From assembly GCA_903873915.1 (NCBI GenBank), contig CAIQQH010000113.1, positions 1 to 64,000 of the forward strand: DNA of 64,000 nucleotides, in the 5' to 3' direction. A model generated the notes under the pieces. The model was given only the letters and a program-made list of their open reading frames with translations. It had not been told where the DNA came from and did not search any database. The stretch is from an uncultured Flavobacteriia bacterium (GTDB lineage: Bacteria > Bacteroidota > Bacteroidia > Flavobacteriales_D > Crocinitomicaceae). Both the position numbers and the translations under genes were made by a program. Shown here piece after piece: positions 1-64,000 of this stretch; position 1 is the stretch's first letter, and every line of letters begins with the position of its first letter.

Positions 1-398
1 GACGATCCGATAATTTTTGCGGCAAGTATTCCAGCATTTTTTGCCCCATTCAAGGCAACTGTGGCAACTGGTATTCCATTGGGCATCTGCAGGATCGATA
101 AAATGCTGTCCCACCCGTCGATTGAATTGGAGGATTTTACGGGAACACCAATCACGGGGAGTGGTGTTAAGGATGCCGTCATTCCGGGAAGATGTGCTGC
201 GCCACCTGCTCCTGCAATAATCACTTTTAATCCGCGTCCATGCGCACTTTTAGCGTATTCAAACATGCGCTCAGGTGTGCGATGCGCCGAAACGATATCA
301 ATTTCATAACGGATCCCAAAGTTGTCTAATATGTCTGCTGCATCTTGCATCACCGGCAAATCCGATGCGCTTCCCATGATAATTCCAACTTCGATCAT
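1..398 (-). CDS. purE: N5-carboxyaminoimidazole ribonucleotide mutase PurE (3' end cut by window edge)
   Basis: PurE converts N5-CAIR to CAIR in de novo purine synthesis, in the cytoplasm. The reading frame begins at the ATG whose first base is 398 and runs off the left edge, giving 132 codons of a protein that is usually about 160-170 residues. Class I PurE hallmarks are present: the N-terminal MGSASD nucleotide loop, [10 protein letters not shown] around residues 39-48, and [11 protein letters not shown] near residue 65. The partner purK is about 45 kb away on the same strand, so purEK is not an operon here. A terminator separates it from hppD upstream. Confidence 0.95.
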
Positions 399-440
399 AC
401 GCTGTTTTTTTTTACAAAAGTAAGAAACCCTTTCGAGCAT

Positions 441-471
441 AAAAAAAGCGCAACAAAATTCTGCTGCGCTT
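441..471 (-). terminator. Intrinsic terminator of the hmgA-hppD operon
   Basis: On the minus strand AAGCGCAGCA pairs with TGTTGCGCTT (10 bp, one G-U) around a 6-nt loop and is followed by a run of seven T. It lies 20 bp past the hppD stop and insulates purE from the catabolic operon. Confidence 0.8.
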
Positions 472-490
472 ATCTGTTATTTGTGCGATT

Positions 491-1651
491 TTATAATGTT
501 CCGCGCTTTTCTTGTTCACGCTCAATGGATTCAAACAAGGCCTTAAAGTTACCTGCACCAAATCCGCGCGCTCCCATTCTCTGTATGATTTCAAAAAACA
601 AGGTAGGGCGATCTTCAATGGGTTTAGTGAAGATCTGCAACAAGTATCCTTCTTCATCTGCATCAACCAGGATGCCTAATTTTTGAATTTCCGGAATGGG
701 TTCGTTCATCATTTTCATGTGCTCACCCAATCTTTCTGGAATCTCATCGTAGTAGGCTTGAGGTGGCGCGGAAAGGAACTCAACACCACGCGCTTTCAAC
801 TGGGCTACTGTTTCAATGATGTTGTCTGTGGCCACGGCAATGTGCTGCGCACCAGGACCTTCATAGAAGTCAATATACTCTTCAATTTGTGAACGCTTGT
901 TTCCTTTAGCGGGCTCGTTGATGGGGAATTTGATGCGCCCATTTCCGTTGCTCATCACCTTAGACATCAAGGCAGAGTATTCGGTATGAATGGTTTTGTC
1001 GTCGAAGGAAAGGAAATTTACAAATCCCATCACATCTTCGTACCATTTCACCCAAGTGTCCATTTCGCCCCAACCAACATTTCCTACCATGTGGTCGATA
1101 AATTTAAGTCCTACGGGCGTTGGGTTGTAGTCAGATTCCCAAGATTGATATCCTGGAAGGAACGTTCCTGTATAATTTTTACGCTCAACAAACATGTGAA
1201 CGGTTTCACCATACGTATAGATTCCAGATCGCACAACTTCGCCGTGCGCATCTTTCTCCACCCTTGGCTCCATAAATGATTTTGCTCCACGGCTTGTTGT
1301 TTCTTCCCACGATTTTGTGGCATCATCAACCCAGATTGCGATAACCTTAACGCCGTCACCGTGTTTTTTCACATGCTCACCAATGGCTGAATCACTGTTC
1401 AATGCCGTTGTCAATACGAGCCGAATTTTCCCTTGCTTCAACACATAGGAAGCACGGTCTTTTACACCGGTTTCCAATCCTGCATAGGCCAACGATTGAA
1501 ATCCAAAGGCTGTTTTATAAAAGTGAGCAGCCTGCTTTGCATTTCCCACATAAAATTCAACATAATCGGTTCCCAACAAAGGAAGAAAATCCTGTGCGCC
1601 CTCGAAGATTTTCTCCAAACCGTATTCTACGTTTTTAACTATTTTGCTCAT
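491..1651 (-). CDS. hppD: 4-hydroxyphenylpyruvate dioxygenase
   Basis: This Fe(II) enzyme converts 4-hydroxyphenylpyruvate to homogentisate in tyrosine breakdown. The 386-residue product has the two vicinal-oxygen-chelate halves expected of HPPD. The likely iron ligands are His187 (in FIDHMVGN), His270 (in GAQHIAVATDN) and Glu354 (in LFFEIIQR); the C-terminal RGFGAGNFKALF segment is typical of the family. It lies 43 bp downstream of hmgA in the same direction, so one transcript makes consecutive pathway enzymes. Fumarylacetoacetase is not in the window. Confidence 0.96.
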   Translation of the reverse strand: MSKIVKNVEYGLEKIFEGAQDFLPLLGTDYVEFYVGNAKQAAHFYKTAFGFQSLAYAGLETGVKDRASYVLKQGKIRLVLTTALNSDSAIGEHVKKHGDGVKVIAIWVDDATKSWEETTSRGAKSFMEPRVEKDAHGEVVRSGIYTYGETVHMFVERKNYTGTFLPGYQSWESDYNPTPVGLKFIDHMVGNVGWGEMDTWVKWYEDVMGFVNFLSFDDKTIHTEYSALMSKVMSNGNGRIKFPINEPAKGNKRSQIEEYIDFYEGPGAQHIAVATDNIIETVAQLKARGVEFLSAPPQAYYDEIPERLGEHMKMMNEPIPEIQKLGILVDADEEGYLLQIFTKPIEDRPTLFFEIIQRMGARGFGAGNFKALFESIEREQEKRGTL

Positions 1652-1694
1652 AGCGAGTATTGTCTAATTTTTCGTGTTGCTAAAGTAACTATTT

Positions 1695-2855
1695 CTAAGC
1701 TCCTATCCAGCTTTTGTGGTAATCAGGATCTTGTAGGTCTAGGGCTCTCTTGGTCAGTTTTAATGGTTTGAAGGTGTCAACCATTACGGCCAATTCTTGT
1801 GTTTCCTTCTTGCCGATACTTCTTTCGTATGCACCGGGGTGCGGTCCATGTGGAATTCCAGCAGGGTGAAGGGTAATCTGACCTTTGGCGATGTTGTTGC
1901 GGCTCATGAAGTCACCATCCACATAGTAAATTACTTCATCTGAATCGATGTTGCTGTGGTTGTAAGGCGCTGGAATGGAGTCTGGATGATAGTCGTAAAG
2001 CCGTGGAACAAATGAGCACATGACAAATCCACTGGTCTCAAATGTTTGATGCACGGGAGGAGGTTGGTGCACACGACCTGTGATTGGCTCGAATTCGTGA
2101 ATAGAAAAGGCATATGGATAATTGTAGCCGTCCCAACCCACCACATTAAACGGATGATTGGCATAGACATAATCGTATAGCTCATCTTGTTTCTTGATGC
2201 GCACGAGGAATTCGCCTGTCGCATCAATGGCTTCTAGGGTATGCGGTGGACGAATGTCGCGCTCACAGTATGGAGAATGTTCCAACAACTGGCCAAACCA
2301 GTTGCGGTATCGCTTTGGCGTGTACACTGGACTAAAGGATTGAACGAGAAACAAACGATTGTCCGTGTCGTTGAAATGCATCTGGTAAATCATTCCGCGC
2401 GGAATTACCAAATAATCTCCGTAACTAAAGTCAATGTTTCCAAGCTGTGTCTTTAGTGTTCCTTCACCTTTGTGAATGAAAATAATTTCATCCGCATCTG
2501 CATTTTTATAAAAATAATCGGTCATTGAAAGACGTGGAGATGCCAGCTCAATGTAGCAATCTGAATTGACTAGAACGGGAACGCGACTGTCAAGAAAATC
2601 GTCTTGTGGGGGCACATTGAATCCGATCAGTGAGCGCATGGTCATGTTTTTTTCCAAGCCAATCTCTGGGGCAACATTGCTTGTTCCTTTGATTTCGCGC
2701 ACAATGGTGGGTGGTTGAATGTGATACAGCAAGCTCGACATCCCATCGAATCCGATGGTCCCAAACAGCTGCTCGTGGTACAATGATCCGTCGGGTTGAC
2801 GAAACACAGTATGGCGTTTGGGAGGGATGCTTCCTAATTTGTGGTAAAAAGGCAT
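1695..2855 (-). CDS. hmgA: Homogentisate 1,2-dioxygenase
   Basis: It opens the homogentisate ring to maleylacetoacetate, the step after HPPD. The 386-residue protein is a cupin-fold dioxygenase of the shorter type found in Bacteroidota. The C-terminal metal site is visible as NHSNIDSDE and HPAGIPHGPHPGAYE, with the PHG histidine a likely iron ligand. It is the first gene of the hmgA-hppD operon. It opens away from the divergent threonine-dehydrogenase gene across a 240-bp gap. The family assignment is by motif and operon context and is firm. Confidence 0.93.
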   Translation of the reverse strand: MPFYHKLGSIPPKRHTVFRQPDGSLYHEQLFGTIGFDGMSSLLYHIQPPTIVREIKGTSNVAPEIGLEKNMTMRSLIGFNVPPQDDFLDSRVPVLVNSDCYIELASPRLSMTDYFYKNADADEIIFIHKGEGTLKTQLGNIDFSYGDYLVIPRGMIYQMHFNDTDNRLFLVQSFSPVYTPKRYRNWFGQLLEHSPYCERDIRPPHTLEAIDATGEFLVRIKKQDELYDYVYANHPFNVVGWDGYNYPYAFSIHEFEPITGRVHQPPPVHQTFETSGFVMCSFVPRLYDYHPDSIPAPYNHSNIDSDEVIYYVDGDFMSRNNIAKGQITLHPAGIPHGPHPGAYERSIGKKETQELAVMVDTFKPLKLTKRALDLQDPDYHKSWIGA

Positions 2856-2967
2856 ACAGTTTAGTTATTAAGTTTATTCAGTCCTAAATATCGGCATTTT
2901 CTGCCGCGTTTGTTTTTCTGAAGTTTTATTCTCTCGCATTGCTCCGGTGCTTCAAATCTCAGTATGG

Positions 2968-2975
2968 CAAAAATA
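2968..2975 (-). promoter_or_regulatory. Possible -7 promoter element for hmgA
   Basis: TATTTTTG on the minus strand matches TAnnTTTG and would give a leader of about 105 nt before hmgA. No convincing -33 TTTG is seen, so this is tentative. Confidence 0.3.
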
Positions 2976-3018
2976 ACAATTCAGCAAAAGTGGAAAAAAT
3001 GACCGGGGTCATAATTTA

Positions 3019-3062
3019 AACGAATTGAGATTATTTTACAAATTGATATTTCTCAATTCGTT
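3019..3062. promoter_or_regulatory. Perfect 12-bp inverted repeat upstream of the threonine dehydrogenase promoter
   Basis: AACGAATTGAGA (3019-3030) and TCTCAATTCGTT (3051-3062) are exact reverse complements separated by 20 bp. The arm centres are 32 bp apart, close to three helical turns. The right arm ends seven bases before the -7 element at 3070, so a bound dimer or tetramer could contact or block RNA polymerase. The long AT-rich spacer argues against a terminator. Confidence 0.6.
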
Positions 3063-3069
3063 CAAATGA

Positions 3070-3077
3070 TACCTTTG
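3070..3077 (+). promoter_or_regulatory. -7 promoter element of the SDR threonine dehydrogenase gene
   Basis: TACCTTTG is an exact match to the Bacteroidota -7 consensus TAnnTTTG, 18 bp before the start codon. Confidence 0.6.
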
Positions 3078-3095
3078 TCATCTAGAGCATAGCCT

Positions 3096-4046
3096 ATGTC
3101 AAAAATACTTATTATCGGTGCATGTGGACAAATTGGAACTGAACTTGTCCTTGAATTGAGAAAACGCAAGGGTGCAGCCCAAGTAATTGCTGCAGATGTG
3201 AGGGAGAATTGTCCCGCAGTGCTGTCCAATGGCCCGTATGTAAAAATGGATATTCTTGACCGTCCCGCTGTACGGGAATATATTATTGACAATGAGGTTG
3301 ATGAAGTTTACCTTCTTGCAGCACTCTTGTCTGCTACCGCTGAGAAGAATCCAGATTTTGCATGGCGACTCAACATGGAAGGATTGTTTACCATTCTCGA
3401 TTTAGCCAAGGAAAAACACCTAAAAAAAATCTTTTGGCCAAGCTCCATTGCTGTTTTTGGTCCAACGACCCCCCGTCATAACACCCCGCAATATACCATC
3501 ATGGAACCATCAACAGTGTATGGAATTTCAAAGCAGGCAGGTGAGCGATGGTGCGAATATTATTTCAACAAATTTGGCGTAGATGTGCGCAGCATCCGTT
3601 ATCCGGGACTCATTTCGTACACAAGTTTGCCTGGTGGCGGAACCACCGATTATGCGGTTGATATATTTTATCAAGCGAAAATGAACAAGGATTATACCTG
3701 CTTTTTACGCGAGGACTCTGCCTTGCCAATGATGTATATGGCGGATGCGATTCGTGCTACGATTGAATTGATGGATGCCCCAGCAGAAAAAGTGCGTGTG
3801 CGTTCTGCTTACAACTTGTCCGGTTGCAGCTTTACACCAGCAGAACTCACCACTGCCATTCGTGTTCAACGTCCAGACTTCAAGGTGAGCTATGTGCCAG
3901 ATTTTCGCCAACAAATTGCAGACAGCTGGCCTGCATCCATCGACGATAGTGTTGCACGAAAAGACTGGGGTTGGAAGGAACATTTTGGTACCGCAGAAAT
4001 GGTGAATATCATGTTGGAAAATGTTGATCCTTCAAAATTGAATTGA
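3096..4046 (+). CDS. NAD-dependent epimerase/dehydratase family protein, probable L-threonine 3-dehydrogenase (SDR type)
   Basis: The 316-residue product is an extended short-chain dehydrogenase. GACGQIG near residue 8 is the NAD-binding glycine motif, and STVYGISK supplies the Tyr-x3-Lys catalytic pair. Sequence such as IRYPGLISY and PGGGTTDYAVDIFY is characteristic of the SDR-type L-threonine 3-dehydrogenases, which oxidise threonine to 2-amino-3-ketobutyrate for conversion to glycine. No 2-amino-3-ketobutyrate ligase (kbl) is nearby, so the pathway role is inferred from the family only. It is monocistronic, behind its own promoter and a dyad that could be an operator. Confidence 0.82.
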   Translation: MSKILIIGACGQIGTELVLELRKRKGAAQVIAADVRENCPAVLSNGPYVKMDILDRPAVREYIIDNEVDEVYLLAALLSATAEKNPDFAWRLNMEGLFTILDLAKEKHLKKIFWPSSIAVFGPTTPRHNTPQYTIMEPSTVYGISKQAGERWCEYYFNKFGVDVRSIRYPGLISYTSLPGGGTTDYAVDIFYQAKMNKDYTCFLREDSALPMMYMADAIRATIELMDAPAEKVRVRSAYNLSGCSFTPAELTTAIRVQRPDFKVSYVPDFRQQIADSWPASIDDSVARKDWGWKEHFGTAEMVNIMLENVDPSKLN

Positions 4047-4112
4047 GTGTTTGAAATTCAAAAAAAGTAAGCTACCTTTCACTCACTTATGACTAGCTAA
4101 TTTATCTAGAAG

Positions 4113-4976
4113 ATGCGTACAAGTCGTTTTTCAGTTTCATTCTTTATCCCCCTTTTGATGGCACTTTTGTGCTTGTCTGTTGTGGGTGACGGGGTGAACC
4201 AGAAAGATGGTGAGGGCAGAAAGCAAGGGAAATGGATCTATTTTGGAAAGGATCGCCCTCAAGAAGGATATCCATCGGAAGGAAAAATTGAAGAGGGCAG
4301 TTACCTCAATGACCGCAAGGAAGGCTTTTGGATACGTTATCACAATGACGGAAAAACGCCGAAATTGAAAGGTGAATACCACAACAACCGGCCTGAAGGC
4401 AGTTATGTGAAGTACTATCCAAATGGAAAAGTGAAAGAACGTGGCACCTTTACGTTGAATGAATACCAAGATTCACTGAAGCGCTACCACGAAAATGGAA
4501 AATTGGAATACGAAGCGAATTTTTCTTCTGAAGGACGAGAAACAGGTACTGTGAACTATTATTATCCAAATGGTCAAATTGAATTTCAATACCAAGCGAG
4601 CAATGGGATCCCAGAAGGGAAGGCCTTGAGGTATTACGAAAACGGGGATATTAAGGAAGTGATCTACTACGGATTGAATGGTGCCATTAAAAAAAGTGAA
4701 CCACGTGAAATGGTAAATCCTGCAGTGAAGGTAACGGATCCAGGAGCTTCGGTAACTCCTGCACCTAGGATTCCAACGCCAAATACGAAGGGTGCTAAGT
4801 TCCTGCCAAACGGGTACAACAAAGTGTACAATGCCAACGATGAAATCTGGCAAGATGGCGACTTTAAAAATGGCTTACTATGGGACGGAAAGGTTTATGA
4901 ATACGATCGTGACGGTATACTGCTAAAAGTCAAGGTGTTTAAGAATGGGGTCTACCATTCGGATGGTCAACTTTAG
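4113..4976 (+). CDS. Secreted MORN-repeat protein (YwqK-like)
   Basis: The 287-residue protein starts with a signal peptide (hydrophobic residues 10-25). It continues with about seven MORN-type units of the form G-x-W/Y-x-x-Y-x-x-N-G-x between roughly residues 40 and 195, for example KQGKWIYFG and YYPNGKVKERG. A proline-rich linker and a further unit end the protein. Such proteins are common in Bacteroidota and are often labelled YwqK-family antitoxins, but there is no toxin gene beside it and its function is unknown. A near-consensus -7 box (TACCTTTC, 4073-4080) precedes it. Confidence 0.75.
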   Translation: MRTSRFSVSFFIPLLMALLCLSVVGDGVNQKDGEGRKQGKWIYFGKDRPQEGYPSEGKIEEGSYLNDRKEGFWIRYHNDGKTPKLKGEYHNNRPEGSYVKYYPNGKVKERGTFTLNEYQDSLKRYHENGKLEYEANFSSEGRETGTVNYYYPNGQIEFQYQASNGIPEGKALRYYENGDIKEVIYYGLNGAIKKSEPREMVNPAVKVTDPGASVTPAPRIPTPNTKGAKFLPNGYNKVYNANDEIWQDGDFKNGLLWDGKVYEYDRDGILLKVKVFKNGVYHSDGQL

Positions 4977-5003
4977 ATTGAATAACCTTTTCGACGGAAT
5001 GCG

Positions 5004-5011
5004 TATCTTTG
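5004..5011 (+). promoter_or_regulatory. -7 promoter element of the deoC operon
   Basis: TATCTTTG matches TAnnTTTG exactly, 24 bp before the deoC start, and is the only candidate promoter seen for the three-gene operon. Confidence 0.55.
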
Positions 5012-5035
5012 ACTGAATTCAGATTTTTCAATTGA

Positions 5036-5956
5036 ATGAGTAAACCTAAACTTCCCTCAGCATTTCTTTCGTTACCCGCATCTCCATCCGTTGATAAAGT
5101 AGGAGTAGAGGAACGTTGCGCGCGGTTTCAAACGCGAAGCATTAAAAATGCATCCAAAATGCAAGGACTCAAGATGGTCTTGAATATGATTGATTTAACC
5201 ACTCTTGAAGGAAAAGATACACCAGGAAAAGTAAAACAAATGTGCTATAAAGCACAGCATTTGCATGACGCTTATACTGGTTTACCTACCGTTGCTGCGG
5301 TTTGTGTCTACCCATCTATGGTGGGGGTTGCACGAAAAGAATTGAAAGGGAACATCGTTAAAATAGCATCTGTTTCCACAGCATTTCCAAGCGGTCAAGC
5401 ACCCATGTCAGTAAAATTGGAAGATACACGCTTTGCTGTATCCGAAGGAGCAGATGAAATTGATATGGTCATCTCCCGTGGGAAGTTTCTCGCGGGTGAA
5501 TATAATTTTGTGTTTGATGAAATTGCAGCGATCAAGGAGGCATGTGGTAAAGCTCGCTTGAAGGTGATTTTAGAGACAGGTGAACTATCTACCTTAGACA
5601 ATGTTCGTCGAGCAAGCGATATCGCCATTCATGCCGGAGCAGATTTCATTAAAACCTCAACAGGTAAGATTCAACCCGCAGCGACCATGCAAGTCACCTA
5701 TACAATGTTGATGGCCATTCGCGATCATTACGATCGCACAGGCATTATGATTGGAATGAAACCAGCGGGAGGAATCTCAACGTCGAAGTTGGCACTGCAC
5801 AATCTGGTAATGGTGAAAGAAGTGTTAGGCAATCAATGGTTAAGCAACGAATGGTTTCGCTTTGGTGCGAGCAGCTTAGCAAATGATGTGCTGATGCAAA
5901 TAATGAAGACGGAGACAGGCCTTTATCAGTCTCCAGATTATTTCTCAATGGACTAA
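5036..5956 (+). CDS. deoC: Deoxyribose-phosphate aldolase
   Basis: DeoC splits 2-deoxyribose-5-phosphate into acetaldehyde and glyceraldehyde-3-phosphate in deoxynucleoside salvage. The 306-residue protein carries the class I aldolase signature GADFIKTSTGK, whose first lysine forms the Schiff base. GMKPAGGIS lies further on, with the second catalytic lysine. It is longer than the roughly 220-260-residue enterobacterial enzymes because of an N-terminal extension. The next gene begins 1 bp after its stop, which ties the aldolase to an aldehyde dehydrogenase that could remove its acetaldehyde product. Confidence 0.94.
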   Translation: MSKPKLPSAFLSLPASPSVDKVGVEERCARFQTRSIKNASKMQGLKMVLNMIDLTTLEGKDTPGKVKQMCYKAQHLHDAYTGLPTVAAVCVYPSMVGVARKELKGNIVKIASVSTAFPSGQAPMSVKLEDTRFAVSEGADEIDMVISRGKFLAGEYNFVFDEIAAIKEACGKARLKVILETGELSTLDNVRRASDIAIHAGADFIKTSTGKIQPAATMQVTYTMLMAIRDHYDRTGIMIGMKPAGGISTSKLALHNLVMVKEVLGNQWLSNEWFRFGASSLANDVLMQIMKTETGLYQSPDYFSMD

Positions 5957-5957
5957 A

Positions 5958-7427
5958 ATGGCAAAAAAAACAACGAAAAAATCCAATGAAACTGGGTGGG
6001 AATACGCACCTTCATTGGAAAGTATAGGGCATATTGATTTGAAAGAGTCGTATGATTTATTTATTGATGGAAAATGGGTAAAACCATCTTCGGGGAAATA
6101 CTTCGAAACTATCAATCCCGCAAATGAAAAGGTCCTGGCAAAGGTGGCTCATGCCAATGAAGAGGATGTTGATCGCGCAGTTAAAGCGGCACGAAAAGCC
6201 TACGATACTGTTTGGTCTAAAATGCCAGCTTCGGAAAGAGCAAAATATATTTTTCGAATTGCCCGATTGATGCAGGAAAGGGCGCGCGAATTGTCAGTGA
6301 TTGAAACCTTGGATGCTGGAAAATCAATCCGAGAATCACGTGATATCGATGTTCCCTTGGCATGTAACCACTTCTTTTATTATGCGGGATGGGCCGATAA
6401 ACTCGAATACGCATTTCCAATTCGAGATTTTGAACCTCTAGGTGTTGCTGGACAAATTATTCCGTGGAACTTTCCCCTGCTGATGGCGGCATGGAAAATT
6501 GCACCGGCTTTGGCTGCGGGGAATACTGTAGTACTTAAGCCGGCCGAAACCACACCACTTACTGCCTTGAAATTGGCGGAGATTATAGAACTTTCTGGAT
6601 TACCACCAGGGGTAGTGAATATTGTGACAGGGTTTGGAGATACAGGAGCAGCTATTGTGGAACACCCTGAAGTGAATAAAGTAGCGTTTACGGGCTCAAC
6701 TGCGGTTGGAAAACACATTCAACGTGCTGTGGCTGGAACGGATAAAAAAGTGACGCTAGAACTCGGAGGAAAATCGTCAAACATCATTTTTGAGGATGCG
6801 CCAATTGATCAAGCGGTAGAAGGAATTGTCAATGGTATTTTCTTTAATCAAGGTCATGTGTGCTGCGCAGGTTCACGTCTTTTTGTGCAAGAGTCAGTGG
6901 CAGATCTGGTTGTTCGAAAATTGAAGCAGCGCATGGATTCATTGTATGTCGGTGACCCCTTGGATAAGAATACAGATATTGGTGCCATCAACTCGAAAGA
7001 ACAATTGGAGGTCATCAATAAATACATAAAGATTGGCATTGAAGAGGGCGCTGAAATGTATCAACCCAATTGCGAAATCCCATCAAAAGGATACTTCTGC
7101 AAACCCACGCTGTTCTCCAATGTGGCACAATCCAATGTGATTGCGCAAGAGGAAATTTTTGGACCTGTTTTGACCATACAGACCTTCAGAACGGTGGATG
7201 AGGTCATTCAGAAAGCCAACAATTCGCCCTATGGATTGGCAGCAGGTGTATGGACCGATAAAGGTTCACGCATTTTTAACTTGACGTCGAAATTGCGCGC
7301 GGGAGTTGTTTGGGCAAATACCTACAACAAGTTCGATCCCGCATCTCCATTCGGAGGATATAAGGAAAGTGGTTTTGGTCGCGAAGGTGGACTTCACGGT
7401 CTTCGTGCGTATGTAAAATTGAAATAA
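5958..7427 (+). CDS. Aldehyde dehydrogenase (full-length, catalytically complete)
   Basis: This 489-residue NAD(P)-dependent aldehyde dehydrogenase has all the family landmarks. These are the PWNFPLL oxyanion-hole asparagine at 171, FTGSTAVGK for dinucleotide binding, Glu268 in TLELGGKS, and Cys302 in GHVCCAGSR as the nucleophile. The C-terminal SPFGGYKESGFGRE motif is also intact. The substrate cannot be read from sequence. Its position between deoC and a truncated paralogue, with 1-bp gaps on both sides, suggests oxidation of acetaldehyde from deoxyribose breakdown. Confidence 0.92.
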   Translation: MAKKTTKKSNETGWEYAPSLESIGHIDLKESYDLFIDGKWVKPSSGKYFETINPANEKVLAKVAHANEEDVDRAVKAARKAYDTVWSKMPASERAKYIFRIARLMQERARELSVIETLDAGKSIRESRDIDVPLACNHFFYYAGWADKLEYAFPIRDFEPLGVAGQIIPWNFPLLMAAWKIAPALAAGNTVVLKPAETTPLTALKLAEIIELSGLPPGVVNIVTGFGDTGAAIVEHPEVNKVAFTGSTAVGKHIQRAVAGTDKKVTLELGGKSSNIIFEDAPIDQAVEGIVNGIFFNQGHVCCAGSRLFVQESVADLVVRKLKQRMDSLYVGDPLDKNTDIGAINSKEQLEVINKYIKIGIEEGAEMYQPNCEIPSKGYFCKPTLFSNVAQSNVIAQEEIFGPVLTIQTFRTVDEVIQKANNSPYGLAAGVWTDKGSRIFNLTSKLRAGVVWANTYNKFDPASPFGGYKESGFGREGGLHGLRAYVKLK

Positions 7428-7428
7428 G

Positions 7429-8313
7429 ATGACTCGCTTGCAAGTGCTTAAAACATATAAGATTTTTATTGGGGGACAATTTCCAAGAACGGAATCTGGA
7501 CGCTATTATTCGCTCAAAGGAAAAGACGACTTTGACATTGCCAATGTGTGTTTGTCATCTCGGAAAGATGCTCGAAATGCAGTTGTTGCTGCACGAAAAG
7601 CGTTTGGTTCATGGTCGGAGCGCAGTGCCTTCAATCGCGGACAAATTGTCTATCGCATCGCTGAAATGCTCGAAGGTCGTCGTTCTCAATTCATCGAAGA
7701 ACTTCAACTTATGGGGCTTACCGCAGCCAATGCAGCGAAGGAAGTAGACGCTACGGTAGATCGCATCGTATATTACGCGGGGTGGTGCGACAAGTACCAA
7801 CAAATTGTGAGTTCAGTCAATCCAGTGGCTTCATCGCATTTCAATTTTTCCGTGGCTGAGCCAACCGGTGTGGTTGGGATTGTTGCTCCTGAAGAAAGCC
7901 CCTTACTTGGATTGGTTTCTTTGCTCATTCCTGCCATCGCAGGTGGGAATACTGTTGTTCTCGTTGCTTCGGAGAAGTATCCTCTTTCAGCGGTAACATT
8001 GGCGGAAGTGATTCACTCGTCTGATGTGCCCGGGGGAGTAATCAACATCATTACGGGAACAGCGGATGAGTTGGTATCTCCCTTGGTTTCTCACCTCGAC
8101 GTCAATGCCATGACAAGTGCAGGCTTAAGTAAAGAAATGGCCAGTGCGATGCAAGTTCAAGCTGCAGATAACGTCAAAAGAGTGTTCAATTATCCTGCAA
8201 TGGATTGGAGCAAAGCTTCCTCACAAGGACTTTCTATGATTGAGGATTTACAAGAAATTAAAACGACATGGCACCCGATTGAAAACATCGGTGGTGCAAC
8301 GAGCTCGTATTAA
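7429..8313 (+). CDS. Truncated aldehyde dehydrogenase paralogue without a catalytic domain
   Basis: The 294-residue protein aligns by eye with the first 260 or so residues of its upstream neighbour: YKIFIGGQFPRTESG, IVYYAGWCDKYQ, AEPTGVVGIVAPEESPLLG and IAGGNTVVLVASEKYPLSA. It stops before the region holding the catalytic Glu and Cys. The oxyanion asparagine motif PWNFP is replaced by APEES, so it cannot act as a normal dehydrogenase. The frame is long, clean and translationally coupled (1-bp gap), with codon use like its neighbours. That favours a conserved partner or regulatory subunit over a decaying copy. The end overlaps the convergent gene by 4 bp. Confidence 0.82.
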   Translation: MTRLQVLKTYKIFIGGQFPRTESGRYYSLKGKDDFDIANVCLSSRKDARNAVVAARKAFGSWSERSAFNRGQIVYRIAEMLEGRRSQFIEELQLMGLTAANAAKEVDATVDRIVYYAGWCDKYQQIVSSVNPVASSHFNFSVAEPTGVVGIVAPEESPLLGLVSLLIPAIAGGNTVVLVASEKYPLSAVTLAEVIHSSDVPGGVINIITGTADELVSPLVSHLDVNAMTSAGLSKEMASAMQVQAADNVKRVFNYPAMDWSKASSQGLSMIEDLQEIKTTWHPIENIGGATSSY

Positions 8314-8696
8314 TTGAAACATACATTTATTGGAATATTGAACTTGCTACGAACGGCTTTTCCGCTGTTGGTAGCGGGAATCCATTTTTCAATGAAGCGA
8401 TCAGTTAAGCGGATTGAATCAAACGTGTGACCGCAATGGTCAATGAAGTTTAAGTGCGATATAGTGCCGTCAATTTCCACGATAAAAAGAATGTGAATTC
8501 TTCCCAAACAAGTGATGTCTTGATCTTCTGTGGTTTCTATGTCATCAAAAATCTCGAACAGAGAAAAACAAAATCCCGATATTCCTTGCTTTGGAAATGC
8601 CTCCGTGTCAGGATAATCATACACGGTTGTGTCATGCTGTGCGAAAGTGCCTCCAGAGAGCAAGAGGAGGATGGATATGCAGATGAACTTTTTCAT
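8310..8696 (-). CDS. Small secreted TonB C-terminal-domain protein
   Basis: The 128-residue product has a signal peptide (KKFICISILLLLSGGTFAQ) followed by a TonB-C-like domain. The GRIHILFIVEIDGTISHLNF strand pair and a terminal FNIPINVCFN resemble the end of the larger TonB protein upstream. It lacks the N-terminal membrane anchor and Pro-rich stalk of a true TonB. An in-frame TTG three bases upstream of the chosen ATG is an unlikely start. The start codon directly follows the U-tract of a terminator, so expression depends on read-through or an unseen promoter. Function unknown. Confidence 0.7.
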   Translation of the reverse strand: MKKFICISILLLLSGGTFAQHDTTVYDYPDTEAFPKQGISGFCFSLFEIFDDIETTEDQDITCLGRIHILFIVEIDGTISHLNFIDHCGHTFDSIRLTDRFIEKWIPATNSGKAVRSKFNIPINVCFN

Positions 8697-8724
8697 CAAA
8701 AAAAATCCCTACCGAAGTAGGGAT
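8697..8724 (-). terminator. Intrinsic terminator with UUCG loop after the tonB-like gene
   Basis: On the minus strand ATCCCTAC-TTCG-GTAGGGAT forms an 8-bp stem with a very stable UUCG tetraloop, followed by seven T. It lies 7 bp past the stop of the TonB-like gene (8731) and abuts the ATG of the next gene (8696). Confidence 0.85.
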
Positions 8725-8730
8725 CGTATT

Positions 8731-9399
8731 TTAGTTCAATGTAAAGTTGATTGGAAGTCGACAACGTGTTCGAGACTTTTTCCCTTTTGCTTCACCTGGC
8801 GCCCAGGCTGGCATGTTACGTAAAAGTCGTTTCGCTTCTTTGTCAAGGTCTGTACTTACTCCACGCTCGATCGCGATATTGGAAATCGAACCATCTGTTT
8901 CAACTACGAATGACAAGTATACACGTCCTTGCTCGTTCAAATCGATGGAAGTTTCAGGGTATTGTACATTTTCAGCAATCCACTTTTGCATCGATGCTGG
9001 TCCTCCAGGGAACGCTGCTTCAACATCTGGGAATTCGATGATTTCTTCTTCAACAGCGATTACAGTTTCCTCACCAATTGGAATGTCTGTTGGGATAACT
9101 TCAACTTGAGCTACAGGCTCCGTTTCGGTATTTTCTTCCTCAACGATATCTTCAGCCACTGGCATTGGCGCCTCTACTTGAGGAGTTTGTGCAGGTGGTG
9201 GGGTATCTTCCTTCTTCGCTTCTTCTTCTGTATTGATCACTGCTGCCTGGGTTTCGCCTTTCAGATTGTCTGTGTTCTCTACTGCTGAAGTGTATGAAAA
9301 AGACGCCAAAACAAGGCTCCCTGTAAAAAGAAGTCCAACCATCACGATCGGCATGCGCATTTTGTCAATGTTCGCTTCTTCACTTTTCTTAAGTTCCAT
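8731..9399 (-). CDS. Energy transducer TonB-family protein
   Basis: The 222-residue protein has an N-terminal transmembrane segment (about residues 16-36, MPIVMVGLLFTGSLVLASFSY), an acidic Pro/Glu-rich periplasmic stalk (about 50-115) and a C-terminal TonB-C domain. The domain includes FPGGPASMQKWIAENVQYPE, GRVYLSFVVETDGSISNI and RLPINFTLN. That architecture fits a protein linking inner-membrane ExbBD energy to outer-membrane TonB-dependent transporters, but no exbB, exbD or receptor gene is nearby. A strong terminator follows. Confidence 0.85.
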   Translation of the reverse strand: MELKKSEEANIDKMRMPIVMVGLLFTGSLVLASFSYTSAVENTDNLKGETQAAVINTEEEAKKEDTPPPAQTPQVEAPMPVAEDIVEEENTETEPVAQVEVIPTDIPIGEETVIAVEEEIIEFPDVEAAFPGGPASMQKWIAENVQYPETSIDLNEQGRVYLSFVVETDGSISNIAIERGVSTDLDKEAKRLLRNMPAWAPGEAKGKKSRTRCRLPINFTLN

Positions 9400-9512
9400 A
9401 GTCGAATTTTGTTTAAGTGTAAATATACAATTTTTTCATTTTGATGCACCTGAAATTTTCAAGCCGCCGCAGAATTACAAACTTCGGGCCAAAATGAAAA
9501 TGAAATAGTTTT

Positions 9513-9890
9513 TTATCCGATGAGCGCTTCGTACGCTGCTGCATCGAGCAAATCATTCAATTCGGATGCATTAGAAATTTTCACGCGAATCATCCATCCA
9601 TCTCCATAAGGATCTGAGTTTACCAATTCAGGGTCTCCATCCAACTTCTCGTTCAGCTCGATGATTTCACCAGAAATCGGCATGAACAAGTCAGAAACAG
9701 TTTTTACTGCTTCAACAGAACCAAAGACTTCTTCTTGGTCCAATGTTTCTCCTTCTGTCGTAACATCAACAAAAACGATGTCTCCCAATTCGTTCTGTGC
9801 GAAATCGGTAATACCGATTGTAGCAATTTCTCCTTCAACAGCAACCCATTCGTGGTCTTTTGTGTACTTCAAATTCTGTGGTATGTTCAT
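9513..9890 (-). CDS. gcvH: Glycine cleavage system H protein
   Basis: The 125-residue lipoyl carrier shuttles the aminomethyl group between the P, T and L proteins of the glycine cleavage system. Length and sequence are typical: KYTKDHEWV at the N-terminus, [13 protein letters not shown] with the lipoylated lysine, and [12 protein letters not shown] near the C-terminus. It is transcribed alone from its own promoter, divergent from prfB. No gcvP or gcvT is in the window. Confidence 0.96.
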
Positions 9891-9907
9891 TCTTCAAATA
9901 TTTGTGA

Positions 9908-9915
9908 CAAATGTA
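9908..9915 (-). promoter_or_regulatory. -7 promoter element of gcvH
   Basis: TACATTTG on the minus strand matches TAnnTTTG, 18 bp from the start codon, implying a leader of only about 10 nt. Confidence 0.55.
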
Positions 9916-9999
9916 TACTATTTCTCTGTAAGCAGAAATCGCTTGTTGTAATTTGTTCTTCACAATTCTTGGAATCTTTTTGACTAATTTTACTCCATT

Positions 10000-11085
10000 A
10001 TGGTAAATCAAGACCAATTAAAGGATATTACACAGCGCGTTGTTGCAATTGAAGGGTATTTAAAAATTCCTGAAAAACGCATGCAGCTGGGTGAAGAAGA
10101 GTTGAAAACGCAAGATCCAACATTTTGGGATGACCCAAAGGCAGCGGAAGCTCAAATGAAAAACATTCGTGGATTAAAAGTGTGGGTGGCGGCTTATGAC
10201 AAATTGAAAGGTGGGCTTGACGATCTTGAAGTCTTGATTGACTTTGCCAAAGAAGGTGCAGCGGAAGTATCGGAAGTGGATCAGCAACATGCAGATTTAT
10301 TGAAGAATGTTGAAGAGTTGGAATTGAAAAACATGCTCTCAGGCGAAGAAGATGTGCTGAGTGCAGTCTTGCAAATTACAGCTGGTGCGGGTGGAACAGA
10401 AAGTTGCGATTGGGCATCTCACCTCATGCGCATGTACATGATGTGGGGCCAAAAAAATGGCTATAAAATTAAAGAGCTCAACTACCAAGATGGAGATGTA
10501 GCCGGAATTAAAACAGTAACGCTGGAATTTGAAGGTGATTTCGCCTTTGGTTATTTGAAAGGTGAGAATGGGGTACACCGCTTGGTACGCATCTCTCCGT
10601 TCGATTCCAATGCTAAGCGTCATACCTCGTTTGCTTCGGTTTATGTGTACCCATTGGTAGACGACAACATCGAAATCAACGTCAATCCAGCAGATATCAC
10701 GTGGGATACTTTCCGTTCGGGCGGTGCTGGTGGACAAAATGTCAATAAAGTTGAAACGGCTGTTCGATTGAGACACGCACCCTCAGGGATCATCATCGAA
10801 AATTCAGAATCTCGCTCTCAGTTGGCGAATAAGGAAAAAGCCCTGCAATTGCTTCGATCACAGTTGTACGAACTAGAATTGCGGGCTCGATTGGAAAAAC
10901 GAAGTGAAATCGAAGCGGGCAAAAAGAAAATTGAATGGGGGTCGCAGATCAGAAATTATGTCATGCATCCCTATAAATTGGTGAAAGATGTTCGCACAGG
11001 AATGGAATCGGTCAATGTCGATGGCGTAATGAATGGCGAGATTGACGAGTTTCTCAAGGCCTTCTTAATGATGTACGGAAATTAA
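10000..11085 (+). CDS. prfB: Peptide chain release factor 2, made without programmed frameshifting
   Basis: RF2 reads UGA and UAA stops and triggers peptide release. The 361-residue protein has the SPF anticodon-like tripeptide ([14 protein letters not shown]), which marks RF2 rather than RF1, and the GGQ catalytic motif ([13 protein letters not shown]). In many bacteria prfB carries an in-frame UGA after the GYL codons. Here the same place reads GGG TAT TTA AAA ATT, with no stop and no slippery CTT, so the gene is one continuous frame without that autoregulation. An arsC-like gene follows after 6 bp. Confidence 0.96.
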
Positions 11086-11091
11086 TCACCC

Positions 11092-11436
11092 ATGAGCGTC
11101 ACTGTCTACCATAACCCACGCTGCTCAAAAAGCCGCTGCGCTTTGCAATTATTGACTGAGCGGAAGGCTGATTTTACTGTTGTCGAGTATTTGAATGTTC
11201 CTTTTTCGAATGAAAGTTTGTCGGCCCTGATTCACCAGCTGAACATTCCAGCATTCGATCTGATCCGAAAAGGTGAACCGGAATTCAAGGAACATTTTCG
11301 GGGAGAACGTTTGTCGGATGAACAAGCAATCGAAGCAATGTTGAGATTTCCGAAACTTATTGAACGACCTATCGTAGTAAAGGACGGAAAAGCCATTGTT
11401 GCAAGACCAACCGAACGGATCGAGGAATTGTTTTAA
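11092..11436 (+). CDS. ArsC/Spx-family reductase (arsenate reductase-like)
   Basis: The 114-residue thioredoxin-fold protein has the glutaredoxin-dependent ArsC motif NPRCSKSR with the active-site cysteine near residue 11. It also has LIRKGEPEFKE and FPKLIERPIVV, which carry family-typical residues. It could reduce arsenate, but chromosomal YffB-type relatives without an ars operon often have other or unknown roles. No arsenic-resistance genes are nearby. It is co-directional with prfB (6-bp gap). Confidence 0.85.
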   Translation: MSVTVYHNPRCSKSRCALQLLTERKADFTVVEYLNVPFSNESLSALIHQLNIPAFDLIRKGEPEFKEHFRGERLSDEQAIEAMLRFPKLIERPIVVKDGKAIVARPTERIEELF

Positions 11437-11498
11437 TGGCATTTTAGGATTTTTAAATCCCATATATTATTAAAGAACTTTGCAGCCCTTAGCACCAA

Positions 11499-12890
11499 AT
11501 GAGAACGAAGTATTTTGACCTAATTGACCAGACTTTTGATTTTCCACAAAATGAATTTCATTTGCGTGAAGATCATTTATTCTTCCATGGGATCGATTTG
11601 ATGCGATTGATTGAAGATTATGGTACGCCCTTGAAATTCAATTATCTGCCGCAGATTTCAAACAACATTCAACGGGCAAAAGGGTGGTTCCGAGAGGCCA
11701 TTAGTAACCTTGGTTATTCGGGAAACTATTATTATTCCTATTGCACAAAGAGCAATCACTTCTCATTTGTTTTGGACGAAGTGTTGAAGAATGATGTGCA
11801 CATCGAAACATCTTCAGCGTTCGACATTGATATCGTGCGAAATCTTTATAGTTCAGGCAAACTTCCGGATGGAAAATATGTGATCTGTAACGGATTTAAG
11901 CCAAAGCAATACTTGGAAAACATTGCCACATTGATCAATGAGGGGAATTTGCGTGTTATTCCTGTGGTGGACAATACCAACGAGTTGGTGGAATTGCTCT
12001 CCATGACGGACAAAGAAATCAGCATCGGGATTCGTATCGCATCCGAGGAGGAGCCAAAATTCGAATTTTATACCTCCCGACTTGGGATTCGTTACCGTGA
12101 AATTGTCCCCTTTTACAAAGCAATTGTCAAGGATAACCCTCGCGTGAAGATTAAAATGCTGCACTTCTTCATCAACACGGGGATCAACGATACGGCCTAC
12201 TACTGGAACGAGTTGACAAAATGTTTACGTATATACAGTGACTTAAAGAAAATTTGTCCTGAACTCGATTCATTGAACATCGGGGGAGGATTTCCAATTA
12301 AAAAATCATTGGCTTTTGATTTCGATTACGCCTATATGGTTCGTGAAATCTTGACACAAGTGCAGCGCGTTTGCACCGACAATGAGATTCCTGAGCCGAA
12401 TATTTTTACAGAATTTGGGTCTTTTACAGTAGGGGAAAGTGGCGGTGCAATTTTTAGTGTACTTCATCAAAAGCAACAGAACGACCGAGAAAAATGGAAC
12501 ATGATTGATTCGTCATTCATGACTAATTTGCCCGATACCTGGGCTATCAATCAACGCTTCATCATGTTGCCAGTCAATCGGTGGAACGACGATTATGAGC
12601 GCGTATTGCTTGGCGGTTTGACATGCGACAGCGACGATTACTACAATTCAGAACAGCATTCAAACGCCATTTACTTGCCGAAATTTGAGCGCAACAAGCC
12701 CCTTTACCTTGGTTTTTTTAACACCGGTGCGTATCAGGAAACAATAGGTGGATTTGGTGGATTGAAGCACTGCTTGATTCCGGAACCAAAACACATCTTG
12801 ATCCAAAGAGATGAAAATGGAAAGTTACAGACCAAGCTTTTTAGTGAAGAACAAACAGCCGCCGATTACTTGAAAATTTTGGGGTATTGA
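11499..12890 (+). CDS. Arginine decarboxylase-like PLP enzyme (fold type III, Bacteroidota type)
   Basis: The 463-residue protein belongs to the alanine-racemase-fold decarboxylases. FNYLPQISNNI and YYYSYCTKSNH near residues 70-80 contain the probable PLP lysine, SLNIGGGFP binds the cofactor phosphate, and EFGSFTVGESG follows. Length and sequence match the short arginine decarboxylases of Bacteroidota, which make agmatine for polyamine synthesis, rather than the 630-residue SpeA. No agmatinase gene follows, so arginine specificity is inferred from family resemblance. Ornithine, lysine or carboxynorspermidine decarboxylation cannot be excluded by eye. Confidence 0.78.
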   Translation: MRTKYFDLIDQTFDFPQNEFHLREDHLFFHGIDLMRLIEDYGTPLKFNYLPQISNNIQRAKGWFREAISNLGYSGNYYYSYCTKSNHFSFVLDEVLKNDVHIETSSAFDIDIVRNLYSSGKLPDGKYVICNGFKPKQYLENIATLINEGNLRVIPVVDNTNELVELLSMTDKEISIGIRIASEEEPKFEFYTSRLGIRYREIVPFYKAIVKDNPRVKIKMLHFFINTGINDTAYYWNELTKCLRIYSDLKKICPELDSLNIGGGFPIKKSLAFDFDYAYMVREILTQVQRVCTDNEIPEPNIFTEFGSFTVGESGGAIFSVLHQKQQNDREKWNMIDSSFMTNLPDTWAINQRFIMLPVNRWNDDYERVLLGGLTCDSDDYYNSEQHSNAIYLPKFERNKPLYLGFFNTGAYQETIGGFGGLKHCLIPEPKHILIQRDENGKLQTKLFSEEQTAADYLKILGY

Positions 12891-12951
12891 TTATAATGAG
12901 TTATTTATCAAATAACTAGTCGAGTTCCAAGGTAATATTGAACTAAATGAC

Positions 12952-12959
12952 TATTTTTG
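12952..12959 (+). promoter_or_regulatory. -7 promoter element that decides the downstream start
   Basis: TATTTTTG matches TAnnTTTG. A TTG codon at 12957 would lie inside this element, so translation of the next gene most likely begins at the ATG at 12999. Confidence 0.5.
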
Positions 12960-12998
12960 TTCTCCGAACGAGCAATATTGTTCGCTATCAGACCAAAG

Positions 12999-13370
12999 AT
13001 GAAACTTGATAAAATTTTCCTAAAGAGTAATTCACGATTCTCACAAGAGCTAACTGCATGGGCAGGAGAGCGAAATCTTCTTGTGGATGAATTTGCTGAG
13101 AAGGTAGAAGATGCCTTGGATGGAATTGACGGATTGGTGATCTTTAGTGAAAATCAAACTGTGGACAAGGATCTTTTGGAGTTGAGAGAGAAATTTGATG
13201 GTCAACAGAAACCAGTTCACAAAATTGACATCAATGGAACCTTGATGGTGGGTGTGTCAAACCTTGACCTCTGGATTGAGCGAAACCGTTGCAAAAAGGT
13301 CCTTTTTGTTGGCAGCGATTCTCTTGTGAGTAACGCAAACTTAGAAAGATACCTGCTTAGTTTGAAGTAA
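12999..13370 (+). CDS. Conserved hypothetical protein, about 123 residues
   Basis: I do not recognise this protein. It is soluble, with no signal peptide or membrane segment. It shows alternating strands and helices (DGLVIFSENQTVDKDLLELREKF, KKVLFVGSDSLVSNANLERYLLSL) suggestive of a small alpha/beta fold with parallel strands ending in acidic residues. The start was chosen at the ATG because the upstream TTG overlaps the -7 promoter element. A repeat-rich gap follows. Confidence 0.6.
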   Translation: MKLDKIFLKSNSRFSQELTAWAGERNLLVDEFAEKVEDALDGIDGLVIFSENQTVDKDLLELREKFDGQQKPVHKIDINGTLMVGVSNLDLWIERNRCKKVLFVGSDSLVSNANLERYLLSLK

Positions 13371-13630
13371 ACTTTCCTTAGTTCCTAATTACGAGTTACG
13401 AATTTGGTGGCTCCGCCGCAGCGGACACGTGAGGTTCTCGAAGCCACGAATTACGAGTTAATTCATATCGTTCAAATCGTCCATTGTCTTTTGTCTTATA
13501 GCGCAGCGAGTCTTTTGTCCTATAGCGCAGCGGTCCATTGTCCTTCGAAGCTCATAGAGCGTAGAAGGGTCTTTTGTCCTTTTGACTTGGACTAAATGAA
13601 ATTTTCTCTGTAACTTTCCGTTTCGACAAA
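13371..13630. repeat. Repeat-rich intergenic region (heptads, direct repeat copy 1, GC-rich module)
   Basis: This 260-bp gap holds short runs of degenerate heptads (AATTACG/AGTTACG, near 13387-13405 and 13448-13460). It also holds the first copy of a 45-bp direct repeat (13406-13450), and then about 100 bp built of alternating GCGCAGCG and TCTTTTGTC/TCCATTGTC blocks (13479-13580). The last part shares 31 identical bases with 22676-22706. No ORF of interest lies here. The outer-membrane gene follows, with a weak -7-like TAACTTTC at 13611. Confidence 0.75.
13406..13450 (+). repeat. 45-bp direct repeat, copy 1
   Basis: It begins GGTGGCTCCGCCGCAGCGG and ends TTCTCGAAGCCACGAA. The outer GTGGCT/AGCCAC and inner CCGC/GCGG segments can pair, so the unit may fold. 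Copy 2 at 14490-14534 differs at one base. Confidence 0.85.
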
Positions 13631-14458
13631 ATGATCATGCTTCGAAGAATTGTATTCATCCTTTTGATTTTGCCAGTGACTGTTCTTGGACAGCAGCAAA
13701 ACTTCCGTTCTAAATCAGAGCTGGGGGTGATGTTGGGTGGGTCATTTTATACGGGTGACCTCAATCAGTTTCGCTTGTTTTACAACACACACGCTGCAGG
13801 TGGTTTGGTGTATCGCTACAATATTCATTCGCGCTTAAGTTTTCGCGCCAATGTGCTTTACGGAACGGTTTCAGCTTCAGATGCAGATGCCAAACTTGCG
13901 CTGTTGGTCAACCGTAATTTGAGCTTTCAATCCAATATTTATGAAGTTGCCGCTGGGGTGGAATTTAGTTATTTCCCCTTTAAGTTGGGTAGTGATAAAT
14001 ACAAAGGCACGGCCTACTTATTGGCTGAAATCGGGCTCTTTCATATGAATCCTAAAGCGATGTACAACGGTGATTTGGTGGAGCTTCAGCCACTGGGCAC
14101 CGAAGGACAAGGGTCGTCGCTTTCTTCGAAACGAAATTACGGCCTTACTCAGTTGTCGATACCCTTAGGTGTGGGATGTAAGTTGTCCTTGGGAAAGCGA
14201 GCATCTCTGAGTTTAGAATATGGCATTCGCAAAACATTTACGGATTACATCGATGATGTGAAAGCCAATACCTTCGTTGATCGAGGGGCACTTGAACTAG
14301 AAAACGGGAGTGTTGCCGCTGCATTGGCCAATCAAAACATCAATGGCGATGACTATGGGAAACGAGGAAACGCAGTGACCAAAGATTGGTACACATTCTT
14401 CGGTGCGATGTTAACCTTCCGTATAGGAAAGCCCAATGTGTGTCCGATGAACATGTAA
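13631..14458 (+). CDS. DUF6089-type outer-membrane beta-barrel protein
   Basis: The 275-residue product has a signal peptide (about residues 1-20, ending VLGQ) and then alternating amphipathic strands such as SELGVMLGGSFYTGDLN, YEVAAGVEFSYFPF and LSIPLGVGCKLSLGKRASLSLEYGIR. These indicate an 8-10-stranded outer-membrane barrel of the DUF6089 kind known from Flavobacteriales. In that order the family often lies near nadK, the CBS protein and pdxJ, as here. Its biochemical role is unknown. The gene is bracketed by two near-identical 45-bp direct repeats. Confidence 0.8.
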   Translation: MIMLRRIVFILLILPVTVLGQQQNFRSKSELGVMLGGSFYTGDLNQFRLFYNTHAAGGLVYRYNIHSRLSFRANVLYGTVSASDADAKLALLVNRNLSFQSNIYEVAAGVEFSYFPFKLGSDKYKGTAYLLAEIGLFHMNPKAMYNGDLVELQPLGTEGQGSSLSSKRNYGLTQLSIPLGVGCKLSLGKRASLSLEYGIRKTFTDYIDDVKANTFVDRGALELENGSVAAALANQNINGDDYGKRGNAVTKDWYTFFGAMLTFRIGKPNVCPMNM

Positions 14459-14637
14459 CAAATAGTTACTAATTACTAATTACGAGTTCGGTGGCTCCGC
14501 CGCAGCGGACAAGTGAGGTTCTCGAAGCCACGAATAACTTTCATTAATAACTACAGTAATTAGCAACTAATCATTATTAACTAGTAACTAGTCATTCGTC
14601 ATTAGTAACTAGTCAAGTCATTAGTAACTCGTAACTA
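14459..14637. repeat. Intergenic repeat region with direct-repeat copy 2 and a heptad array
   Basis: The gap holds AATTACT/AATTACG heptads (14469-14487), the second 45-bp direct repeat (14490-14534) and a long degenerate heptad array (about 14570-14640). On the minus strand the array reads AGTTACG, AGTTACT, AATGACT and variants. It runs up to the stop codon of the PPIase gene. Confidence 0.75.
14490..14534 (+). repeat. 45-bp direct repeat, copy 2
   Basis: It is identical to 13406-13450 except for A instead of C at the 23rd base. The two copies flank the DUF6089 gene in direct orientation. Confidence 0.85.
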
Positions 14638-15732
14638 TTAGTGTCCGTGTCCCTCGTGGCTATTGTCTAAGTTCACGATTTCAATATCGAACACCAAATC
14701 TGAATACGGAGGAATAGCACCTGGACGCCCCATTTTACCGTAAGCCTGGAAGTAAGGGATGATCAATTTTGCCTTACCACCTTTGCCAAGCATCGCTATA
14801 CCTTCTTCAAATCCTGGGATCATCTTTTGATCGAGGTACGTGAAATCCATAGGTGTTCCGCGGTCATAGGATGCGTCGAATTGTTTGCCATCTGCGCGGA
14901 ATGTACCACGGTAATGTACAGACAAATGTGTTCCTTTAACGGGCTTGTCGCCGATGCCAGGATTCTCAATGATGTACACCAATCCCGATGGAGATAACTG
15001 CGCATTTGGATAGGTCTTTTTCACCTCTTGGAACATGAAGTTTTTGTATTCTTCTTCGCTCATGGCAGCGATCTTTTTGAGCTCTTCAGCACGCGCTAGT
15101 TCACCTGCCATCAACTTGTTGTAATTCGCCATGAATGCTTTCGACGCATTCCATTTTTTTGCGTCTTTCCCAATACGGATGATTTTGACTGTATTCATAA
15201 CATCATCTTGTGCAATGGCGTTTACCACATCTTGCCCTTGGATGACATGACCAAAAACGGTGTGTTTACCATCCAGCCAAGGTGTTTCTTTATGGGTTAT
15301 AAAGAACTGACTGCCATTTGTTGCAGGACCAGAATTGGCCATAGAGAGTATTCCAGGGCCAGAATGTTTCAAGTCGGGATGGATTTCATCGGGGAAACGG
15401 TGTTTTGGGCCTCCCGAACCTACTCCGTCTGGATCACCACCCTGAATCATGAAGTCCGCTATGACACGGTGAAATTTCAATCCATTGTAAAAGGGGGTAG
15501 TGTACTTAAGCGTATCGAAAATCGTCAATTTACCTTCGGCCAATCCTACGAAACTTGCTACGGTCATTGGCGTTTTTTGATATTCCAATACACACAGAAT
15601 TACACCTTTTGAGGTGTTGAATTCCACATATATTCCAGGCTCCATTTTCGGTTTCTTTTCTTTACCAGCCATTGTCGTTCCTGTCATAAGGACTGCTGCC
15701 AAAAGCAAAAGGGTGATGCGCATATTTTTCAT
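14638..15732 (-). CDS. Cyclophilin-FKBP fusion peptidyl-prolyl isomerase (secreted)
   Basis: This 364-residue protein joins two unrelated prolyl-isomerase domains behind a signal peptide. Residues about 30-195 are cyclophilin ([44 protein letters not shown]). A helical linker (about 200-245, [19 protein letters not shown]) follows, then an FKBP domain (about 250-355, [46 protein letters not shown]). A His-rich tail (HEGHGH) ends it. Both active sites look intact. It probably assists folding of exported proteins in the periplasm. Such dual-family immunophilins have been described in a few bacteria and protists. Confidence 0.92.
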
Positions 15733-15751
15733 GTTCTATTTTATTTGTCTA

Positions 15752-16630
15752 TTAATTGCGTTTATCTATTCCCCACAACATCTTGTTTCTGATGGTGTCG
15801 AGGAAGTTGTTGTCTTCAAATTTAACTACATTGATCATAAATTCCGCTTTTGTGATCAATACTTCTTCACCTTGACGGATATTTTTTGAGTTTCCATCCA
15901 AGCTGATGAGGTACCTGCGCTCGCGACCTTCGATGCTCAACTTAATCGGCATGTGGTCAGGAACGACAACTGGACGCACATTTAAGTTGTGTGGTGCAAT
16001 GGGAGTTAAAATATGAACTTGACATCCAGGGGTAATGATAGGACCTCCACAACTCAAACTATAAGCCGTTGAACCTGTGGGAGTTGAAACAATTAACCCA
16101 TCTGCCCAATAGGAATTGAGGTATTTGTTGTCCAAGGAGGCATGAACGGTAATCATGGATGCGGTGTCGCGTTTCTGAATGGTTACCTCATTCAAAGCAA
16201 AGTTGTCTTCTCCAAAAAGATGTTCTTCCGTGTGGACGCGAAGCAATGAACGCTTTTGGAATTCAAATTTCTTCTCGCTAAACTGTTCCAAAGCGACTTT
16301 AATCTGTTCTTTAGATATGTTGGCTAAGAATCCAAGACGGCCTGTGTTAATGCCGATGATAGGCACCCCCGAGTCGCGAATAAATCCAACGGTTTTTATA
16401 AATGTACCATCTCCGCCAAGGCTTATGGTTAAGTCAATGCCACTTTTGAAATCGGCATGACTCGTAAACTCATCTATTTTTTCCGAAATCCCACCCTTGG
16501 CTACAAGCTGCTCTTTGAGTTCTTTTTCAAGTACTGGCGTCCAACCAAAGGAATTGAGCGCTTCAAATAGTTCGTTGAAATAAACGAGGCTTTGCTTGTT
16601 GACTTTCCTTCCGTAAATCGCGACGTTCAT
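15752..16630 (-). CDS. nadK: NAD kinase
   Basis: It phosphorylates NAD to NADP in the cytoplasm. The 292-residue protein has the defining GGDGTF motif (LTISLGGDGTFIKT), NTGRLGFLANIS, the NEVTIQ segment and the conserved STPTGSTAYSLSCGGPII nucleotide-binding loop. It lies 1 bp downstream of the CBS-domain gene in the same direction, so the two are almost certainly co-transcribed. Confidence 0.96.
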   Translation of the reverse strand: MNVAIYGRKVNKQSLVYFNELFEALNSFGWTPVLEKELKEQLVAKGGISEKIDEFTSHADFKSGIDLTISLGGDGTFIKTVGFIRDSGVPIIGINTGRLGFLANISKEQIKVALEQFSEKKFEFQKRSLLRVHTEEHLFGEDNFALNEVTIQKRDTASMITVHASLDNKYLNSYWADGLIVSTPTGSTAYSLSCGGPIITPGCQVHILTPIAPHNLNVRPVVVPDHMPIKLSIEGRERRYLISLDGNSKNIRQGEEVLITKAEFMINVVKFEDNNFLDTIRNKMLWGIDKRN

Positions 16631-16631
16631 A

Positions 16632-17294
16632 TCAGAATTTTAGAAATTTCATCAAGGATTCATAACGCGTTTGTATGTCGTCATCTGCCTCGCTGCGTTG
16701 AAACGATGCCTTTATGACATAGTCGTAACGCTCGAAAGTTCGGATGATGCTTCCAAGTTCAACTTGATTGATTTTCAGAGTTACTTCAAGCTTAGTGGAA
16801 TCTGGACTGCTCATGATGTATGAGCTCAAGATACGCGCGTTGTTGCTTTCAACGATTTGAGCAATTTGGGCCATGGAGTAGTCCAAGGTGTTGACTTCAA
16901 GGACAAGGATTCCTCCGATCTCTTTGATGCTTCCAGTATTTGCAATTAGCGACATCAAATGGTACACGCTGGTGCACCCCAAGTAGGTCTCATTTTCATC
17001 CAAAATAGGCATGATGCTGATGCGAAGATCCGACATTTTAGCAAGTACCTCGTAGATATGAGCTTGCGCTAAAACATAAGGCCTTGGCAGATGATCGAAC
17101 AGCACATCGAGCGTTTGATCGAGATCCATTTTATCCAATACATCCGATTCAGACAGGACGCCTACAAAATTTCCATTCTTTAGCACGGGTAGGTGAGAAA
17201 CCTTAAATTCATCCATCCATCGAAGGGCCTTTTCGCCTGTATCCGTATGGGTTAGTGGAGGGATTTCTTCCGTAATCAGTTCTATTGCTCTCAT
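16632..17294 (-). CDS. CBS-domain protein
   Basis: The 220-residue protein consists of a pair of CBS motifs (about residues 5-120: LPVLKNGNFVGVLSESDVLD and SIMPILDENETYLGCTSVYHL). A C-terminal ACT-like region follows (GGILVLEVNTLDYSMAQIAQIVESNNARILSS). CBS pairs usually bind adenosine nucleotides and regulate a partner, and the partner here is unknown. A longer frame to 17348 exists, but its extra residues overlap the pdxJ promoter, so the ATG at 17294 is preferred. It is divergent from pdxJ and co-directional with nadK. Confidence 0.83.
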   Translation of the reverse strand: MRAIELITEEIPPLTHTDTGEKALRWMDEFKVSHLPVLKNGNFVGVLSESDVLDKMDLDQTLDVLFDHLPRPYVLAQAHIYEVLAKMSDLRISIMPILDENETYLGCTSVYHLMSLIANTGSIKEIGGILVLEVNTLDYSMAQIAQIVESNNARILSSYIMSSPDSTKLEVTLKINQVELGSIIRTFERYDYVIKASFQRSEADDDIQTRYESLMKFLKF

Positions 17295-17331
17295 TCGTGT
17301 AGCCAAAGTAGTAATTAAGTTCTGAACTTCG

Positions 17332-17339
17332 TATTTTTG
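17332..17339 (+). promoter_or_regulatory. -7 promoter element of pdxJ
   Basis: TATTTTTG matches TAnnTTTG, 24 bp before the chosen pdxJ start. It overlaps the upstream alternative starts of both pdxJ and the divergent CBS gene. Confidence 0.55.
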
Positions 17340-17363
17340 TCGTGCCAAAAAATGTTAGGAAAG

Positions 17364-18080
17364 ATGACCAAATTGAGTGTGAACATCAACAAAATCGCAA
17401 CGATACGAAATGCGCGCGGCGGGAATACTCCCAATGTAGTGAAGGTAGCTATCGACTGCGAACGCTTTGGCGCAGATGGGATTACTGTGCATCCTAGACC
17501 GGATGAACGACACATTACCACACAAGATGTTTACGATTTGAAGGAGGTGGTAACAACCGAATTCAACATTGAGGGCTACCCCGACGAAAGATACATGCGT
17601 TTGATTGAAGACACCATTCCTGCTCAAGCAACGCTTGTTCCTGATCCACCGCATGTACTCACGTCAAATGCAGGATGGGACACGGTGAAACACCAAGATC
17701 AGTTGGCGGAATTGGTAAAAGAATTTCGCCGCTTGGGCGTGAGAAGTTCCATTTTTGTAGACACCAATCCTGTACATATCGAATATGCAGCAAAATGTGG
17801 CGTAGATCGGATTGAATTGTATACTGGACCTTTCGCAGAAGACTTTTCATCAGATCCAGTCAAAGCGATTGAATCGTATGTTTTTGCTGCTGAATTGGCC
17901 CATTCACTCGGTTTGGAAATCAACGCTGGACATGATCTGAGCTTAGACAATCTAAAGTTTTTTAAGCAATCCATTCCTTGGTTGGCAGAGGTGTCAATTG
18001 GTCATGCATTGATTTCAGATGCCTTGTACCTAGGGCTAGAAAACACCATTCAGCGCTATAAGTTGCTCTTGGAAGATTAA
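17364..18080 (+). CDS. pdxJ: Pyridoxine 5'-phosphate synthase
   Basis: PdxJ condenses 3-amino-2-oxopropyl phosphate with 1-deoxyxylulose 5-phosphate to form the vitamin B6 ring. From the ATG at 17364 the product is 238 residues, the usual length, starting [36 protein letters not shown] (phosphate and substrate binding), [21 protein letters not shown] and [15 protein letters not shown] complete the TIM barrel. The longer frame from 17337 would begin inside the promoter. The gene overlaps the convergent mscS by 4 bp. Confidence 0.95.
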
Positions 18081-19177
18081 TTCTCCTTCATGTGGATTGT
18101 GCGCTGTGGGTAAGGCACGCGGATTCCATATTCTCGGAAAAGGCGGTCAATTTCAAATCGAATCTCGGACTTGTAATTGTTGATTTCCCAACTTTGGTCT
18201 GCCCAAAAAACCAATTCCATTTCTAATCCATTTTCTCCAAAATGAGAAAGTCGAACATCAATCGGTTGAGTTTTTCGAACCTTTGGATGTGCCAGAGCAG
18301 CTTGTTTGAGTAAGCGCGTCACTAACTCCGCATCGCAACCGTATTCAATCGTTAGGTTGATTTTGAATCGCGACAATTCTGACCCATGGCTCCAGTTTTC
18401 AACATATTCTTGCGTGAGTTTTGTGTTTGGGATAATCAGCACATTTCCATCACGCGTTTCGATTTGCGTCGTTCGAATGTTAATCTTCAAAATTTTGGCG
18501 ACAAATCCCTCTGTTTTTCCACCACTCGACACCTCGACAATATCACCCACTCGGACATTTCCTTCAACCAACAGTACTATCCCCGCAAACATGTCCTTGA
18601 ATACGTCTTGAAGTCCGAGTCCGAGTCCAACGAAGATTCCAAGTGATCCAGTAATCAACAACGAAAGATCAAGCTCTAGCGCTTGTAAACTGGTAAGAAA
18701 CGCGAAAATGTAAATAATGTATTTTGCAATCTGCACATACACAAATTCGGTCGCTGGGTTGAAGTTCGGTTTTCTCCGTAAGCGCTTGCTGATGTATAGT
18801 TTGACAACATTCAGGATGATTCTCGCGAAAAAGAAAATCGTGACAATCGAAAGTATATGGTAGAAACTGAGTGTAAACTTTTTCGATTCTATGAGTTTGA
18901 AGTTCAGGAAGTCACCAAAAGTGACATCCTCATTATTGAAGTTAAAGGTCAGCACAGAGATATAGACAGCAACAATGTAAACACTCTGACTTAGCAGTCT
19001 CAGCCACGTGACATTTCTTCCTTCGACACGGATGTTGGCATTTTGTAAATAGCGCTTCAAGGTTCGATGAATGACTCTCCTTAGAATCATCGCCACAAAA
19101 AAGATGATTGCGAGGAAGATGACATTCCAAAAGCAAACAGCGTATGGTCCTAGATTGAAAATTGTTTTGCTTAACAT
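18077..19177 (-). CDS. MscS-family mechanosensitive ion channel
   Basis: The 366-residue membrane protein has four hydrophobic segments (about residues 10-33, 62-82, 104-126 and 148-172). Next comes the pore-lining and beta-domain signature [42 protein letters not shown], and a soluble C-terminal domain ending [10 protein letters not shown]. It opens on membrane tension to relieve osmotic shock. It is the last gene of the row ispB-like, lipoprotein, dnaG, mscS, starting 1 bp after dnaG. Confidence 0.93.
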
Positions 19178-19178
19178 C

Positions 19179-21149
19179 TTATCTCAAAATTATACGTCCA
19201 AGTTTTTCAGAAAATGCCAATTTAATTTTTTCTAAGAGGATTTGCTCAGCAATTAAGTCCTGCATGTCGTTGAACTCAAGTTCCACCTCAGCAGAAAGTT
19301 TGACTCGAATGTCATCGATACGTTGTTCAATTTTTGCTGCTTTAAAGCTATAGATAGCATTCATCGCTGCTTCATTTAATTTATCCGACTCTGAACGTGT
19401 ATGAATGTTGTACTTGTTGATCCAATGCGCACTAAGTTCATGGTCCGACGATTCGATGTCCGTAACATAACGCACGATATCTTGGTCTTCCAAGTGCTTA
19501 AAATAACTCGTTTTTAACAAGGTGTTTTCGGTCAATCCTTCTCGGAAAAGTCGATAAATGGTTTCGAAAAGTGGCGTTGTGAAGGTCAACCCATCTTTGT
19601 CAAGTTCATGGCAAATCAATTCAATAACACTCGTCTCACGCATTGATTTTTCACCTTGTTCGTTCATGTGCTCGATCTGTACGAGTCGTGTTCCAAACTT
19701 TACGAGGAGGCGAACCAAGCCATGTTCGTCGCGGTATAGGTCATTTCTATCCTTATTGGGACGCAGTTCCAAGAGCTGCTCCGCTTCTTTGGGTGCTGTC
19801 ACTTCACGAAGCTCCGGTTGCCCCAATTGCTGGGAAACAACATTCTTTCGAAGCTTCATCAATTCGCCCGCAACAACTTGTTCACTGATGCCAAAGCGCG
19901 TTGAAATCGACTGCATGTATACCGTTCTGGTAATTTGATCAGGTATCAATGCCACAGAATGAGCGATGTCTTTAATCAGCTCGGCGAGTTTTATTGGGTC
20001 TTTTTCTCCCTCTTTTAATAGGATGTCTGATTTGAAGGAAATAAAATCTTGCGTATGCTCCTTGATGTACGTTTCTAGTTCTTCTGAACTTGCCTTTTTC
20101 GAATAAGAATCGGGATCTTCACCGTCGGGAAAAAGTACAACCTTTACATTCAAGCCTTCTTCGAGAATTAAGTCAATCCCGCGGAATGAGGCCTTGATCC
20201 CAGCGGCATCACCATCGTACAAGATCGTAACATTGTTGGTGTAGCGACGAATGAGTTTGATTTGGTCTTTCGTCAGGGATGTCCCAGAGGAGGAAACAAC
20301 ATTCTGAATCCCCGCTTGGTACATGCTGATGACATCCGTATATCCCTCACACAAAAAACAATTGTCGTACTTGATGATATCTCCCTTGGAAAAGTACAAA
20401 CCGTATAAGATTTCACTCTTGTTGTAGATTGGGCTCTCAGGAGAGTTAAAGTACTTGGCAATTTTTTTATCGGTGAATAAGGTTCTTCCGCCAAAGCCGA
20501 GTACCCGACCTGAAACACTGTGGATTGGAAACATCACTCTGCCCCGGAAAAAGTCAAAGCGTCGATCGTCTTTGGATTTGACGAGTCCCACTTTTTCCAG
20601 GTATTCTAACTTATATCCTTTCGCTAGGGATGCTTTTGTAAAATCATCACCACTGTTTAAACAATAGCCGAGTTGAAATTTTTCAATGATGTCTTTTCGG
20701 AACCCGCGCTCCTCGAAGTAGGATAGGGCAATGGCATTTCCTTCTTCTGAGGTGTGCAAGCGCTCTTTGAAGTGGTCCTTGGCAAATTCATTGATGATAA
20801 AAAGACTTTCTCGTTCAGTTGTCGCTGCAATTTGTTCTGCCGATTCTGGGGCGTCTTCAGGGATTTGAATGCCATACTTATCGGCAAGCCATCGAATGGC
20901 CTCAGGAAAGGAAAAATGTTCCTTCTCCATGATGAAAGTCACAACCGTACCGCCTTTCCCAGTGGAGAAACATTTGAAAATTTGTTTTGCAGGCGAGACC
21001 ACGAACGAAGGTGTTTTCTCATCAGTAAAAGGACTTAATCCCTTCATGCTCGATCCCGCACGCTTTAAGTTGACAAACTCACCGATCACTTCTTCGATCC
21101 GTGCCGTTTGCATTACTTCATCGACAATATGTGGTGGAATTTTAGACAT
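19179..21149 (-). CDS. dnaG: DNA primase lacking the canonical zinc ligands
   Basis: DnaG makes RNA primers for replication. The 656-residue protein has an N-terminal zinc-finger-like domain (1-100), the RNA polymerase/Toprim core (LGFGGRTLFTD, FLCEGYTDVISMYQAG, YDGDAAGIKA, with Glu and Asp metal ligands) and a C-terminal DnaB-interaction region. In the N-terminal domain the usual Cys-His-Cys-Cys set reads Ser39, Thr42, Cys60, Thr63 (GLSPFTDEKTPSF and KCFSTGKGG), so zinc cannot bind in the normal way although the fold residues around it are kept. The frame is clean, so the loss is not degeneration. Confidence 0.95.
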   Translation of the reverse strand: MSKIPPHIVDEVMQTARIEEVIGEFVNLKRAGSSMKGLSPFTDEKTPSFVVSPAKQIFKCFSTGKGGTVVTFIMEKEHFSFPEAIRWLADKYGIQIPEDAPESAEQIAATTERESLFIINEFAKDHFKERLHTSEEGNAIALSYFEERGFRKDIIEKFQLGYCLNSGDDFTKASLAKGYKLEYLEKVGLVKSKDDRRFDFFRGRVMFPIHSVSGRVLGFGGRTLFTDKKIAKYFNSPESPIYNKSEILYGLYFSKGDIIKYDNCFLCEGYTDVISMYQAGIQNVVSSSGTSLTKDQIKLIRRYTNNVTILYDGDAAGIKASFRGIDLILEEGLNVKVVLFPDGEDPDSYSKKASSEELETYIKEHTQDFISFKSDILLKEGEKDPIKLAELIKDIAHSVALIPDQITRTVYMQSISTRFGISEQVVAGELMKLRKNVVSQQLGQPELREVTAPKEAEQLLELRPNKDRNDLYRDEHGLVRLLVKFGTRLVQIEHMNEQGEKSMRETSVIELICHELDKDGLTFTTPLFETIYRLFREGLTENTLLKTSYFKHLEDQDIVRYVTDIESSDHELSAHWINKYNIHTRSESDKLNEAAMNAIYSFKAAKIEQRIDDIRVKLSAEVELEFNDMQDLIAEQILLEKIKLAFSEKLGRIILR

Positions 21150-21152
21150 TGA

Positions 21153-21569
21153 TTATTCTACAGGATATCCAAAATCTTTTTCGTCTGTGACATTTCCTTT
21201 TTCATCGTAAGTTGTCCAAATACCAACAGTGATGTCATTTTTATATTCTCCTCGGTAGTGAATGCCGCCATTTGGGTATTTCACAATGGTAAATCCTTCG
21301 CGAATTCCATTTTCATACATCGTCGTGGAAAGCTCTAAGCCATTTTCCGCGTAAAAAACCCAACGGCCAGAACGCTTTTTTTCTTTCGTCATTCCACCCT
21401 TGAACTTGATGTGTTTTTTCCCAGGGTACCATTCGGTATAAATTCCATCCTTCACTTCAACCAAGACTTCCTTCTTTTGAATTTCATTCGTTTCATCGGT
21501 TTCTTCGCCATTTCCACAAGCCGTTAACACAAAAAAGAAAAGGATACTGAGGGTGATTAATCTATACAT
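21153..21569 (-). CDS. MORN-repeat lipoprotein
   Basis: The 138-residue protein starts with a lipoprotein signal (FFFVLTACGNGEE, lipid-accepting Cys at about 18). It continues with about four MORN-like units: GIYTEWYPGKKHIKFKGG, SGRWVFYAENG, EGFTIVKYPNGGIHYRGEY and VGIWTTYDEKGN. It probably sits in the periplasm attached to a membrane. It lies in an operon between a polyprenyl synthase and dnaG with gaps of 8 and 3 bp, which says little about function. It resembles the secreted MORN protein at 4113. Confidence 0.75.
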   Translation of the reverse strand: MYRLITLSILFFFVLTACGNGEETDETNEIQKKEVLVEVKDGIYTEWYPGKKHIKFKGGMTKEKKRSGRWVFYAENGLELSTTMYENGIREGFTIVKYPNGGIHYRGEYKNDITVGIWTTYDEKGNVTDEKDFGYPVE

Positions 21570-21577
21570 TGTTCGTC

Positions 21578-22549
21578 TTATTTTTCACGTGTGGTGGTGT
21601 ATTCTACAAGTCCAATCAACGAATTTTTCGCTTCAGATTCCGGTATGTCAGTCAGCAAATCGAGCGCTTGAGCTTTCAATTCCAACATTCTGGTTTGCGC
21701 ATATTCAATTCCGCCATATTGGATGACCAATTCAACGGCACGTCGCACTTGCTTTGTTTTTTCGTTTTTATTTTTCACAATGTTGATCAACTCTTTACGC
21801 ACCTCTTTTGGCGCTGTATTGAGTGTATAAATCAATGGCAATGTCATTTTGCGTTCGCGAATATCAAGCCCAGTAGGTTTCCCAATTTTTCCTGATGTTC
21901 CGTAATCGAAGATGTCGTCTTTGATTTGAAAGGCCAACCCGACCAACTCTCCAAAGTTGCGCATGCGCTCACTCATGTCCTCTCGATCTACTGAAATTGC
22001 TCCTGCCTCACAACACGTTGCAATCAAGGAAGCTGTTTTTTGACGAATAACTTCAAAATAGATTTCTTCCGTAATGTCCAGTCGTCGTGCTTTTTCAATT
22101 TGCAAGAGCTCACCCTCACTCATTTCCCGCACTGCGCGGGCAACAACTTCGAGCAAGCGAACATTTTTCTTCTCAATCGACAAAAGCAATACGCGCGAGA
22201 GCATGTAATCTCCCACAAGGACCGCAATTTTATTTTTCCACAAGGCATTCACCGAGAAAAATCCTCGGCGCTCATTGGCATCATCGACCACATCGTCATG
22301 CACCAAAGTCGCCGTATGCAGCAATTCTACCAAGGATGCAGCATCGTACGAACGATCGTTCATCTCTCCAAGCATCTTTGCCGTAAGAAAAATAAACATC
22401 GGGCGCATTTGCTTGCCTTTACGGCGAATGATGTAGTGAGTAATCTTATCGAGGAGAGGTACTTTGGATTTCATGCTTTGACGAAAACGCACTTCAAATT
22501 CAGCCATTTCTGACTGTATAGGGTGCATTATTTCATCGACAGTTTGCAT
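21578..22549 (-). CDS. Polyprenyl diphosphate synthase (octaprenyl/solanesyl type)
   Basis: This trans-isoprenyl diphosphate synthase elongates isoprenoid chains, probably for the menaquinone side chain. The 323-residue protein has both aspartate-rich motifs, LVHDDVVDDANERRG (first) and QIKDDIFDYG (second), plus the GKQMRPMFIFL substrate-binding segment. Chain length cannot be read with certainty. The small residues before the first Asp motif (LLHTATL) fit the long-chain IspB group. It heads a four-gene operon with dnaG and mscS. Confidence 0.92.
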   Translation of the reverse strand: MQTVDEIMHPIQSEMAEFEVRFRQSMKSKVPLLDKITHYIIRRKGKQMRPMFIFLTAKMLGEMNDRSYDAASLVELLHTATLVHDDVVDDANERRGFFSVNALWKNKIAVLVGDYMLSRVLLLSIEKKNVRLLEVVARAVREMSEGELLQIEKARRLDITEEIYFEVIRQKTASLIATCCEAGAISVDREDMSERMRNFGELVGLAFQIKDDIFDYGTSGKIGKPTGLDIRERKMTLPLIYTLNTAPKEVRKELINIVKNKNEKTKQVRRAVELVIQYGGIEYAQTRMLELKAQALDLLTDIPESEAKNSLIGLVEYTTTREK

Positions 22550-22585
22550 GGAAACAAATATACTGAAAAGACAAGAGACAAAGGA

Positions 22586-22637
22586 GAATTACGAATTACG
22601 AATTACAAATTACAAATTACGAGTTACGAGTTACGAG
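22586..22637 (+). repeat. Tandem heptanucleotide array, seven units
   Basis: Seven uninterrupted 7-mers run GAATTAC x3, AAATTAC x2, GAGTTAC x2, plus a partial eighth. The same degenerate heptad recurs at 13387, 13448, 14469, 14570-14640 and 22739. Confidence 0.9.
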
Positions 22638-22669
22638 TTTGAATCTAAACTCTTCGAAGATTGATTAAG

Positions 22670-22731
22670 TCCTTCAGCGCAGCGGTCCATTGTCCTTCGA
22701 AGCTCAACGAGCGATGAAGTGTCTTTTGTCT
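22670..22731 (+). repeat. GC-rich repeat module, copy A
   Basis: It starts GTCCTTCAGCGCAGCGGTCC, continues through CTTCGAAGCTCAACGAGCG and ends GTCTTTTGTCT. The first 26 bases equal those at 22880, and a 31-base internal stretch equals one in the 13.5-kb gap. Confidence 0.8.
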
Positions 22732-22879
22732 AAAAAAGAATTACGAGTTAAATCTTAAACAGCTTTAATTCTATTGGGAATTTGGTGACTGTATCAATTT
22801 GACACCTTCGGGAATTTTTTATTCGTGATCTTTTGAATTCTAGCCTCAACCGAAAATTTTCCAACTAGTAACTTTTAAA

Positions 22880-22930
22880 GTCCTTCAGCGCAGCGGTCCA
22901 TTGTCTTACAGCGTAGCGAGTCTTTTGTCT
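22880..22930 (+). repeat. GC-rich repeat module, copy B
   Basis: It shares its first 26 bases exactly with copy A, then diverges into TTACAGCGTAGCGAG and ends with the same TCTTTTGTCT. The ending resembles the block at 13501-13520. Confidence 0.8.
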
Positions 22931-22943
22931 ATTTCGTAACTCG

Positions 22944-24017
22944 TCACTTCAAAATCCCCGCTCGCTCAACTATCGCCTTGTTCTTGTTGGCCAATTGCCC
23001 ACATGCCGCATCAATGTCTTTTCCTCGGCTTCGTCGAACATTGACCACAAGATTCTTCGACTCTAGAAAGGCCGCAAAGGCATCCACTCGTTCTTTACTC
23101 GCTTGTTGAAATCCACCATCGTCAATGGGGTTGTATTCAATAATATTGATTTTACAAGGCACGCAGCGGGCAAAAGAAGCAAGCTCTTGAGCGTCCTCAA
23201 GGAGGTCATTGAAATCTTTAAAAATGATGTATTCAAAGGTGACACGCGCGCCCGTCTTTTCATGGAAATACTGCAATGCCTCAGACAATTCTTCCAGGTT
23301 ATTGCTGTTGTTGATGTCCATGATTTTGCTTCGCTTTGCATCGTTGGCAGCATGCAGTGAGAGGGCCAAATTGAACTTCACATCGTCATCGCCAAGTTTA
23401 CGGATCATCTTCGCAATTCCAGCGGTTGACACGGTGATGCGCTTGGGCGACATTCCAAGTCCTTCGGGAGAGGTAATCATCTCCACAGAACGAAGCACAT
23501 TTTTGTAATTCAACAAGGGTTCACCCATCCCCATATATACGATGTTCGTGAGAGGCGTGCTGTAGCGCGAATCTGCTTGGTCACGGAGATAAACGACTTG
23601 ATCAACAATTTCGCCAGCACTTAAATTCCGCAATAGCTTTAATTTTCCTGTTGCGCAAAATGTACATGATAAACTGCAGCCCACTTGTGAAGAGATACAC
23701 GCTGTAGTCCGCGACTTTGTTGGAATCAATACGCCTTCAACCACTTTTGTTTCATCAATCCCAAAAGCACATTTAATTGTTTTGTCGCTACTGATTTGTT
23801 GATCTTGGACAGTCAAATGATCGATGTAAAATTCTTGGTTGAGTAGGTCGCGAAGTTCCTTGCTCAAATTGGACATGGCGCTAAATGAATGTGCATTTTT
23901 TTGCCAAAGCCACTCATACACTTGCTTTGCACGAAACGATTTTTCACCACGCTCGGATAAGGCTTCTTTAAGCTGATTGAAGTCTAAGGATCGGATATTT
24001 ATACGCTGCTCGCTCAT
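22944..24017 (-). CDS. rlmN: Dual-specificity RNA methyltransferase RlmN
   Basis: This radical SAM enzyme methylates C2 of adenine 2503 in 23S rRNA and A37 in some tRNAs. The 357-residue protein has the CxxxCxxC cluster (GCSLSCTFCATGKLKLLRNL), NIVYMGMGEPLLNY, and the two catalytic cysteines: one in the C-terminal AACGQLANK, the other in the SAM region. A longer reading from a TTG at 24029 would start inside the promoter, so the ATG at 24017 is used. The transcript is probably leaderless or nearly so. Confidence 0.95.
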   Translation of the reverse strand: MSEQRINIRSLDFNQLKEALSERGEKSFRAKQVYEWLWQKNAHSFSAMSNLSKELRDLLNQEFYIDHLTVQDQQISSDKTIKCAFGIDETKVVEGVLIPTKSRTTACISSQVGCSLSCTFCATGKLKLLRNLSAGEIVDQVVYLRDQADSRYSTPLTNIVYMGMGEPLLNYKNVLRSVEMITSPEGLGMSPKRITVSTAGIAKMIRKLGDDDVKFNLALSLHAANDAKRSKIMDINNSNNLEELSEALQYFHEKTGARVTFEYIIFKDFNDLLEDAQELASFARCVPCKINIIEYNPIDDGGFQQASKERVDAFAAFLESKNLVVNVRRSRGKDIDAACGQLANKNKAIVERAGILK

Positions 24018-24026
24018 ATAAGGCCT

Positions 24027-24034
24027 CAAAGGTA
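24027..24034 (-). promoter_or_regulatory. -7 promoter element of rlmN
   Basis: TACCTTTG on the minus strand matches TAnnTTTG exactly and ends only 9 bp before the ATG, leaving almost no 5' leader. Confidence 0.55.
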
Positions 24035-24062
24035 CTGAATAAACACGTGTTTTGATGTGTCT

Positions 24063-24794
24063 TTAAATCCAACGGATATCTGAGTCCCGAAGAAAAACGC
24101 TTTTGCCGTTTTGCAAGGTGACAGAGGTTTTCGTTTTTGTCAGGCCTTCATATTTGACCATGGTTCCCTCTGGTAAGGTTAACGTTGAACGTTCTCCAAG
24201 GTCATTCACGAAAACAGGTGCTGATTTTTCAACAACCACACCGTACGATTTCTGGTGTAAATACGCTTGGATGGAGTATGCTGAAAAAATGCTAAAACAC
24301 AGTAAGAAAAAGGAGGATAAGCCTACCACCCGCAGCATCGGATGTCGAGAAAAATCGTTCTTTCGCAAGAGAAAAAACAAACAAATACCAAACACAAAGG
24401 ACAAGAAAACACTCAGATAGGTCCAGTTCGAAAGTCCAAAACCAATCAATGCACGCTCAAATGGTGTTGCAATTTGAAATGGGATGTCAGTCAATCCGAG
24501 TGATTTCCTGCAGATATTGATATTCGCTGAACTTTCTTGGTCGAAAGGATTCTCTTTAAGCACCTTGGAATAGACCCAAATGGCCATCCCGTTTTGGTTC
24601 AGATGACGAAAGCAAGATCCTGCATTGAAGTATGCGCTCGTGCTGTGTGCTGATTGATCCGCAAGATCTAAAAATAATTTTGCTGCTTTGTCGTATTCTC
24701 TGCTATTGCTCAGCGAAACGGCCTCTTCGAAGTCACTTTGAGCAAAGGAATAAACCCCTGCAATTAGAGATAGAATTGCGGTAATTAATTTCAT
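24063..24794 (-). CDS. batE: BatE: TPR and SH3-like membrane protein of the aerotolerance operon
   Basis: The 243-residue protein has a signal peptide and two to three TPR units (about 22-95, EYDKAAKLFLDLADQ, MAIWVYSKVLKENP). Two membrane segments follow (about 125-145, 155-178), then a bacterial SH3-like domain (VVEKSAPVFVNDLGERSTLTLPEGTMVKYEG). This matches BatE, last member of the Bat complex named from the Bacteroides aerotolerance locus. Its ATG overlaps the batD stop (ATGA), showing translational coupling. Confidence 0.85.
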   Translation of the reverse strand: MKLITAILSLIAGVYSFAQSDFEEAVSLSNSREYDKAAKLFLDLADQSAHSTSAYFNAGSCFRHLNQNGMAIWVYSKVLKENPFDQESSANINICRKSLGLTDIPFQIATPFERALIGFGLSNWTYLSVFLSFVFGICLFFLLRKNDFSRHPMLRVVGLSSFFLLCFSIFSAYSIQAYLHQKSYGVVVEKSAPVFVNDLGERSTLTLPEGTMVKYEGLTKTKTSVTLQNGKSVFLRDSDIRWI

Positions 24795-26497
24795 ACCTTG
24801 TGCAATTCAAGTACAAATAAGCGTGCTTCCGAAAGTAGATTTTCTGCATCAATGGCTTCAATCCCCATTCCGTACTGGGCATTCTCACAGGTGGACATCA
24901 GGGATACATAACGAGAAATCTGTGTATCTGTAGCGCCCTTTTTTATCAATTGATGCACAATGATCTCACGTGTGCTTGGTGCTATGTTTGATAATGTCAG
25001 ACACTGACTGATTTCCATTTCAACAATACCTTGAATAGCAGAAAAGTAGTTCGCGTTTCGCTCAGGAAAAGTTTTTGAGAGTTGTTCAAATTGCGCATTG
25101 ATTTCTTCACGGGAGAGTCGAGTAGGGGCGTATGGTTGAATCGGCGCCATATCTTTTCTTCGAAGCCATAATCCGAAAAGAAATGCAACCAATAGCGGTG
25201 AACCAAGCAATCCCCAATACAACGGACTTCCGAAGTTTAGTGTGTTATCAGCTGGAACGTCCATCTCCTCACGCATTGGACTCCATAGATCCAAGGTGCT
25301 TGAAAGTGACTGTTCGCCATTCGTCGTATTCTGAAAGTTTAAGTCTTGTTGAATTTTCAATAGCATGGGCCCTGTGGATGACTCGATGTATTTCTCTTTG
25401 AAAGGATCAAAGTAGGTGAATGTTGTTTGTGGCAATGTCAAGTCACCAGCTCGATTAACCTGGATGTTGAACTCAAAAGTGACGGAACCCTCTGCACCTT
25501 TAAAGCTATAAGACAGATCTTCGGTCATTACAGGATCTCCGTAGAGGACAAAACCTTTAGGAAGGTCTAGTTTCGGTTCACCGATGTTCTGTAAATTTCC
25601 CGTTCCTGCTATGATCACTTTCATGGTGAACACATCGCCTTGACGCATGCGCGTATCGCTTACCTCACGTGAAATGGTAAATGACCCAACACCGCCTGTA
25701 AAACTAGTGGGTGCTCCTGAAGGCAGGGGTTTTACGTCAACTGACGCTCCGGATGAGGTGATCGAAACAGCATCAAATGCGCTGTGTAGGACCAGCTTGA
25801 AAGGTTCAATCTTCTTTTTTCCTGATCCCGTCGGGAAGACCACTTTTTTATCGTAATCAAAAGTATAGTAACTGTTTCCTCGGATGCGCGCTTCTTCCAG
25901 CAAAATGCGACTCGAATTTCCAATGTCGTGCTTGTCAATGACGCCATCCATCGCGAATGATCGGTAATTTTCGAGGTGTGTGGCATTGAAACGGGTGTAA
26001 ATTTTTGCGGACAGAACAAGTGGCTGTCCTTCATAAATTGATTTTGCCGATTGCGTAATGATTCCAAAAGCAGGTTCACGTAATTGTCTAGCCGTAAGTT
26101 GTACATCTGATTGAACTTCGGGAGCAATCTTTTTGATGGTGACACTTACTGAATTTGAGCGGTAGACTTTATTTCCCTTTTTTACATAGGCTGGACCAAT
26201 GGCAAATGTTCCTTCCTTGTCAATCGTACCCGTGTGCGAGTAAAAATAGTAGGTGACAGTGCGGCCAGTGGTGTAGTCCGTTTCCTGCTCCATCCCGTTC
26301 ATGATGTCATACCCTTGTGTGAAATCCTGCGGAAGGTCTACCTCGATGTCGCCGTGAATGTTGGATTTAACAGAAATCGTGATGACATCACCCACATTGG
26401 CGGTTTTTGGTTCAACGGTCAACTGCACCAAGGGCTTTTGTGAGAATGAACTCCATGAACAAATGAAAAGTGCGATATGTGCCAGTAGATACTTCAT
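24791..26497 (-). CDS. batD: BatD: large periplasmic Bat-complex protein
   Basis: The 568-residue protein has a signal peptide (about 1-20), then beta-rich periplasmic domains. One is an oxygen-tolerance domain with VQLTVEPKTANVGDVITISV near the start and SFTISREVSDTRMRQGDVFTMKVIIAGTGNLQNIG in the middle. A single membrane segment (about 430-450, YWGLLGSPLLVAFLFGLWL) and a cytoplasmic helical tail follow. The ATG at 26497 overlaps the batC stop as TGATG; an in-frame TTG two codons earlier is less likely. Confidence 0.87.
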   Translation of the reverse strand: MKYLLAHIALFICSWSSFSQKPLVQLTVEPKTANVGDVITISVKSNIHGDIEVDLPQDFTQGYDIMNGMEQETDYTTGRTVTYYFYSHTGTIDKEGTFAIGPAYVKKGNKVYRSNSVSVTIKKIAPEVQSDVQLTARQLREPAFGIITQSAKSIYEGQPLVLSAKIYTRFNATHLENYRSFAMDGVIDKHDIGNSSRILLEEARIRGNSYYTFDYDKKVVFPTGSGKKKIEPFKLVLHSAFDAVSITSSGASVDVKPLPSGAPTSFTGGVGSFTISREVSDTRMRQGDVFTMKVIIAGTGNLQNIGEPKLDLPKGFVLYGDPVMTEDLSYSFKGAEGSVTFEFNIQVNRAGDLTLPQTTFTYFDPFKEKYIESSTGPMLLKIQQDLNFQNTTNGEQSLSSTLDLWSPMREEMDVPADNTLNFGSPLYWGLLGSPLLVAFLFGLWLRRKDMAPIQPYAPTRLSREEINAQFEQLSKTFPERNANYFSAIQGIVEMEISQCLTLSNIAPSTREIIVHQLIKKGATDTQISRYVSLMSTCENAQYGMGIEAIDAENLLSEARLFVLELHKV

Positions 26498-27189
26498 CAC
26501 CAATCTTTTCTAGAACGAACTGCTGCATTCGTTTCTTTTCCTTTATTTAGTTTTTTCTTCGTTGCAGCCTCCGCACGGGTCAACTTGTCCAGCAAACGGT
26601 CAATGCTTTTGTTGGGCAATTTAGCTCCATTTTCGTCACCTTTTTGGTCCTGAGGATTTGATTTTTCCTGAGGATTTTTATCTTTTTTAGGTGGATTTTT
26701 TTTGTCTTTAGGCTGATTCTTTTTGGACTTTTTTGAGTTGTTCTTGTCTTTGTTTTTTTGTTGTTCCTTCAACTTGCGTATGGCTTCCGACAAGTTGTAG
26801 CGGGTTTTTTCGTTATTTGGATTTTTTCGCAAGGCATTCTTGTATGCGCTAATGGCCTGAGAATATTCCTTCTTCTGCATGAAACTATTGCCAAGATTGT
26901 GATGAACCCTCGCTTGTTTTTTGGTGCTTTTAATTTTTGATTTACTCAGCCATTGCGCTGCAGCGTTGAAGTCCCCCAATCTATAGGCCGTTTGACCGAT
27001 TTCGTTGGCGATGTTTATGTTTTTCGGTGCCTTCTTTTGCGCCGATTGGTAGTACTGAAAAGCAAGCTTGAAATTTTTGTTCGAATAAGCAGTGCGGGCC
27101 ATGTTCAATGAATCACGCCATTCTTGTGTCTTCCCCGAAAAGCCGAGGAGCACGCTGATTGTGAACGATATGAAAATTGCCTTCGTCAT
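26497..27189 (-). CDS. batC: BatC: TPR protein with Lys-rich tail
   Basis: The 230-residue protein has a signal peptide, three TPR units (about 30-135, FKLAFQYYQSAQKKAPKN, YSQAISAYKNALRKNPNN), then a very basic low-complexity stretch of Lys, Asn, Pro and Gln (about 140-190) and a short C-terminal region. It matches BatC, which in other species interacts with the VWA proteins. It starts 1 bp after batB and shares one base with the batD start codon. Confidence 0.85.
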   Translation of the reverse strand: MTKAIFISFTISVLLGFSGKTQEWRDSLNMARTAYSNKNFKLAFQYYQSAQKKAPKNINIANEIGQTAYRLGDFNAAAQWLSKSKIKSTKKQARVHHNLGNSFMQKKEYSQAISAYKNALRKNPNNEKTRYNLSEAIRKLKEQQKNKDKNNSKKSKKNQPKDKKNPPKKDKNPQEKSNPQDQKGDENGAKLPNKSIDRLLDKLTRAEAATKKKLNKGKETNAAVRSRKDW

Positions 27190-27190
27190 T

Positions 27191-28339
27191 TTATCTGTTC
27201 CTTCGTTTCAGCCAATTTGTGCCCGTAATCAAGAGAAGACCACAAATCAAGGATGCAAATAACGGAATTTGATATTGATTTTTCGCTACGTCAAATTCCT
27301 GTTCTTGGCCCTTTGAACGCTTCATTCGGTTAATTTGTGTTAAAATGGGCTTTAAGTCAGGGAATCCTTCGGAGCTAAGAGCAGCTGTGCCTTTGGATTT
27401 TGAGGCAAGTTCACGGATGAGGTTTGGATTCATGCGTGAAACAACCAATTGCCCACGCCCATTTCGCTTGTAACCGAGTTCGGGACGAAGCGGATCAGTT
27501 GGAACAGGCCCCCCATTGGTGGAGCCAATACCAAGTATGGCCATCTCAATGTTCTTGTCGCGAATGGAATCAATGATCGTTGATGGGTCATCCTCGTGAT
27601 TTTCTCCATCGGTGATGAGCAAAATTCCTTTTGAAGTTTTGGACTTGGTGAACATGGTATTTGCCGTTTGCAAGGCTGCTTTAATGTTTGTGCCTTGATT
27701 GGAGAACATCGAGGTTTCAATTTCATCGATGAACAATTTTGCGGCTGAATAGTCCGATGTCATGGGCAGTTGTACATAGGCACCACCTGCAAAGACGCAA
27801 ACCCCCACTTTTTCACCTGTAAATTGATTCACCAACTGATTGAGCGCACGCTTGGCACTGACCAATCGCGAACTTCCTCCACGCATGTCTTTGGTGTTCA
27901 TCGAATTGGACACATCCAAGCAGATCACCAATTCAAGTGTTTTTGTCCTTGACCGTTCTCGTTTTGTGCCCATGGAAGGTTGTGCCATGGCCAGCACAAG
28001 AAACACGAGAAAAGAACGAAACAGAAGAAAATGCAAAAGTGACTTATTGGGTAGAATGGGTTGAAAAACGGAAGACTGAAGCGTGATCGGAATTTTTCCC
28101 AAACGGTGATTCATTCTCCGTAAATTGACGAAATAGAGAAAATAAATGGGGATCAAAAGGAGCAGGTACCAAAGTTGTTCATCCTTCAAAAAAACCAACT
28201 GTATTTTCGCAGTTTCCTCAGTAAAAAAGCCGAAGGACAATAAAACCAAAATGACAACAAGCCAAAAGCTGAACTCGAAAAGTAGGGCTCTTGACACCAT
28301 GCGAAACACTGGAAAAATATGTTGCTTCTTATTGCTCAT
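27191..28339 (-). CDS. batB: BatB: von Willebrand factor A membrane protein
   Basis: The 382-residue protein has N-terminal membrane segments, a VWA domain with an intact MIDAS (LVICLDVSNSMN as DxSxS, QGTNIKAAL threonine, LLITDGENHED aspartate) and a C-terminal membrane segment. It pairs with BatA in the Bat complex. The chosen ATG (28339) overlaps the batA end by 11 bp; a longer frame to 28363 would overlap more. Confidence 0.87.
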   Translation of the reverse strand: MSNKKQHIFPVFRMVSRALLFEFSFWLVVILVLLSFGFFTEETAKIQLVFLKDEQLWYLLLLIPIYFLYFVNLRRMNHRLGKIPITLQSSVFQPILPNKSLLHFLLFRSFLVFLVLAMAQPSMGTKRERSRTKTLELVICLDVSNSMNTKDMRGGSSRLVSAKRALNQLVNQFTGEKVGVCVFAGGAYVQLPMTSDYSAAKLFIDEIETSMFSNQGTNIKAALQTANTMFTKSKTSKGILLITDGENHEDDPSTIIDSIRDKNIEMAILGIGSTNGGPVPTDPLRPELGYKRNGRGQLVVSRMNPNLIRELASKSKGTAALSSEGFPDLKPILTQINRMKRSKGQEQEFDVAKNQYQIPLFASLICGLLLITGTNWLKRRNR

Positions 28340-29360
28340 TTCTAAATACCATTCGTTGAACAATCCAAGTGATGCATGCGAGCATTAAGGCCCAATTTAA
28401 AAAAGCCATTGGTGTGGCTGGGGGATCCGATGAATACTTTTTGTCTGTCAGTTTTTGCTTCTCCAGCTTTTCAATTTCAGCATAGATTTTTTGCAGACTG
28501 GCTTCATCTGTCGCTCGGAAATATTGACCATTGGTTAAAGTCGCAATCTTCATGAGCAGTTCTTCGTCAATCTCGACAGGCATGTTCTCGTAGCGAACGC
28601 CAAAAGGGGTGGAAACGGGAGTGGGTGCTTCGCCATTGCTACCCACACCAATGGTGTACACACGAATTTTTTTGGCACGAGCTACCTCAGCTGCCGTGAT
28701 TGGATCGGTGTCACCTGCGGTATTTGTTCCATCGGTAAGGAGGATAATCACCCGAGATGGTAAACTGTCGTTGCGCAAGCGGGTTACGGCCGTTCCCAGA
28801 CCAGTGCCAATCGCCGTTCCTCCTTCAAGTCCTTCAGGGGAGACAGCATCGATTTGTTGCTTCAAAATTTCATGGTCCATGGTCGCTGGACAAGCGGTAT
28901 AGGCTTCACCTGCATAGACTACCAAACCAATTCGATCCCCTCTGCGCCCGTCAATGAATTGCTTGGCGACGCGCTTGGATGCTTCCAATCTATTGGGTTC
29001 AAAATCCATGGCGAGCATCGACACGGACACATCCAGCGCAATGACGATGTCGATTCCTTTTTTGAAGTCTTGATGAACTCCCTCGGGTGATTCTGGATGG
29101 TAGGGTTTTGTCATTGACACAATTACCAATCCCAATGAAGCTAAATAGGAAAAAACGATGATTGAGCGTAGAATTGGAATCCACCGACTTGAAAAAGTTG
29201 ACTGTTCAGTCGGTTTCCCAGTGAATTTTAAGAATCCTGGTGCTTGAGTCTCCTTTTTCTGCCACAAAAAATAAGCGATGGGTAGCAGCGCTAAAGCCAT
29301 GAACCAAAGCGGCGCGAAGTACTCGTACTCCCAAAAGGCGATGTTCCATTGATCAAACAT
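28329..29360 (-). CDS. batA: BatA: von Willebrand factor A membrane protein
   Basis: The 343-residue protein has two N-terminal membrane segments (about 12-30, 60-85), a VWA domain with MIDAS residues (DIVIALDVSVSML, GGTAIGTGLGTA, VIILLTDGTNTAGD) and a C-terminal membrane segment (about 320-338). BatA and BatB are the paired VWA proteins of the aerotolerance complex. Its start overlaps the end of the upstream gene by 8 bp. Confidence 0.88.
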   Translation of the reverse strand: MFDQWNIAFWEYEYFAPLWFMALALLPIAYFLWQKKETQAPGFLKFTGKPTEQSTFSSRWIPILRSIIVFSYLASLGLVIVSMTKPYHPESPEGVHQDFKKGIDIVIALDVSVSMLAMDFEPNRLEASKRVAKQFIDGRRGDRIGLVVYAGEAYTACPATMDHEILKQQIDAVSPEGLEGGTAIGTGLGTAVTRLRNDSLPSRVIILLTDGTNTAGDTDPITAAEVARAKKIRVYTIGVGSNGEAPTPVSTPFGVRYENMPVEIDEELLMKIATLTNGQYFRATDEASLQKIYAEIEKLEKQKLTDKKYSSDPPATPMAFLNWALMLACITWIVQRMVFRNEQ

Positions 29361-30297
29361 GTGTTAACCTTTCATCAGTTGTTTGTTCGACAATGTTGCG
29401 GCAATCGTCCAAATTTGCACGAATAATCCTTTCTTCAGGTACAGATTTCGCAAACTTCACCATGTCTGAGCCGTTCAAGATAACCCCAATCTCAGTGAGT
29501 AGTTTCTCGCTCACTCCATATTGCTTTAAGATCAGCTGCGCTTCGATGCTTGTCTTTTCAAGCAGATTGATGCTGAAGTGCTCCGATAGGTACTGGCGCA
29601 AGATGAAAGAAAGCTCGATGTAATGTTCCTTCAATTGGTTCTTTTCCCAAAGACGTTTCTGCTCGAGTTGCAAAATCGATTGAAGTGTTTTTTCTTTTAG
29701 AGAAAGCGTAATTTCCTCGTTAGGGATTTCTTTTTTCCGTCGAAAAAACCAAAAAAGGACGGCTGTCAAACCAATAATTGACAACACTGCCCATCCCCAT
29801 TTATTGAGGAATGAGACGAGCGCAAAAGGCTCATCCGGTAAATCAGAATAGGTTTCTTCTATGTCGAAAATTTTTCCACCTTCTTTTTGGACAACCAAGC
29901 GTGCATTTAAATCTGTTCCCGGCAATGTGACATCTTTTTCGTTGATGTTGACCTTTTGTGCTGCGAGCCGATAAGTCCCTTCATCCCAAGGAACGAGCAC
30001 ATAGCTCCCTTTCCAAAATCTTTTGCCGTTTATGAGAACAACGGTATCCATGAATTCCCCAATAATTTCAATTTCTGAGGCGGAAACAGCGCTGGTATCA
30101 CCCGATTTTGTTGCGGGAAAGTTTCCTTTTAAGGGAATGTGAATGTAGCTAGCGTCCTTCTGAAGCGGCACCAGATAGCTTAATGTGACTCGCTTACCAA
30201 TCAGCACATCATTTTGTGAGAGGGTCGCCGACGGTGCTTGTGACCGTAGAACAAACCCAGTGAAAATGAAAACTACTATGGCAATGAACTCGCGCAT
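29353..30297 (-). CDS. Bat-operon membrane protein (DUF4381-like)
   Basis: The 314-residue protein has a signal peptide, a periplasmic beta-rich region (about 20-160), one membrane segment (about 172-190, WGWAVLSIIGLTAVLFWFF) and a cytoplasmic helical part. The tail sequence (LWEKNQLKEHYIELSFILRQYLSEHFSINLLEKTS) resembles the DUF4381-type proteins usually found between the DUF58 gene and batA. Its exact job in the complex is unknown. It overlaps batA by 8 bp and touches the DUF58 gene by 1 bp. Confidence 0.75.
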   Translation of the reverse strand: MREFIAIVVFIFTGFVLRSQAPSATLSQNDVLIGKRVTLSYLVPLQKDASYIHIPLKGNFPATKSGDTSAVSASEIEIIGEFMDTVVLINGKRFWKGSYVLVPWDEGTYRLAAQKVNINEKDVTLPGTDLNARLVVQKEGGKIFDIEETYSDLPDEPFALVSFLNKWGWAVLSIIGLTAVLFWFFRRKKEIPNEEITLSLKEKTLQSILQLEQKRLWEKNQLKEHYIELSFILRQYLSEHFSINLLEKTSIEAQLILKQYGVSEKLLTEIGVILNGSDMVKFAKSVPEERIIRANLDDCRNIVEQTTDERLTHV

Positions 30298-31172
30298 TAT
30301 CGCTGTTTAAAGAGTGTAATGAGTGGACGAATGATGTCATCGTCCGTTTTGAGGATGACATTGTCGATGCCGCTGCGATTGAAGGCCTGCGTCAATTGGT
30401 TTTCGCGTTCAGTAAATTGGGACGAGAAACGTTCCCTCATTGCTGGATCGCTTGAATTGACCCAAGTTGTTTTGCCTGTCTCCGCATTCAAGAGTGATAC
30501 AATTCCCATGTTGGGAAATATTTCTTCTGCCTGATCCTTTAAGCGAATCGCAATGGTATCGTGGCGCTTAGCAGTGAGTCGCATGCTGTCGATAAAATTA
30601 GGGTCGTCTGAAAAATCACTGATGACGAAACTAATGGTTCGTTTTTTTTGCGTGTTGCGTAGGAATTTTAATCCTTCGCTTAGGTTCGTTCCTTTCGATG
30701 TTGGCACAAAACTCATCAATTCCCTCAGTATAAGTAAGGTGTGTTTTTTTCCTTTTTCGGGAGTGATGTACTTTTCGACCTTATCGCTAATGAAAAGCGC
30801 ACCCACTTTATCGTTGTTTTCGATGGCTGAAAAAGCGAGTATTGCAGAGGTTTCCAGTGCCAAATCGCGTTTTGTTCGTTCGGTAGTCCCAAAATCTGTG
30901 GAGCCAGAAACGTCTATAATCAGCATGATGGTCAATTCGCGTTCCTCATTGAACACTTTGACATGCGGTTCATTGTAGCGCGCTGTGACATTCCAGTCTA
31001 TTGTTCGAATTTCATCGCCAAAGTGGTAATCCCGAACTTCGCTGAAGGCCATTCCTCTTCCTTTAAAGGCCGAATGGTATTCGCCAGAGAACATGTGCTT
31101 GGTCAATCCTTTTGTTCGGATTTCCAGACGACGAATTTTTTTGAGCAGTTCGGATGTTTCCACACGATTCAA
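30297..31172 (-). CDS. DUF58-domain protein of the MoxR/Bat operon
   Basis: The 291-residue cytoplasmic protein has the DUF58 signature GRGMAFSEVRDYHFGDEIRTIDWNVTARYNEPHVKVFNEERE. A degenerate VWA-like fold follows (MLIIDVSGSTDFG, GTNLSEGLKFL, FVISDFSDDPN). DUF58 proteins are encoded next to MoxR AAA ATPases and are thought to be their clients or adaptors. It abuts moxR (stop and start adjacent) and is the second gene of the operon. Confidence 0.9.
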   Translation of the reverse strand: MNRVETSELLKKIRRLEIRTKGLTKHMFSGEYHSAFKGRGMAFSEVRDYHFGDEIRTIDWNVTARYNEPHVKVFNEERELTIMLIIDVSGSTDFGTTERTKRDLALETSAILAFSAIENNDKVGALFISDKVEKYITPEKGKKHTLLILRELMSFVPTSKGTNLSEGLKFLRNTQKKRTISFVISDFSDDPNFIDSMRLTAKRHDTIAIRLKDQAEEIFPNMGIVSLLNAETGKTTWVNSSDPAMRERFSSQFTERENQLTQAFNRSGIDNVILKTDDDIIRPLITLFKQR

Positions 31173-32195
31173 TTAGGGCACTTCAACCTTGCTGACGATG
31201 CGCGATAGGATTTCTGTGGCGTTCATGTCTTCGGCCTCGGCCTCGTAAGTCAAGCCAATGCGGTGGCGCATCACATCCGGTGCAACCGCGCGAATATCTT
31301 CTGGTACCACATACGCTCTTCCATTCAAAAAGGCGTGTGCCTTTCCTGCTAGTGCAAGGTTAATGCTCGCTCGCGGGGAACATCCAAAAGAGATCAATGG
31401 TTTCAAGAATCCGAGTCCATATTTTTCAGGTTCGCGCGTCGCAAATACGAGGTCGACGATATACTGTTCGATTTTTTCGTCCAAATAGACCTCTCGAACA
31501 AGAGCACGTGCACGTGAAATGTCTTCCGCTTTCATGACGTTCACGCAGGAGGGCAATCCACCAGTGACCACATTGCCGCGTATGATTTGTTTTTCTTCCT
31601 CCTTGTTTGGATAAGCGAGAATCACTTTCAGCATAAAACGGTCAACTTGAGCCTCAGGAAGTGGATAGGTTCCTTCTTGATCAATAGGGTTCTGTGTGGC
31701 CAAGACCAAGAATGGATTCGGTAAAGGATAGGTAGTGTCACCAATGGTGATTTGTCGTTCTTGCATGGCCTCGAGCAAGGCACTTTGCACCTTTGCTGGT
31801 GCGCGATTGATTTCATCTGCCAACACGAAATTGGCGAAAACAGGACCTTTCTTTACTGTGAACTGCTCACTTTTCTGATTGTAAATCATGGTTCCCGTAA
31901 CATCTGCGGGCAACAAGTCTGGAGTAAATTGAATGCGACTAAATTGCACATCAATCGCCTCAGAGAGTGTCTTAATGGCAAGTGTCTTGGCAAGTCCCGG
32001 AACTCCTTCGAGCAATACGTGTCCATCGGCCAGTAGCGCAATGAGCAATCGATCTATCATGTAGCTTTGCCCTACAATGACCTTCGCAATCTCATCTTTC
32101 AGTTGTTTGATGAGGATAAATTCCAATTGAATTTTATCGTTTAAAAAGCGCAGTGCTTCTGCCGGAGTAGTTGTGATGTTTGAATTCTCGTTCAT
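31173..32195 (-). CDS. MoxR-family AAA+ ATPase
   Basis: The 340-residue ATPase has Walker A (LLEGVPGLAKT), Walker B (FVLADEINRAP), sensor 1 (FLVLATQNPIDQEGTYPLPEAQVDRFM) and an arginine finger region typical of MoxR. MoxR proteins act as chaperones that load metal or assemble VWA complexes, here the Bat proteins. The ATG at 32195 was chosen; a 13-residue longer frame starts too near the likely promoter. This is the first gene of the eight-gene operon ending with batE. Confidence 0.92.
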   Translation of the reverse strand: MNENSNITTTPAEALRFLNDKIQLEFILIKQLKDEIAKVIVGQSYMIDRLLIALLADGHVLLEGVPGLAKTLAIKTLSEAIDVQFSRIQFTPDLLPADVTGTMIYNQKSEQFTVKKGPVFANFVLADEINRAPAKVQSALLEAMQERQITIGDTTYPLPNPFLVLATQNPIDQEGTYPLPEAQVDRFMLKVILAYPNKEEEKQIIRGNVVTGGLPSCVNVMKAEDISRARALVREVYLDEKIEQYIVDLVFATREPEKYGLGFLKPLISFGCSPRASINLALAGKAHAFLNGRAYVVPEDIRAVAPDVMRHRIGLTYEAEAEDMNATEILSRIVSKVEVP

Positions 32196-32297
32196 TTTAA
32201 ATTTTTGTTCGAAACACACAAAGTTCACAAACATTCACTCCACGACCTTTGGAAGTGCTGTTAATTCTTGTTAATATTGTAATGCTAACCACTTACG

Positions 32298-32663
32298 ATG
32301 ATGAATAAACGAACCTGTCTAGAATGCAGTCATGCTTTGACTGGACGTAGGGATCAGAAATTTTGTTCTGACCACTGCCGAAACTCCTTCAACAACCGAA
32401 AAAATGAGGATGCGACTGAACACATGCGCCGCATCAACAACATTTTGCGCAAAAACCGACTGATCTTAAAAGCTTATCTTGTCGATGGCAATACCAAGGC
32501 ACACGGCATTCAGTTGGCTGATGAGGGCTTCAATTTTCATTACTTCACCAATACCTACCGAACACGTGAAGGTGTCGATTTTTTCTTCTGCTACGACCAT
32601 GGGTATATTCGTGAGGAAAACGAGGTGTACCACATTGTACTGAAGCAGGAGTCACTGCGCTAA
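32298..32663 (+). CDS. Small zinc-ribbon protein
   Basis: The 121-residue protein begins with a compact Cys-rich motif, CLECSHALTGRRDQKFCSDHC, that should bind one zinc (CxxC then CxxxC). Next are a helix (NNRKNEDATEHMRRINNILRKNRLIL) and a C-terminal domain with aromatic strands (FNFHYFTNTYRTREGVDFFFCYDHGY). I recognise the type as a conserved Bacteroidota protein of unknown function; the zinc ribbon suggests nucleic-acid or protein binding. An adjacent second ATG is equally possible as start. Confidence 0.7.
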   Translation: MMNKRTCLECSHALTGRRDQKFCSDHCRNSFNNRKNEDATEHMRRINNILRKNRLILKAYLVDGNTKAHGIQLADEGFNFHYFTNTYRTREGVDFFFCYDHGYIREENEVYHIVLKQESLR

Positions 32664-32733
32664 GTACTGATTTCCATTATTTTCTAAAAACTGAAACTGA
32701 ACGTTAATTTAAAATTGTTCTTTTGCAGTTGGA

Positions 32734-35130
32734 ATGGGGACGCGCGAAGTGAAAGCACAAGTGAAGTGTATAGTTAGGAGATTTTTCCTGCTCATTGTAG
32801 TTTGTGCTTTATCGAATTCTGCCTTTTCCATGACTTCTAAGGAGAAAGAAACTATCTCTAAGGTGGAAGGTTTAATCCAGACGGGCCAACTGAAAATGGC
32901 CGAAAAAACCTTGATTTCGCAGTTGAAGTCAGGTCGGGGAAGTACAGAAGCCCGCTATCAATTTTCCAAACTCTTAAGCAAGGCATACCTGATTCAGCAA
33001 ATCTTCGATAAATACCTGTTGAATTCGGACAAGTCGTTGACCTTTGCCAAACGCTTACATCCCATTTATGTGTCCGAAGTGTATGCCCAAAAGGCCTACT
33101 ATTGGCACTACATGATGTGGTCAGACAGTGCCTTGGTGTATTCCAATAAAGCCATGGACCTGTTTCGTAAACACAGATCGTCGATGTCAAAAATTGACGT
33201 CCCCTTTATGTATGAGGTTTATGCGATTACCTATTTGTACAGAAATGATGGAGTCAAACCAAGCGAATATTTGGATATACCGATTGCAGACCATAAACGA
33301 AAACAGTTCCAATGGTTCGATTCGGCGCTCTTCTATCAAGAGCGTTTCCCATTTAAGTTTTCCAACGATCTATCTATGTTGTACCGCTCGTATGCCAATC
33401 GCTGGTTGGACTTGGTCGTTGGTGACAGAAGTTCGAACATAACACCCGCGCAACGGTATGCTTTTCAAAAGGCCAATGCGCTATACGATAAAGGAATTGC
33501 ATGTTTGCAACCATGGGATTTCAATGATTTCTTATCGCTCAATGGATTAAAAGGAGCAATTTATACGTACACGAAGAAATTTAGAGAAGCGGATGAGATT
33601 TTTAAAAATACACTGAAAAAAGTAAGGCGAAAAATACTATTTGACCGATCAAAAGTGGCCTTTCAGCCTTTGATGGTCTTCTTAACTTTTTATACCCGAA
33701 ACACCTTGAGTTTGACCTACGACAGCAAGTCAATCGATGCGCAAATTGCTATCCTGCGGATGCTTCGTTCCGATTTCTGGCGAAGTTTTGATGCGAAAAA
33801 TGATTTGCCTTATGATCCCTACCGCACCTCACCCTACATCAACCTCTTTAATCTCTATGCCTTTAAATCCCAGCATGAGGAAAATGGATTAGCAGATTTC
33901 ACCAAGGCTACGTCTTACTTAGTTACCTTGAAAAGTTACTTCCATTTTTTAAAGAATTGGCCCGATCAAACGTTTCAATCCACACCCTTCGTCCAAATTG
34001 CCTCTATTCAAAAGCAGTTGAAAAAGAACGAATGCTTTTTGTTGACGCTCAATGAGAGCGAAATGTTGGAAGGAAAAAAAATCTTGGTCACACGTTCAAA
34101 GGTGTCTTTTGTGAAATCGACGACGACTGGTCTTTTGAACGAAAGATCTTGCGACACACTCAATTTCAAGACCTTTCAACGGATGAGTTATCAGGATTTC
34201 ACGAAGAACTTCTCAGATGTGCTTCGGGCTTTGCCAAAGATGAGAAAGGTGTATATCTGTTACGACGATAAGAATCCTTACGAGATGATGTTGAAAGACA
34301 CTTCGGCCACGGGGTATTCAAATGCTCATTATCTTGCGAACTCCATCAACTTTGTTCGTGTGTACGATCCAATCACCTATTTTAAAGGCGACAAGGTACT
34401 TCATCCAAGACGCATGGATGTTCGTTTTTTACGCCAAAAGGATGGGACGAAGCTGCCATTCATGAATGAGTTTTTCAATCAGTTTGAAACAACGTTCGAC
34501 TATTCGAAAAAGTCCTATTCTGGCGATATGAAAAAAAGTCTCTTTCCGCCAGGTATATTTCACCTCTATGGTCACGGAGAATTTACGATGGATGAAGAGG
34601 CGAAAACTCCAGCGTTTCAGTTGCGTTATTCCTTGTCGAATGGACCAAAATCAGAACGACGCTTGACAGGTGAGTTTCCGGTGCATCGCGATCTTGTGGT
34701 CTTGAACAATTGTTTTTCGGGCTACGCGAATTTTCTGGTGAATGAGTTCAATCGAACGATTCCTTTGCGCATCTTGAGTAATGGTGCCAAGGCGGTGCTC
34801 GTTTCTCCACATAAAGTGGACGACTTTTTTTCTTCTGAGTTCTTTAAGGTGTTTTACCAGAAAATTGCAGCAGGCATGCTCTTCGAAGACGCTGTATTCG
34901 TTGCGCGAAATGAGTTCTTCCAGAAAAATCCAAGCATGCGTCATCCTCAATATTGGGATGCATTTCAGTTGATTCAAAGTTACAAGTTGAGATATATCCC
35001 CATAGAACCTACACGCGATTTTCCTTGGTGGATTTTTCTTCTGATTAGTGCGGATCTTGCCCTAACTGCTGCAGGTGCGATTTTGCTGCGGCACGCACAA
35101 ATTCGTCCTCACTCTTCGAAAGGATCTTAA
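32734..35130 (+). CDS. Membrane-anchored TPR-CHAT caspase-like protease
   Basis: The 798-residue protein has a signal peptide (RRFFLLIVVCALSNSAFS, about 15-32) and a long helical, TPR-like region (about 35-420). A CHAT domain (about 425-760) follows, with its putative catalytic dyad visible: His614 in FHLYGHGEF and Cys660 in VVLNNCFSG, 46 residues apart as in caspase-like proteases. Next come one membrane segment (about 766-788) and a short basic tail. The predicted layout puts the TPR and CHAT parts in the periplasm. Its 3' end overlaps by 86 bp the convergent anti-sigma-like gene. The substrate is unknown. Confidence 0.85.
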   Translation: MGTREVKAQVKCIVRRFFLLIVVCALSNSAFSMTSKEKETISKVEGLIQTGQLKMAEKTLISQLKSGRGSTEARYQFSKLLSKAYLIQQIFDKYLLNSDKSLTFAKRLHPIYVSEVYAQKAYYWHYMMWSDSALVYSNKAMDLFRKHRSSMSKIDVPFMYEVYAITYLYRNDGVKPSEYLDIPIADHKRKQFQWFDSALFYQERFPFKFSNDLSMLYRSYANRWLDLVVGDRSSNITPAQRYAFQKANALYDKGIACLQPWDFNDFLSLNGLKGAIYTYTKKFREADEIFKNTLKKVRRKILFDRSKVAFQPLMVFLTFYTRNTLSLTYDSKSIDAQIAILRMLRSDFWRSFDAKNDLPYDPYRTSPYINLFNLYAFKSQHEENGLADFTKATSYLVTLKSYFHFLKNWPDQTFQSTPFVQIASIQKQLKKNECFLLTLNESEMLEGKKILVTRSKVSFVKSTTTGLLNERSCDTLNFKTFQRMSYQDFTKNFSDVLRALPKMRKVYICYDDKNPYEMMLKDTSATGYSNAHYLANSINFVRVYDPITYFKGDKVLHPRRMDVRFLRQKDGTKLPFMNEFFNQFETTFDYSKKSYSGDMKKSLFPPGIFHLYGHGEFTMDEEAKTPAFQLRYSLSNGPKSERRLTGEFPVHRDLVVLNNCFSGYANFLVNEFNRTIPLRILSNGAKAVLVSPHKVDDFFSSEFFKVFYQKIAAGMLFEDAVFVARNEFFQKNPSMRHPQYWDAFQLIQSYKLRYIPIEPTRDFPWWIFLLISADLALTAAGAILLRHAQIRPHSSKGS

Positions 35131-35773
35131 AGATGCGGATGGCTCTTGAACGTTGATCCATTTCTGTCGCATGGACCCCAATGAAATAAGCGGCCCGATC
35201 TGCAAACTTACTTCGACTCTTCCAAATCGTTTCAAATTGTTGCACTGCAATGTCGTGTTCTCCATTCTCGAAGGCAATCAATGCACTGTAATACTGCACC
35301 GTATCGTTGTTAGGATGGATTCTTTTTACGCGTTGCATCGCAGCTTCTGCTTTTTCGAAGTCCTGTTTTTTATAGTAAAACATAGCATCGGATACATCTA
35401 AACTTGCCGATGTTTCCATATAATTTGGCAATCCTGGATCTTTAAATGTATGGGACAGTTCAATCCGGTTAGAACTCATAAGGTGCATGACACCAGCACT
35501 GCTCAGCACAGCAAAGATGAAGATTGCGGCGTATTTAATGATTCGATATTTTGACGTCTTTTTTGCTTGAAGAGGCGATAGAATGGATTTCTTGTTTGCA
35601 GCCAATTGTTTTCTGATGCGCACGCAATCTCCAGCACATTCATCGTAAAATTCTATAAAGCCAAGAACAGATTCATCCAAATCTTTTCGTTTGCGCAAGC
35701 TTGCCACATGCAAGCGCAAGAGGATGGGTTGATCCAACAACGCCAACAATGAATTTAATGAACGACTATCCAT
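35045..35773 (-). CDS. Single-pass TPR protein, candidate anti-sigma factor
   Basis: The 242-residue protein has a soluble N-terminal part (1-75), one membrane segment (about 78-98) preceded by KKTSKYRIIK (cytoplasmic side), and a C-terminal region of about three TPR units (115-235: DAMFYYKKQDFEKAEAAMQRV, YYSALIAFENGEHDIAVQQF). Its start overlaps the upstream ECF sigma gene by 19 bp. That order and topology are usual for membrane anti-sigma factors, although it lacks a FecR domain and I see no recognisable ZAS motif. The anti-sigma role is inferred. Confidence 0.72.
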   Translation of the reverse strand: MDSRSLNSLLALLDQPILLRLHVASLRKRKDLDESVLGFIEFYDECAGDCVRIRKQLAANKKSILSPLQAKKTSKYRIIKYAAIFIFAVLSSAGVMHLMSSNRIELSHTFKDPGLPNYMETSASLDVSDAMFYYKKQDFEKAEAAMQRVKRIHPNNDTVQYYSALIAFENGEHDIAVQQFETIWKSRSKFADRAAYFIGVHATEMDQRSRAIRIFKILSKSEDEFVRAAAKSHLQQLGQDPH

Positions 35774-36297
35774 AAAGCAATCGTCGTGAAAGATTTATAC
35801 ATCAAGGCCATTTTTCGTCGAGTCATACTCAATTTGTTTCGCACAGTTTTTTCTGAGATCATGTTCTGTTCAGCAATTTCAATATTGCTGTATCCATCGA
35901 GATGAAGTTGAAAAAGCTTCGTTTCTTTTAACGGAAATTCATGCAATCCATCCAATAGTTCAACATTATTTTCCATCAATTGTTTAGCAGGAAGTTGTGT
36001 CAAAATGTCGAAGTGTGATTTTTCGGCACGAATGAAGTCGATGGCTTTATTCTTCACGGATGTCGTTAAATAGGCGTGTATTGATTCCACATTTTGCCAC
36101 TTCGTTTTTCTTACTTCAGTGCTTGTTGCCAATAGCGTGACGAAAAGCTCACTCACTATGTCCCGAGCGACCTCCATATTTTTTACGCGATTATACGCAA
36201 TCAAGACCATTGGCTCAAACAAAACATGGTACAATTCTCCTAGGGCACGGTCATCGCCGAGAAGAAAAAGAGTCCAATATTTTTGATTTTGAAGCAT
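35755..36297 (-). CDS. ECF-type RNA polymerase sigma factor
   Basis: The 180-residue protein has a sigma region 2 (about 15-85: LGELYHVLFEPMVLIAYNRVKNMEVARDIVSELFV, SIHAYLTTSVKNKAIDFIR) and a region 4 helix-turn-helix (about 120-165: LHLDGYSNIEIAEQNMISEKTVRNKLSMTRRKM). It is co-transcribed with the TPR membrane protein that overlaps its 3' end. A weak -7-like TATCTTAG (36306-36313, minus strand) precedes it. The upstream DNA beyond 36316 belongs to a MITE-like insertion, so its original promoter region was probably altered. Confidence 0.88.
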   Translation of the reverse strand: MLQNQKYWTLFLLGDDRALGELYHVLFEPMVLIAYNRVKNMEVARDIVSELFVTLLATSTEVRKTKWQNVESIHAYLTTSVKNKAIDFIRAEKSHFDILTQLPAKQLMENNVELLDGLHEFPLKETKLFQLHLDGYSNIEIAEQNMISEKTVRNKLSMTRRKMALMYKSFTTIALWIVVH

Positions 36298-36315
36298 TTA
36301 GGTTTCTAAGATACA

Positions 36316-36606
36316 CTTTAATTCATTGTTGTCCGACTAAATCCATCTTCATGTTTTATCTAATCGCTATTACTCTAGTTTATGGACCCCTTCGGGGTCA
36401 AACCTTTGTAACCATAAGCCCTCCCGAAAGACCAATGACCCCATCGGCCTGTCCGCTGCGGCGGGGGTCAAACAGTTTAAATACTAAATGACTAAATCAC
36501 ATAAAATAAAAACCACCCCCTTACTTTAAAACCACTTCATAATACCAATGATTTCAATGGTTTCAAAAAGAGCAGTAAATTTTTATCGGACAACAGTGAC
36601 TTTAAT
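36316..36606. mobile_element. MITE-like element with 14-bp TIRs and 7-bp target duplication
   Basis: The element proper is 36323-36599 (277 bp). Its ends are TCATTGTTGTCCGA (36323-36336) and TCGGACAACAGTGA (36586-36599), inverted repeats with 13 of 14 matches. CTTTAAT flanks it directly on both sides (36316-36322 and 36600-36606). It has no transposase frame. Inside are two GACCCC...GGGGTC hairpin units each followed by AAAC (36385-36399, 36437-36469). The second contains the 15-base GC-rich core seen in the 45-bp direct repeats. This is probably an internal-deletion derivative of an insertion sequence; family not assigned. It fills the 378-bp gap between the sigma gene and the next gene. Confidence 0.72.
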
Positions 36607-36675
36607 TGTAAAAAACATCAGCAACATTCGGGACAAACAGTCGAATTAAACGACTAGCTTATAAATCATTGCGCG

Positions 36676-36900
36676 ATGAACATCAAAAAGATAAAGTATT
36701 TTATTCATTTGGTAGAAAAGGAACGTACCGGTACACCTGCGGAAATTGCAGAAAAACTGGAGGTAAGTGAGCGCATGATTTACAATTATGTGCAGGTGTT
36801 GAAGAATAAGTTTAATGCGCCGATTGAATTCAATAAATACCGAAAGTCTTACCAATTTGAGCGTCCAGGAAAGCTTCATTGGGAGTGGGTAAAGAAATAG
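36676..36900 (+). CDS. Small winged-helix DNA-binding protein, copy 1
   Basis: The 74-residue protein is little more than a winged helix-turn-helix. TGTPAEIAEKLEVSERMIYNYVQVLKN forms the HTH, and APIEFNKYRKSYQFERPGKLHW forms the wing. Similar lone HTH proteins of the HTH_11/DeoR N-terminal kind are scattered in Bacteroidota, and their targets are unknown. A paralogue of the same size starts 81 bp downstream, with nearly the same recognition-helix sequence. Confidence 0.72.
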   Translation: MNIKKIKYFIHLVEKERTGTPAEIAEKLEVSERMIYNYVQVLKNKFNAPIEFNKYRKSYQFERPGKLHWEWVKK

Positions 36901-36980
36901 TTCAATCAAATTTTAAACTGAATTTATATTTCAGTCGGCAGAGCTTATTTTACACACGCAAAAAAATCGAGCAATCGAAC

Positions 36981-37220
36981 ATGTATTTAGAAAACCTGCA
37001 GCTACTTATAGAGGCCATCGAGCGAAAATCGACGGGCAATGCACGAGAAATAGCAAAGAAGCTAAATGTTTCCGAGCGCATGGTGTACAACTACCTCGAT
37101 GTCTTGAAAAATGAATTCGGCGCCCCCATCAAATACAACCGTGTAATCAAATCATACTTTTTTACGGAGGAGGGGAAGATTGAATTGAGGTGGCAAGAGG
37201 GGGAAGGAATGAAGAATTAA
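36981..37220 (+). CDS. Small winged-helix DNA-binding protein, copy 2
   Basis: The 79-residue paralogue of the preceding gene reads STGNAREIAKKLNVSERMVYNYLDVLKNEFGAPIKYN. An upstream frame to 36879 exists, but only the part from the ATG at 36981 resembles copy 1, so that start was chosen. The last codons (GMKN and stop) are made of the 7-bp repeats that run into the next, broken gene, so the natural C-terminus may have been altered. Confidence 0.72.
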   Translation: MYLENLQLLIEAIERKSTGNAREIAKKLNVSERMVYNYLDVLKNEFGAPIKYNRVIKSYFFTEEGKIELRWQEGEGMKN

Positions 37221-37241
37221 AAATGAAGAATGAAAGATGAA
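37207..37241 (+). repeat. Degenerate heptad run across a gene boundary
   Basis: Five consecutive 7-mers (GAATGAA, GAATTAA, AAATGAA, GAATGAA, AGATGAA) span the last codons of the winged-helix gene and the first codons of the secretion-cargo remnant. Confidence 0.6.
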
Positions 37242-37450
37242 AAATTTACGTGTAACAGCAATTGTATGTGCGTTGTCGATGGCTTTAATGGCTCAGGTGC
37301 CATGCACTCTTTGATACTGCCGGACGCAAAGTTCTAGAAGGTGGATTGAAAGGTAAAGTGACACGTATTTCTTTGAATGGATTTGCTCCGGGCATGCACT
37401 CCATCCAAGTGAACAATGAATCATTACCTTTAAGAATAATTAAACAATAA
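37237..37450 (+). pseudogene. Remnant of a type IX secretion cargo gene (signal peptide plus C-terminal sorting domain)
   Basis: The first frame gives a signal peptide (MKNLRVTAIVCALSMALMAQ) and stops after 25 residues at TGA. One frame over, 37304-37450 encodes ALFDTAGRKVLEGGLKG... ISLNGFAPGMHSIQ... LPLRIIKQ and a stop. That is the end of a type A T9SS sorting domain (TIGR04183-like). The middle of the gene is therefore missing and the parts are out of frame. The 9-mer CATGCACTC occurs at 37301 and again at 37393, which may bear on how the deletion arose. Confidence 0.65.
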
Positions 37451-37502
37451 CACGCGGAATCTGAAAAGCGAATAGAGTAGGAAAAAAAGTAAAAAAGTAA
37501 AA

Positions 37503-37892
37503 ATGAAAAAGTTAACAACAATTTTAGCAGCAATGTTATTTGCAACTTTAATCCTGTCAAGTTGTGGAGAGGAAACGAAGAATGAGGAATTAGCAATTAA
37601 CACTGAAGATTTAAAAGGGAAATATTTCACACGCTTAGATGAAGATGCTGCAATATATTTCATTAACGACAAAGAACTAATTAGAAGTTATGTTTCTGAT
37701 GGGGATGTTATTTCGGTGAAATACAAATATTCTATCAAAGGCGATGAATTAACCATCCACAATAAGAGAAAGGATGATGCAGAAGATAAAGACAGCAAAT
37801 ATATTGTTTACAATAACGATGTTATCATGAGTTTTTATGAAGATGGTGATTACGATTATCCTACAGGTGTTTCTTATAAACGAAGTGAATAA
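37503..37892 (+). CDS. Hypothetical lipoprotein
   Basis: The 129-residue protein has a lipoprotein signal (LATLILSSCGEE type, lipid Cys at about residue 21). A small beta-rich domain follows, resembling lipocalin-like or DUF-type lipoproteins (DLKGKYFTRLDEDAAIYFINDKELIRSY, VKYKYSIKGDELTI). It probably sits in the periplasm on a membrane. No partner or function can be inferred; the neighbours are a pseudogene and an unknown membrane protein. Confidence 0.65.
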   Translation: MKKLTTILAAMLFATLILSSCGEETKNEELAINTEDLKGKYFTRLDEDAAIYFINDKELIRSYVSDGDVISVKYKYSIKGDELTIHNKRKDDAEDKDSKYIVYNNDVIMSFYEDGDYDYPTGVSYKRSE

Positions 37893-37984
37893 TTTTTCGG
37901 TGTTGGCTATCTCATTTCACATTTTGTGGGTTACTGATTTTTTAAACATAGAATGGATGAAAACCATTAAGACAATTTTCAAGT

Positions 37985-38920
37985 ATGTATAAATACAAAT
38001 TCACCCTTTGGATCAATAAAAATGGATCCTTTTATACCAAAACGGGTTTTGTGGAATTCCCAAAAGAACGCTATTCATGGACTGTAAATGATCCTGACAA
38101 ACGACTTATTTGTCGAAAGGCAGCGTCTGAAATTGGTGAAGACCCCGACAATGTGGACTTTGCACAGGGACAAACTATCCTGCAGTGTTTGGGAGCTGTT
38201 AAATCGCCATCTCCAACCAGTTCGAGCTCTTCATCGTCAAGTAGCAAGGGCTATTCCGCACCAACCTCCAACGGCCCGACTTTCGAAGAAAAATTGAAAA
38301 TGAAAGAAATGGAAGCGGAGGAGCGTGAGAAGAAAGCGCAAGCCGATTTGGAACGGGAGAAATTTGAATACCAAAAAAGTCAAGAAGAAAAAGCAGAACG
38401 AAAGGCCAAGGCCAGCAAGTTGCGTCGAGAAGGAAAGCCATTTCTCGCATTTATTGTGGAGTATCAAAATGCGGTTATTGCAGCCGTTGCTATTCCTGTA
38501 GTTGCATTGGCATTTTATTTCATGATGCAATCGTCAGACAACGAAACTGCCGAGGCTACCCGCATTAATCTAGAACTTGAACAAATCGAAGATTCGGTTA
38601 AAATACTTATCCAAGAGAAGAATTTTGACCGTGCTTTGGTACTTGCCAATAAACTAGTTCATCCGATTGGGATTGTCTACGATGGAAAAGGGACCGAATG
38701 GGAACCAATGTATTATGACCAATACTGGGATCAAAAAAGATCTGAATACAAGGAGATAATTGCAGCTGGTGGTGAACTAAATGTGGAAACGCAGGAATCT
38801 ACACCCAAAAAGAAAGTCAAAACGGAGGAGACCACTCCAACAGAGGTGGAAGAGTCCACACAAGAACCTGAACCAGAAATCATTTATGAAGAAGGATTGA
38901 GTGACGAATATAAATATTGA
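37985..38920 (+). CDS. Unknown single-pass membrane protein with coiled coil
   Basis: I do not recognise this 311-residue protein. It has an N-terminal domain (1-70, KYKFTLWINKNGSFYTKTGFVEFPKERYSW), a Ser/Pro linker with a run of nine Ser (about 75-90), a charged coiled coil (about 98-150, rich in Glu, Lys and Arg), one membrane segment (about 160-180, NAVIAAVAIPVVALAFYFMM), a short helical region and an acidic Thr/Glu-rich tail (275-311). The N-terminus is likely cytoplasmic. A clear terminator follows. Confidence 0.65.
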   Translation: MYKYKFTLWINKNGSFYTKTGFVEFPKERYSWTVNDPDKRLICRKAASEIGEDPDNVDFAQGQTILQCLGAVKSPSPTSSSSSSSSSKGYSAPTSNGPTFEEKLKMKEMEAEEREKKAQADLEREKFEYQKSQEEKAERKAKASKLRREGKPFLAFIVEYQNAVIAAVAIPVVALAFYFMMQSSDNETAEATRINLELEQIEDSVKILIQEKNFDRALVLANKLVHPIGIVYDGKGTEWEPMYYDQYWDQKRSEYKEIIAAGGELNVETQESTPKKKVKTEETTPTEVEESTQEPEPEIIYEEGLSDEYKY

Positions 38921-38956
38921 TTTTCTATAGATTCTACTAATTTTTATTTCACACAA

Positions 38957-38995
38957 CAAGCCCCGAAGAATCAACCCTCGGGGCTTGTCGTTTTA
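38957..38995 (+). terminator. Intrinsic terminator
   Basis: CAAGCCCCGA (38957-38966) and TCGGGGCTTG (38978-38987) form a 10-bp perfect stem with an 11-nt loop, followed by TCGTTTT. It ends the preceding unknown membrane-protein gene. The rest of the 279-bp gap to 39199 shows nothing I can name. Confidence 0.8.
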
Positions 38996-39199
38996 AACTA
39001 TATTCTACTAATAATTCTGCCTCTTTTAAAAAAAAACTAACGCCACCGTTAAAGTTGTTGATGAAGTTGGGCTTGTGCATCTTTTCAATTCCTAATCTTT
39101 TGATTGCCCTGCTAGGCTATTTTTCTGAGTTGACAAGTACTGAAAAGCCAAGGGGCTAAACATTTCATATCACCGCGTGTTTTATTTAAAAGAACCATT

Positions 39200-39658
39200 A
39201 TGTATCGACTCAAGCGCACCCAATTCGTCAAAACAGATTTAAACACCTGCTGGGATTTCTTTTCTTCACCGGCTAACTTGTCGCGCATCACGCCAAAATA
39301 CATGGGCTTTGATGTCTTGACTGAGGTCGCTGAGAAAATGTATCCCGGCATGATGATCGAGTACCGTGTTCGTCCGCTAATGAACATCCCGATGAAGTGG
39401 ATCACGGAAATCACGCATGTCGAGGAGGGAAAGTTCTTTGTCGATGAACAGCGTAAAGGGCCTTATAGCATTTGGCACCACGAGCACCACTTCAAAGCGG
39501 TAGAAGGGGGCGTCGAGATGACGGATATCGTCTCCTATGAATTGCCGTTCGGTGTGCTCGGTAAAGCGGTACACCCGATCCTCGTCAAGAAAAAGCTGGA
39601 AGAAATCTTTGCCTTCCGCTTTGCCGTTGTGGATGAGATTTTTCATCAAGAAAAATAA
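39200..39658 (+). CDS. SRPBCC-superfamily ligand-binding protein
   Basis: The 152-residue soluble protein has the START/Bet v 1-like pattern: VKTDLNTCWDFFSSPANLSRITPKYMGFDVLTE at the N-terminus, MIEYRVRPLMNIPMKWITEITHVEEGKFFVDEQRKGPYSIWHHEHHF in the middle, and a long C-terminal helix. Members bind hydrophobic ligands, and the ligand here is unknown. In Bacteroidota such genes often lie near photolyase genes, as here, though this one is on the opposite strand. Codon use looks somewhat richer in G+C than in the neighbours. Confidence 0.8.
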   Translation: MYRLKRTQFVKTDLNTCWDFFSSPANLSRITPKYMGFDVLTEVAEKMYPGMMIEYRVRPLMNIPMKWITEITHVEEGKFFVDEQRKGPYSIWHHEHHFKAVEGGVEMTDIVSYELPFGVLGKAVHPILVKKKLEEIFAFRFAVVDEIFHQEK

Positions 39659-39765
39659 GCTTGTTCTGAGGTAGCCCCGTCGAATGGTGCCTCAAAGGTT
39701 TCCGTTTCTATCTTCGTTTTTCGTCGAATCGAAAGGGTTTTGGTTAGTTTAAAAGCAAAGGGTTA

Positions 39766-40242
39766 TCACTCAAGCGACTGCAGTCCTCGAACAGTTTCTA
39801 AGGCATGTGCGATGTGTCCCGAAGGGTCTGTCATTGAATTGAAAATGCCTTGCACTGTGCCTTTCAAATCGATAATGTAGGTCACTCGCCCTGGAAGAAT
39901 GCCAAACAATGCACGCGGAACACCAAAGGATTTGCGCACTAAAGCTCCTTCATCAGCCAATAGGGTAAAGTTGAGTCGGTGTTTTTCGGCGAATTTTAAA
40001 TGTGCCGCAACACTATCCGAAGAGATTCCAATCACCTTGCATCCCAAATCTGAAAAATCGGCGTGGCTGTCGCGAAATGAACACGCCTCTTTTGTACATG
40101 CTGGTGTATCGTCCTTTGGATAAAAATAAATCACAAGGATTTGCTTGCCGATAAGATCAGCTGAGTTGATCGTTTCTCCTTGTTGATCCAACAAGGAAAA
40201 GGCAGGACAAAGGTCCCCGACAGAAAGAGATTTATTGCTCAT
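39766..40242 (-). CDS. bcp: Peroxiredoxin of the BCP/PrxQ type
   Basis: This thiol peroxidase reduces hydrogen and organic peroxides. From the ATG at 40242 the product is 158 residues, the usual size. It has the peroxidatic cysteine in YFYPKDDTPACTKEACSFRD and the resolving cysteine five residues later, both as in BCP. The longer upstream frame is only photolyase sequence read in another phase. The start overlaps the photolyase stop by 11 bp, so it is the last gene of the light-stress row. Confidence 0.93.
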   Translation of the reverse strand: MSNKSLSVGDLCPAFSLLDQQGETINSADLIGKQILVIYFYPKDDTPACTKEACSFRDSHADFSDLGCKVIGISSDSVAAHLKFAEKHRLNFTLLADEGALVRKSFGVPRALFGILPGRVTYIIDLKGTVQGIFNSMTDPSGHIAHALETVRGLQSLE

Positions 40243-41530
40243 TGAGTGCTGTTTTATACCGTTCGATGGCACGAAGTCGTGCAAATGAATGCTCGACGAT
40301 GGGTTGAGGATAAGCAGGTGTTCCAAATTCGTGCACCCACTTGCGTATATAGACGAAATCTTTATCGAATTTTTCTTGCTGACTTTGCGGATTGAATACA
40401 CGGAAATAAGGCGCAGCATCGCATCCACACCCTGCAGCCCATTGCCATCCACCGACATTGCTGGCTTGATCGTAATCGAGCAATTTTTCAGCAAAATACA
40501 CTTCCCCCAAGCGCCAATCAAGCAGTAAATGCTTACTTAGAAAACTTGCCACTACCATGCGCACGCGGTTGTGCATGAAGCCAGTGGCATTCAATTCGCG
40601 CATTCCAGCATCTACCAAAGGATAACCTGTTTTTCCTTCACACCATGCTTTGTAATGTGCTTCGTTGTGTTCCCAAGGAATTCGGTCATATTTCTCCCGA
40701 AAAGCATCCTTTGCAGAATGAGGAAAGTGGTGAATGATCATTTGGTAAAAATCCCTCCAGATCAGTTCATTCAAAAAGGTCTCGTTGGATTTTACCGCTT
40801 CACGTGCAAGCGCGCGAATACTTATGGTTCCAAAACGCAAATGCAGTCCGAGCTTACTGGTGCTCGAAAGGGCAGGGAAATCACGCTTTTGTGTGTAGTC
40901 TTTTATGATCTGAGCGGGAAATACACGAGTTGGAAATTCCACATGTTGTTCTGATGAAAATCCCATCTCCTCCAGTGAAATACAGTCGCTTTGCTGAAGT
41001 TTTGTTAGCTTTGCGAAATTCTTCTCTGTAGAATAAGATGTGAGATTAGACTCATTCAGGGTGTCTTTCCATTTCCGCGAATAAGGTGTAAACACGGTGT
41101 ATGGACCTCCATCATTTTTTAGCACTTCGTCTTTTTCAAAAATGACATGGTCTTTGGCACCGATGAATGCAATACCACTATTTTTTAACGTCTCGAAAAT
41201 GACTAGGTCGCGCTTGCGGGCATAGGGTTCATAGTCCCGATTGGTAAATACGTTCGATGCATTGAGTTCTTTCGCAAGGGAAGGAATGAGTTCAATAGGG
41301 TCACCGTATTCCACCCTAAGGTCAGACCCTAATTTTCGGTATTCTTCTTTCAGACGATTAATCTCCTGATGAATGAAAATTATACGTTGATCGTTTTTCG
41401 GAAGCTGTTCCAGGATTGTGGTATCAAAAATAAAGAGCGGAACAACTGCCGTGCTTTTTGAAAGCGCCTTGTACAATCCGGCATTGTCTTCTGTACGCAG
41501 ATCTCGTCGGTGCCAAAAAATGCTTGTCAT
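40232..41530 (-). CDS. phrB: Deoxyribodipyrimidine photo-lyase (class I)
   Basis: The enzyme repairs cyclobutane pyrimidine dimers with blue light. The 432-residue protein has the N-terminal antenna domain (SIFWHRRDLRTEDNAGLYKAL) and the C-terminal FAD domain (LGLHLRFGTISIR, FLNELIWRDFYQMII, GYPLVDAGMRELNATGFMHNRVRMVVASFL, DYDQASNVGGWQWAAGCGCDAAPYFRVFNP). It could be a cryptochrome, but the tryptophan-rich core is typical of a CPD photolyase. The ATG at 41530 overlaps the stop of the pterin gene (ATGA), showing coupling. Confidence 0.93.
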   Translation of the reverse strand: MTSIFWHRRDLRTEDNAGLYKALSKSTAVVPLFIFDTTILEQLPKNDQRIIFIHQEINRLKEEYRKLGSDLRVEYGDPIELIPSLAKELNASNVFTNRDYEPYARKRDLVIFETLKNSGIAFIGAKDHVIFEKDEVLKNDGGPYTVFTPYSRKWKDTLNESNLTSYSTEKNFAKLTKLQQSDCISLEEMGFSSEQHVEFPTRVFPAQIIKDYTQKRDFPALSSTSKLGLHLRFGTISIRALAREAVKSNETFLNELIWRDFYQMIIHHFPHSAKDAFREKYDRIPWEHNEAHYKAWCEGKTGYPLVDAGMRELNATGFMHNRVRMVVASFLSKHLLLDWRLGEVYFAEKLLDYDQASNVGGWQWAAGCGCDAAPYFRVFNPQSQQEKFDKDFVYIRKWVHEFGTPAYPQPIVEHSFARLRAIERYKTALNEQ

Positions 41531-41931
41531 AGTCCCGCGTATTCCACGATGTTGTTTTCGGTCTCCCAAAGGCGAACGGAAAGCTGGTACTTTTCGTCTA
41601 GTTTAGTCCGTAGGAGGTGCCAAATGACGTATGCAATGTTTTCAGCGGAGGGCTTTAAGTCTTTAAATTCTGGACAGTCGAGATTTAGGTTTCTATGGTC
41701 GAAACGCTCGGTAATCTCATCGCGAATGAGATGTTTCAGCATCTTCAAGTCGATGACATACCCTGTATCGGCATCTACAGGTCCATCCACCCATGTTTCT
41801 AGCACATAGTTGTGCCCATGGAAGTTGGGATTACTGCATTTTCCGAAGATTTCAAAATTCTTCTCATCGCTCCAACGTTTATCATAGAGCCGATGCGCGG
41901 CATTAAATGTTTCTCTCCGACAGACTTTCAT
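41527..41931 (-). CDS. 6-pyruvoyl/6-carboxy-tetrahydropterin synthase family protein (QueD-like)
   Basis: The 134-residue enzyme has zinc-binding histidines in FNAAHRL and FHGHNY, a catalytic cysteine in GKCSNPNFHGH and the LWETENNIVEY glutamate near the end. Family members act on dihydroneopterin triphosphate to make preQ0 precursors or pterins. Which reaction applies cannot be decided here. It is co-transcribed with photolyase, and a pterin product could in principle serve an antenna cofactor, which is speculation. It overlaps idi by 29 bp. Confidence 0.87.
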   Translation of the reverse strand: MKVCRRETFNAAHRLYDKRWSDEKNFEIFGKCSNPNFHGHNYVLETWVDGPVDADTGYVIDLKMLKHLIRDEITERFDHRNLNLDCPEFKDLKPSAENIAYVIWHLLRTKLDEKYQLSVRLWETENNIVEYAGL

Positions 41932-42463
41932 AACGCGAAAATGAGTTGATGTGTTGATGATGATCGCGCAGGATAATTTTTAGCCATGCGGTATACAATT
42001 CAGGTTGATTGGCGATTGCACTTTTCAGTTCGTCTAAACCAATCCATTTATAGTCAATGGCTTCTTCAGGATTGAGGGTCGGTGATTCATTTGAATACCC
42101 ATACATCACATGGTCGATCTCGTTTTCGATCAGTGAGTGGTCTAACAAAGTCCAGTATTCAAAAGAAAAGGATGGGTGAAGTTCACACTGCATTCCCATT
42201 TCTTCCATCAAACGTCGTTTTCCCGCTTCAATATTCGATTCTCCAGGCGCTGGATGACTGCAACACGTATTCGTCCACAATCCTTCAGAATGGTATTTCC
42301 CAAAGGCACGTTGTTGCAAAAGCAATTCTCCAGCGTCATTAAAAATGAAAACTGAAAATGCACGATGGAGCAAACCTTTTACGTGGGCCTCCAATTTTTC
42401 GCACGAGCCAATTTCTTGGTCATTGCTATCCACAAGCACAACGTCATTGAAATTGAATCCCAT
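41903..42463 (-). CDS. idi: Isopentenyl-diphosphate delta-isomerase, type 1
   Basis: It interconverts IPP and DMAPP, feeding carotenoid synthesis. The 186-residue Nudix-fold protein has the active-site cysteine in GLWTNTCCSHP, the Nudix-like helix AGKRRLMEEMGM and the catalytic glutamate region ENEIDHVMYGY. It begins 3 bp after the crtB stop and overlaps the pterin synthase gene, so it sits in the middle of the crt-phr operon. Confidence 0.94.
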   Translation of the reverse strand: MGFNFNDVVLVDSNDQEIGSCEKLEAHVKGLLHRAFSVFIFNDAGELLLQQRAFGKYHSEGLWTNTCCSHPAPGESNIEAGKRRLMEEMGMQCELHPSFSFEYWTLLDHSLIENEIDHVMYGYSNESPTLNPEEAIDYKWIGLDELKSAIANQPELYTAWLKIILRDHHQHINSFSRYESLSERNI

Positions 42464-42466
42464 TTT

Positions 42467-43303
42467 CTAGAGCATATTGAGGTTGTGACGCACGTATGAA
42501 GTCAGGAATAAACGGTATTTTTTGTTATTCGGAATACGCACACGTTCGTTTAATATGGTGTGCGCGGTTGTCGTCTTAATTTTCTTGAACAACTTGTAAT
42601 AGTAGATATAAGCCATGTACACACCAAAACTAGCATTTTTTGGAAGTTGTTTTATACCCTCATAACCAAGTTGAAAATCGATTTCAATGTCGGCTTCGAT
42701 TTCTTTCTTCACCTCAGTGTTGAAAGCATTCAAATCAATTTTTGGAAAGTAGGTGCGTCCTAGCTCTTGATAATCTGCCTTCAAGTCTCTTAAGAAATTG
42801 ATTTTTTGAAATGCTGACCCCAATTTCATTGCTGCAGGTTTCAAGCGATTGTATTCTGTCTCATCACCGTTCACAAATACTTTCAGACACATCAAACCGA
42901 CTACTTCGGCCGAGCCGAGAATGTACTGTTCGTACTTACCGACATCGTATGCTTTCTTGTCCAAATCCATTTCCATGCTTTGAAGGAATGTTTCGATCAA
43001 CTCAAACGGAATTTGATACGTATTTACAGCCCACTGGAAACTATTTAGAATGGGATTTAGTGAAATACCTTGTTCGATAGCAGTGTACGTCTGTTTCTTG
43101 AAATCCGCCAATAGCGCTTCTTTGTCGAAGTCGTGAAAACTATCCACGATTTCATCTGCGAAGCGCACAAAACCGTAAATGGCATAGATTGGTTTGTGTA
43201 AGTCTTTGTGCAAGAAACTGATTCCCAGTGAAAAAGAGGTGCTGTAACGCTTGGTTGTCAGCTGACTCATTTCGTGGGATACACTATCAAACAATGTCTT
43301 CAT
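42467..43303 (-). CDS. crtB: Phytoene synthase
   Basis: It joins two geranylgeranyl diphosphates into phytoene. The 278-residue protein has both Asp-rich motifs: VRFADEIVDSFHDFD near residue 47 and INFLRDLKADYQELGRTYFP near 170. The start region (TKRYSTSFSLGISFLHKD) is also typical. It follows crtI with a 52-bp gap that carries a 17-base motif also present at the promoter of the ECF sigma gene that opens the cluster. Confidence 0.93.
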   Translation of the reverse strand: MKTLFDSVSHEMSQLTTKRYSTSFSLGISFLHKDLHKPIYAIYGFVRFADEIVDSFHDFDKEALLADFKKQTYTAIEQGISLNPILNSFQWAVNTYQIPFELIETFLQSMEMDLDKKAYDVGKYEQYILGSAEVVGLMCLKVFVNGDETEYNRLKPAAMKLGSAFQKINFLRDLKADYQELGRTYFPKIDLNAFNTEVKKEIEADIEIDFQLGYEGIKQLPKNASFGVYMAYIYYYKLFKKIKTTTAHTILNERVRIPNNKKYRLFLTSYVRHNLNML

Positions 43304-43355
43304 ATTCGTATTCGGTTTTGTAGTATAACAATCAACATGTCAAAGTGTTGACCAA

Positions 43356-44825
43356 TTAGTTAAATTTTTTCATGACCTCGCGGGCAACGACTTCTCCAGA
43401 GATGATTCCGGGGGGAATTCCTGGGCCTGGTACGGTAAGTTGTCCCGTGTAAAAGGCATTTGTCAATTTCTTGTTTTTCAAAGCGGGTTTCAAAAAAGCA
43501 GTTTGCATCAATGTGTTTGCCAAGCCATATGCGTTTCCTTTGAAGGCGTGGTAGTCCTTCTTAAAATCTGTAATGCAGTAACTCCGCTTGTAAACGATGT
43601 GCTCGCGAATGGATGTTCCTGTGTGCTTTTCAAGACGCTCCATCAACATATCGAAATACTTCTCACGGGTTGAATCGTCATCCGACAAGTCGGGCGCAAT
43701 AGGAATCAATAAGAATATGTTTTCCATGCCCTCCGGCGCTACTGTAGGATCCGTTACCGATGGGGCACTGGCATAGAAAAGCGGTGATGAGGGCCATTGT
43801 GGATTTTGATAAATCTCTACAGCGTGTTGTTCAAAGGACTCGTCGAAGAAAAGGTTGTGATGCAGCAAGTTAGGCACGCGCTTATTGACTCCTAGATAAA
43901 ACAAGAGGCTTGAAGGTGACATGGTACGTGTATCCCAATATTTATCAGAATAGTTGGCTTTCTTGTTGAGTATTTTTTTGTCTGTATGGTTGTAGTCTGC
44001 ACCTGAAATAAAGACGTCTGTTTCAAAGGCCCCATGTGCTGTTTCTACATGTGTCACTGTCTTTCCGTTGTAACGTATTCCTGTCACTTCGTGATCAGTC
44101 AAAATCTTTACACCGTTTTCTTTGGCAATGCGTTCAAAGGCTTCGAAAAATTTAAACATTCCACCCATAGGGTACCACGTTCCCAAGGAAATATCCGCGT
44201 AATTCATCAACGAATACAATGCCGGTGTATCTTTTGGCATCGCACCTAGAAACAGTACAGGAAACTCGAGAAGTGACAGAATTTTTTCATTCTTGAAATA
44301 GCGGCGAATGTAACTTGAAAAGGAGGACAACAAGTGCATGTTGAATAGTCCTTTAAGTATGCGCATGTCGGCAAATTCAGTGAGTTTAAGACTTGGTTTG
44401 AACACCAATTCTTTCATCCCGACTTGGTATTTGTACGCAGCGTCTTTTAAGAATTTTTTCAGCTGAATGGAGCTTCCAGGCTCTTGTGACTCGAACCAAG
44501 CGAACAATTCTTCTTCATTTGCTGGAATGTTGCTGTGGCTATCGTCGGACCAAAAAACACGGTAAGATGGATCTAGACGTTTTAAATCGTAGAAATCAGA
44601 CGCGGTATAACCAAACTGCTTGTAAAAATCCTCAAACACATCGGGCATCCAGTACCAGCTTGGACCCATGTCAAAGGTGAATCCTTGTTCCGAAAATTGA
44701 CGTCCACGTCCGCCAATACCGCTGTTCTTCTCAAGGATAGTTACATCGTAACCCGCTTTCCCCAAGAAACTTGCACAAGAAAGACTTGATATCCCAGCTC
44801 CGACAATTGTAACTTTTTTACCCAT
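43356..44825 (-). CDS. crtI: Phytoene desaturase
   Basis: It introduces double bonds into phytoene, leading to lycopene-type carotenoids. The 489-residue flavoprotein has the N-terminal FAD fold (VTIVGAGISSLSCASFLGKAGYDVTILEKN, GGRGRQF) and the C-terminal bacterial-type phytoene dehydrogenase signature (FYTGQLTVPGPGIPPGIISGEVVA). No lycopene cyclase or hydroxylase gene is in the window, so the final pigment is unknown. It begins 4 bp after the sigma gene stop. Confidence 0.94.
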   Translation of the reverse strand: MGKKVTIVGAGISSLSCASFLGKAGYDVTILEKNSGIGGRGRQFSEQGFTFDMGPSWYWMPDVFEDFYKQFGYTASDFYDLKRLDPSYRVFWSDDSHSNIPANEEELFAWFESQEPGSSIQLKKFLKDAAYKYQVGMKELVFKPSLKLTEFADMRILKGLFNMHLLSSFSSYIRRYFKNEKILSLLEFPVLFLGAMPKDTPALYSLMNYADISLGTWYPMGGMFKFFEAFERIAKENGVKILTDHEVTGIRYNGKTVTHVETAHGAFETDVFISGADYNHTDKKILNKKANYSDKYWDTRTMSPSSLLFYLGVNKRVPNLLHHNLFFDESFEQHAVEIYQNPQWPSSPLFYASAPSVTDPTVAPEGMENIFLLIPIAPDLSDDDSTREKYFDMLMERLEKHTGTSIREHIVYKRSYCITDFKKDYHAFKGNAYGLANTLMQTAFLKPALKNKKLTNAFYTGQLTVPGPGIPPGIISGEVVAREVMKKFN

Positions 44826-44829
44826 TGAA

Positions 44830-45342
44830 TCAATTGAGTGAATAGTGATAATCTGGAAGTGATTCCATTAATTTTTTCCGTGCGATGAAGATGCGACTCT
44901 TCACCGTACCAATTGGAATTCCAAGTTTATCTGCAATTTCCTTATACTTAAACCCTTGAAAATGCATTTCAAATGGCTCTTTGTATTCGCGCTCTAAGTT
45001 ACTGATTTGTTTGTTTATTTCTTTTTCGATGAGAAGATTCATTGGATAAACTTGCCCATCGGTGGTGTTATTCATCACGAAATCCTCTTTCGAATGATCG
45101 AAAATAGAACCAGATTTTTGCCTTCTGCGGTATTGATTAATGAAGATGTTGCGCATGATCGTAAATACCCAAGCCTTGAAATTAGTTTGTGGCGTGTAGT
45201 AATTGCGGTACGTAATCGCTTTCAACATCGTCTCTTGCGTTAAATCCCGTGCATCTTCCCGATTGCGGGTAAAGTTCATTGCGAATGACTGAAGATTATT
45301 CTCCATTCCAATAAGCGCTTCGTTGAATTCTACTGTTGACAT
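44830..45342 (-). CDS. ECF RNA polymerase sigma factor heading the carotenoid/photolyase cluster
   Basis: The 170-residue protein has sigma region 2 (FAMNFTRNREDARDLTQETMLKAI, NFKAWVFTIMRNIFINQYRR) and a region 4 helix-turn-helix (FEMHFQGFKYKEIADKLGIPIGTVKSRIFIARKKL). The ATG at 45342 was preferred to an upstream in-frame start that would overlap the promoter. It is first in the row sigma-crtI-crtB-idi-pterin synthase-phr-bcp and may drive the cluster in response to light or oxidative stress; this role is inferred. No anti-sigma gene is adjacent. Confidence 0.88.
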   Translation of the reverse strand: MSTVEFNEALIGMENNLQSFAMNFTRNREDARDLTQETMLKAITYRNYYTPQTNFKAWVFTIMRNIFINQYRRRQKSGSIFDHSKEDFVMNNTTDGQVYPMNLLIEKEINKQISNLEREYKEPFEMHFQGFKYKEIADKLGIPIGTVKSRIFIARKKLMESLPDYHYSLN

Positions 45343-45350
45343 ATCGTTTT

Positions 45351-45414
45351 GTTTAATCAATGACACGTCAAAGTTAAACAAAAAGTGTTTAATGTTTTAA
45401 AAAAAAGATTAAAC
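45351..45414. promoter_or_regulatory. Two tandem dyads over the sigma/crt promoter
   Basis: GTTTAAT (45351-45357) N15 GTTAAAC (45373-45379) and GTTTAAT (45387-45393) N14 ATTAAAC (45408-45414) form two inverted repeats of the same design. The first covers the -7 element at 45369-45376 (TAACTTTG, minus strand). This layout fits a repressor operator controlling the carotenoid/photolyase cluster. Confidence 0.55.
45369..45376 (-). promoter_or_regulatory. -7 promoter element of the sigma-crtI-crtB cluster
   Basis: TAACTTTG on the minus strand matches TAnnTTTG, 26 bp before the sigma start codon, and lies inside the first dyad. Confidence 0.5.
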
Positions 45415-45491
45415 AAAATAAAATTAATAGTCAAAAAAAGTGAACGTGTTGATAAACAGTAGTATAGATATTTAATCTTGACTGAAACGCG

Positions 45492-46637
45492 TCAGCTTTT
45501 AACAAAGATTAAATTGCTAACTGTTCGCGCTGTGGATTTTACATCATCAATTTCAGTTCCTGATATGGTGACATGACCCATTTTTCTGAACGGTTTTGTG
45601 GTCGATTTACCATACAAATGTGGGTGCACTCCGGGCAGGGCCAATGCTTTTTCCAATCCGTCATAAATGACAGGACCTTCAAATCCCTCTGCTCCGAGTA
45701 AATTGATCATAGCTCCAGCTCTAACTATGTCTGTTTCGCCCAATGGAAGTCCGAGCACGGCTCTTAAATGCTGCTCAAATTGCGAGGTGATGTTGCATTC
45801 GATGGTATGGTGTCCACTGTTGTGGGGTCGAGGTGCAATTTCATTCACCAAAAGTTGAGCATCCTGCGTTAGGAACATTTCTACAGCCAATATCCCAACC
45901 ATCTCAAGCTCGCGAATTACTTTTTGGGCCAATTCATGCGCGGCACTTTCAATGTCACTGCTTATTTCTGATGGGCAGAACAGAAACTCAACAAGGTTTG
46001 CTTCGGGATGAAACTCGCATTCAACAGCGGGAAACGCTCGTATTTCACCCTTTTCGTTGCGTGCAACAATGACAGATAGCTCTTTTTGAAACGGGATCAG
46101 CTGTTCGACAACAGAAGGTGCATGAAACAACTTAGTGAAGTCCTGTGCACGTTTAATCAATTGAACTCCACGGCCATCGTACCCACCTGTGCGAAGTTTT
46201 TGCACAAATGGTGCTGATATCTTAGCTACAGTGATTTCTTCTGCATTGGTGTAAAGTTGAAAATCAGCGGTAGGAATTCCATGTGTCTTGTAAAATTCCT
46301 TCTGAATTCCTTTGTCTCGAATGATGCGTAAAACGCGAGGTTGAGGGAAGACACGAATACCTTCATTCTCCAGTTTTTCGAGTGCTTCAATGCATACATT
46401 TTCGATTTCAACTGTGATCACATCCTTGTCGGAACCAAATGCATACAAGGTGTCAAAATCATTGAGACTTCCGACAGTAAAGGAATGGGCTATGTCTTTG
46501 CACGGAGCGTTTGGATCAGGGTCAAGCGCATGCACATGTACATCAAAATCAATTGCCGATTGAATGAACATTCTACCGAGTTGACCTCCTCCAACCATTC
46601 CCAATCGGCAAGTCTTGCCATACCACTGTTGTTTCAT
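45492..46637 (-). CDS. purK: 5-(carboxyamino)imidazole ribonucleotide synthase
   Basis: PurK uses ATP and bicarbonate to carboxylate AIR, the step before PurE. The 381-residue ATP-grasp enzyme has the N-terminal GMVGGGQLGRMF motif, the central RTGGYDGRGV loop and ATP-grasp metal ligands in VNEIAPRPHNSGHHTIE. It is transcribed alone, divergent from hpt. The purE gene is at the far left of the window. Confidence 0.95.
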   Translation of the reverse strand: MKQQWYGKTCRLGMVGGGQLGRMFIQSAIDFDVHVHALDPDPNAPCKDIAHSFTVGSLNDFDTLYAFGSDKDVITVEIENVCIEALEKLENEGIRVFPQPRVLRIIRDKGIQKEFYKTHGIPTADFQLYTNAEEITVAKISAPFVQKLRTGGYDGRGVQLIKRAQDFTKLFHAPSVVEQLIPFQKELSVIVARNEKGEIRAFPAVECEFHPEANLVEFLFCPSEISSDIESAAHELAQKVIRELEMVGILAVEMFLTQDAQLLVNEIAPRPHNSGHHTIECNITSQFEQHLRAVLGLPLGETDIVRAGAMINLLGAEGFEGPVIYDGLEKALALPGVHPHLYGKSTTKPFRKMGHVTISGTEIDDVKSTARTVSNLIFVKS

Positions 46638-46716
46638 GAAGCAAAGATACGTGCGAAATCAACAGCCGTTCAAAACTTTCGTAGGAAAGATTTCAAAAAG
46701 GTCTTGCTTAAAACCT

Positions 46717-46724
46717 TACCTTTG
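46717..46724 (+). promoter_or_regulatory. -7 promoter element of hpt-adk
   Basis: TACCTTTG matches TAnnTTTG exactly, 11 bp before the hpt start, implying a very short leader. Confidence 0.55.
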
Positions 46725-46735
46725 GGAACTATTTT

Positions 46736-47281
46736 ATGTGTCGCCAATTGATAACACTGCACGATAAAGAATTTGAGCCCTTCATTTTAGAAGATGAAAT
46801 CTTGGACCGAATTGGGACCATTGGAGCTTTTTTGTCGGATGAATACGCAGACAAAAACCCACTATTCATTGCTGTCTTGAATGGCTCCTTTATGGTCGCT
46901 TCTGACCTTTTGAAGTCGATGTCCATTCCTTGCGAGATCTCATTTGTGAAGGTAAGTTCGTACCACGGTACCGCGTCTACTGGTCGTGTAGATGAGCTCA
47001 TTGGCTTAAATACGAATGTTCGTGACCGACACATTATTCTCTTAGAAGACATTGTAGATACGGGTGTCACTGTCGATAAAGTGTTGAAACTTTTGTCGGT
47101 GGCTGAACCAGCTTCTGTAAAGACCTGTACGCTCTTGTTTAAACCGGATGCGTTCAAAGGGAAAAAGACACCTGATTTTATTGGATTTTCTGTTCCAGAG
47201 TTGTTTGTTGTTGGTTATGGACTCGACTACAACGAGTTGGGAAGAAATTTACGCGATATTTATAAGTTGAAAGAAGATTGA
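46736..47281 (+). CDS. hpt: Hypoxanthine phosphoribosyltransferase
   Basis: It salvages hypoxanthine and guanine to IMP and GMP with PRPP. The 181-residue protein has the PRPP-binding loop HIILLEDIVDTGVTV near residue 103, the KVSSYHG loop and the C-terminal DFIGFSVPELFVVGYGLDYNE typical of the family. It lies 4 bp upstream of adk, so purine salvage and adenylate interconversion are co-expressed. Confidence 0.95.
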   Translation: MCRQLITLHDKEFEPFILEDEILDRIGTIGAFLSDEYADKNPLFIAVLNGSFMVASDLLKSMSIPCEISFVKVSSYHGTASTGRVDELIGLNTNVRDRHIILLEDIVDTGVTVDKVLKLLSVAEPASVKTCTLLFKPDAFKGKKTPDFIGFSVPELFVVGYGLDYNELGRNLRDIYKLKED

Positions 47282-47285
47282 AGTC

Positions 47286-47858
47286 ATGTTGAACATTGTA
47301 TTATTTGGACCTCCAGGAGCAGGTAAAGGAACACAGTCGGAACGATTAATTGAGCGCTATGGTTTGGTGCATTTGTCAACCGGTGATATTTTTCGTGCGA
47401 ACATAAAAGGAGAAACAGAACTTGGAGTGATGGCAAAAAGCTTCATGGACCAAGGAAAATTGGTGCCCGATGAGGTGACCATCGACATGCTTCGTACAGA
47501 AGTAATGAAACATGAAAACCCAAAAGGATTTATTTTTGATGGTTTTCCACGCACCAACGCGCAAGCGGAGGCCTTGGACGCATTGCTAGAAGAATTAAAT
47601 GCACCCATTACGATGATGTTGGCTTTGGAGGTGGAAGAATCAGAATTGAAAATTCGTTTGATGAAGCGCGCTGAATCTAGCGGTCGTGTTGATGATGCTG
47701 ATCCAGCAATCATTGAAAATCGCATACGTGTATATAACAACGAAACAGCACCAGTGAAAGAGTTTTACATGGCACAAAACAAGTTCAAATCAATCGATGG
47801 CATTGGGTCAATCGATGACATTACAGAGCGACTCTTTGAGGCCATTGACAATGAATAA
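47286..47858 (+). CDS. adk: Adenylate kinase
   Basis: It interconverts ATP, AMP and ADP. The 190-residue protein has the P-loop GPPGAGKGTQSE, the AMP-binding stretch HLSTGDIFRANI, GFIFDGFPRTNAQAEAL and the short LID RAESSGRVDDADPAIIENRI. The short, cysteine-free LID indicates the small form without a zinc-binding insert. A strong terminator follows 17 bp past the stop. Confidence 0.96.
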   Translation: MLNIVLFGPPGAGKGTQSERLIERYGLVHLSTGDIFRANIKGETELGVMAKSFMDQGKLVPDEVTIDMLRTEVMKHENPKGFIFDGFPRTNAQAEALDALLEELNAPITMMLALEVEESELKIRLMKRAESSGRVDDADPAIIENRIRVYNNETAPVKEFYMAQNKFKSIDGIGSIDDITERLFEAIDNE

Positions 47859-47875
47859 AGTCCTATTCTTAAAAG

Positions 47876-47899
47876 AGTCCACTACGGTGGACTTTTTTT
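47876..47899 (+). terminator. Intrinsic terminator of hpt-adk
   Basis: AGTCCAC-TACG-GTGGACT forms a 7-bp perfect stem with a tetraloop followed by seven T, immediately before the obg promoter. Confidence 0.88.
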
Positions 47900-47915
47900 A
47901 TGTCATGGTTTATCC

Positions 47916-47923
47916 TACCTTTG
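47916..47923 (+). promoter_or_regulatory. -7 promoter element of obg
   Basis: TACCTTTG matches TAnnTTTG, 16 bp before the obg ATG. It supports the shorter start at 47939 over the upstream frame. Confidence 0.6.
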
Positions 47924-47938
47924 CATACATCTAAAATC

Positions 47939-48931
47939 ATGGCTTCAGACAATTTTGTTGATTACGTAAAAATTAATTGTGCCTCTGGCAATGGCGGAGG
48001 TGGATCAACTCATTTCCGCAGGGAAAAGTACATTCCGAAAGGCGGTCCCGATGGAGGGGATGGAGGTCGTGGTGGTCATATTATCGTTCGCGGAAATGTA
48101 CAGTTGTGGACTTTGCTTCACTTAAAATACAAAAAACACGTCAAAGCTGGACATGGTACACATGGTTCAGGAAACCTAAAAACTGGTGGCCAAGGGCAAG
48201 ATGAATACATCGAAGTGCCATTGGGAACGATTGCTCGTGATGAAGAAACAGGAGAAGTGATGTTCGAAATCACCAAAGATGGTGAGGAAATAATTATTCA
48301 GCCTGGAGGACGAGGAGGACTTGGCAACACCCATTTCAAATCACCGACGAATCAAACTCCCCACCATGCGCAACCGGGTGAATCTGGTCTGGTAGGTTGG
48401 AAAATTCTTGAATTGAAAGTACTGGCAGATGTTGGTCTTGTTGGCTTCCCAAATGCTGGAAAAAGCACACTTCTTTCTGTCTTAAGTTCGGCTAAACCTG
48501 AAATTGGAAATTATCCATTTACTACCCTTCGTCCAAACTTGGGCATCGTGAAATACCGCGACTATCGTTCTTTCATCATGGCAGATATTCCAGGCATCAT
48601 CGAGGGCGCGCATCAAGGAAAAGGCCTTGGATTGAGGTTCTTGCGACATATTGAACGAAACTCGTTGCTCCTATTTATGATCCCTGCAGACAGCGAGGAC
48701 ATCAAAAAGGAATACAAGGTATTGTTGAATGAATTGAAATTGTACAATCCTGAATTGTTGCACAAAGAGCGCATTTTGGCCATTACAAAATCGGACATGT
48801 TGGACGAGGTGATGATTGCTCAAATGAAAAAAGCTTTACCAAAAATTCCATACTTGTTTATTTCTTCTCTTGCTCAAATGGGCTTGGTCGAATTGAAAGA
48901 TTTGATTTGGGAACGATTGAACCATGATTGA
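47939..48931 (+). CDS. obg: GTPase Obg/CgtA
   Basis: This ribosome-associated GTPase acts in 50S assembly and stress control. The 330-residue protein has the glycine-rich Obg domain ([31 protein letters not shown], about 1-158). The GTPase domain follows with G1 [10 protein letters not shown]3 DIPGIIEGA and G4 TKSD. There is no C-terminal OCT extension, which is common outside Firmicutes. The upstream in-frame start would place the promoter inside the gene. It overlaps the PAP2 gene by 8 bp. Confidence 0.95.
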
Positions 48932-49517
48932 CACCTTAGAATCCATTGATCGGGCGATTGTACTTGCTGTAAATAGCTGGAATACTCCCTGGCTGGATGA
49001 GGTGATGTGGTGGGTGTCGGCTCGAATTACTTGGATTCCACTTTATGTCTTGCTGTTTTATTTGGGACTAAAAAATCTTCAACGAAGCGCTTTTGTTTTT
49101 TATCTGTTTGCAGCAGTGATTGCAGTAATTCTTGCGGATCTCATTTCTGTATATTGCTTTAAGGAGGTGTTTATGCGTTATCGTCCATCGCACAATGCTC
49201 TTTTGACCAACAGATTGCATCTTTACGAATTAAAACCGGGGGAGTTCTATAAAGGTGGGATGTATGGGTTCGTCTCTTCACATGCTGCCAATTTCTTTGC
49301 ATTAGCCATGGTATCGGTCAAGGTGTTTCAGTCACGCTTCCCAAAAATGAAGTATTACTTATTGGCTGCGGCCATTCTTATTTGTTTCAGCCGACTCTAT
49401 TTGGGTGTTCATTATGCATCGGATTTAGTTGCTGGAGGGCTCATTGGTGCCTGCATTGGCTATTTGAGCTACCGCTTAGTTTACCTTAGGTTTACCACAA
49501 AAACCACATCCAAATGA
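48924..49517 (+). CDS. PAP2-family membrane phosphatase
   Basis: The 197-residue integral membrane protein has about five hydrophobic segments and the three-part acid phosphatase signature: [20 protein letters not shown] and [12 protein letters not shown]. Relatives dephosphorylate undecaprenyl diphosphate, phosphatidic acid or lipid A. The exact lipid substrate is not readable. It overlaps obg by 8 bp and crcB by 4 bp, so the three form an operon. Confidence 0.9.
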
Positions 49518-49870
49518 CTTGGCTCCTCATCTTTATCGGCGGTGGACTAGGCAGCTTGGCACGCTATGGTTTTAGTTTGGCAGCGTTGCGCTTGTACAAT
49601 GGGAATTTCCCTTTGGGGACGTTTATTAGCAATGTATTGTCTTGTGTTGTCCTTGTAATCCTCGCGCATTTTATTCAGGACAAAACGAATAGCGAGGCAT
49701 GGGTTCGGCCGCTTTTAGTGGTCGGATTTTGTGGTGGATTCAGTACCTTTAGTACGTTGAGCAACGAAACTGTTCAGTTGATGATTTCGGGCAATATGGT
49801 TTTGGCCCTGTTCAACATTCTTCTTTCATTGGCAACGGCAGTAGGAATCATCTATTGGTTCAGGCCTTGA
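49514..49870 (+). CDS. crcB: Fluoride channel Fluc/CrcB
   Basis: It exports toxic fluoride as a dual-topology dimer. The 118-residue protein has four membrane segments and the family motifs GGGLGSLARYG, FPLGTFISNV and VGFCGGFSTFSTLSNE, the last with the phenylalanine and polar track that line the pore. There is no fluoride riboswitch before it, since it is coupled to the PAP2 gene by an ATGA overlap. Its stop abuts the convergent acyltransferase stop with no spacing. Confidence 0.93.
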   Translation: MTWLLIFIGGGLGSLARYGFSLAALRLYNGNFPLGTFISNVLSCVVLVILAHFIQDKTNSEAWVRPLLVVGFCGGFSTFSTLSNETVQLMISGNMVLALFNILLSLATAVGIIYWFRP

Positions 49871-51196
49871 TTATGCCACCGGGATTTGATTGTGAATTTC
49901 GGTCAAGAGCTCAGAACGCTGCTGCACCCATGTTTGCAAATTCATATGCTTGGCGCGACTACTTTCTCTGTACCGCTTGAGGTGTCGAAACCACATGTAC
50001 GCAGCCAAACCAAATAGACCGATAAGATGATAGTAAAGTATTCCTAGTAGATAGCTGGGGCAGATAAATGCGTGAAATAGAAAGATGACGGGTATATTCA
50101 GTAAACCTATAGAAATCATTCCTAGAATCAATTTGACCGAACTCCAAAAAACGCGTCGCTTAAATGATTTCTCCACAAAACGTTTGACGGTAATATAAGG
50201 AATTGCGCAGTGAACCATTCCGAGGAGCATAAATGGAAATAAGATGATGAGTCGAATGATGTCTGTCAGCCGATTGATTTCTCCGTGATTGGCCATTTCG
50301 CGCACGTGATTTTCATCAATCTCGTCCTTCTTTAAGGCGGTGAAGTAATGCTCCATTTTATCTTTTAGTGGAGCTAAATGCACTTTCTCTTCATGTGTTT
50401 TTTCATTCAGCCAAAGCGCTAGTTTTTGAGAATAGCGCCAACGTGTTTCAAGTGCAATGGAATGGTCACTGTGGACTGCATTCATTCCTTTACGCGTGAG
50501 CATCATCACCTGCTCATGAAACGTACTCCACTGAATATCTTCGACATGGGTAATCTGTGTCTTCAGTAGGTCTTCAACTTTTTTAGTTAGTTCCGTTATT
50601 ATTTTGTTTGGATTCTCGAGGTATAGTTCTTTGTAATCGTTCAAACAGAATTTTTCTGACGTGGAAACGAGACAGTCACTGCGCATTTCGTTGGGATCAG
50701 AATAATTGATACCAACGGCAGCGATATAAATTTTTTTCGTCCAATTTATTTTTTCTAAGACGTGAAATCCGATGCGAACGGCACCTTTCTTTAAGGGTTT
50801 CAATCGCCGAATGAACACATCGTCTGTAAATCCCTCCCCAAATATAAGGAGGTTACGTCCAAAGGATAAAATACGGGCACATTGGTCAAATACTTCCACG
50901 TTTTTATCTTTGGTATCTCCACCATCATGCTGGCGGTAGATGGGTAACATGTGTGCCGCCCAAAGAAATGGTTTTGAAATAGGTGTGAACACATCAGACC
51001 GTGTCATGAAGAAAACTATGGGACGACGTAAGCTAGCAGCAGTGAGTGGGTCCATGAACGATGCCGCATGATTGCTCACATAGATGGTGCGGCCATACCA
51101 TTCGCGGGGACTATTGATACTTTTATTTCGTGGATAGAAAATACGCAGGCTATACTTTAGAGTGAAAAATAACATGAGATAAAAAAAACGCATCAT
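49871..51196 (-). CDS. PlsC-type acyltransferase with extra membrane segments
   Basis: The 441-residue protein has the glycerolipid acyltransferase HxxxxD motif in SNHAASFMDPL, the FFMTRSDVF region and GEGFTDD in place of the usual PEGTR block. A helical region (about 250-320) and several C-terminal membrane segments (about 320-415) follow. It probably acylates a lipid or glycerol phosphate at the inner membrane; its substrate is unknown. It lies 10 bp downstream of the PorP/SprF gene. Confidence 0.82.
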   Translation of the reverse strand: MMRFFYLMLFFTLKYSLRIFYPRNKSINSPREWYGRTIYVSNHAASFMDPLTAASLRRPIVFFMTRSDVFTPISKPFLWAAHMLPIYRQHDGGDTKDKNVEVFDQCARILSFGRNLLIFGEGFTDDVFIRRLKPLKKGAVRIGFHVLEKINWTKKIYIAAVGINYSDPNEMRSDCLVSTSEKFCLNDYKELYLENPNKIITELTKKVEDLLKTQITHVEDIQWSTFHEQVMMLTRKGMNAVHSDHSIALETRWRYSQKLALWLNEKTHEEKVHLAPLKDKMEHYFTALKKDEIDENHVREMANHGEINRLTDIIRLIILFPFMLLGMVHCAIPYITVKRFVEKSFKRRVFWSSVKLILGMISIGLLNIPVIFLFHAFICPSYLLGILYYHLIGLFGLAAYMWFRHLKRYRESSRAKHMNLQTWVQQRSELLTEIHNQIPVA

Positions 51197-51206
51197 AATT
51201 CTAGAA

Positions 51207-52262
51207 TTACTGTAGTTGTGTCTTTTCGCTCTCCTTGATCTCTATTTCACCTTCCTTTTTGTTTTGGCGAAGTTCTTTGTCTACATTTCGGTTTTTCCCG
51301 AGGTAGTATCCTATTCCTATTTCATGGGATCCATTTCCTGCCGTTGCAATTCTTCCAACCGATTGCTCATAAGAGTAATTCAAATAGAGATTCTTGATGA
51401 TGTTGCCTCCAAACTGAAATACCAAAGCATTGTTGGTGCGGTATTGAAGTCCGAACCAAAGGTTTTGATTCATGGTGAATCGCCCACCAAAGTCGACGGA
51501 CATCGGGCTATGTTGCGCAAATTTGAAAACCATCATCGGCTCAAAGGCCAAGACATCATTAAAGTCTATGCGGTATTTGGCAACAATGAAATAATGGCGA
51601 TTGAAATTGCTTTCCAAAGCAACATTGTTCAATCGAACTTGGTTCTTGAATGCCTGAGTGGTGCTCAGCCCCAAAAATACATTCTTGCCATACACCACCA
51701 ATCCCGCCTGCGCGTCAAAAATACTTTGCTGTGATGTGCCTCCAAGAAATTGGTTGAAGGTGGGATCATTTTCTTGGTACAACACAACTTTCGATGGATC
51801 AAGCCGAAAATGACTATACCCCATACCAAGTCCTGCACCGACATTTAAAGTTCGTGAAAGTGGAATGTGATAAGCGTAGCTGAGTTGAACAGAAGTTTTA
51901 GAGAAAGGTCCAATGGCATCGCTCCACATCTTGCCTCCAACAACATGTTTTGATTTTCCAATGGTGACTTTTGGAGATTTAAAGAGCGATTCATCCCGAA
52001 CATTAAACTCACTGAGTCCTCCAGTTGGACTGAAGTTTAATTGGCTCGACCCACTTACTAAAAATGTACGTGGTGCGCCATCATATCCGAGCCATTGGGT
52101 GCGTGCTATAACGTCAAACTGCGCAACATCTGTAAGCCCACCAGCGGCGGGATTTAACAAATAAGGGTTAAATGCGGTATTTGCAAATTGATATTCTTGC
52201 TGCGCAAATGATCCAAGGGCAAGCGCTAGGGTAAGAATTGCGGTGTTGAAAATTGTTTTCAT
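51207..52262 (-). CDS. PorP/SprF-family type IX secretion membrane protein
   Basis: The 351-residue protein has a signal peptide (FNTAILTLALALGSFAQ) and the family opening QEYQFANTAFNPYLLNPAAGGL. Outer-membrane barrel strands follow, ending with LGKNRNVDKELRQNKKEGEI. PorP/SprF proteins are needed for export of a partner with a type B (CHU_C) sorting domain, and the large adhesin gene lies 16 bp upstream in the same direction. The start at 52262 was chosen for the signal peptide; a longer frame overlaps the adhesin. Confidence 0.9.
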   Translation of the reverse strand: MKTIFNTAILTLALALGSFAQQEYQFANTAFNPYLLNPAAGGLTDVAQFDVIARTQWLGYDGAPRTFLVSGSSQLNFSPTGGLSEFNVRDESLFKSPKVTIGKSKHVVGGKMWSDAIGPFSKTSVQLSYAYHIPLSRTLNVGAGLGMGYSHFRLDPSKVVLYQENDPTFNQFLGGTSQQSIFDAQAGLVVYGKNVFLGLSTTQAFKNQVRLNNVALESNFNRHYFIVAKYRIDFNDVLAFEPMMVFKFAQHSPMSVDFGGRFTMNQNLWFGLQYRTNNALVFQFGGNIIKNLYLNYSYEQSVGRIATAGNGSHEIGIGYYLGKNRNVDKELRQNKKEGEIEIKESEKTQLQ

Positions 52263-52278
52263 CTTCTGCCTTGAATGA

Positions 52279-55200
52279 TTAATAAATAATACTGATTGGT
52301 CCATGGTATTCGGTTCCCTTGTTGTCCTTGAGATTGATGTTGTAGAAATAGGTTCCCATAGGTAATTTTTCACCCTTGTGAGTTCCGTCCCATGGATTTT
52401 CATAGCCAATAGATTTGAAGACGACACTGCCCCAGCGATTGAAGATGGTGACTTCACATTCTGGATACACTTTTTCAAGGTAGTTGATCACGAATAAATC
52501 GTTCAAGCCATCAAAATTTGGCGTGATCATCGTTGGGAACACCGGATTGAATCCTTCACACAGGGAAGCAGCTACGATCAATGTGTCGGACACTGTGTTG
52601 CAAACGGGATGTTCAAGTAGGTAAACCAGCACATTGTTGCCAATGAGCCAATCGTTTACAGATGGATTGCTGGTGAATTGTCCGTCAATAACTCCGCCAC
52701 CTTGAATAAAGTACCACGATGGTGTTTGCTGATCAATTGGTGGTGTTGCACTCAAATTCAAAAGACCATTTTCGATACAAACTGAGGTGTCCGCTTGGGC
52801 AATAATCGGGTTTGTTACTGCAAAAACTCGCAAGGTATCAGAAGTACTCGGACAAGCTCCACTGGTGATGGTCCAAATAAAATCGTTCCAGCCATTGCTC
52901 AATGAACTTGCAGATGTTGCTGCGCTCAATGGATCGGAAATGATTCCTCCTAAATTCGTAGACCACAGACCAGTGCCATAAAGCGGAACATTTGAAAGAA
53001 GGACCACTGAGTCATCTGCACAGGTATAAATGGTGTCTTGGGTACTTGCCGGAAGTGGAACATGTGATGCAATAAGAACAAGGGTATCGGCAGTAACACC
53101 GCAGGATGGTGATGTAATCGTCCATGCGATGTAGCTCGTTCCGTAGGCCAAGTTATTCACGCCCGTAGAATTTGCAAACTGATTATTGAATGTAGCTTGA
53201 CCACTAATCAATGACCATTCACCTATACCAGACGTTGCCGCTTCCGCATTGACAACCACACTGGTTAAACCACAAATTGAAATCGTATCGTCAATAATTA
53301 CGGCAGGTGCAGGGAATTCGAGGACCTGTACCTGGAAACTACATGTCGTTGCATTGCCGCTGCCATCCGTTACCGTGTATTCCTGGCTTGTGATTCCGAT
53401 AGGGAAGGTGCTGCCAGCAGTTAAACCACTAGCATCTGTTTGTGCCAAGGTGGCCACGCAATTGTCGTTGAAACTCGGTGCAGTATAATTGACCAATGGG
53501 TCACAGGTCACTATATCGTTGGGACACGTAATCGTCGGTAGAACAATCTCATTGATGGTTACATTGAACGAACACTGAGCGATGTTTCCACCCGCATCCA
53601 TTACTTCAAGTTGGATGTTACTCACCCCAGCTTGAACAACAGTTCCTTGTGCAGGTGTCTGAGTGATGCTGTAATTCTGGCAGTTGTCGAGTACCAAAGC
53701 CGTTGAGCCATAAAAAGGCAATGTATAAGTGCAATTCACGCCATTGTTTACTGGCTGCGGATTTGGACAAGTGATCAGTGGTGCACTATTGTCGATTGGT
53801 GTAAGCAGTGTAACACAAGAAGTTGAATTTCCTTGTTGATCGATCAACGTAATAAGTGCTGCAGTGAGTCCAATCTCTGTGGCTCCAACTGGTGGATTTT
53901 GAGTAATGCTTAGATTGGATGATGCCGTGCAATTGTCGGTGCCCGTAATCGCTGTGGCAAGATTCGGGACGAGGTAACTACATGAGTTATCGATGACCAC
54001 ATCAACACTTGACGGACATAATGTGATGACAGGATTGATGTTGTCGATGATGGCAGCTGTAAATGTGCATGTCCCAATATTTCCAACTGCATCCGATGTG
54101 CTGATGGTGATGGTGGTGTTCGCAGAAATCGTTGTTCCTTGAGGAGGAGTCTGAGTTAAGATCAACTGTGTTGATGCCGTACAATTGTCTGATGCCGTTG
54201 CAAGCGGAAGATAGTTGTCGATAACTCCACTACACGCCGAATTGATGGTTACATTTTGACCTGATGGACAAGAGATGACTGGAGCAGAAAGGTCCGTTAC
54301 GGTTAGCTGGTAGGCACAAGATGCCGTGAGTCCAACAGCATCTGTAATGGTATAGGTAATGGTATGCGCTCCTAAGGACAATGCTGTTCCTGGTGCTGGG
54401 GATTGAACGAGAATCAATGATGCAGCCAAAGTGCAGTTGTCAGCAATGACTGCAGGTGTTCCCGCAGATAGTACGTGCGTGCATCCTACATTTGTATTCA
54501 CTGTGGCATTACTCGGACAAGTAATTGTTGGTGCTGTTTGATCGCTTGGTGTAATGGAAAAACTGCATGAACCATCATTCCCTGCAGCATCAACAGCTGT
54601 GATCGTGACAATTTGAGTTGCACCAAATGGTGTCCCAGCTTGTGGAGATTGTGTATAAGTAACAGTGTTTCCGAAAAAACAGTTTTCTGTTGTTGTTACC
54701 AAAGGGATGTAATTGTCAAGTGCGCTATTGCATCCAAAAATAAACGGCACAGATTGATTCGGAGGACAAACTAAACTTGGGGATATGCTGTCAAGCATCG
54801 GTTGGTTGAACGAACAAGTGGATGAATTTCCGGATGGATCAGTGATGTTGAGCGTTACCTGCTGATTGGCCGATGTTAAGGTTCCGCCCACAGGCGTTTG
54901 AGTAAAGGTCATTAGAGAGGAAGACGTCGTGCAGTTGTCACTCCAAACCACAGAAGTGGTATAATCGGGAACAGCGCCTTGACAACTGGTATTGAGATAG
55001 ACGGTTGTAGGCGTTGGGCATGTAATTATTGGATTTTGGGCGTCAAATCCGGTCACATAAAGGTTGTCAATGGCAGCAGGAACACCTGTAATAGTTGTAT
55101 TGTTGTAGGTGAACCGAAATCCTAATTTGAAAATTGTTCCAACAAGGGTACTGGGTAGATTAATGAATTGGAAATTCCAGCCATTCGAAGAAGCCATTGC

Positions 55201-55629
55201 TCCGCCAACTGCGGTCCATGATGTTCCCCCATTTGTGCTGTAAACCAATTCAAGGTAATCTTGACCAAGGGAGCCATCAATTTTGTAATCGAATTGAACG
55301 TTGATGGTTGTTACGCAGCTAGCGTCAATCGTAGTTGAGGCGATGGCGATACCAGCAGCTGCAGGAGCATTGGCATAAGCATACTGCTCAGTTCCAGTAG
55401 CCCCGCATCCGGTAACGGTTCCTCCCTTTGTTATGTACAACGAATTCGTTCCTGTTGTACTTGGGCCATTGCCGGCACAGGTGTTTCGAATCCATGCGTT
55501 CGGAGCAAGGTCTCCGGAAAAGGTCCAATCGGAAATCGATGACTCAAAAGCATTGGAATATAGGGGCGCTTGACCGAAGATGGTCAAACAAACCATCGTC
55601 AGCAAGAAAAGCAGGCAGTATTTAAACAT
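52279..55629 (-). CDS. Giant HYR-repeat adhesin with gliding-motility C-terminal (type B) sorting domain
   Basis: The 1116-residue secreted protein has a signal peptide (about 1-20) and a lectin/MAM-like N-terminal domain (about 25-200). Seven HYR-type beta-sandwich repeats (about 205-760) follow, each opening with a xITCP/xVCP motif and holding a DNC and a GNxxxCxF motif. Further PKD-like units come next (about 770-1025). The end is a CHU_C domain: FPTMITPNFDGLNDLFVI, VTIFNRWGSVVFKS, PWDGTHKGEKLPMGTYFYNI. The cysteines suggest one disulfide per repeat. It is likely a cell-surface adhesin exported by the type IX system with its PorP/SprF neighbour. Confidence 0.9.
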   Translation of the reverse strand: MFKYCLLFLLTMVCLTIFGQAPLYSNAFESSISDWTFSGDLAPNAWIRNTCAGNGPSTTGTNSLYITKGGTVTGCGATGTEQYAYANAPAAAGIAIASTTIDASCVTTINVQFDYKIDGSLGQDYLELVYSTNGGTSWTAVGGAMASSNGWNFQFINLPSTLVGTIFKLGFRFTYNNTTITGVPAAIDNLYVTGFDAQNPIITCPTPTTVYLNTSCQGAVPDYTTSVVWSDNCTTSSSLMTFTQTPVGGTLTSANQQVTLNITDPSGNSSTCSFNQPMLDSISPSLVCPPNQSVPFIFGCNSALDNYIPLVTTTENCFFGNTVTYTQSPQAGTPFGATQIVTITAVDAAGNDGSCSFSITPSDQTAPTITCPSNATVNTNVGCTHVLSAGTPAVIADNCTLAASLILVQSPAPGTALSLGAHTITYTITDAVGLTASCAYQLTVTDLSAPVISCPSGQNVTINSACSGVIDNYLPLATASDNCTASTQLILTQTPPQGTTISANTTITISTSDAVGNIGTCTFTAAIIDNINPVITLCPSSVDVVIDNSCSYLVPNLATAITGTDNCTASSNLSITQNPPVGATEIGLTAALITLIDQQGNSTSCVTLLTPIDNSAPLITCPNPQPVNNGVNCTYTLPFYGSTALVLDNCQNYSITQTPAQGTVVQAGVSNIQLEVMDAGGNIAQCSFNVTINEIVLPTITCPNDIVTCDPLVNYTAPSFNDNCVATLAQTDASGLTAGSTFPIGITSQEYTVTDGSGNATTCSFQVQVLEFPAPAVIIDDTISICGLTSVVVNAEAATSGIGEWSLISGQATFNNQFANSTGVNNLAYGTSYIAWTITSPSCGVTADTLVLIASHVPLPASTQDTIYTCADDSVVLLSNVPLYGTGLWSTNLGGIISDPLSAATSASSLSNGWNDFIWTITSGACPSTSDTLRVFAVTNPIIAQADTSVCIENGLLNLSATPPIDQQTPSWYFIQGGGVIDGQFTSNPSVNDWLIGNNVLVYLLEHPVCNTVSDTLIVAASLCEGFNPVFPTMITPNFDGLNDLFVINYLEKVYPECEVTIFNRWGSVVFKSIGYENPWDGTHKGEKLPMGTYFYNINLKDNKGTEYHGPISIIY

Positions 55630-55824
55630 GGGCAAACAGTATTTTTAGTAAAGAATGGTAAAGATAACTCAAGGAAAGGGTTTCTGTTCAGTGCAAAACA
55701 CTAGCTTTTCAACAATTTATTTTTAGTGGATATGGAGGAATCAACATTCACGTGACCAATAACTTTTTAATGACCATGTTTTTGAAGCAATTTGTGCGAG
55801 TATTTTCGCAAAAACAAAGATGCA

Positions 55825-56790
55825 ATGAAGACGATTGGAATTATCTGCGGTGGGTTTTCTTCGGAGTGGGAGATTTCCATGAAAAGTGCAATTACCATTC
55901 AAGACAATTTCCCTGAAGAGTACAGAGTTTTTCGGGTTTTATTGAACCATGAAGGCTGGTTTGCGTTGCACAATGAGGAACGTATCCCATTGGACTTAAA
56001 CACCATGACTTTTCAGTTGAATGGCGCGGTGAAGCTCGATGCGGCCATTGTTTTTATTCATGGAAACCCAGGAGAAAATGGAAAGGTGCAGGCCTTTCTC
56101 GACATGATGAATATTCCTTGCATCAATTCGGGACCCTTGGCTTCTGCACTATCATTCGATAAATGGTATTGCAATCAATTCTTGCATAATTTCGGGTTTA
56201 AGATTGCAAAATCGGAATTGTTGACGGATGTGAACCAGATGGATGCTGAGTCACTGATTCAGTCACTCGGATTACCGATGTTCATTAAACCGGCAGATTC
56301 AGGGTCGAGCTACGGAATTTCGAAAGCAAAAACAACTCAAGATATTGAGCCATCACTTGAAAAGGCATTCGCTGAAGGGCGCACCGTTGTTGTTGAGTCT
56401 TTCTTAAATGGGACGGAGGTAACCTGTGGGGTTTATCGTCGGGCTGATGGTGTTTATGCCTTGCCGCTCACTGAGATTGCCTCTGAAAATGAATTCTTCG
56501 ATTACGAGGCCAAATACTTAGGGAAATCCAAGGAAATTACACCAGCAAGAGTTTCTGATACTGTGCGCATGGAGGTACAAAAGCAAGCCAAAAGAATCTA
56601 TGATTTATTGCAATTGAAATCGGTGGCGCGCATTGATTTTATGGTGGTAAATGATGTGCCTCATGTCATAGAAGTAAATACAACTCCGGGCTTTTCATCA
56701 GCGAGCATCGTTCCGCAAATGATTCAATGTGATGGAAACACAATCACCGAGTTTTGGCGCGAAATCATGTCGATTGAAATGCCTCAATAA
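55825..56790 (+). CDS. ddl: D-alanine-D-alanine ligase
   Basis: It makes the D-Ala-D-Ala dipeptide for peptidoglycan. The 321-residue ATP-grasp enzyme has the N-terminal GIICGGFSSEWEISMKSA, FIHGNPGENGKVQAFLDM, the nucleotide-binding LPMFIKPADSGSSYGISK and the metal-binding DFMVVNDVPHVIEVNTTPGFSSASIVP. The ATG at 55825 is used; an upstream frame to 55792 adds 11 residues without family sequence. It converges on, and overlaps by 7 bp, a carboxypeptidase gene acting on the same D-Ala-D-Ala bond. Confidence 0.95.
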   Translation: MKTIGIICGGFSSEWEISMKSAITIQDNFPEEYRVFRVLLNHEGWFALHNEERIPLDLNTMTFQLNGAVKLDAAIVFIHGNPGENGKVQAFLDMMNIPCINSGPLASALSFDKWYCNQFLHNFGFKIAKSELLTDVNQMDAESLIQSLGLPMFIKPADSGSSYGISKAKTTQDIEPSLEKAFAEGRTVVVESFLNGTEVTCGVYRRADGVYALPLTEIASENEFFDYEAKYLGKSKEITPARVSDTVRMEVQKQAKRIYDLLQLKSVARIDFMVVNDVPHVIEVNTTPGFSSASIVPQMIQCDGNTITEFWREIMSIEMPQ

Positions 56791-58250
56791 ACAGCCAGAG
56801 CGTTCAGGATCTGTTCAATTTTCGCTGTCGCTTGACTGCTGCTTCCATTGTAATTGTTGATGGTAATGGCAAATACAATTTTCTTTCCCGATTTTGAGTT
56901 GACATAACCGGAGTAAGATTTAATTCTACTCATTGTGCCACTTTTCGCGATGATTCTTCCTTCTCCAGCTTGACCATTGCACAAGCCTGTTAAAGTGCCC
57001 GATTTTCCAGCCACCGGTAGGGTGCTCACGAAAAGTGAGTAATTCTTTGAACTATACATGGCTTTCAAGAGCGTACAAAAATGTGTCGCGCTGATGCCGT
57101 TTGTTCGAGACAAGCCACTCCCATCTTTCAAGAAGAGCCCTGTAAATGAAATTTTTGTACTCCAGTATTTTTCCAACTGCTTCAGTCCTTCTTCGGTACT
57201 TCCTTTTCCACTTAATTTATACCCTACAAGGCAAAGCAACCCTTCTGCAAAAAGGTTGATGCTCTTCATGTTTGTGAGTGTGGCAATTTCCTTTACGCGT
57301 TGACCTTTGTGGGTAAAAGCGAGTGAAAATCCACTGCCATATTTTGCCGTTTGGATGAGGTCATCTCTCCGCACGCCTTTATATCCTTTAGAGATTTTTA
57401 TTCCCGAACTTTCCAATGCTGTAGCCAGTTCATACGCAAGTTGAATCTCTGGGTCGGGAACACTTCCTTTCACTTCAAATGCGGCTCTTCCGGATGGAAG
57501 CGATCCTGAAGCAAAGCGGTCCATAGAGTAGGGGCCGCCAAAAATATAGGATTGGTCATCATCGATAGCGGCAGACTTAACATAGTTGTGGAAGGTCATG
57601 CCAGGCACAGTGGGTGACATAGATATGATTTCTGTGGCACTGCCGGCTGCACCTGTTTTGAAGGAGAAACGTATAGCATTGTCAAAAACACAAATGCCGG
57701 AAGGTCCAGCACCGTAATAATTCCCCATGTCATTCCAACTCCAACCATCCGGAATTCCTCCATAGCCAAACTCAGATCCATCAGCGATGATGCTGCCCGA
57801 GATGCTTTTAACGCCCATTTTTTTTAAGGTATCAACCCATGCTGTGAGAAAGTCGCGCTCATGCCCATTTTCATTAAAAAACCGGCTGCCCAAGGTCATG
57901 TCTCCCCCTCCGCGTATCCAGATATTCCCATCCAATTTTCCATCTTTAGAAAGTGACCCCTCAAGGTAAATACGTGTTTCAGGACGGAAATCTGCCCCTA
58001 AAACCTCAAGGGCAGTAGCCGTCGAAAATAATTTTGCTGTTGAAGCTGTTGGAATGGAGATGTTCGAATTGTTTGCGCCAATTTCACTTCCTGTGGCAAG
58101 GTCAATGGCACAAAATGAAAAGCTTGCCCCCACCATATCTTGGCTTTTGGCGACTTGATTTACGACCAGTTGAACAGAATTCTGACCAAAGCCATGAAGG
58201 CAATGAAAAGTCAGCAATAAAAGAAGGAATTTTTGTAATTTTGCAGGCAT
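56784..58250 (-). CDS. dacB: D-alanyl-D-alanine carboxypeptidase/endopeptidase (PBP4, S13 family)
   Basis: The 488-residue periplasmic protein trims or cleaves peptidoglycan cross-links. After a signal peptide (about 1-22) it has the serine penicillin-binding-protein motifs: STAK at about residue 67 (PTASTAKLFSTA), SRTN in the GSGLSRTNGIS region and KSGT near the end (IIAKSGTMSRIKSYSGYVNS). The large insert between the first two motifs is typical of PBP4. Its start codon lies 7 bp from the promoter motif of the divergent polysaccharide locus. Confidence 0.92.
   Translation of the reverse strand: MPAKLQKFLLLLLTFHCLHGFGQNSVQLVVNQVAKSQDMVGASFSFCAIDLATGSEIGANNSNISIPTASTAKLFSTATALEVLGADFRPETRIYLEGSLSKDGKLDGNIWIRGGGDMTLGSRFFNENGHERDFLTAWVDTLKKMGVKSISGSIIADGSEFGYGGIPDGWSWNDMGNYYGAGPSGICVFDNAIRFSFKTGAAGSATEIISMSPTVPGMTFHNYVKSAAIDDDQSYIFGGPYSMDRFASGSLPSGRAAFEVKGSVPDPEIQLAYELATALESSGIKISKGYKGVRRDDLIQTAKYGSGFSLAFTHKGQRVKEIATLTNMKSINLFAEGLLCLVGYKLSGKGSTEEGLKQLEKYWSTKISFTGLFLKDGSGLSRTNGISATHFCTLLKAMYSSKNYSLFVSTLPVAGKSGTLTGLCNGQAGEGRIIAKSGTMSRIKSYSGYVNSKSGKKIVFAITINNYNGSSSQATAKIEQILNALAVY
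58236..58243 (+). promoter_or_regulatory. -7 promoter element of the polysaccharide locus
   Basis: TAATTTTG matches TAnnTTTG, 46 bp before the first ATG (58289). It overlaps the start of the divergent dacB, so regulation of the two could interfere. Confidence 0.45.
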
Positions 58251-58369
58251 TCGTTTTTGAAGCTAAATTCAACATTTGAGCGCAATATATGGATGATTTG
58301 GAAATTAATTTTCAACACATTACGAAGGATAAAATACAGTCATCAAAAAAATCAAAGTGTCTCGCTTCT

Positions 58370-59560
58370 ATGGAAGTAAAAGAAAAGATTCGAGTATTGC
58401 GCATAATCAATCGCTTCAACATCGGTGGACCTACCTATAATGCAGTGTTTTTGTCGCGTTACCTGTCGGATGATTTTGAAACGCTTCTTGTGGGAGGATT
58501 GCCTGAAGAAGGAGAGTCTGATTCCTTGCATATTGCGGCAGAATACAATGTTAAACCTTTGCTTATTCGCGAAATGAAGCGAGAACCATCGTTTAGCAGC
58601 GACCGCCAAGCGTATAAGCGCATTCAACAAATCATTGAAGAATTTCAGCCCCACATTGTGCATACGCATGCCGCCAAGGCAGGAGCTTTAGGCCGACGTG
58701 CAGCACAAAAAATGAAGGTGCCTATCATCGTACATACCTTTCATGGACACGTTTTTCATTCGTATTTCGGGAAATTTAAATCAACGGTATTTAAATATAT
58801 CGAACGCTCGTTGGCAAAGAATTCAACGGGGATAGTTGCGATCTCTGACATTCAAAAACAAGAACTTTCGGGAATTCACCGCATTTGTTCACCCGATAAA
58901 ATTTCGGTCATCAATCTGGGTTTCGATTTGGAGAAGTTTCATGAAAACCGTGAAGAAAAGCGCATCAGAACAAGACAAGATTTTTCCATTGCTGACGATG
59001 AAGTGGCGGTTGCCATTATCGGCAGGCTTGCTCCAGTGAAAAATCACAGCATGTTTTTGGATGTTGTTGAGAATGTATCTCGGCAAACGTCAAAAAAAGT
59101 ACGATTTTTTATTGTTGGCGATGGCACAGAACGCATGGCCATTGAACAACGGATTTCTTCCATGCAATTATCTGAGAATATTCGCGTTGAAATGACTTCT
59201 TGGATCAAAGACATCAGTGCATTTAATCCAGGAATGGACATCATCTGTTTGACATCCTTGAATGAAGGTACACCGGTAAGTTTGATTGAAGCTCAGGCCT
59301 CTGGAGTTGCAGTAGTGTCAACGGACGTTGGTGGAGTTCGCGATATCCTCTTAGAAGGAGAAACAGGTTTCGTAACAGCACTAAATGATGTTGAGATGTT
59401 TACTAAAAAACTCGTTGAATTGGTGGAAGATGAAAAAAAACGCGAAAAAATGTCACAAAATGGATGGAACTTCGTAGAAGCCAAATTCAGTTATAAAACA
59501 CTGGTAGCCAATATGGAAAGTTATTACAGGGAATTACTAAAATCAACCAACAAAATATGA
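58370..59560 (+). CDS. GT4-family glycosyltransferase of a polysaccharide locus
   Basis: The 396-residue GT-B enzyme has the N-terminal VLRIINRFNIGGPTYNAVFLSRYL, the central VHTHAAKAGALGRRAA and the C-terminal nucleotide-sugar site FVGDGTER-like FIVGDGTERMAI and LNEGTPVSLIEAQASGVAVVSTDVGGVRDIL. It transfers a sugar from an activated donor to a growing lipid-linked glycan; the sugar is unknown. Another ATG at 58289 would add 27 charged residues not typical of the family and may be the true start. Its end overlaps the wza-like start (ATGA). Confidence 0.88.
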   Translation: MEVKEKIRVLRIINRFNIGGPTYNAVFLSRYLSDDFETLLVGGLPEEGESDSLHIAAEYNVKPLLIREMKREPSFSSDRQAYKRIQQIIEEFQPHIVHTHAAKAGALGRRAAQKMKVPIIVHTFHGHVFHSYFGKFKSTVFKYIERSLAKNSTGIVAISDIQKQELSGIHRICSPDKISVINLGFDLEKFHENREEKRIRTRQDFSIADDEVAVAIIGRLAPVKNHSMFLDVVENVSRQTSKKVRFFIVGDGTERMAIEQRISSMQLSENIRVEMTSWIKDISAFNPGMDIICLTSLNEGTPVSLIEAQASGVAVVSTDVGGVRDILLEGETGFVTALNDVEMFTKKLVELVEDEKKREKMSQNGWNFVEAKFSYKTLVANMESYYRELLKSTNKI

Positions 59561-60324
59561 GTCGTTCACTAGCTCTGATTTTTACGATAGTTTCGTTCGG
59601 TATTCTTCTTACTTCGTGCGGAGTAAACAGCAATTTGATGTTTAAGTCCCCATTGGGCGAGCACGCGAATTCAGACTCAATTCCAATGGCACCGCTGAAA
59701 GAATATCAAATATCGATTGATGATAAAATTACATTTACGCTTGCACCAAATGATGGGACAAAGATGATTGAATCTATGGGAGGTGTAACACAGGGTGGAG
59801 GTGGAGATAAGTCTTCTCAAGAATTTTTAGTGCGTGACCCTGGATTCATTGAGATTCCCGTTCTAGGCAAAGTATATATCAATGGGCTTACCATTAGTCA
59901 GTGCGAGGATACTTTAGAACATTATTTTTCAAACCATTACCGAGATCCTTTTGTTCAAGTGAAAGTCACCAACCAGCGTGTGATTGTTTTTCCAGGAGGA
60001 GGAAGCGATGCAAGTGTGATTCCTTTGAGCAATAACAATACAACATTGATGGAGGTCATTGCACAGGCAGGGGGAATTGCCGATCGAGGCAAGGCCGAAA
60101 GTGTCAAGTTGATGCGCAAAGTGAATGGGGTGAGAAAGGTTTATAATATCGACTTATCGACCATCGAAGGACTCAAATACAGTGACATGATTGTTCAAGC
60201 AAATGATTACATTTATGTTGAACCTAAAGCAAATTTAGTAAGGGGAGTACTGTCAGAGGTTACGCCAATTATTACCGGGATATCGAGTCTTTTTTTGATT
60301 TTTACCATATTCCGAAAACTCTAA
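59557..60324 (+). CDS. Polysaccharide export outer-membrane lipoprotein (Wza-like)
   Basis: The 255-residue protein has a lipoprotein signal (SFGILLTSCGVNS, Cys at about 22), a polysaccharide biosynthesis/export domain (EFLVRDPGFIEIPVLGKVYINGLTISQCEDTL) and one SLBB-type domain (TTLMEVIAQAGGIADRGKAESVKLMRKVNG). A C-terminal hydrophobic segment ends it. It forms the outer-membrane exit channel with the Wzc-like kinase encoded 4 bp downstream. Confidence 0.92.
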   Translation: MSRSLALIFTIVSFGILLTSCGVNSNLMFKSPLGEHANSDSIPMAPLKEYQISIDDKITFTLAPNDGTKMIESMGGVTQGGGGDKSSQEFLVRDPGFIEIPVLGKVYINGLTISQCEDTLEHYFSNHYRDPFVQVKVTNQRVIVFPGGGSDASVIPLSNNNTTLMEVIAQAGGIADRGKAESVKLMRKVNGVRKVYNIDLSTIEGLKYSDMIVQANDYIYVEPKANLVRGVLSEVTPIITGISSLFLIFTIFRKL

Positions 60325-60328
60325 AATT

Positions 60329-62728
60329 TTGAACAAGAAAAGTCTCATAATCAACAAGGATTTCGATCCAATTATTCTCGGAACGGTACTTAAACGCAAT
60401 TGGTGGTGGCCAGTTGTTTTTATTGGCTTATTTTCGACTTTTGCCTATTTCTTCTTGCGTTACACGAAACCAGTGTATGAATCTTCTATGATGATTCAAT
60501 TGGACAACGAAGACAATGCCGCTGAAGTGCTTTCTGTGAAAAACATAAATATCAAAGAGGATATTTCATCAGATGTAGAATTGATGCGTTCTCAGTTCAT
60601 GTTTGAAAAAGCAATTCAGAGAATCAATTACAATGTGAGTATTTTTTCAAAAGGTAGTGTGTTGACCGAAGAAAAGTTCAATTCGTCGGAGTTGAATATT
60701 TTGCCGTATGCACTGAAGGATTCTAGCTTAATTGGTGTTCAAATGTTCATCGAATTCGACGGGAAATTTGTGTTATTGAAGTACAATCACAATGGTACAG
60801 AGAATCGATTGAAAGGCTTACTCAATGAGCACATTCAAAACAAGCAACTTGATATTGTCGTTAAGTCGTCCAATCCAACGGAATTGAAAGCTGATGCGGA
60901 AGAAAACGAACTTTATTTTACATTTAATAGTATTCAATCGTTTGCATCGCGCTATTTGTCGTCGCTTCAAGTTGTTCCTATTGATCCTGTTGCAAAGACC
61001 ATCCAAATCACGTTTCGAGGCAACAATGCACAGATGTGTCATGATATTGCCTTGGCGGTGGCTGAAGAATACATTGAATACACGGATGAGGAGAAACAGC
61101 GAGGGTCTGAAAACATTCTTTTGTTTATAGACGAACAACTAGATTCATTGGTTGGCGAGTTAAGAAATTCAAAGGATAGTTTGATGTATTTTCAACGGAA
61201 AAGCAATATGCCCGATCCGGAAGCACAGGGGACGACGTTATCAGCTAACATAACGAAATTGCAAGAAGAATCTATTCTCTTGGATGATGAAATTCGCTCT
61301 CTTAATGCGGTTGCAAGGAAACTAAAAAGTGAGCCAAATCGGCTTGATGTTTACCGTATATTGCCTGAGATGCTCGGGAAAAGTTATGAGCAATCACTCT
61401 CTGTTCAGGTGAGTCAACTACATGAATTGCTTGAGAAAAAGGAAGACTTGCTTTATCAAATTACACCAGAGAGTGCAGAGTTGAAATCACTCGAATCACG
61501 AATTCAATTAAAATTAGGTAATGTAAGAAGAAGCATCACAGTTATATTAGACCGCTTAAATGACCAAAGCAGGAATTTGAAGGACAAGATCGTTGGATTG
61601 AATGCTGATTATTTTGATCTGCCTGAAAAGAAAATGGAATTCAGTCGCTTGCAGAATGTACAGGAGTTGAACGAAAAATATTACACCTTACTGACCGAAC
61701 GAAAAGTATTGTATGCCATATCTGATGCGGGGTATTCATCAAATAACCGCATTCTTTCTCGTCCCATAGTGAATGGCAATCCTGTTTCGCCAAATCGCAA
61801 ACTGATCTATTCAACGTTTGTCATGTTTGGCTTCATAATTGGCATTGCACTCTTGTTTTTTCGTTATCTCACATTCAACGAAATCAACATGTTGGATGAT
61901 TTGAAAAAAATTCTACCCGAAGAAGCCACGATTTTGGGAGGAGTACCTTTAACAAAAGTGAAAATGGTGCATTCGCAAATTGTGGTTGGTGATTCACCGA
62001 AATCTATGCTTGCCGAATCAATGCGTAAGATCCGTACGAACCTCAGTTACATTCACCCCAACTACCAAACCATTGCGATTTCTTCTTCCATTTCTGGGGA
62101 GGGAAAAACCTTTGTTGCACTAAATTTAGCAGGCATCTTAGCCCTTTCCGGGAAACGAACCATCGTTTTGGATCTAGACTTGCGTAAACCAAAGATTCAC
62201 TTGGGCTTTGGTGTCTTAAACGAGCGCGGGATGAGTGGTCTTATTGTGAATCAATACCAACTGGAAGAGTGTATTCAGAAATCGACAGTTGAGCACCTGG
62301 ATTTCATCACTGCGGGACCAATACCACCAAATCCATCAGAGTTACTGTTGAGCAAGCGATTCAAAGAAATTGTAGAAGAATTGAAAAAGCAGTACGATGT
62401 GATTATAATTGATAACCCACCAATCGGTCTTGTTTCTGATGGTGTTCGCATTCTCAGCGAGTCTGATATTCCAATTTATGTGTTTAAATCACATTATTCG
62501 AAACGCATATTTGCTCAACGGGTGAAAGAATTGTTTGATATGGACCAACTTCAGAAATTGAATGTTGTGTTGAACGGATTGAAGTCTTCTGGCACATCAT
62601 CTTATGGCTATGGCTATGGCTATGGCTACGGCTATGGCTACGGCTACTACGAAAGTGATGTGAAAACTCGTCGTGAACGATGGAAAGAACGACTCAAAAA
62701 CTTTTTTGGAAAATTTAAAAGAAAATGA
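60329..62728 (+). CDS. Wzc-type tyrosine-protein kinase/chain-length regulator with a Tyr-Gly tail
   Basis: The 799-residue protein has an N-terminal membrane segment (about 24-45), a Wzz-like periplasmic domain with coiled coils, a second membrane segment (about 490-512) and a cytoplasmic BY-kinase domain. The kinase has Walker A ISGEGKT near 588, the TIVLDLDLRKPK Walker A' motif and IIDNPPIGLVSDG. The tail has nine tyrosines in seven Tyr-Gly repeats (residues about 759-774) for autophosphorylation. The start is TTG; no ATG lies before the first membrane segment. It controls polysaccharide export with the Wza-like protein. Confidence 0.93.
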   Translation: MNKKSLIINKDFDPIILGTVLKRNWWWPVVFIGLFSTFAYFFLRYTKPVYESSMMIQLDNEDNAAEVLSVKNINIKEDISSDVELMRSQFMFEKAIQRINYNVSIFSKGSVLTEEKFNSSELNILPYALKDSSLIGVQMFIEFDGKFVLLKYNHNGTENRLKGLLNEHIQNKQLDIVVKSSNPTELKADAEENELYFTFNSIQSFASRYLSSLQVVPIDPVAKTIQITFRGNNAQMCHDIALAVAEEYIEYTDEEKQRGSENILLFIDEQLDSLVGELRNSKDSLMYFQRKSNMPDPEAQGTTLSANITKLQEESILLDDEIRSLNAVARKLKSEPNRLDVYRILPEMLGKSYEQSLSVQVSQLHELLEKKEDLLYQITPESAELKSLESRIQLKLGNVRRSITVILDRLNDQSRNLKDKIVGLNADYFDLPEKKMEFSRLQNVQELNEKYYTLLTERKVLYAISDAGYSSNNRILSRPIVNGNPVSPNRKLIYSTFVMFGFIIGIALLFFRYLTFNEINMLDDLKKILPEEATILGGVPLTKVKMVHSQIVVGDSPKSMLAESMRKIRTNLSYIHPNYQTIAISSSISGEGKTFVALNLAGILALSGKRTIVLDLDLRKPKIHLGFGVLNERGMSGLIVNQYQLEECIQKSTVEHLDFITAGPIPPNPSELLLSKRFKEIVEELKKQYDVIIIDNPPIGLVSDGVRILSESDIPIYVFKSHYSKRIFAQRVKELFDMDQLQKLNVVLNGLKSSGTSSYGYGYGYGYGYGYGYYESDVKTRRERWKERLKNFFGKFKRK
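62603..62650 (+). repeat. In-frame hexanucleotide repeat encoding the Tyr-Gly tail
   Basis: Seven TAYGGC units (62603-62644) followed by TACTAC encode alternating Tyr and Gly near the C-terminus of the Wzc-like kinase. Slippage would change tyrosine number without a frameshift. Confidence 0.85.
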
Positions 62729-63270
62729 CACTTGAAAAATTGCCCATTGATGGATTGATCGTTTTACATCCGAGACGTTTCAGTGACAGCAGAGGTTATT
62801 TCTTTGAAACCTATAATGCTGAAAAATATAGGGAGTTCCTTGGCGATGATGTGTGCTTCGTACAAGACAATATTTCGGTATCCAAGAAAAATGTACTGCG
62901 CGGATTACATTTTCAATCACCCCCTGCGGCGCAAGGGAAATTGGTGTCGGTACTTCAGGGAAAGGTCATTGATGTGGCAGTTGACCTCCGAAAAAATTCT
63001 AAAACCTATGGGCAACATGTGGCTGTTGAACTATCAGCTGAAAGTGGAATTCAATTTTTTATTCCTCCCGGTTTTGCGCACGGCTTTGCGACACTCGAAG
63101 AAAATACAATTTTTTCATATAAATGTACACAGTTGTATTCGCCTCAAAATGAAGTGACTGTTATGTGGAATGATCCAAAACTCGCTATTGATTGGGGATT
63201 AGACAATCCGATTGTTTCGGAAAAAGATGGTTTAGGTGTAGATTTTACTACATTTGCTTCACCATTTTAA
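62725..63270 (+). CDS. rfbC: dTDP-4-dehydrorhamnose 3,5-epimerase
   Basis: It makes dTDP-4-dehydro-L-rhamnose for surface polysaccharides. The 181-residue cupin enzyme has SDSRGYFFETYN, the SVSKKNVLRGLHFQ catalytic histidine motif, VIDVAVDLRKNSKTYGQ and FIPPGFAHGFATLEENTIFSYKCTQLYSP. It is coupled to the wzc-like gene by an ATGA overlap. The other rhamnose genes (rfbA, B, D) are not in the window. Confidence 0.94.
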   Translation: MTLEKLPIDGLIVLHPRRFSDSRGYFFETYNAEKYREFLGDDVCFVQDNISVSKKNVLRGLHFQSPPAAQGKLVSVLQGKVIDVAVDLRKNSKTYGQHVAVELSAESGIQFFIPPGFAHGFATLEENTIFSYKCTQLYSPQNEVTVMWNDPKLAIDWGLDNPIVSEKDGLGVDFTTFASPF

Positions 63271-63279
63271 ACCAATGTC

Positions 63280-64000
63280 GTGACTGCAACCGACCTAACC
63301 TACGCTATCGGATTTCTATTCGCGGGAATACTCATGGCCTTAATTTGCAATCTTCTATTGCTCTCGTTTTCTCAAACATTAGGTATTCGTAATAAAAATG
63401 ATGTCACAGTTCGTTGGAGCAATCAATCTAAACCATCCCTTGGGGGAGTTAGCTTCTTTGTCGTTTTTGTCTTTTCCGCAATAGCGATAGAAACGGTCAC
63501 CATGTCAGGAAACATTTTTCATGACAATCACTATCTGGGTCTATTTTTCGCCGGAGGTCTTGCCTTTGTCATGGGACTTGCTGATGATGCCTACAACACA
63601 AAACCTCTGTTCAAGTTGGCCGCACAGATTTTTTGCGGGCTTATTTTGGTGTACACGGATACCATCATTGACTTGTTTCACTTCCCTGCACTTGACGCCA
63701 TTTTTACAGTAGTTTGGGTGGTGCTGATCATGAACTCCTTGAACATGTTGGACAATATGGATGGAATTACGGGGACAACTGTACTCTTTATTCTTTTGTC
63801 TGCGTTTTTCGGTGGGATTGTTATGCACGGTTGGGAAATGGATTTGTGGTCTTTAACACTCTTGTCGATGATTGGGGGCGTCATCGGGTTTTTGAGGTAC
63901 AATGTTCACCCTTCTCGATTGTTTATGGGAGATGCCGGCAGTCAGTTTATTGGATTGTTCGTTGCTTTTGTGGCTGTTCATAATCTTTGGAATGCCCCGT
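63280..64000 (+). CDS. WecA/MraY-family phosphoglycosyl transferase (cut by right edge)
   Basis: This polytopic membrane enzyme attaches a sugar phosphate to undecaprenyl phosphate, the first step of lipid-linked glycan assembly. The visible 240 residues hold about seven membrane segments and the family motifs: KPSLGGVSFF, the GLADDAYNTKPLFK Asp pair, SLNMLDNMDGITG and SRLFMGDAGSQF. The likely start is GTG at 63280, 9 bp after rfbC; the next ATG would cut the first membrane segment. It is probably the WecA-like initiating enzyme of the polysaccharide locus rather than MraY, judged by context. Confidence 0.85.
   Translation, partial: MTATDLTYAIGFLFAGILMALICNLLLLSFSQTLGIRNKNDVTVRWSNQSKPSLGGVSFFVVFVFSAIAIETVTMSGNIFHDNHYLGLFFAGGLAFVMGLADDAYNTKPLFKLAAQIFCGLILVYTDTIIDLFHFPALDAIFTVVWVVLIMNSLNMLDNMDGITGTTVLFILLSAFFGGIVMHGWEMDLWSLTLLSMIGGVIGFLRYNVHPSRLFMGDAGSQFIGLFVAFVAVHNLWNAP

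Follow-up and report, generated by a model that had tools for sequence, protein, structure and literature searches.

A membrane-anchored TPR-CHAT protease as the predicted site-1 protease of a TPR anti-sigma-like protein

In the window (the whole stretch of 64,000 nucleotides that was analysed), a gene for a caspase-like protease of the TPR-CHAT type converges on a two-gene unit encoding an ECF-type sigma factor and a single-pass TPR membrane protein, and it is probable (roughly 80%) that the protease triggers a sigma factor switch by cutting a linker in the anti-sigma protein. Sequence evidence shows a conserved three-gene module, compatible predicted topologies, an intact catalytic dyad, and a near-invariant linker site that covaries with the S1 positions of the protease. 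Because of the conservation of the module, its architecture, the linker site, the covariation, and the C-terminal anchors of linked CHAT proteins, it is very probable that the periplasmic CHAT protein makes the site-1 cut in the TPR anti-sigma factor.

Briefly, the membrane protein would retain the sigma factor through its cytoplasmic N-terminal domain, a binding role inferred from family logic and position, while the CHAT protease would be periplasmic and tied to the inner membrane via its C-terminal helix. A signal, perhaps sensed through the TPRs of the CHAT protein, would activate the protease, which would then cut the coil linker of the anti-sigma protein after Met119, approximately 20 residues outside the membrane (site-1 cleavage). 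By analogy with known systems, the remaining stub would then probably be cut within the membrane at site 2, for which the M50 enzyme of this genome (G000:C125, E 2e-50) is a candidate, and the sigma factor would be freed. The presence of an M50 protease is weak evidence for this step, since each of the 14 control genomes has one as well.

ORF coordinates, overlaps, and Pfam matches confirm that the three genes exist and that they lie where the first description put them. The CHAT gene (positions 32734..35130, forward strand; 798 aa) is identified by a PF12770 match of 50.3 bits (cut-off 24), an AF2 model, and Foldseek, and TPR_6 passed barely above its cut-off in the Pfam search of the proteins of this trio. 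On the reverse strand, the sigma factor (35755..36297; 180 aa; Sigma70_ECF, r2 and GerE pass) is the first gene of the two-gene unit and overlaps the ORF of the membrane protein (35045..35773; 242 aa) by 19 nt. The CHAT and membrane-protein genes also overlap, tail to tail and antisense, by 86 nt (35045..35130); in the measured orthologs this overlap is 80-92 nt, always 2 mod 3. The arrangement, including the overlap, is kept at identities as low as 45% in all six other genomes that offered complete copies of the two genes for measurement, which is more than chance.

The sequence-only reading had called for a search for the trio in related genomes, and this search showed that it is conserved and that the adjacency is not confined to this genome. 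The CHAT, membrane-protein, and sigma genes are adjacent in 8/8 genomes having this ortholog. Among 26 genomes of the same genus, the CHAT and membrane-protein orthologs are either both present or both absent, and the sigma ortholog follows the same all-or-none pattern in the 18 same-genus genomes searched. An upstream gene (32298-32663) was rejected as a fourth member of the module because its position is conserved only among the closest relatives and it is missing next to more distant orthologs.

Across the class the module recurs in convergent, tandem, and divergent layouts. Sigma genes lie two genes from a CHAT gene in 25 of 155 cases, compared with 6 of 429 at a distance of four genes or more, and 75 sigma-linked TPR anti-sigmas were found within 1.5 kb of a CHAT gene; the order of a sigma gene followed directly downstream by a coupled membrane-protein gene is kept across homologues. 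Genomes with a full-length TPR anti-sigma (E<=1e-28) encode a CHAT protein in 42 of 46 cases, versus 106/296 genomes in the class sample overall, and further genomes with a TPR anti-sigma do so in 25 of 28. Some TPR anti-sigmas have no CHAT gene within 7 kb, and most of the genomes concerned have one elsewhere. Some genomes carry many paralogous protease/anti-sigma pairs.

With regard to the protease itself, the AF2 model (pLDDT 85.3, pTM 0.83) matched Csx29/Craspase, DdvA, and separase in Foldseek, with 8eey as the best match (E 5e-13), which indicates a caspase/separase-like fold. The catalytic residues are His614 (34573..34575, within GHG 613-615) and Cys660 (34711..34713, within NNC 658-660), both on the forward strand and both invariant in alignment A6, which comprises 25 diverse CHAT homologues. 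The protein begins with a signal-like hydrophobic segment and ends with a transmembrane anchor (residues 763-789; 35020..35100, forward strand; sequence and AF2), so that the bulk of the chain is predicted to lie outside the inner membrane with a short tail inside. Such C-terminal anchors are present in 66/73 linked CHAT proteins versus 4/49 unlinked ones. Membership of the CHAT or membrane protein in a defence system was rejected, as neither had a match in PADLOC.

The membrane protein, encoded on the reverse strand, consists of a cytoplasmic four-helix N-terminal domain (residues 1-69; 35567..35773; AF2 pLDDT about 84-97 over most of the domain), which is a candidate for sigma binding, a transmembrane helix (residues 75-99; 35477..35551; sequence, alignment A4 and AF2), a periplasmic coil linker (residues 100-121 in the AF2 model), and a periplasmic TPR domain (residues 122-238; 35060..35410; Pfam and AF2). 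It is predicted to be oriented N-in/C-out; the topology calls for both proteins come from composition and model alone. Several earlier claims thus held, namely an intact His614/Cys660 dyad, a signal-like N-terminus and a C-terminal anchor on the CHAT protein, topologies placing both proteins on the same side of the membrane, and the lack of a Pfam FecR match in the membrane protein. A cytoplasmic N-terminal helical domain followed by one transmembrane helix (AF2, alignment A4) is the architecture of an anti-sigma factor. A known anti-sigma domain family was not recognised by Pfam or PDB sequence: none of 38 members of the family matched a Pfam anti-sigma family, and solved anti-sigma structures gave nothing significant (RslA weakly, E 0.76). 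The protein is therefore called anti-sigma-like, by its position and architecture.

Within the linker lies a near-invariant [R/M]|[S/G] site, which reads M119|E120 in this protein (35414..35419, reverse strand) and is the cleavage site (P1/P1') predicted from conservation and covariation. Arg or Met occupies P1 in 112 of 120 homologues, and P1' is small (Ser/Gly) at most sites. In a first set of genomes lacking a CHAT gene the site is gone in 5/5 cases. However, three genomes of one genus with no detectable CHAT (G625, G567 and G654) all keep an R|G site, so that a clean rule that CHAT-less genomes lose the site was dropped; either their CHAT gene was lost or missed, or another protease may be able to use the R|G site.

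Among 77,589 pairs of columns between the protease and the membrane protein, CHAT position 580 and linker position 119 form the top covarying pair. Arg at P1 occurs with Glu580, Met or Leu with a neutral residue at 580, and Lys with Asp at the position two residues before the catalytic cysteine (Cys-2), which is Ser in Arg-type proteases. Here the two positions are Phe580, a putative S1-pocket specificity residue in helix alpha1 (residues 575-582, between beta1 and beta2 in the AF2 model; 34471..34473, forward strand), and Asn658 in loop L4, the second covarying S1 position (34705..34707, forward strand). In 97 protease/linker pairs, a basic P1 is combined with an acidic S1 in 49 and a neutral P1 with a neutral S1 in 45, while three are discordant (Arg-type pairs L187 and L203 and Leu-type pair L171); pairs L184 and L205 were relabelled Met upon inspection. 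A later sample with short flanks, in which no Met-type pair had a readable CHAT, gave Glu580 in 10/10 Arg-type pairs. It was reported that helix alpha1 and loop L4 set the P1 specificity of clan CD proteases (PMC4357240) and that separase has Glu at the S1 position (PMC4626109). CHAT 580 and Cys-2 fall in these known S1 regions; helix alpha1 of Csx29 is not alignable to column 580, as the Csx29 profile matches begin after it.

The covariation strongly suggests that the CHAT protease switches genes on by cutting the membrane protein outside the inner membrane, and it argues strongly for the CHAT protein as the enzyme and the linker as its substrate. The protease-substrate relation proposed by the sequence-only reading is thus supported by the linker site and the S1 covariation, but the likely cut falls in the juxtamembrane linker and not in the TPR part.

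If the linker motif were structural, either capping the first helix of the TPRs or touching a different partner, the covariation would be a product of two ancient lineages that differ at many positions. Met-type and Arg-type proteins do differ at further columns (P0002 112, 157 and 158), and the deep nodes of the tree are weakly supported. Nevertheless, parsimony places approximately 12 changes of P1 type on that tree, most of them accompanied by a matching S1 residue, and edge-disjoint contrasts gave five consistent, no opposite, and three uninformative cases. Independence was also rejected by Pagel's tree-based test (LR 46.5, p 1.9e-9; 0/4000 simulations as high); this p-value is post hoc, because column 580 came from scanning, yet it survives a 200-fold correction. 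Given, in addition, that the top two CHAT positions are known S1 positions and that Lys-type pairs use an alternative acidic position, a two-lineage origin of the pattern is very improbable. The same S1/P1 covariation would arise if the TPR membrane protein restrained the CHAT protease, with the linker acting as a pseudosubstrate in the active site and the true substrate lying elsewhere, as in pro-gingipain, whose inhibitory loop places Arg in the S1 pocket (PMC4357240). Such a reversed relation is only partly excluded, because a cut-and-release mechanism would initially look alike, but it appears unlikely: it leaves the position directly after an ECF sigma gene and the cytoplasmic domain unexplained, and the small P1' residue at most sites suits cleavage.

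ECF sigma factors often control adjacent genes, and the CHAT protease could instead be a target of the sigma/anti-sigma pair, that is, a neighbouring stress or cell-death effector whose linkage is regulatory only. The varied layout of the genes would agree with this. On the other hand, a regulon link predicts no residue-level covariation between the linker and S1, and a promoter shared by the CHAT gene and the sigma operon was rejected, as the upstream regions of the two genes in the orthologs share no word or motif beyond what chance would give. A purely regulatory linkage is thus quite unlikely, and control of the CHAT gene would be compatible with a role of CHAT as activator, since feedback could coexist with it.

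If cleavage of the anti-sigma linker by CHAT is true, envelope stress signalling would count caspase-like enzymes among its site-1 proteases. CHAT proteases are common in the class, in which most have no known job, and the membrane-anchored branch would gain a specific substrate with a predicted cut site, recognised through a code that depends on a single residue. It is likely that anchored periplasmic CHAT proteins form a Bacteroidota-wide envelope signalling family of dedicated site-1 proteases, in which a P1/S1 code separates paralogous pairs.

Several known systems resemble parts of this module. In RseA/DegS/RseP-type systems, a single-pass anti-sigma factor is cut near the membrane by a periplasmic site-1 protease and then at site 2, as predicted here; their site-1 enzymes are serine proteases, such as DegS (PMC10028731), whereas the present one would be a cysteine protease of the caspase-like kind that serves its own anti-sigma. 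In the genomic context of ECF54, genes for CHAT proteins, subtilases, and carboxypeptidases occur and proteolytic control was proposed (PMC8999054); ECF54 is described as lacking an anti-sigma factor, while an anti-sigma-like protein is present here. EACC2-caspase conflict systems place a caspase-like gene beside ECF sigma and DUF1822 TPR genes (PMC8195603), but their domain set is different, and a membrane anti-sigma and a cleavage site are not described there.

In the type III-E Craspase/CASP system (Csx29-Csx30-CASP-sigma), a TPR-CHAT protease cuts an inhibitor of an ECF sigma factor (PMC10028731). The comparison with it holds as an analogy, and the fold is the same (Foldseek 8eey). However, Craspase acts in the cytoplasm, is switched on by target RNA via Cas7-11, and lacks a conserved cut site; the known ones (PMC11106740) are M|K, L|D and A|S. 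The present CHAT protein has a signal-like N-terminus and a C-terminal membrane anchor and is predicted to be periplasmic, the putative inhibitor of the sigma factor is membrane-bound, and the predicted cut site shows both conservation and a P1/S1 code. Inspection by eye of the ORFs around the module (26-42 kb) revealed no Cas genes (Cas7-11/gRAMP, Csx30/Csx31), and nothing marks the locus as a CRISPR system. The closest one-chain parallel, absent from the initial description, is DdvA of the Myxococcus xanthus DdvS/DdvA pair (PDB 8rot, 8rw5), a membrane-spanning anti-sigma factor, deposited as a chain with a CHAT domain; DdvS is activated once DdvA is inactivated (PMC4374960). In DdvA, the anti-sigma, membrane, and CHAT parts are united in one chain, whereas here they belong to two proteins from two genes. 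If the proposed switch is true, the Craspase-sigma circuit and the one-chain DdvA may be versions of a wider CHAT/anti-sigma theme.

The CHAT gene (32734-35130, + strand) is convergent with a two-gene unit comprising an ECF-type sigma factor gene (36297-35755, - strand) and a single-pass TPR protein gene (35773-35045, - strand), and the coding ends of the CHAT and TPR-membrane genes overlap by 86 nt. Domain searches bore out the assignments that the sequence-only reading had made for the three proteins, and His614 and Cys660 of the CHAT protein were found as it had placed them. The contig, C113, belongs to a 2.8-Mb draft genome with a single CHAT gene. The module adjoins a run of MoxR ATPase-, DUF58-, TPR- and BatD-like genes with two VWA-like genes (24791-32234, - strand), read by eye and resembling an aerotolerance-type cluster. 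Immediately 5′ of CHAT lies a gene for a 121-aa protein whose N-terminus is zinc-ribbon-like (32298-32663, + strand); it shares 85-97% identity among close relatives and is missing beside the more distant CHAT orthologs. Elsewhere in the window are an Rfam match to DUF805b RNA (RF02914; 40.4 bits; 37451-37483, + strand), 5′ of a small ORF (37503-37892), and a distant second ECF-type sigma gene (44863-45279, - strand; E 9.7e-7 against the sigma profile).

In a public collection, the relatives carry labels such as Crocinitomicaceae and Flavobacteriales and are metagenome-assembled genomes. CHAT orthologs (45-81% identity) occur in six further same-genus genomes and in one other genus of the family, that of genome G004 being split across two contigs. 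Beside every ortholog found, the sigma and TPR-membrane genes are convergent with CHAT in the same position, and the CHAT/TPR-membrane overlap, where both ends are known, is 80-92 nt and invariably 2 mod 3. Of 26 genomes of the same genus, counting the window's own, exactly the 7 with the CHAT ortholog have the TPR-membrane ortholog (E < 1e-100), and the sigma ortholog tracks both in those searched; all-three-or-none occurrence is the prediction for a working unit. Two diverged CHATs missed by the ortholog profile (P0005 and P0006) likewise lie tail to tail with a sigma/TPR pair.

Across 80 CHAT loci at the class and order levels, an ECF sigma gene occupies 25 of the 155 positions two genes from CHAT and only 6 of the 429 positions at a distance of four or more genes; the intervening gene usually encodes a protein of about 190-300 aa with one TM helix. 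A search run independently of CHAT position with A5, a profile of these intervening proteins, gave more loci, and CHAT was present in most of those fetched. Full-length A5 matches (E<=1e-28) occur in 46 genomes, of which 42 are CHAT-positive, vs. 106/296 overall, most of the members used to build the profile being CHAT-linked. Counting all loci together, the anti-sigma and CHAT genes lie within 150 nt of each other in convergent orientation at 34 and on the same strand at 25; others are divergent or more widely spaced. L120 and L122 retain the module layout, interrupted by several inserted genes. The same family has a paralogous sigma/TPR anti-sigma module at loci L119, L120, L121, L122, and L123, with a number of additional genes after it; a convergent CHAT lies beyond these genes at L120 and L122, and a matching CHAT is on another contig in genomes G002 and G039. 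At L069 and L058, a different anti-sigma type without TPR adjoins CHAT, its C-terminal part being RskA-like by eye.

The AlphaFold2 model of the TPR-membrane protein is confident (pLDDT 89) and runs from four helices (1-69) through a TM helix at 75-99 and a coil at 100-121 to the TPR helices (122-238); from its charges, the TPRs are predicted to lie outside and the N-terminus inside. The N-terminal pattern 'YLxGxLSxxExxxFExxLxxD' recurs among homologues and by eye resembles a class I anti-sigma domain; database searches gave no match backing the likeness. A C-terminal TM helix is present in 66/73 CHATs linked to TPR anti-sigmas vs. 4/49 without such a gene in the locus; thus, the membrane-anchored CHATs are those paired with a membrane anti-sigma, as the proposed protease/anti-sigma model needs.

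The linker coil is very variable except for one column, which is R or M in 112/120 sigma-linked homologues and is mostly followed by S or G; the site is M119|E120 in the window and M|G or M|S in the closest orthologs. In the 73 close pairs whose site is Met or Arg, P0001 position 580 is the CHAT column that predicts the linker letter best (0.999 bit of mutual information, against 0.686 for the runner-up), with Glu in 33/35 Arg-type and 0/38 Met-type pairs. Cys-2, two positions N-terminal to the catalytic Cys, ranks fifth, being Ser in 35/35 Arg-type pairs and mostly Asn/Thr in Met-type ones. A label-free scan of 77,589 column pairs ranked (580, 119) first. More distant pairs obey the rule, the two Lys-type pairs carry Asp at Cys-2, and overall agreement is 94/97 pairs, the linker-site labels of two having been altered after inspection. 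Neutral-pocket CHATs are also accompanied by particular residues at three other anti-sigma columns, P0002 positions 112, 157, and 158 (35300-35440, - strand), namely Asp in DPGLP and, within the TPR, Asp and Thr in NDT; these may be a CHAT docking surface or simply markers of the Met-type lineages.

On a tree built with the tested columns left out, the linker-site type changes about 12 times. For column 580, itself picked by scanning, Pagel's dependent model was better than the independent one (LR 46.5, p 1.9e-9), and the observed agreement was reached in 0/4000 simulations (maximum 81). Strict edge-disjoint contrasts, which are few, were consistent in 5 cases, opposite in 0, and uninformative in 3. 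In a later sample, which held no readable Met-type CHAT, Glu580 occurred in 10/10 Arg-type pairs. In three genomes of one genus (G625, G654, and G567; L225, L235, and L236) the TPR anti-sigma keeps an R|G site and no CHAT was detectable; recent CHAT loss and another protease are the alternatives posed.

In clan CD proteases, a structural review assigns S1 specificity to helix alpha1 (or L1), L4, and L5, with Asp365 (alpha1) and Asp462 (L4) in MALT1, Asp163 (alpha1) in gingipain, Asp95 (alpha1) and Asp211 (L4) in the metacaspase TbMCA2, and Ala47 (alpha1) serving Leu P1 in MARTX-CPD (PMC4357240). In separases, the corresponding region has an acidic residue that serves their Arg P1 (PMC4626109). 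In the CHAT model, residue 580 belongs to helix 575-582, which separates strand 561-565 from strand 590-594; residue 658 stands shortly before Cys660. From this order of elements it follows that 580 would be the alpha1 S1 residue; the covariation search, blind to S1 knowledge, recovered two of three known S1 regions.

A fold search with the CHAT model returned Csx29/Craspase, the Myxococcus transmembrane anti-sigma factor DdvA, and separase; separases are the nearest eukaryotic relatives. In Craspase, a sigma factor is freed through cutting of Csx30, and the module is proposed to work alike. DdvA is a CHAT-containing anti-sigma, and the module's parts are arranged like a split DdvA. No description of this module was found in open-access papers, and it is classed as a member of neither the Craspase nor the DdvA systems. 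ECF54 sigmas, which have CHAT neighbours and no anti-sigma, provide a further parallel.
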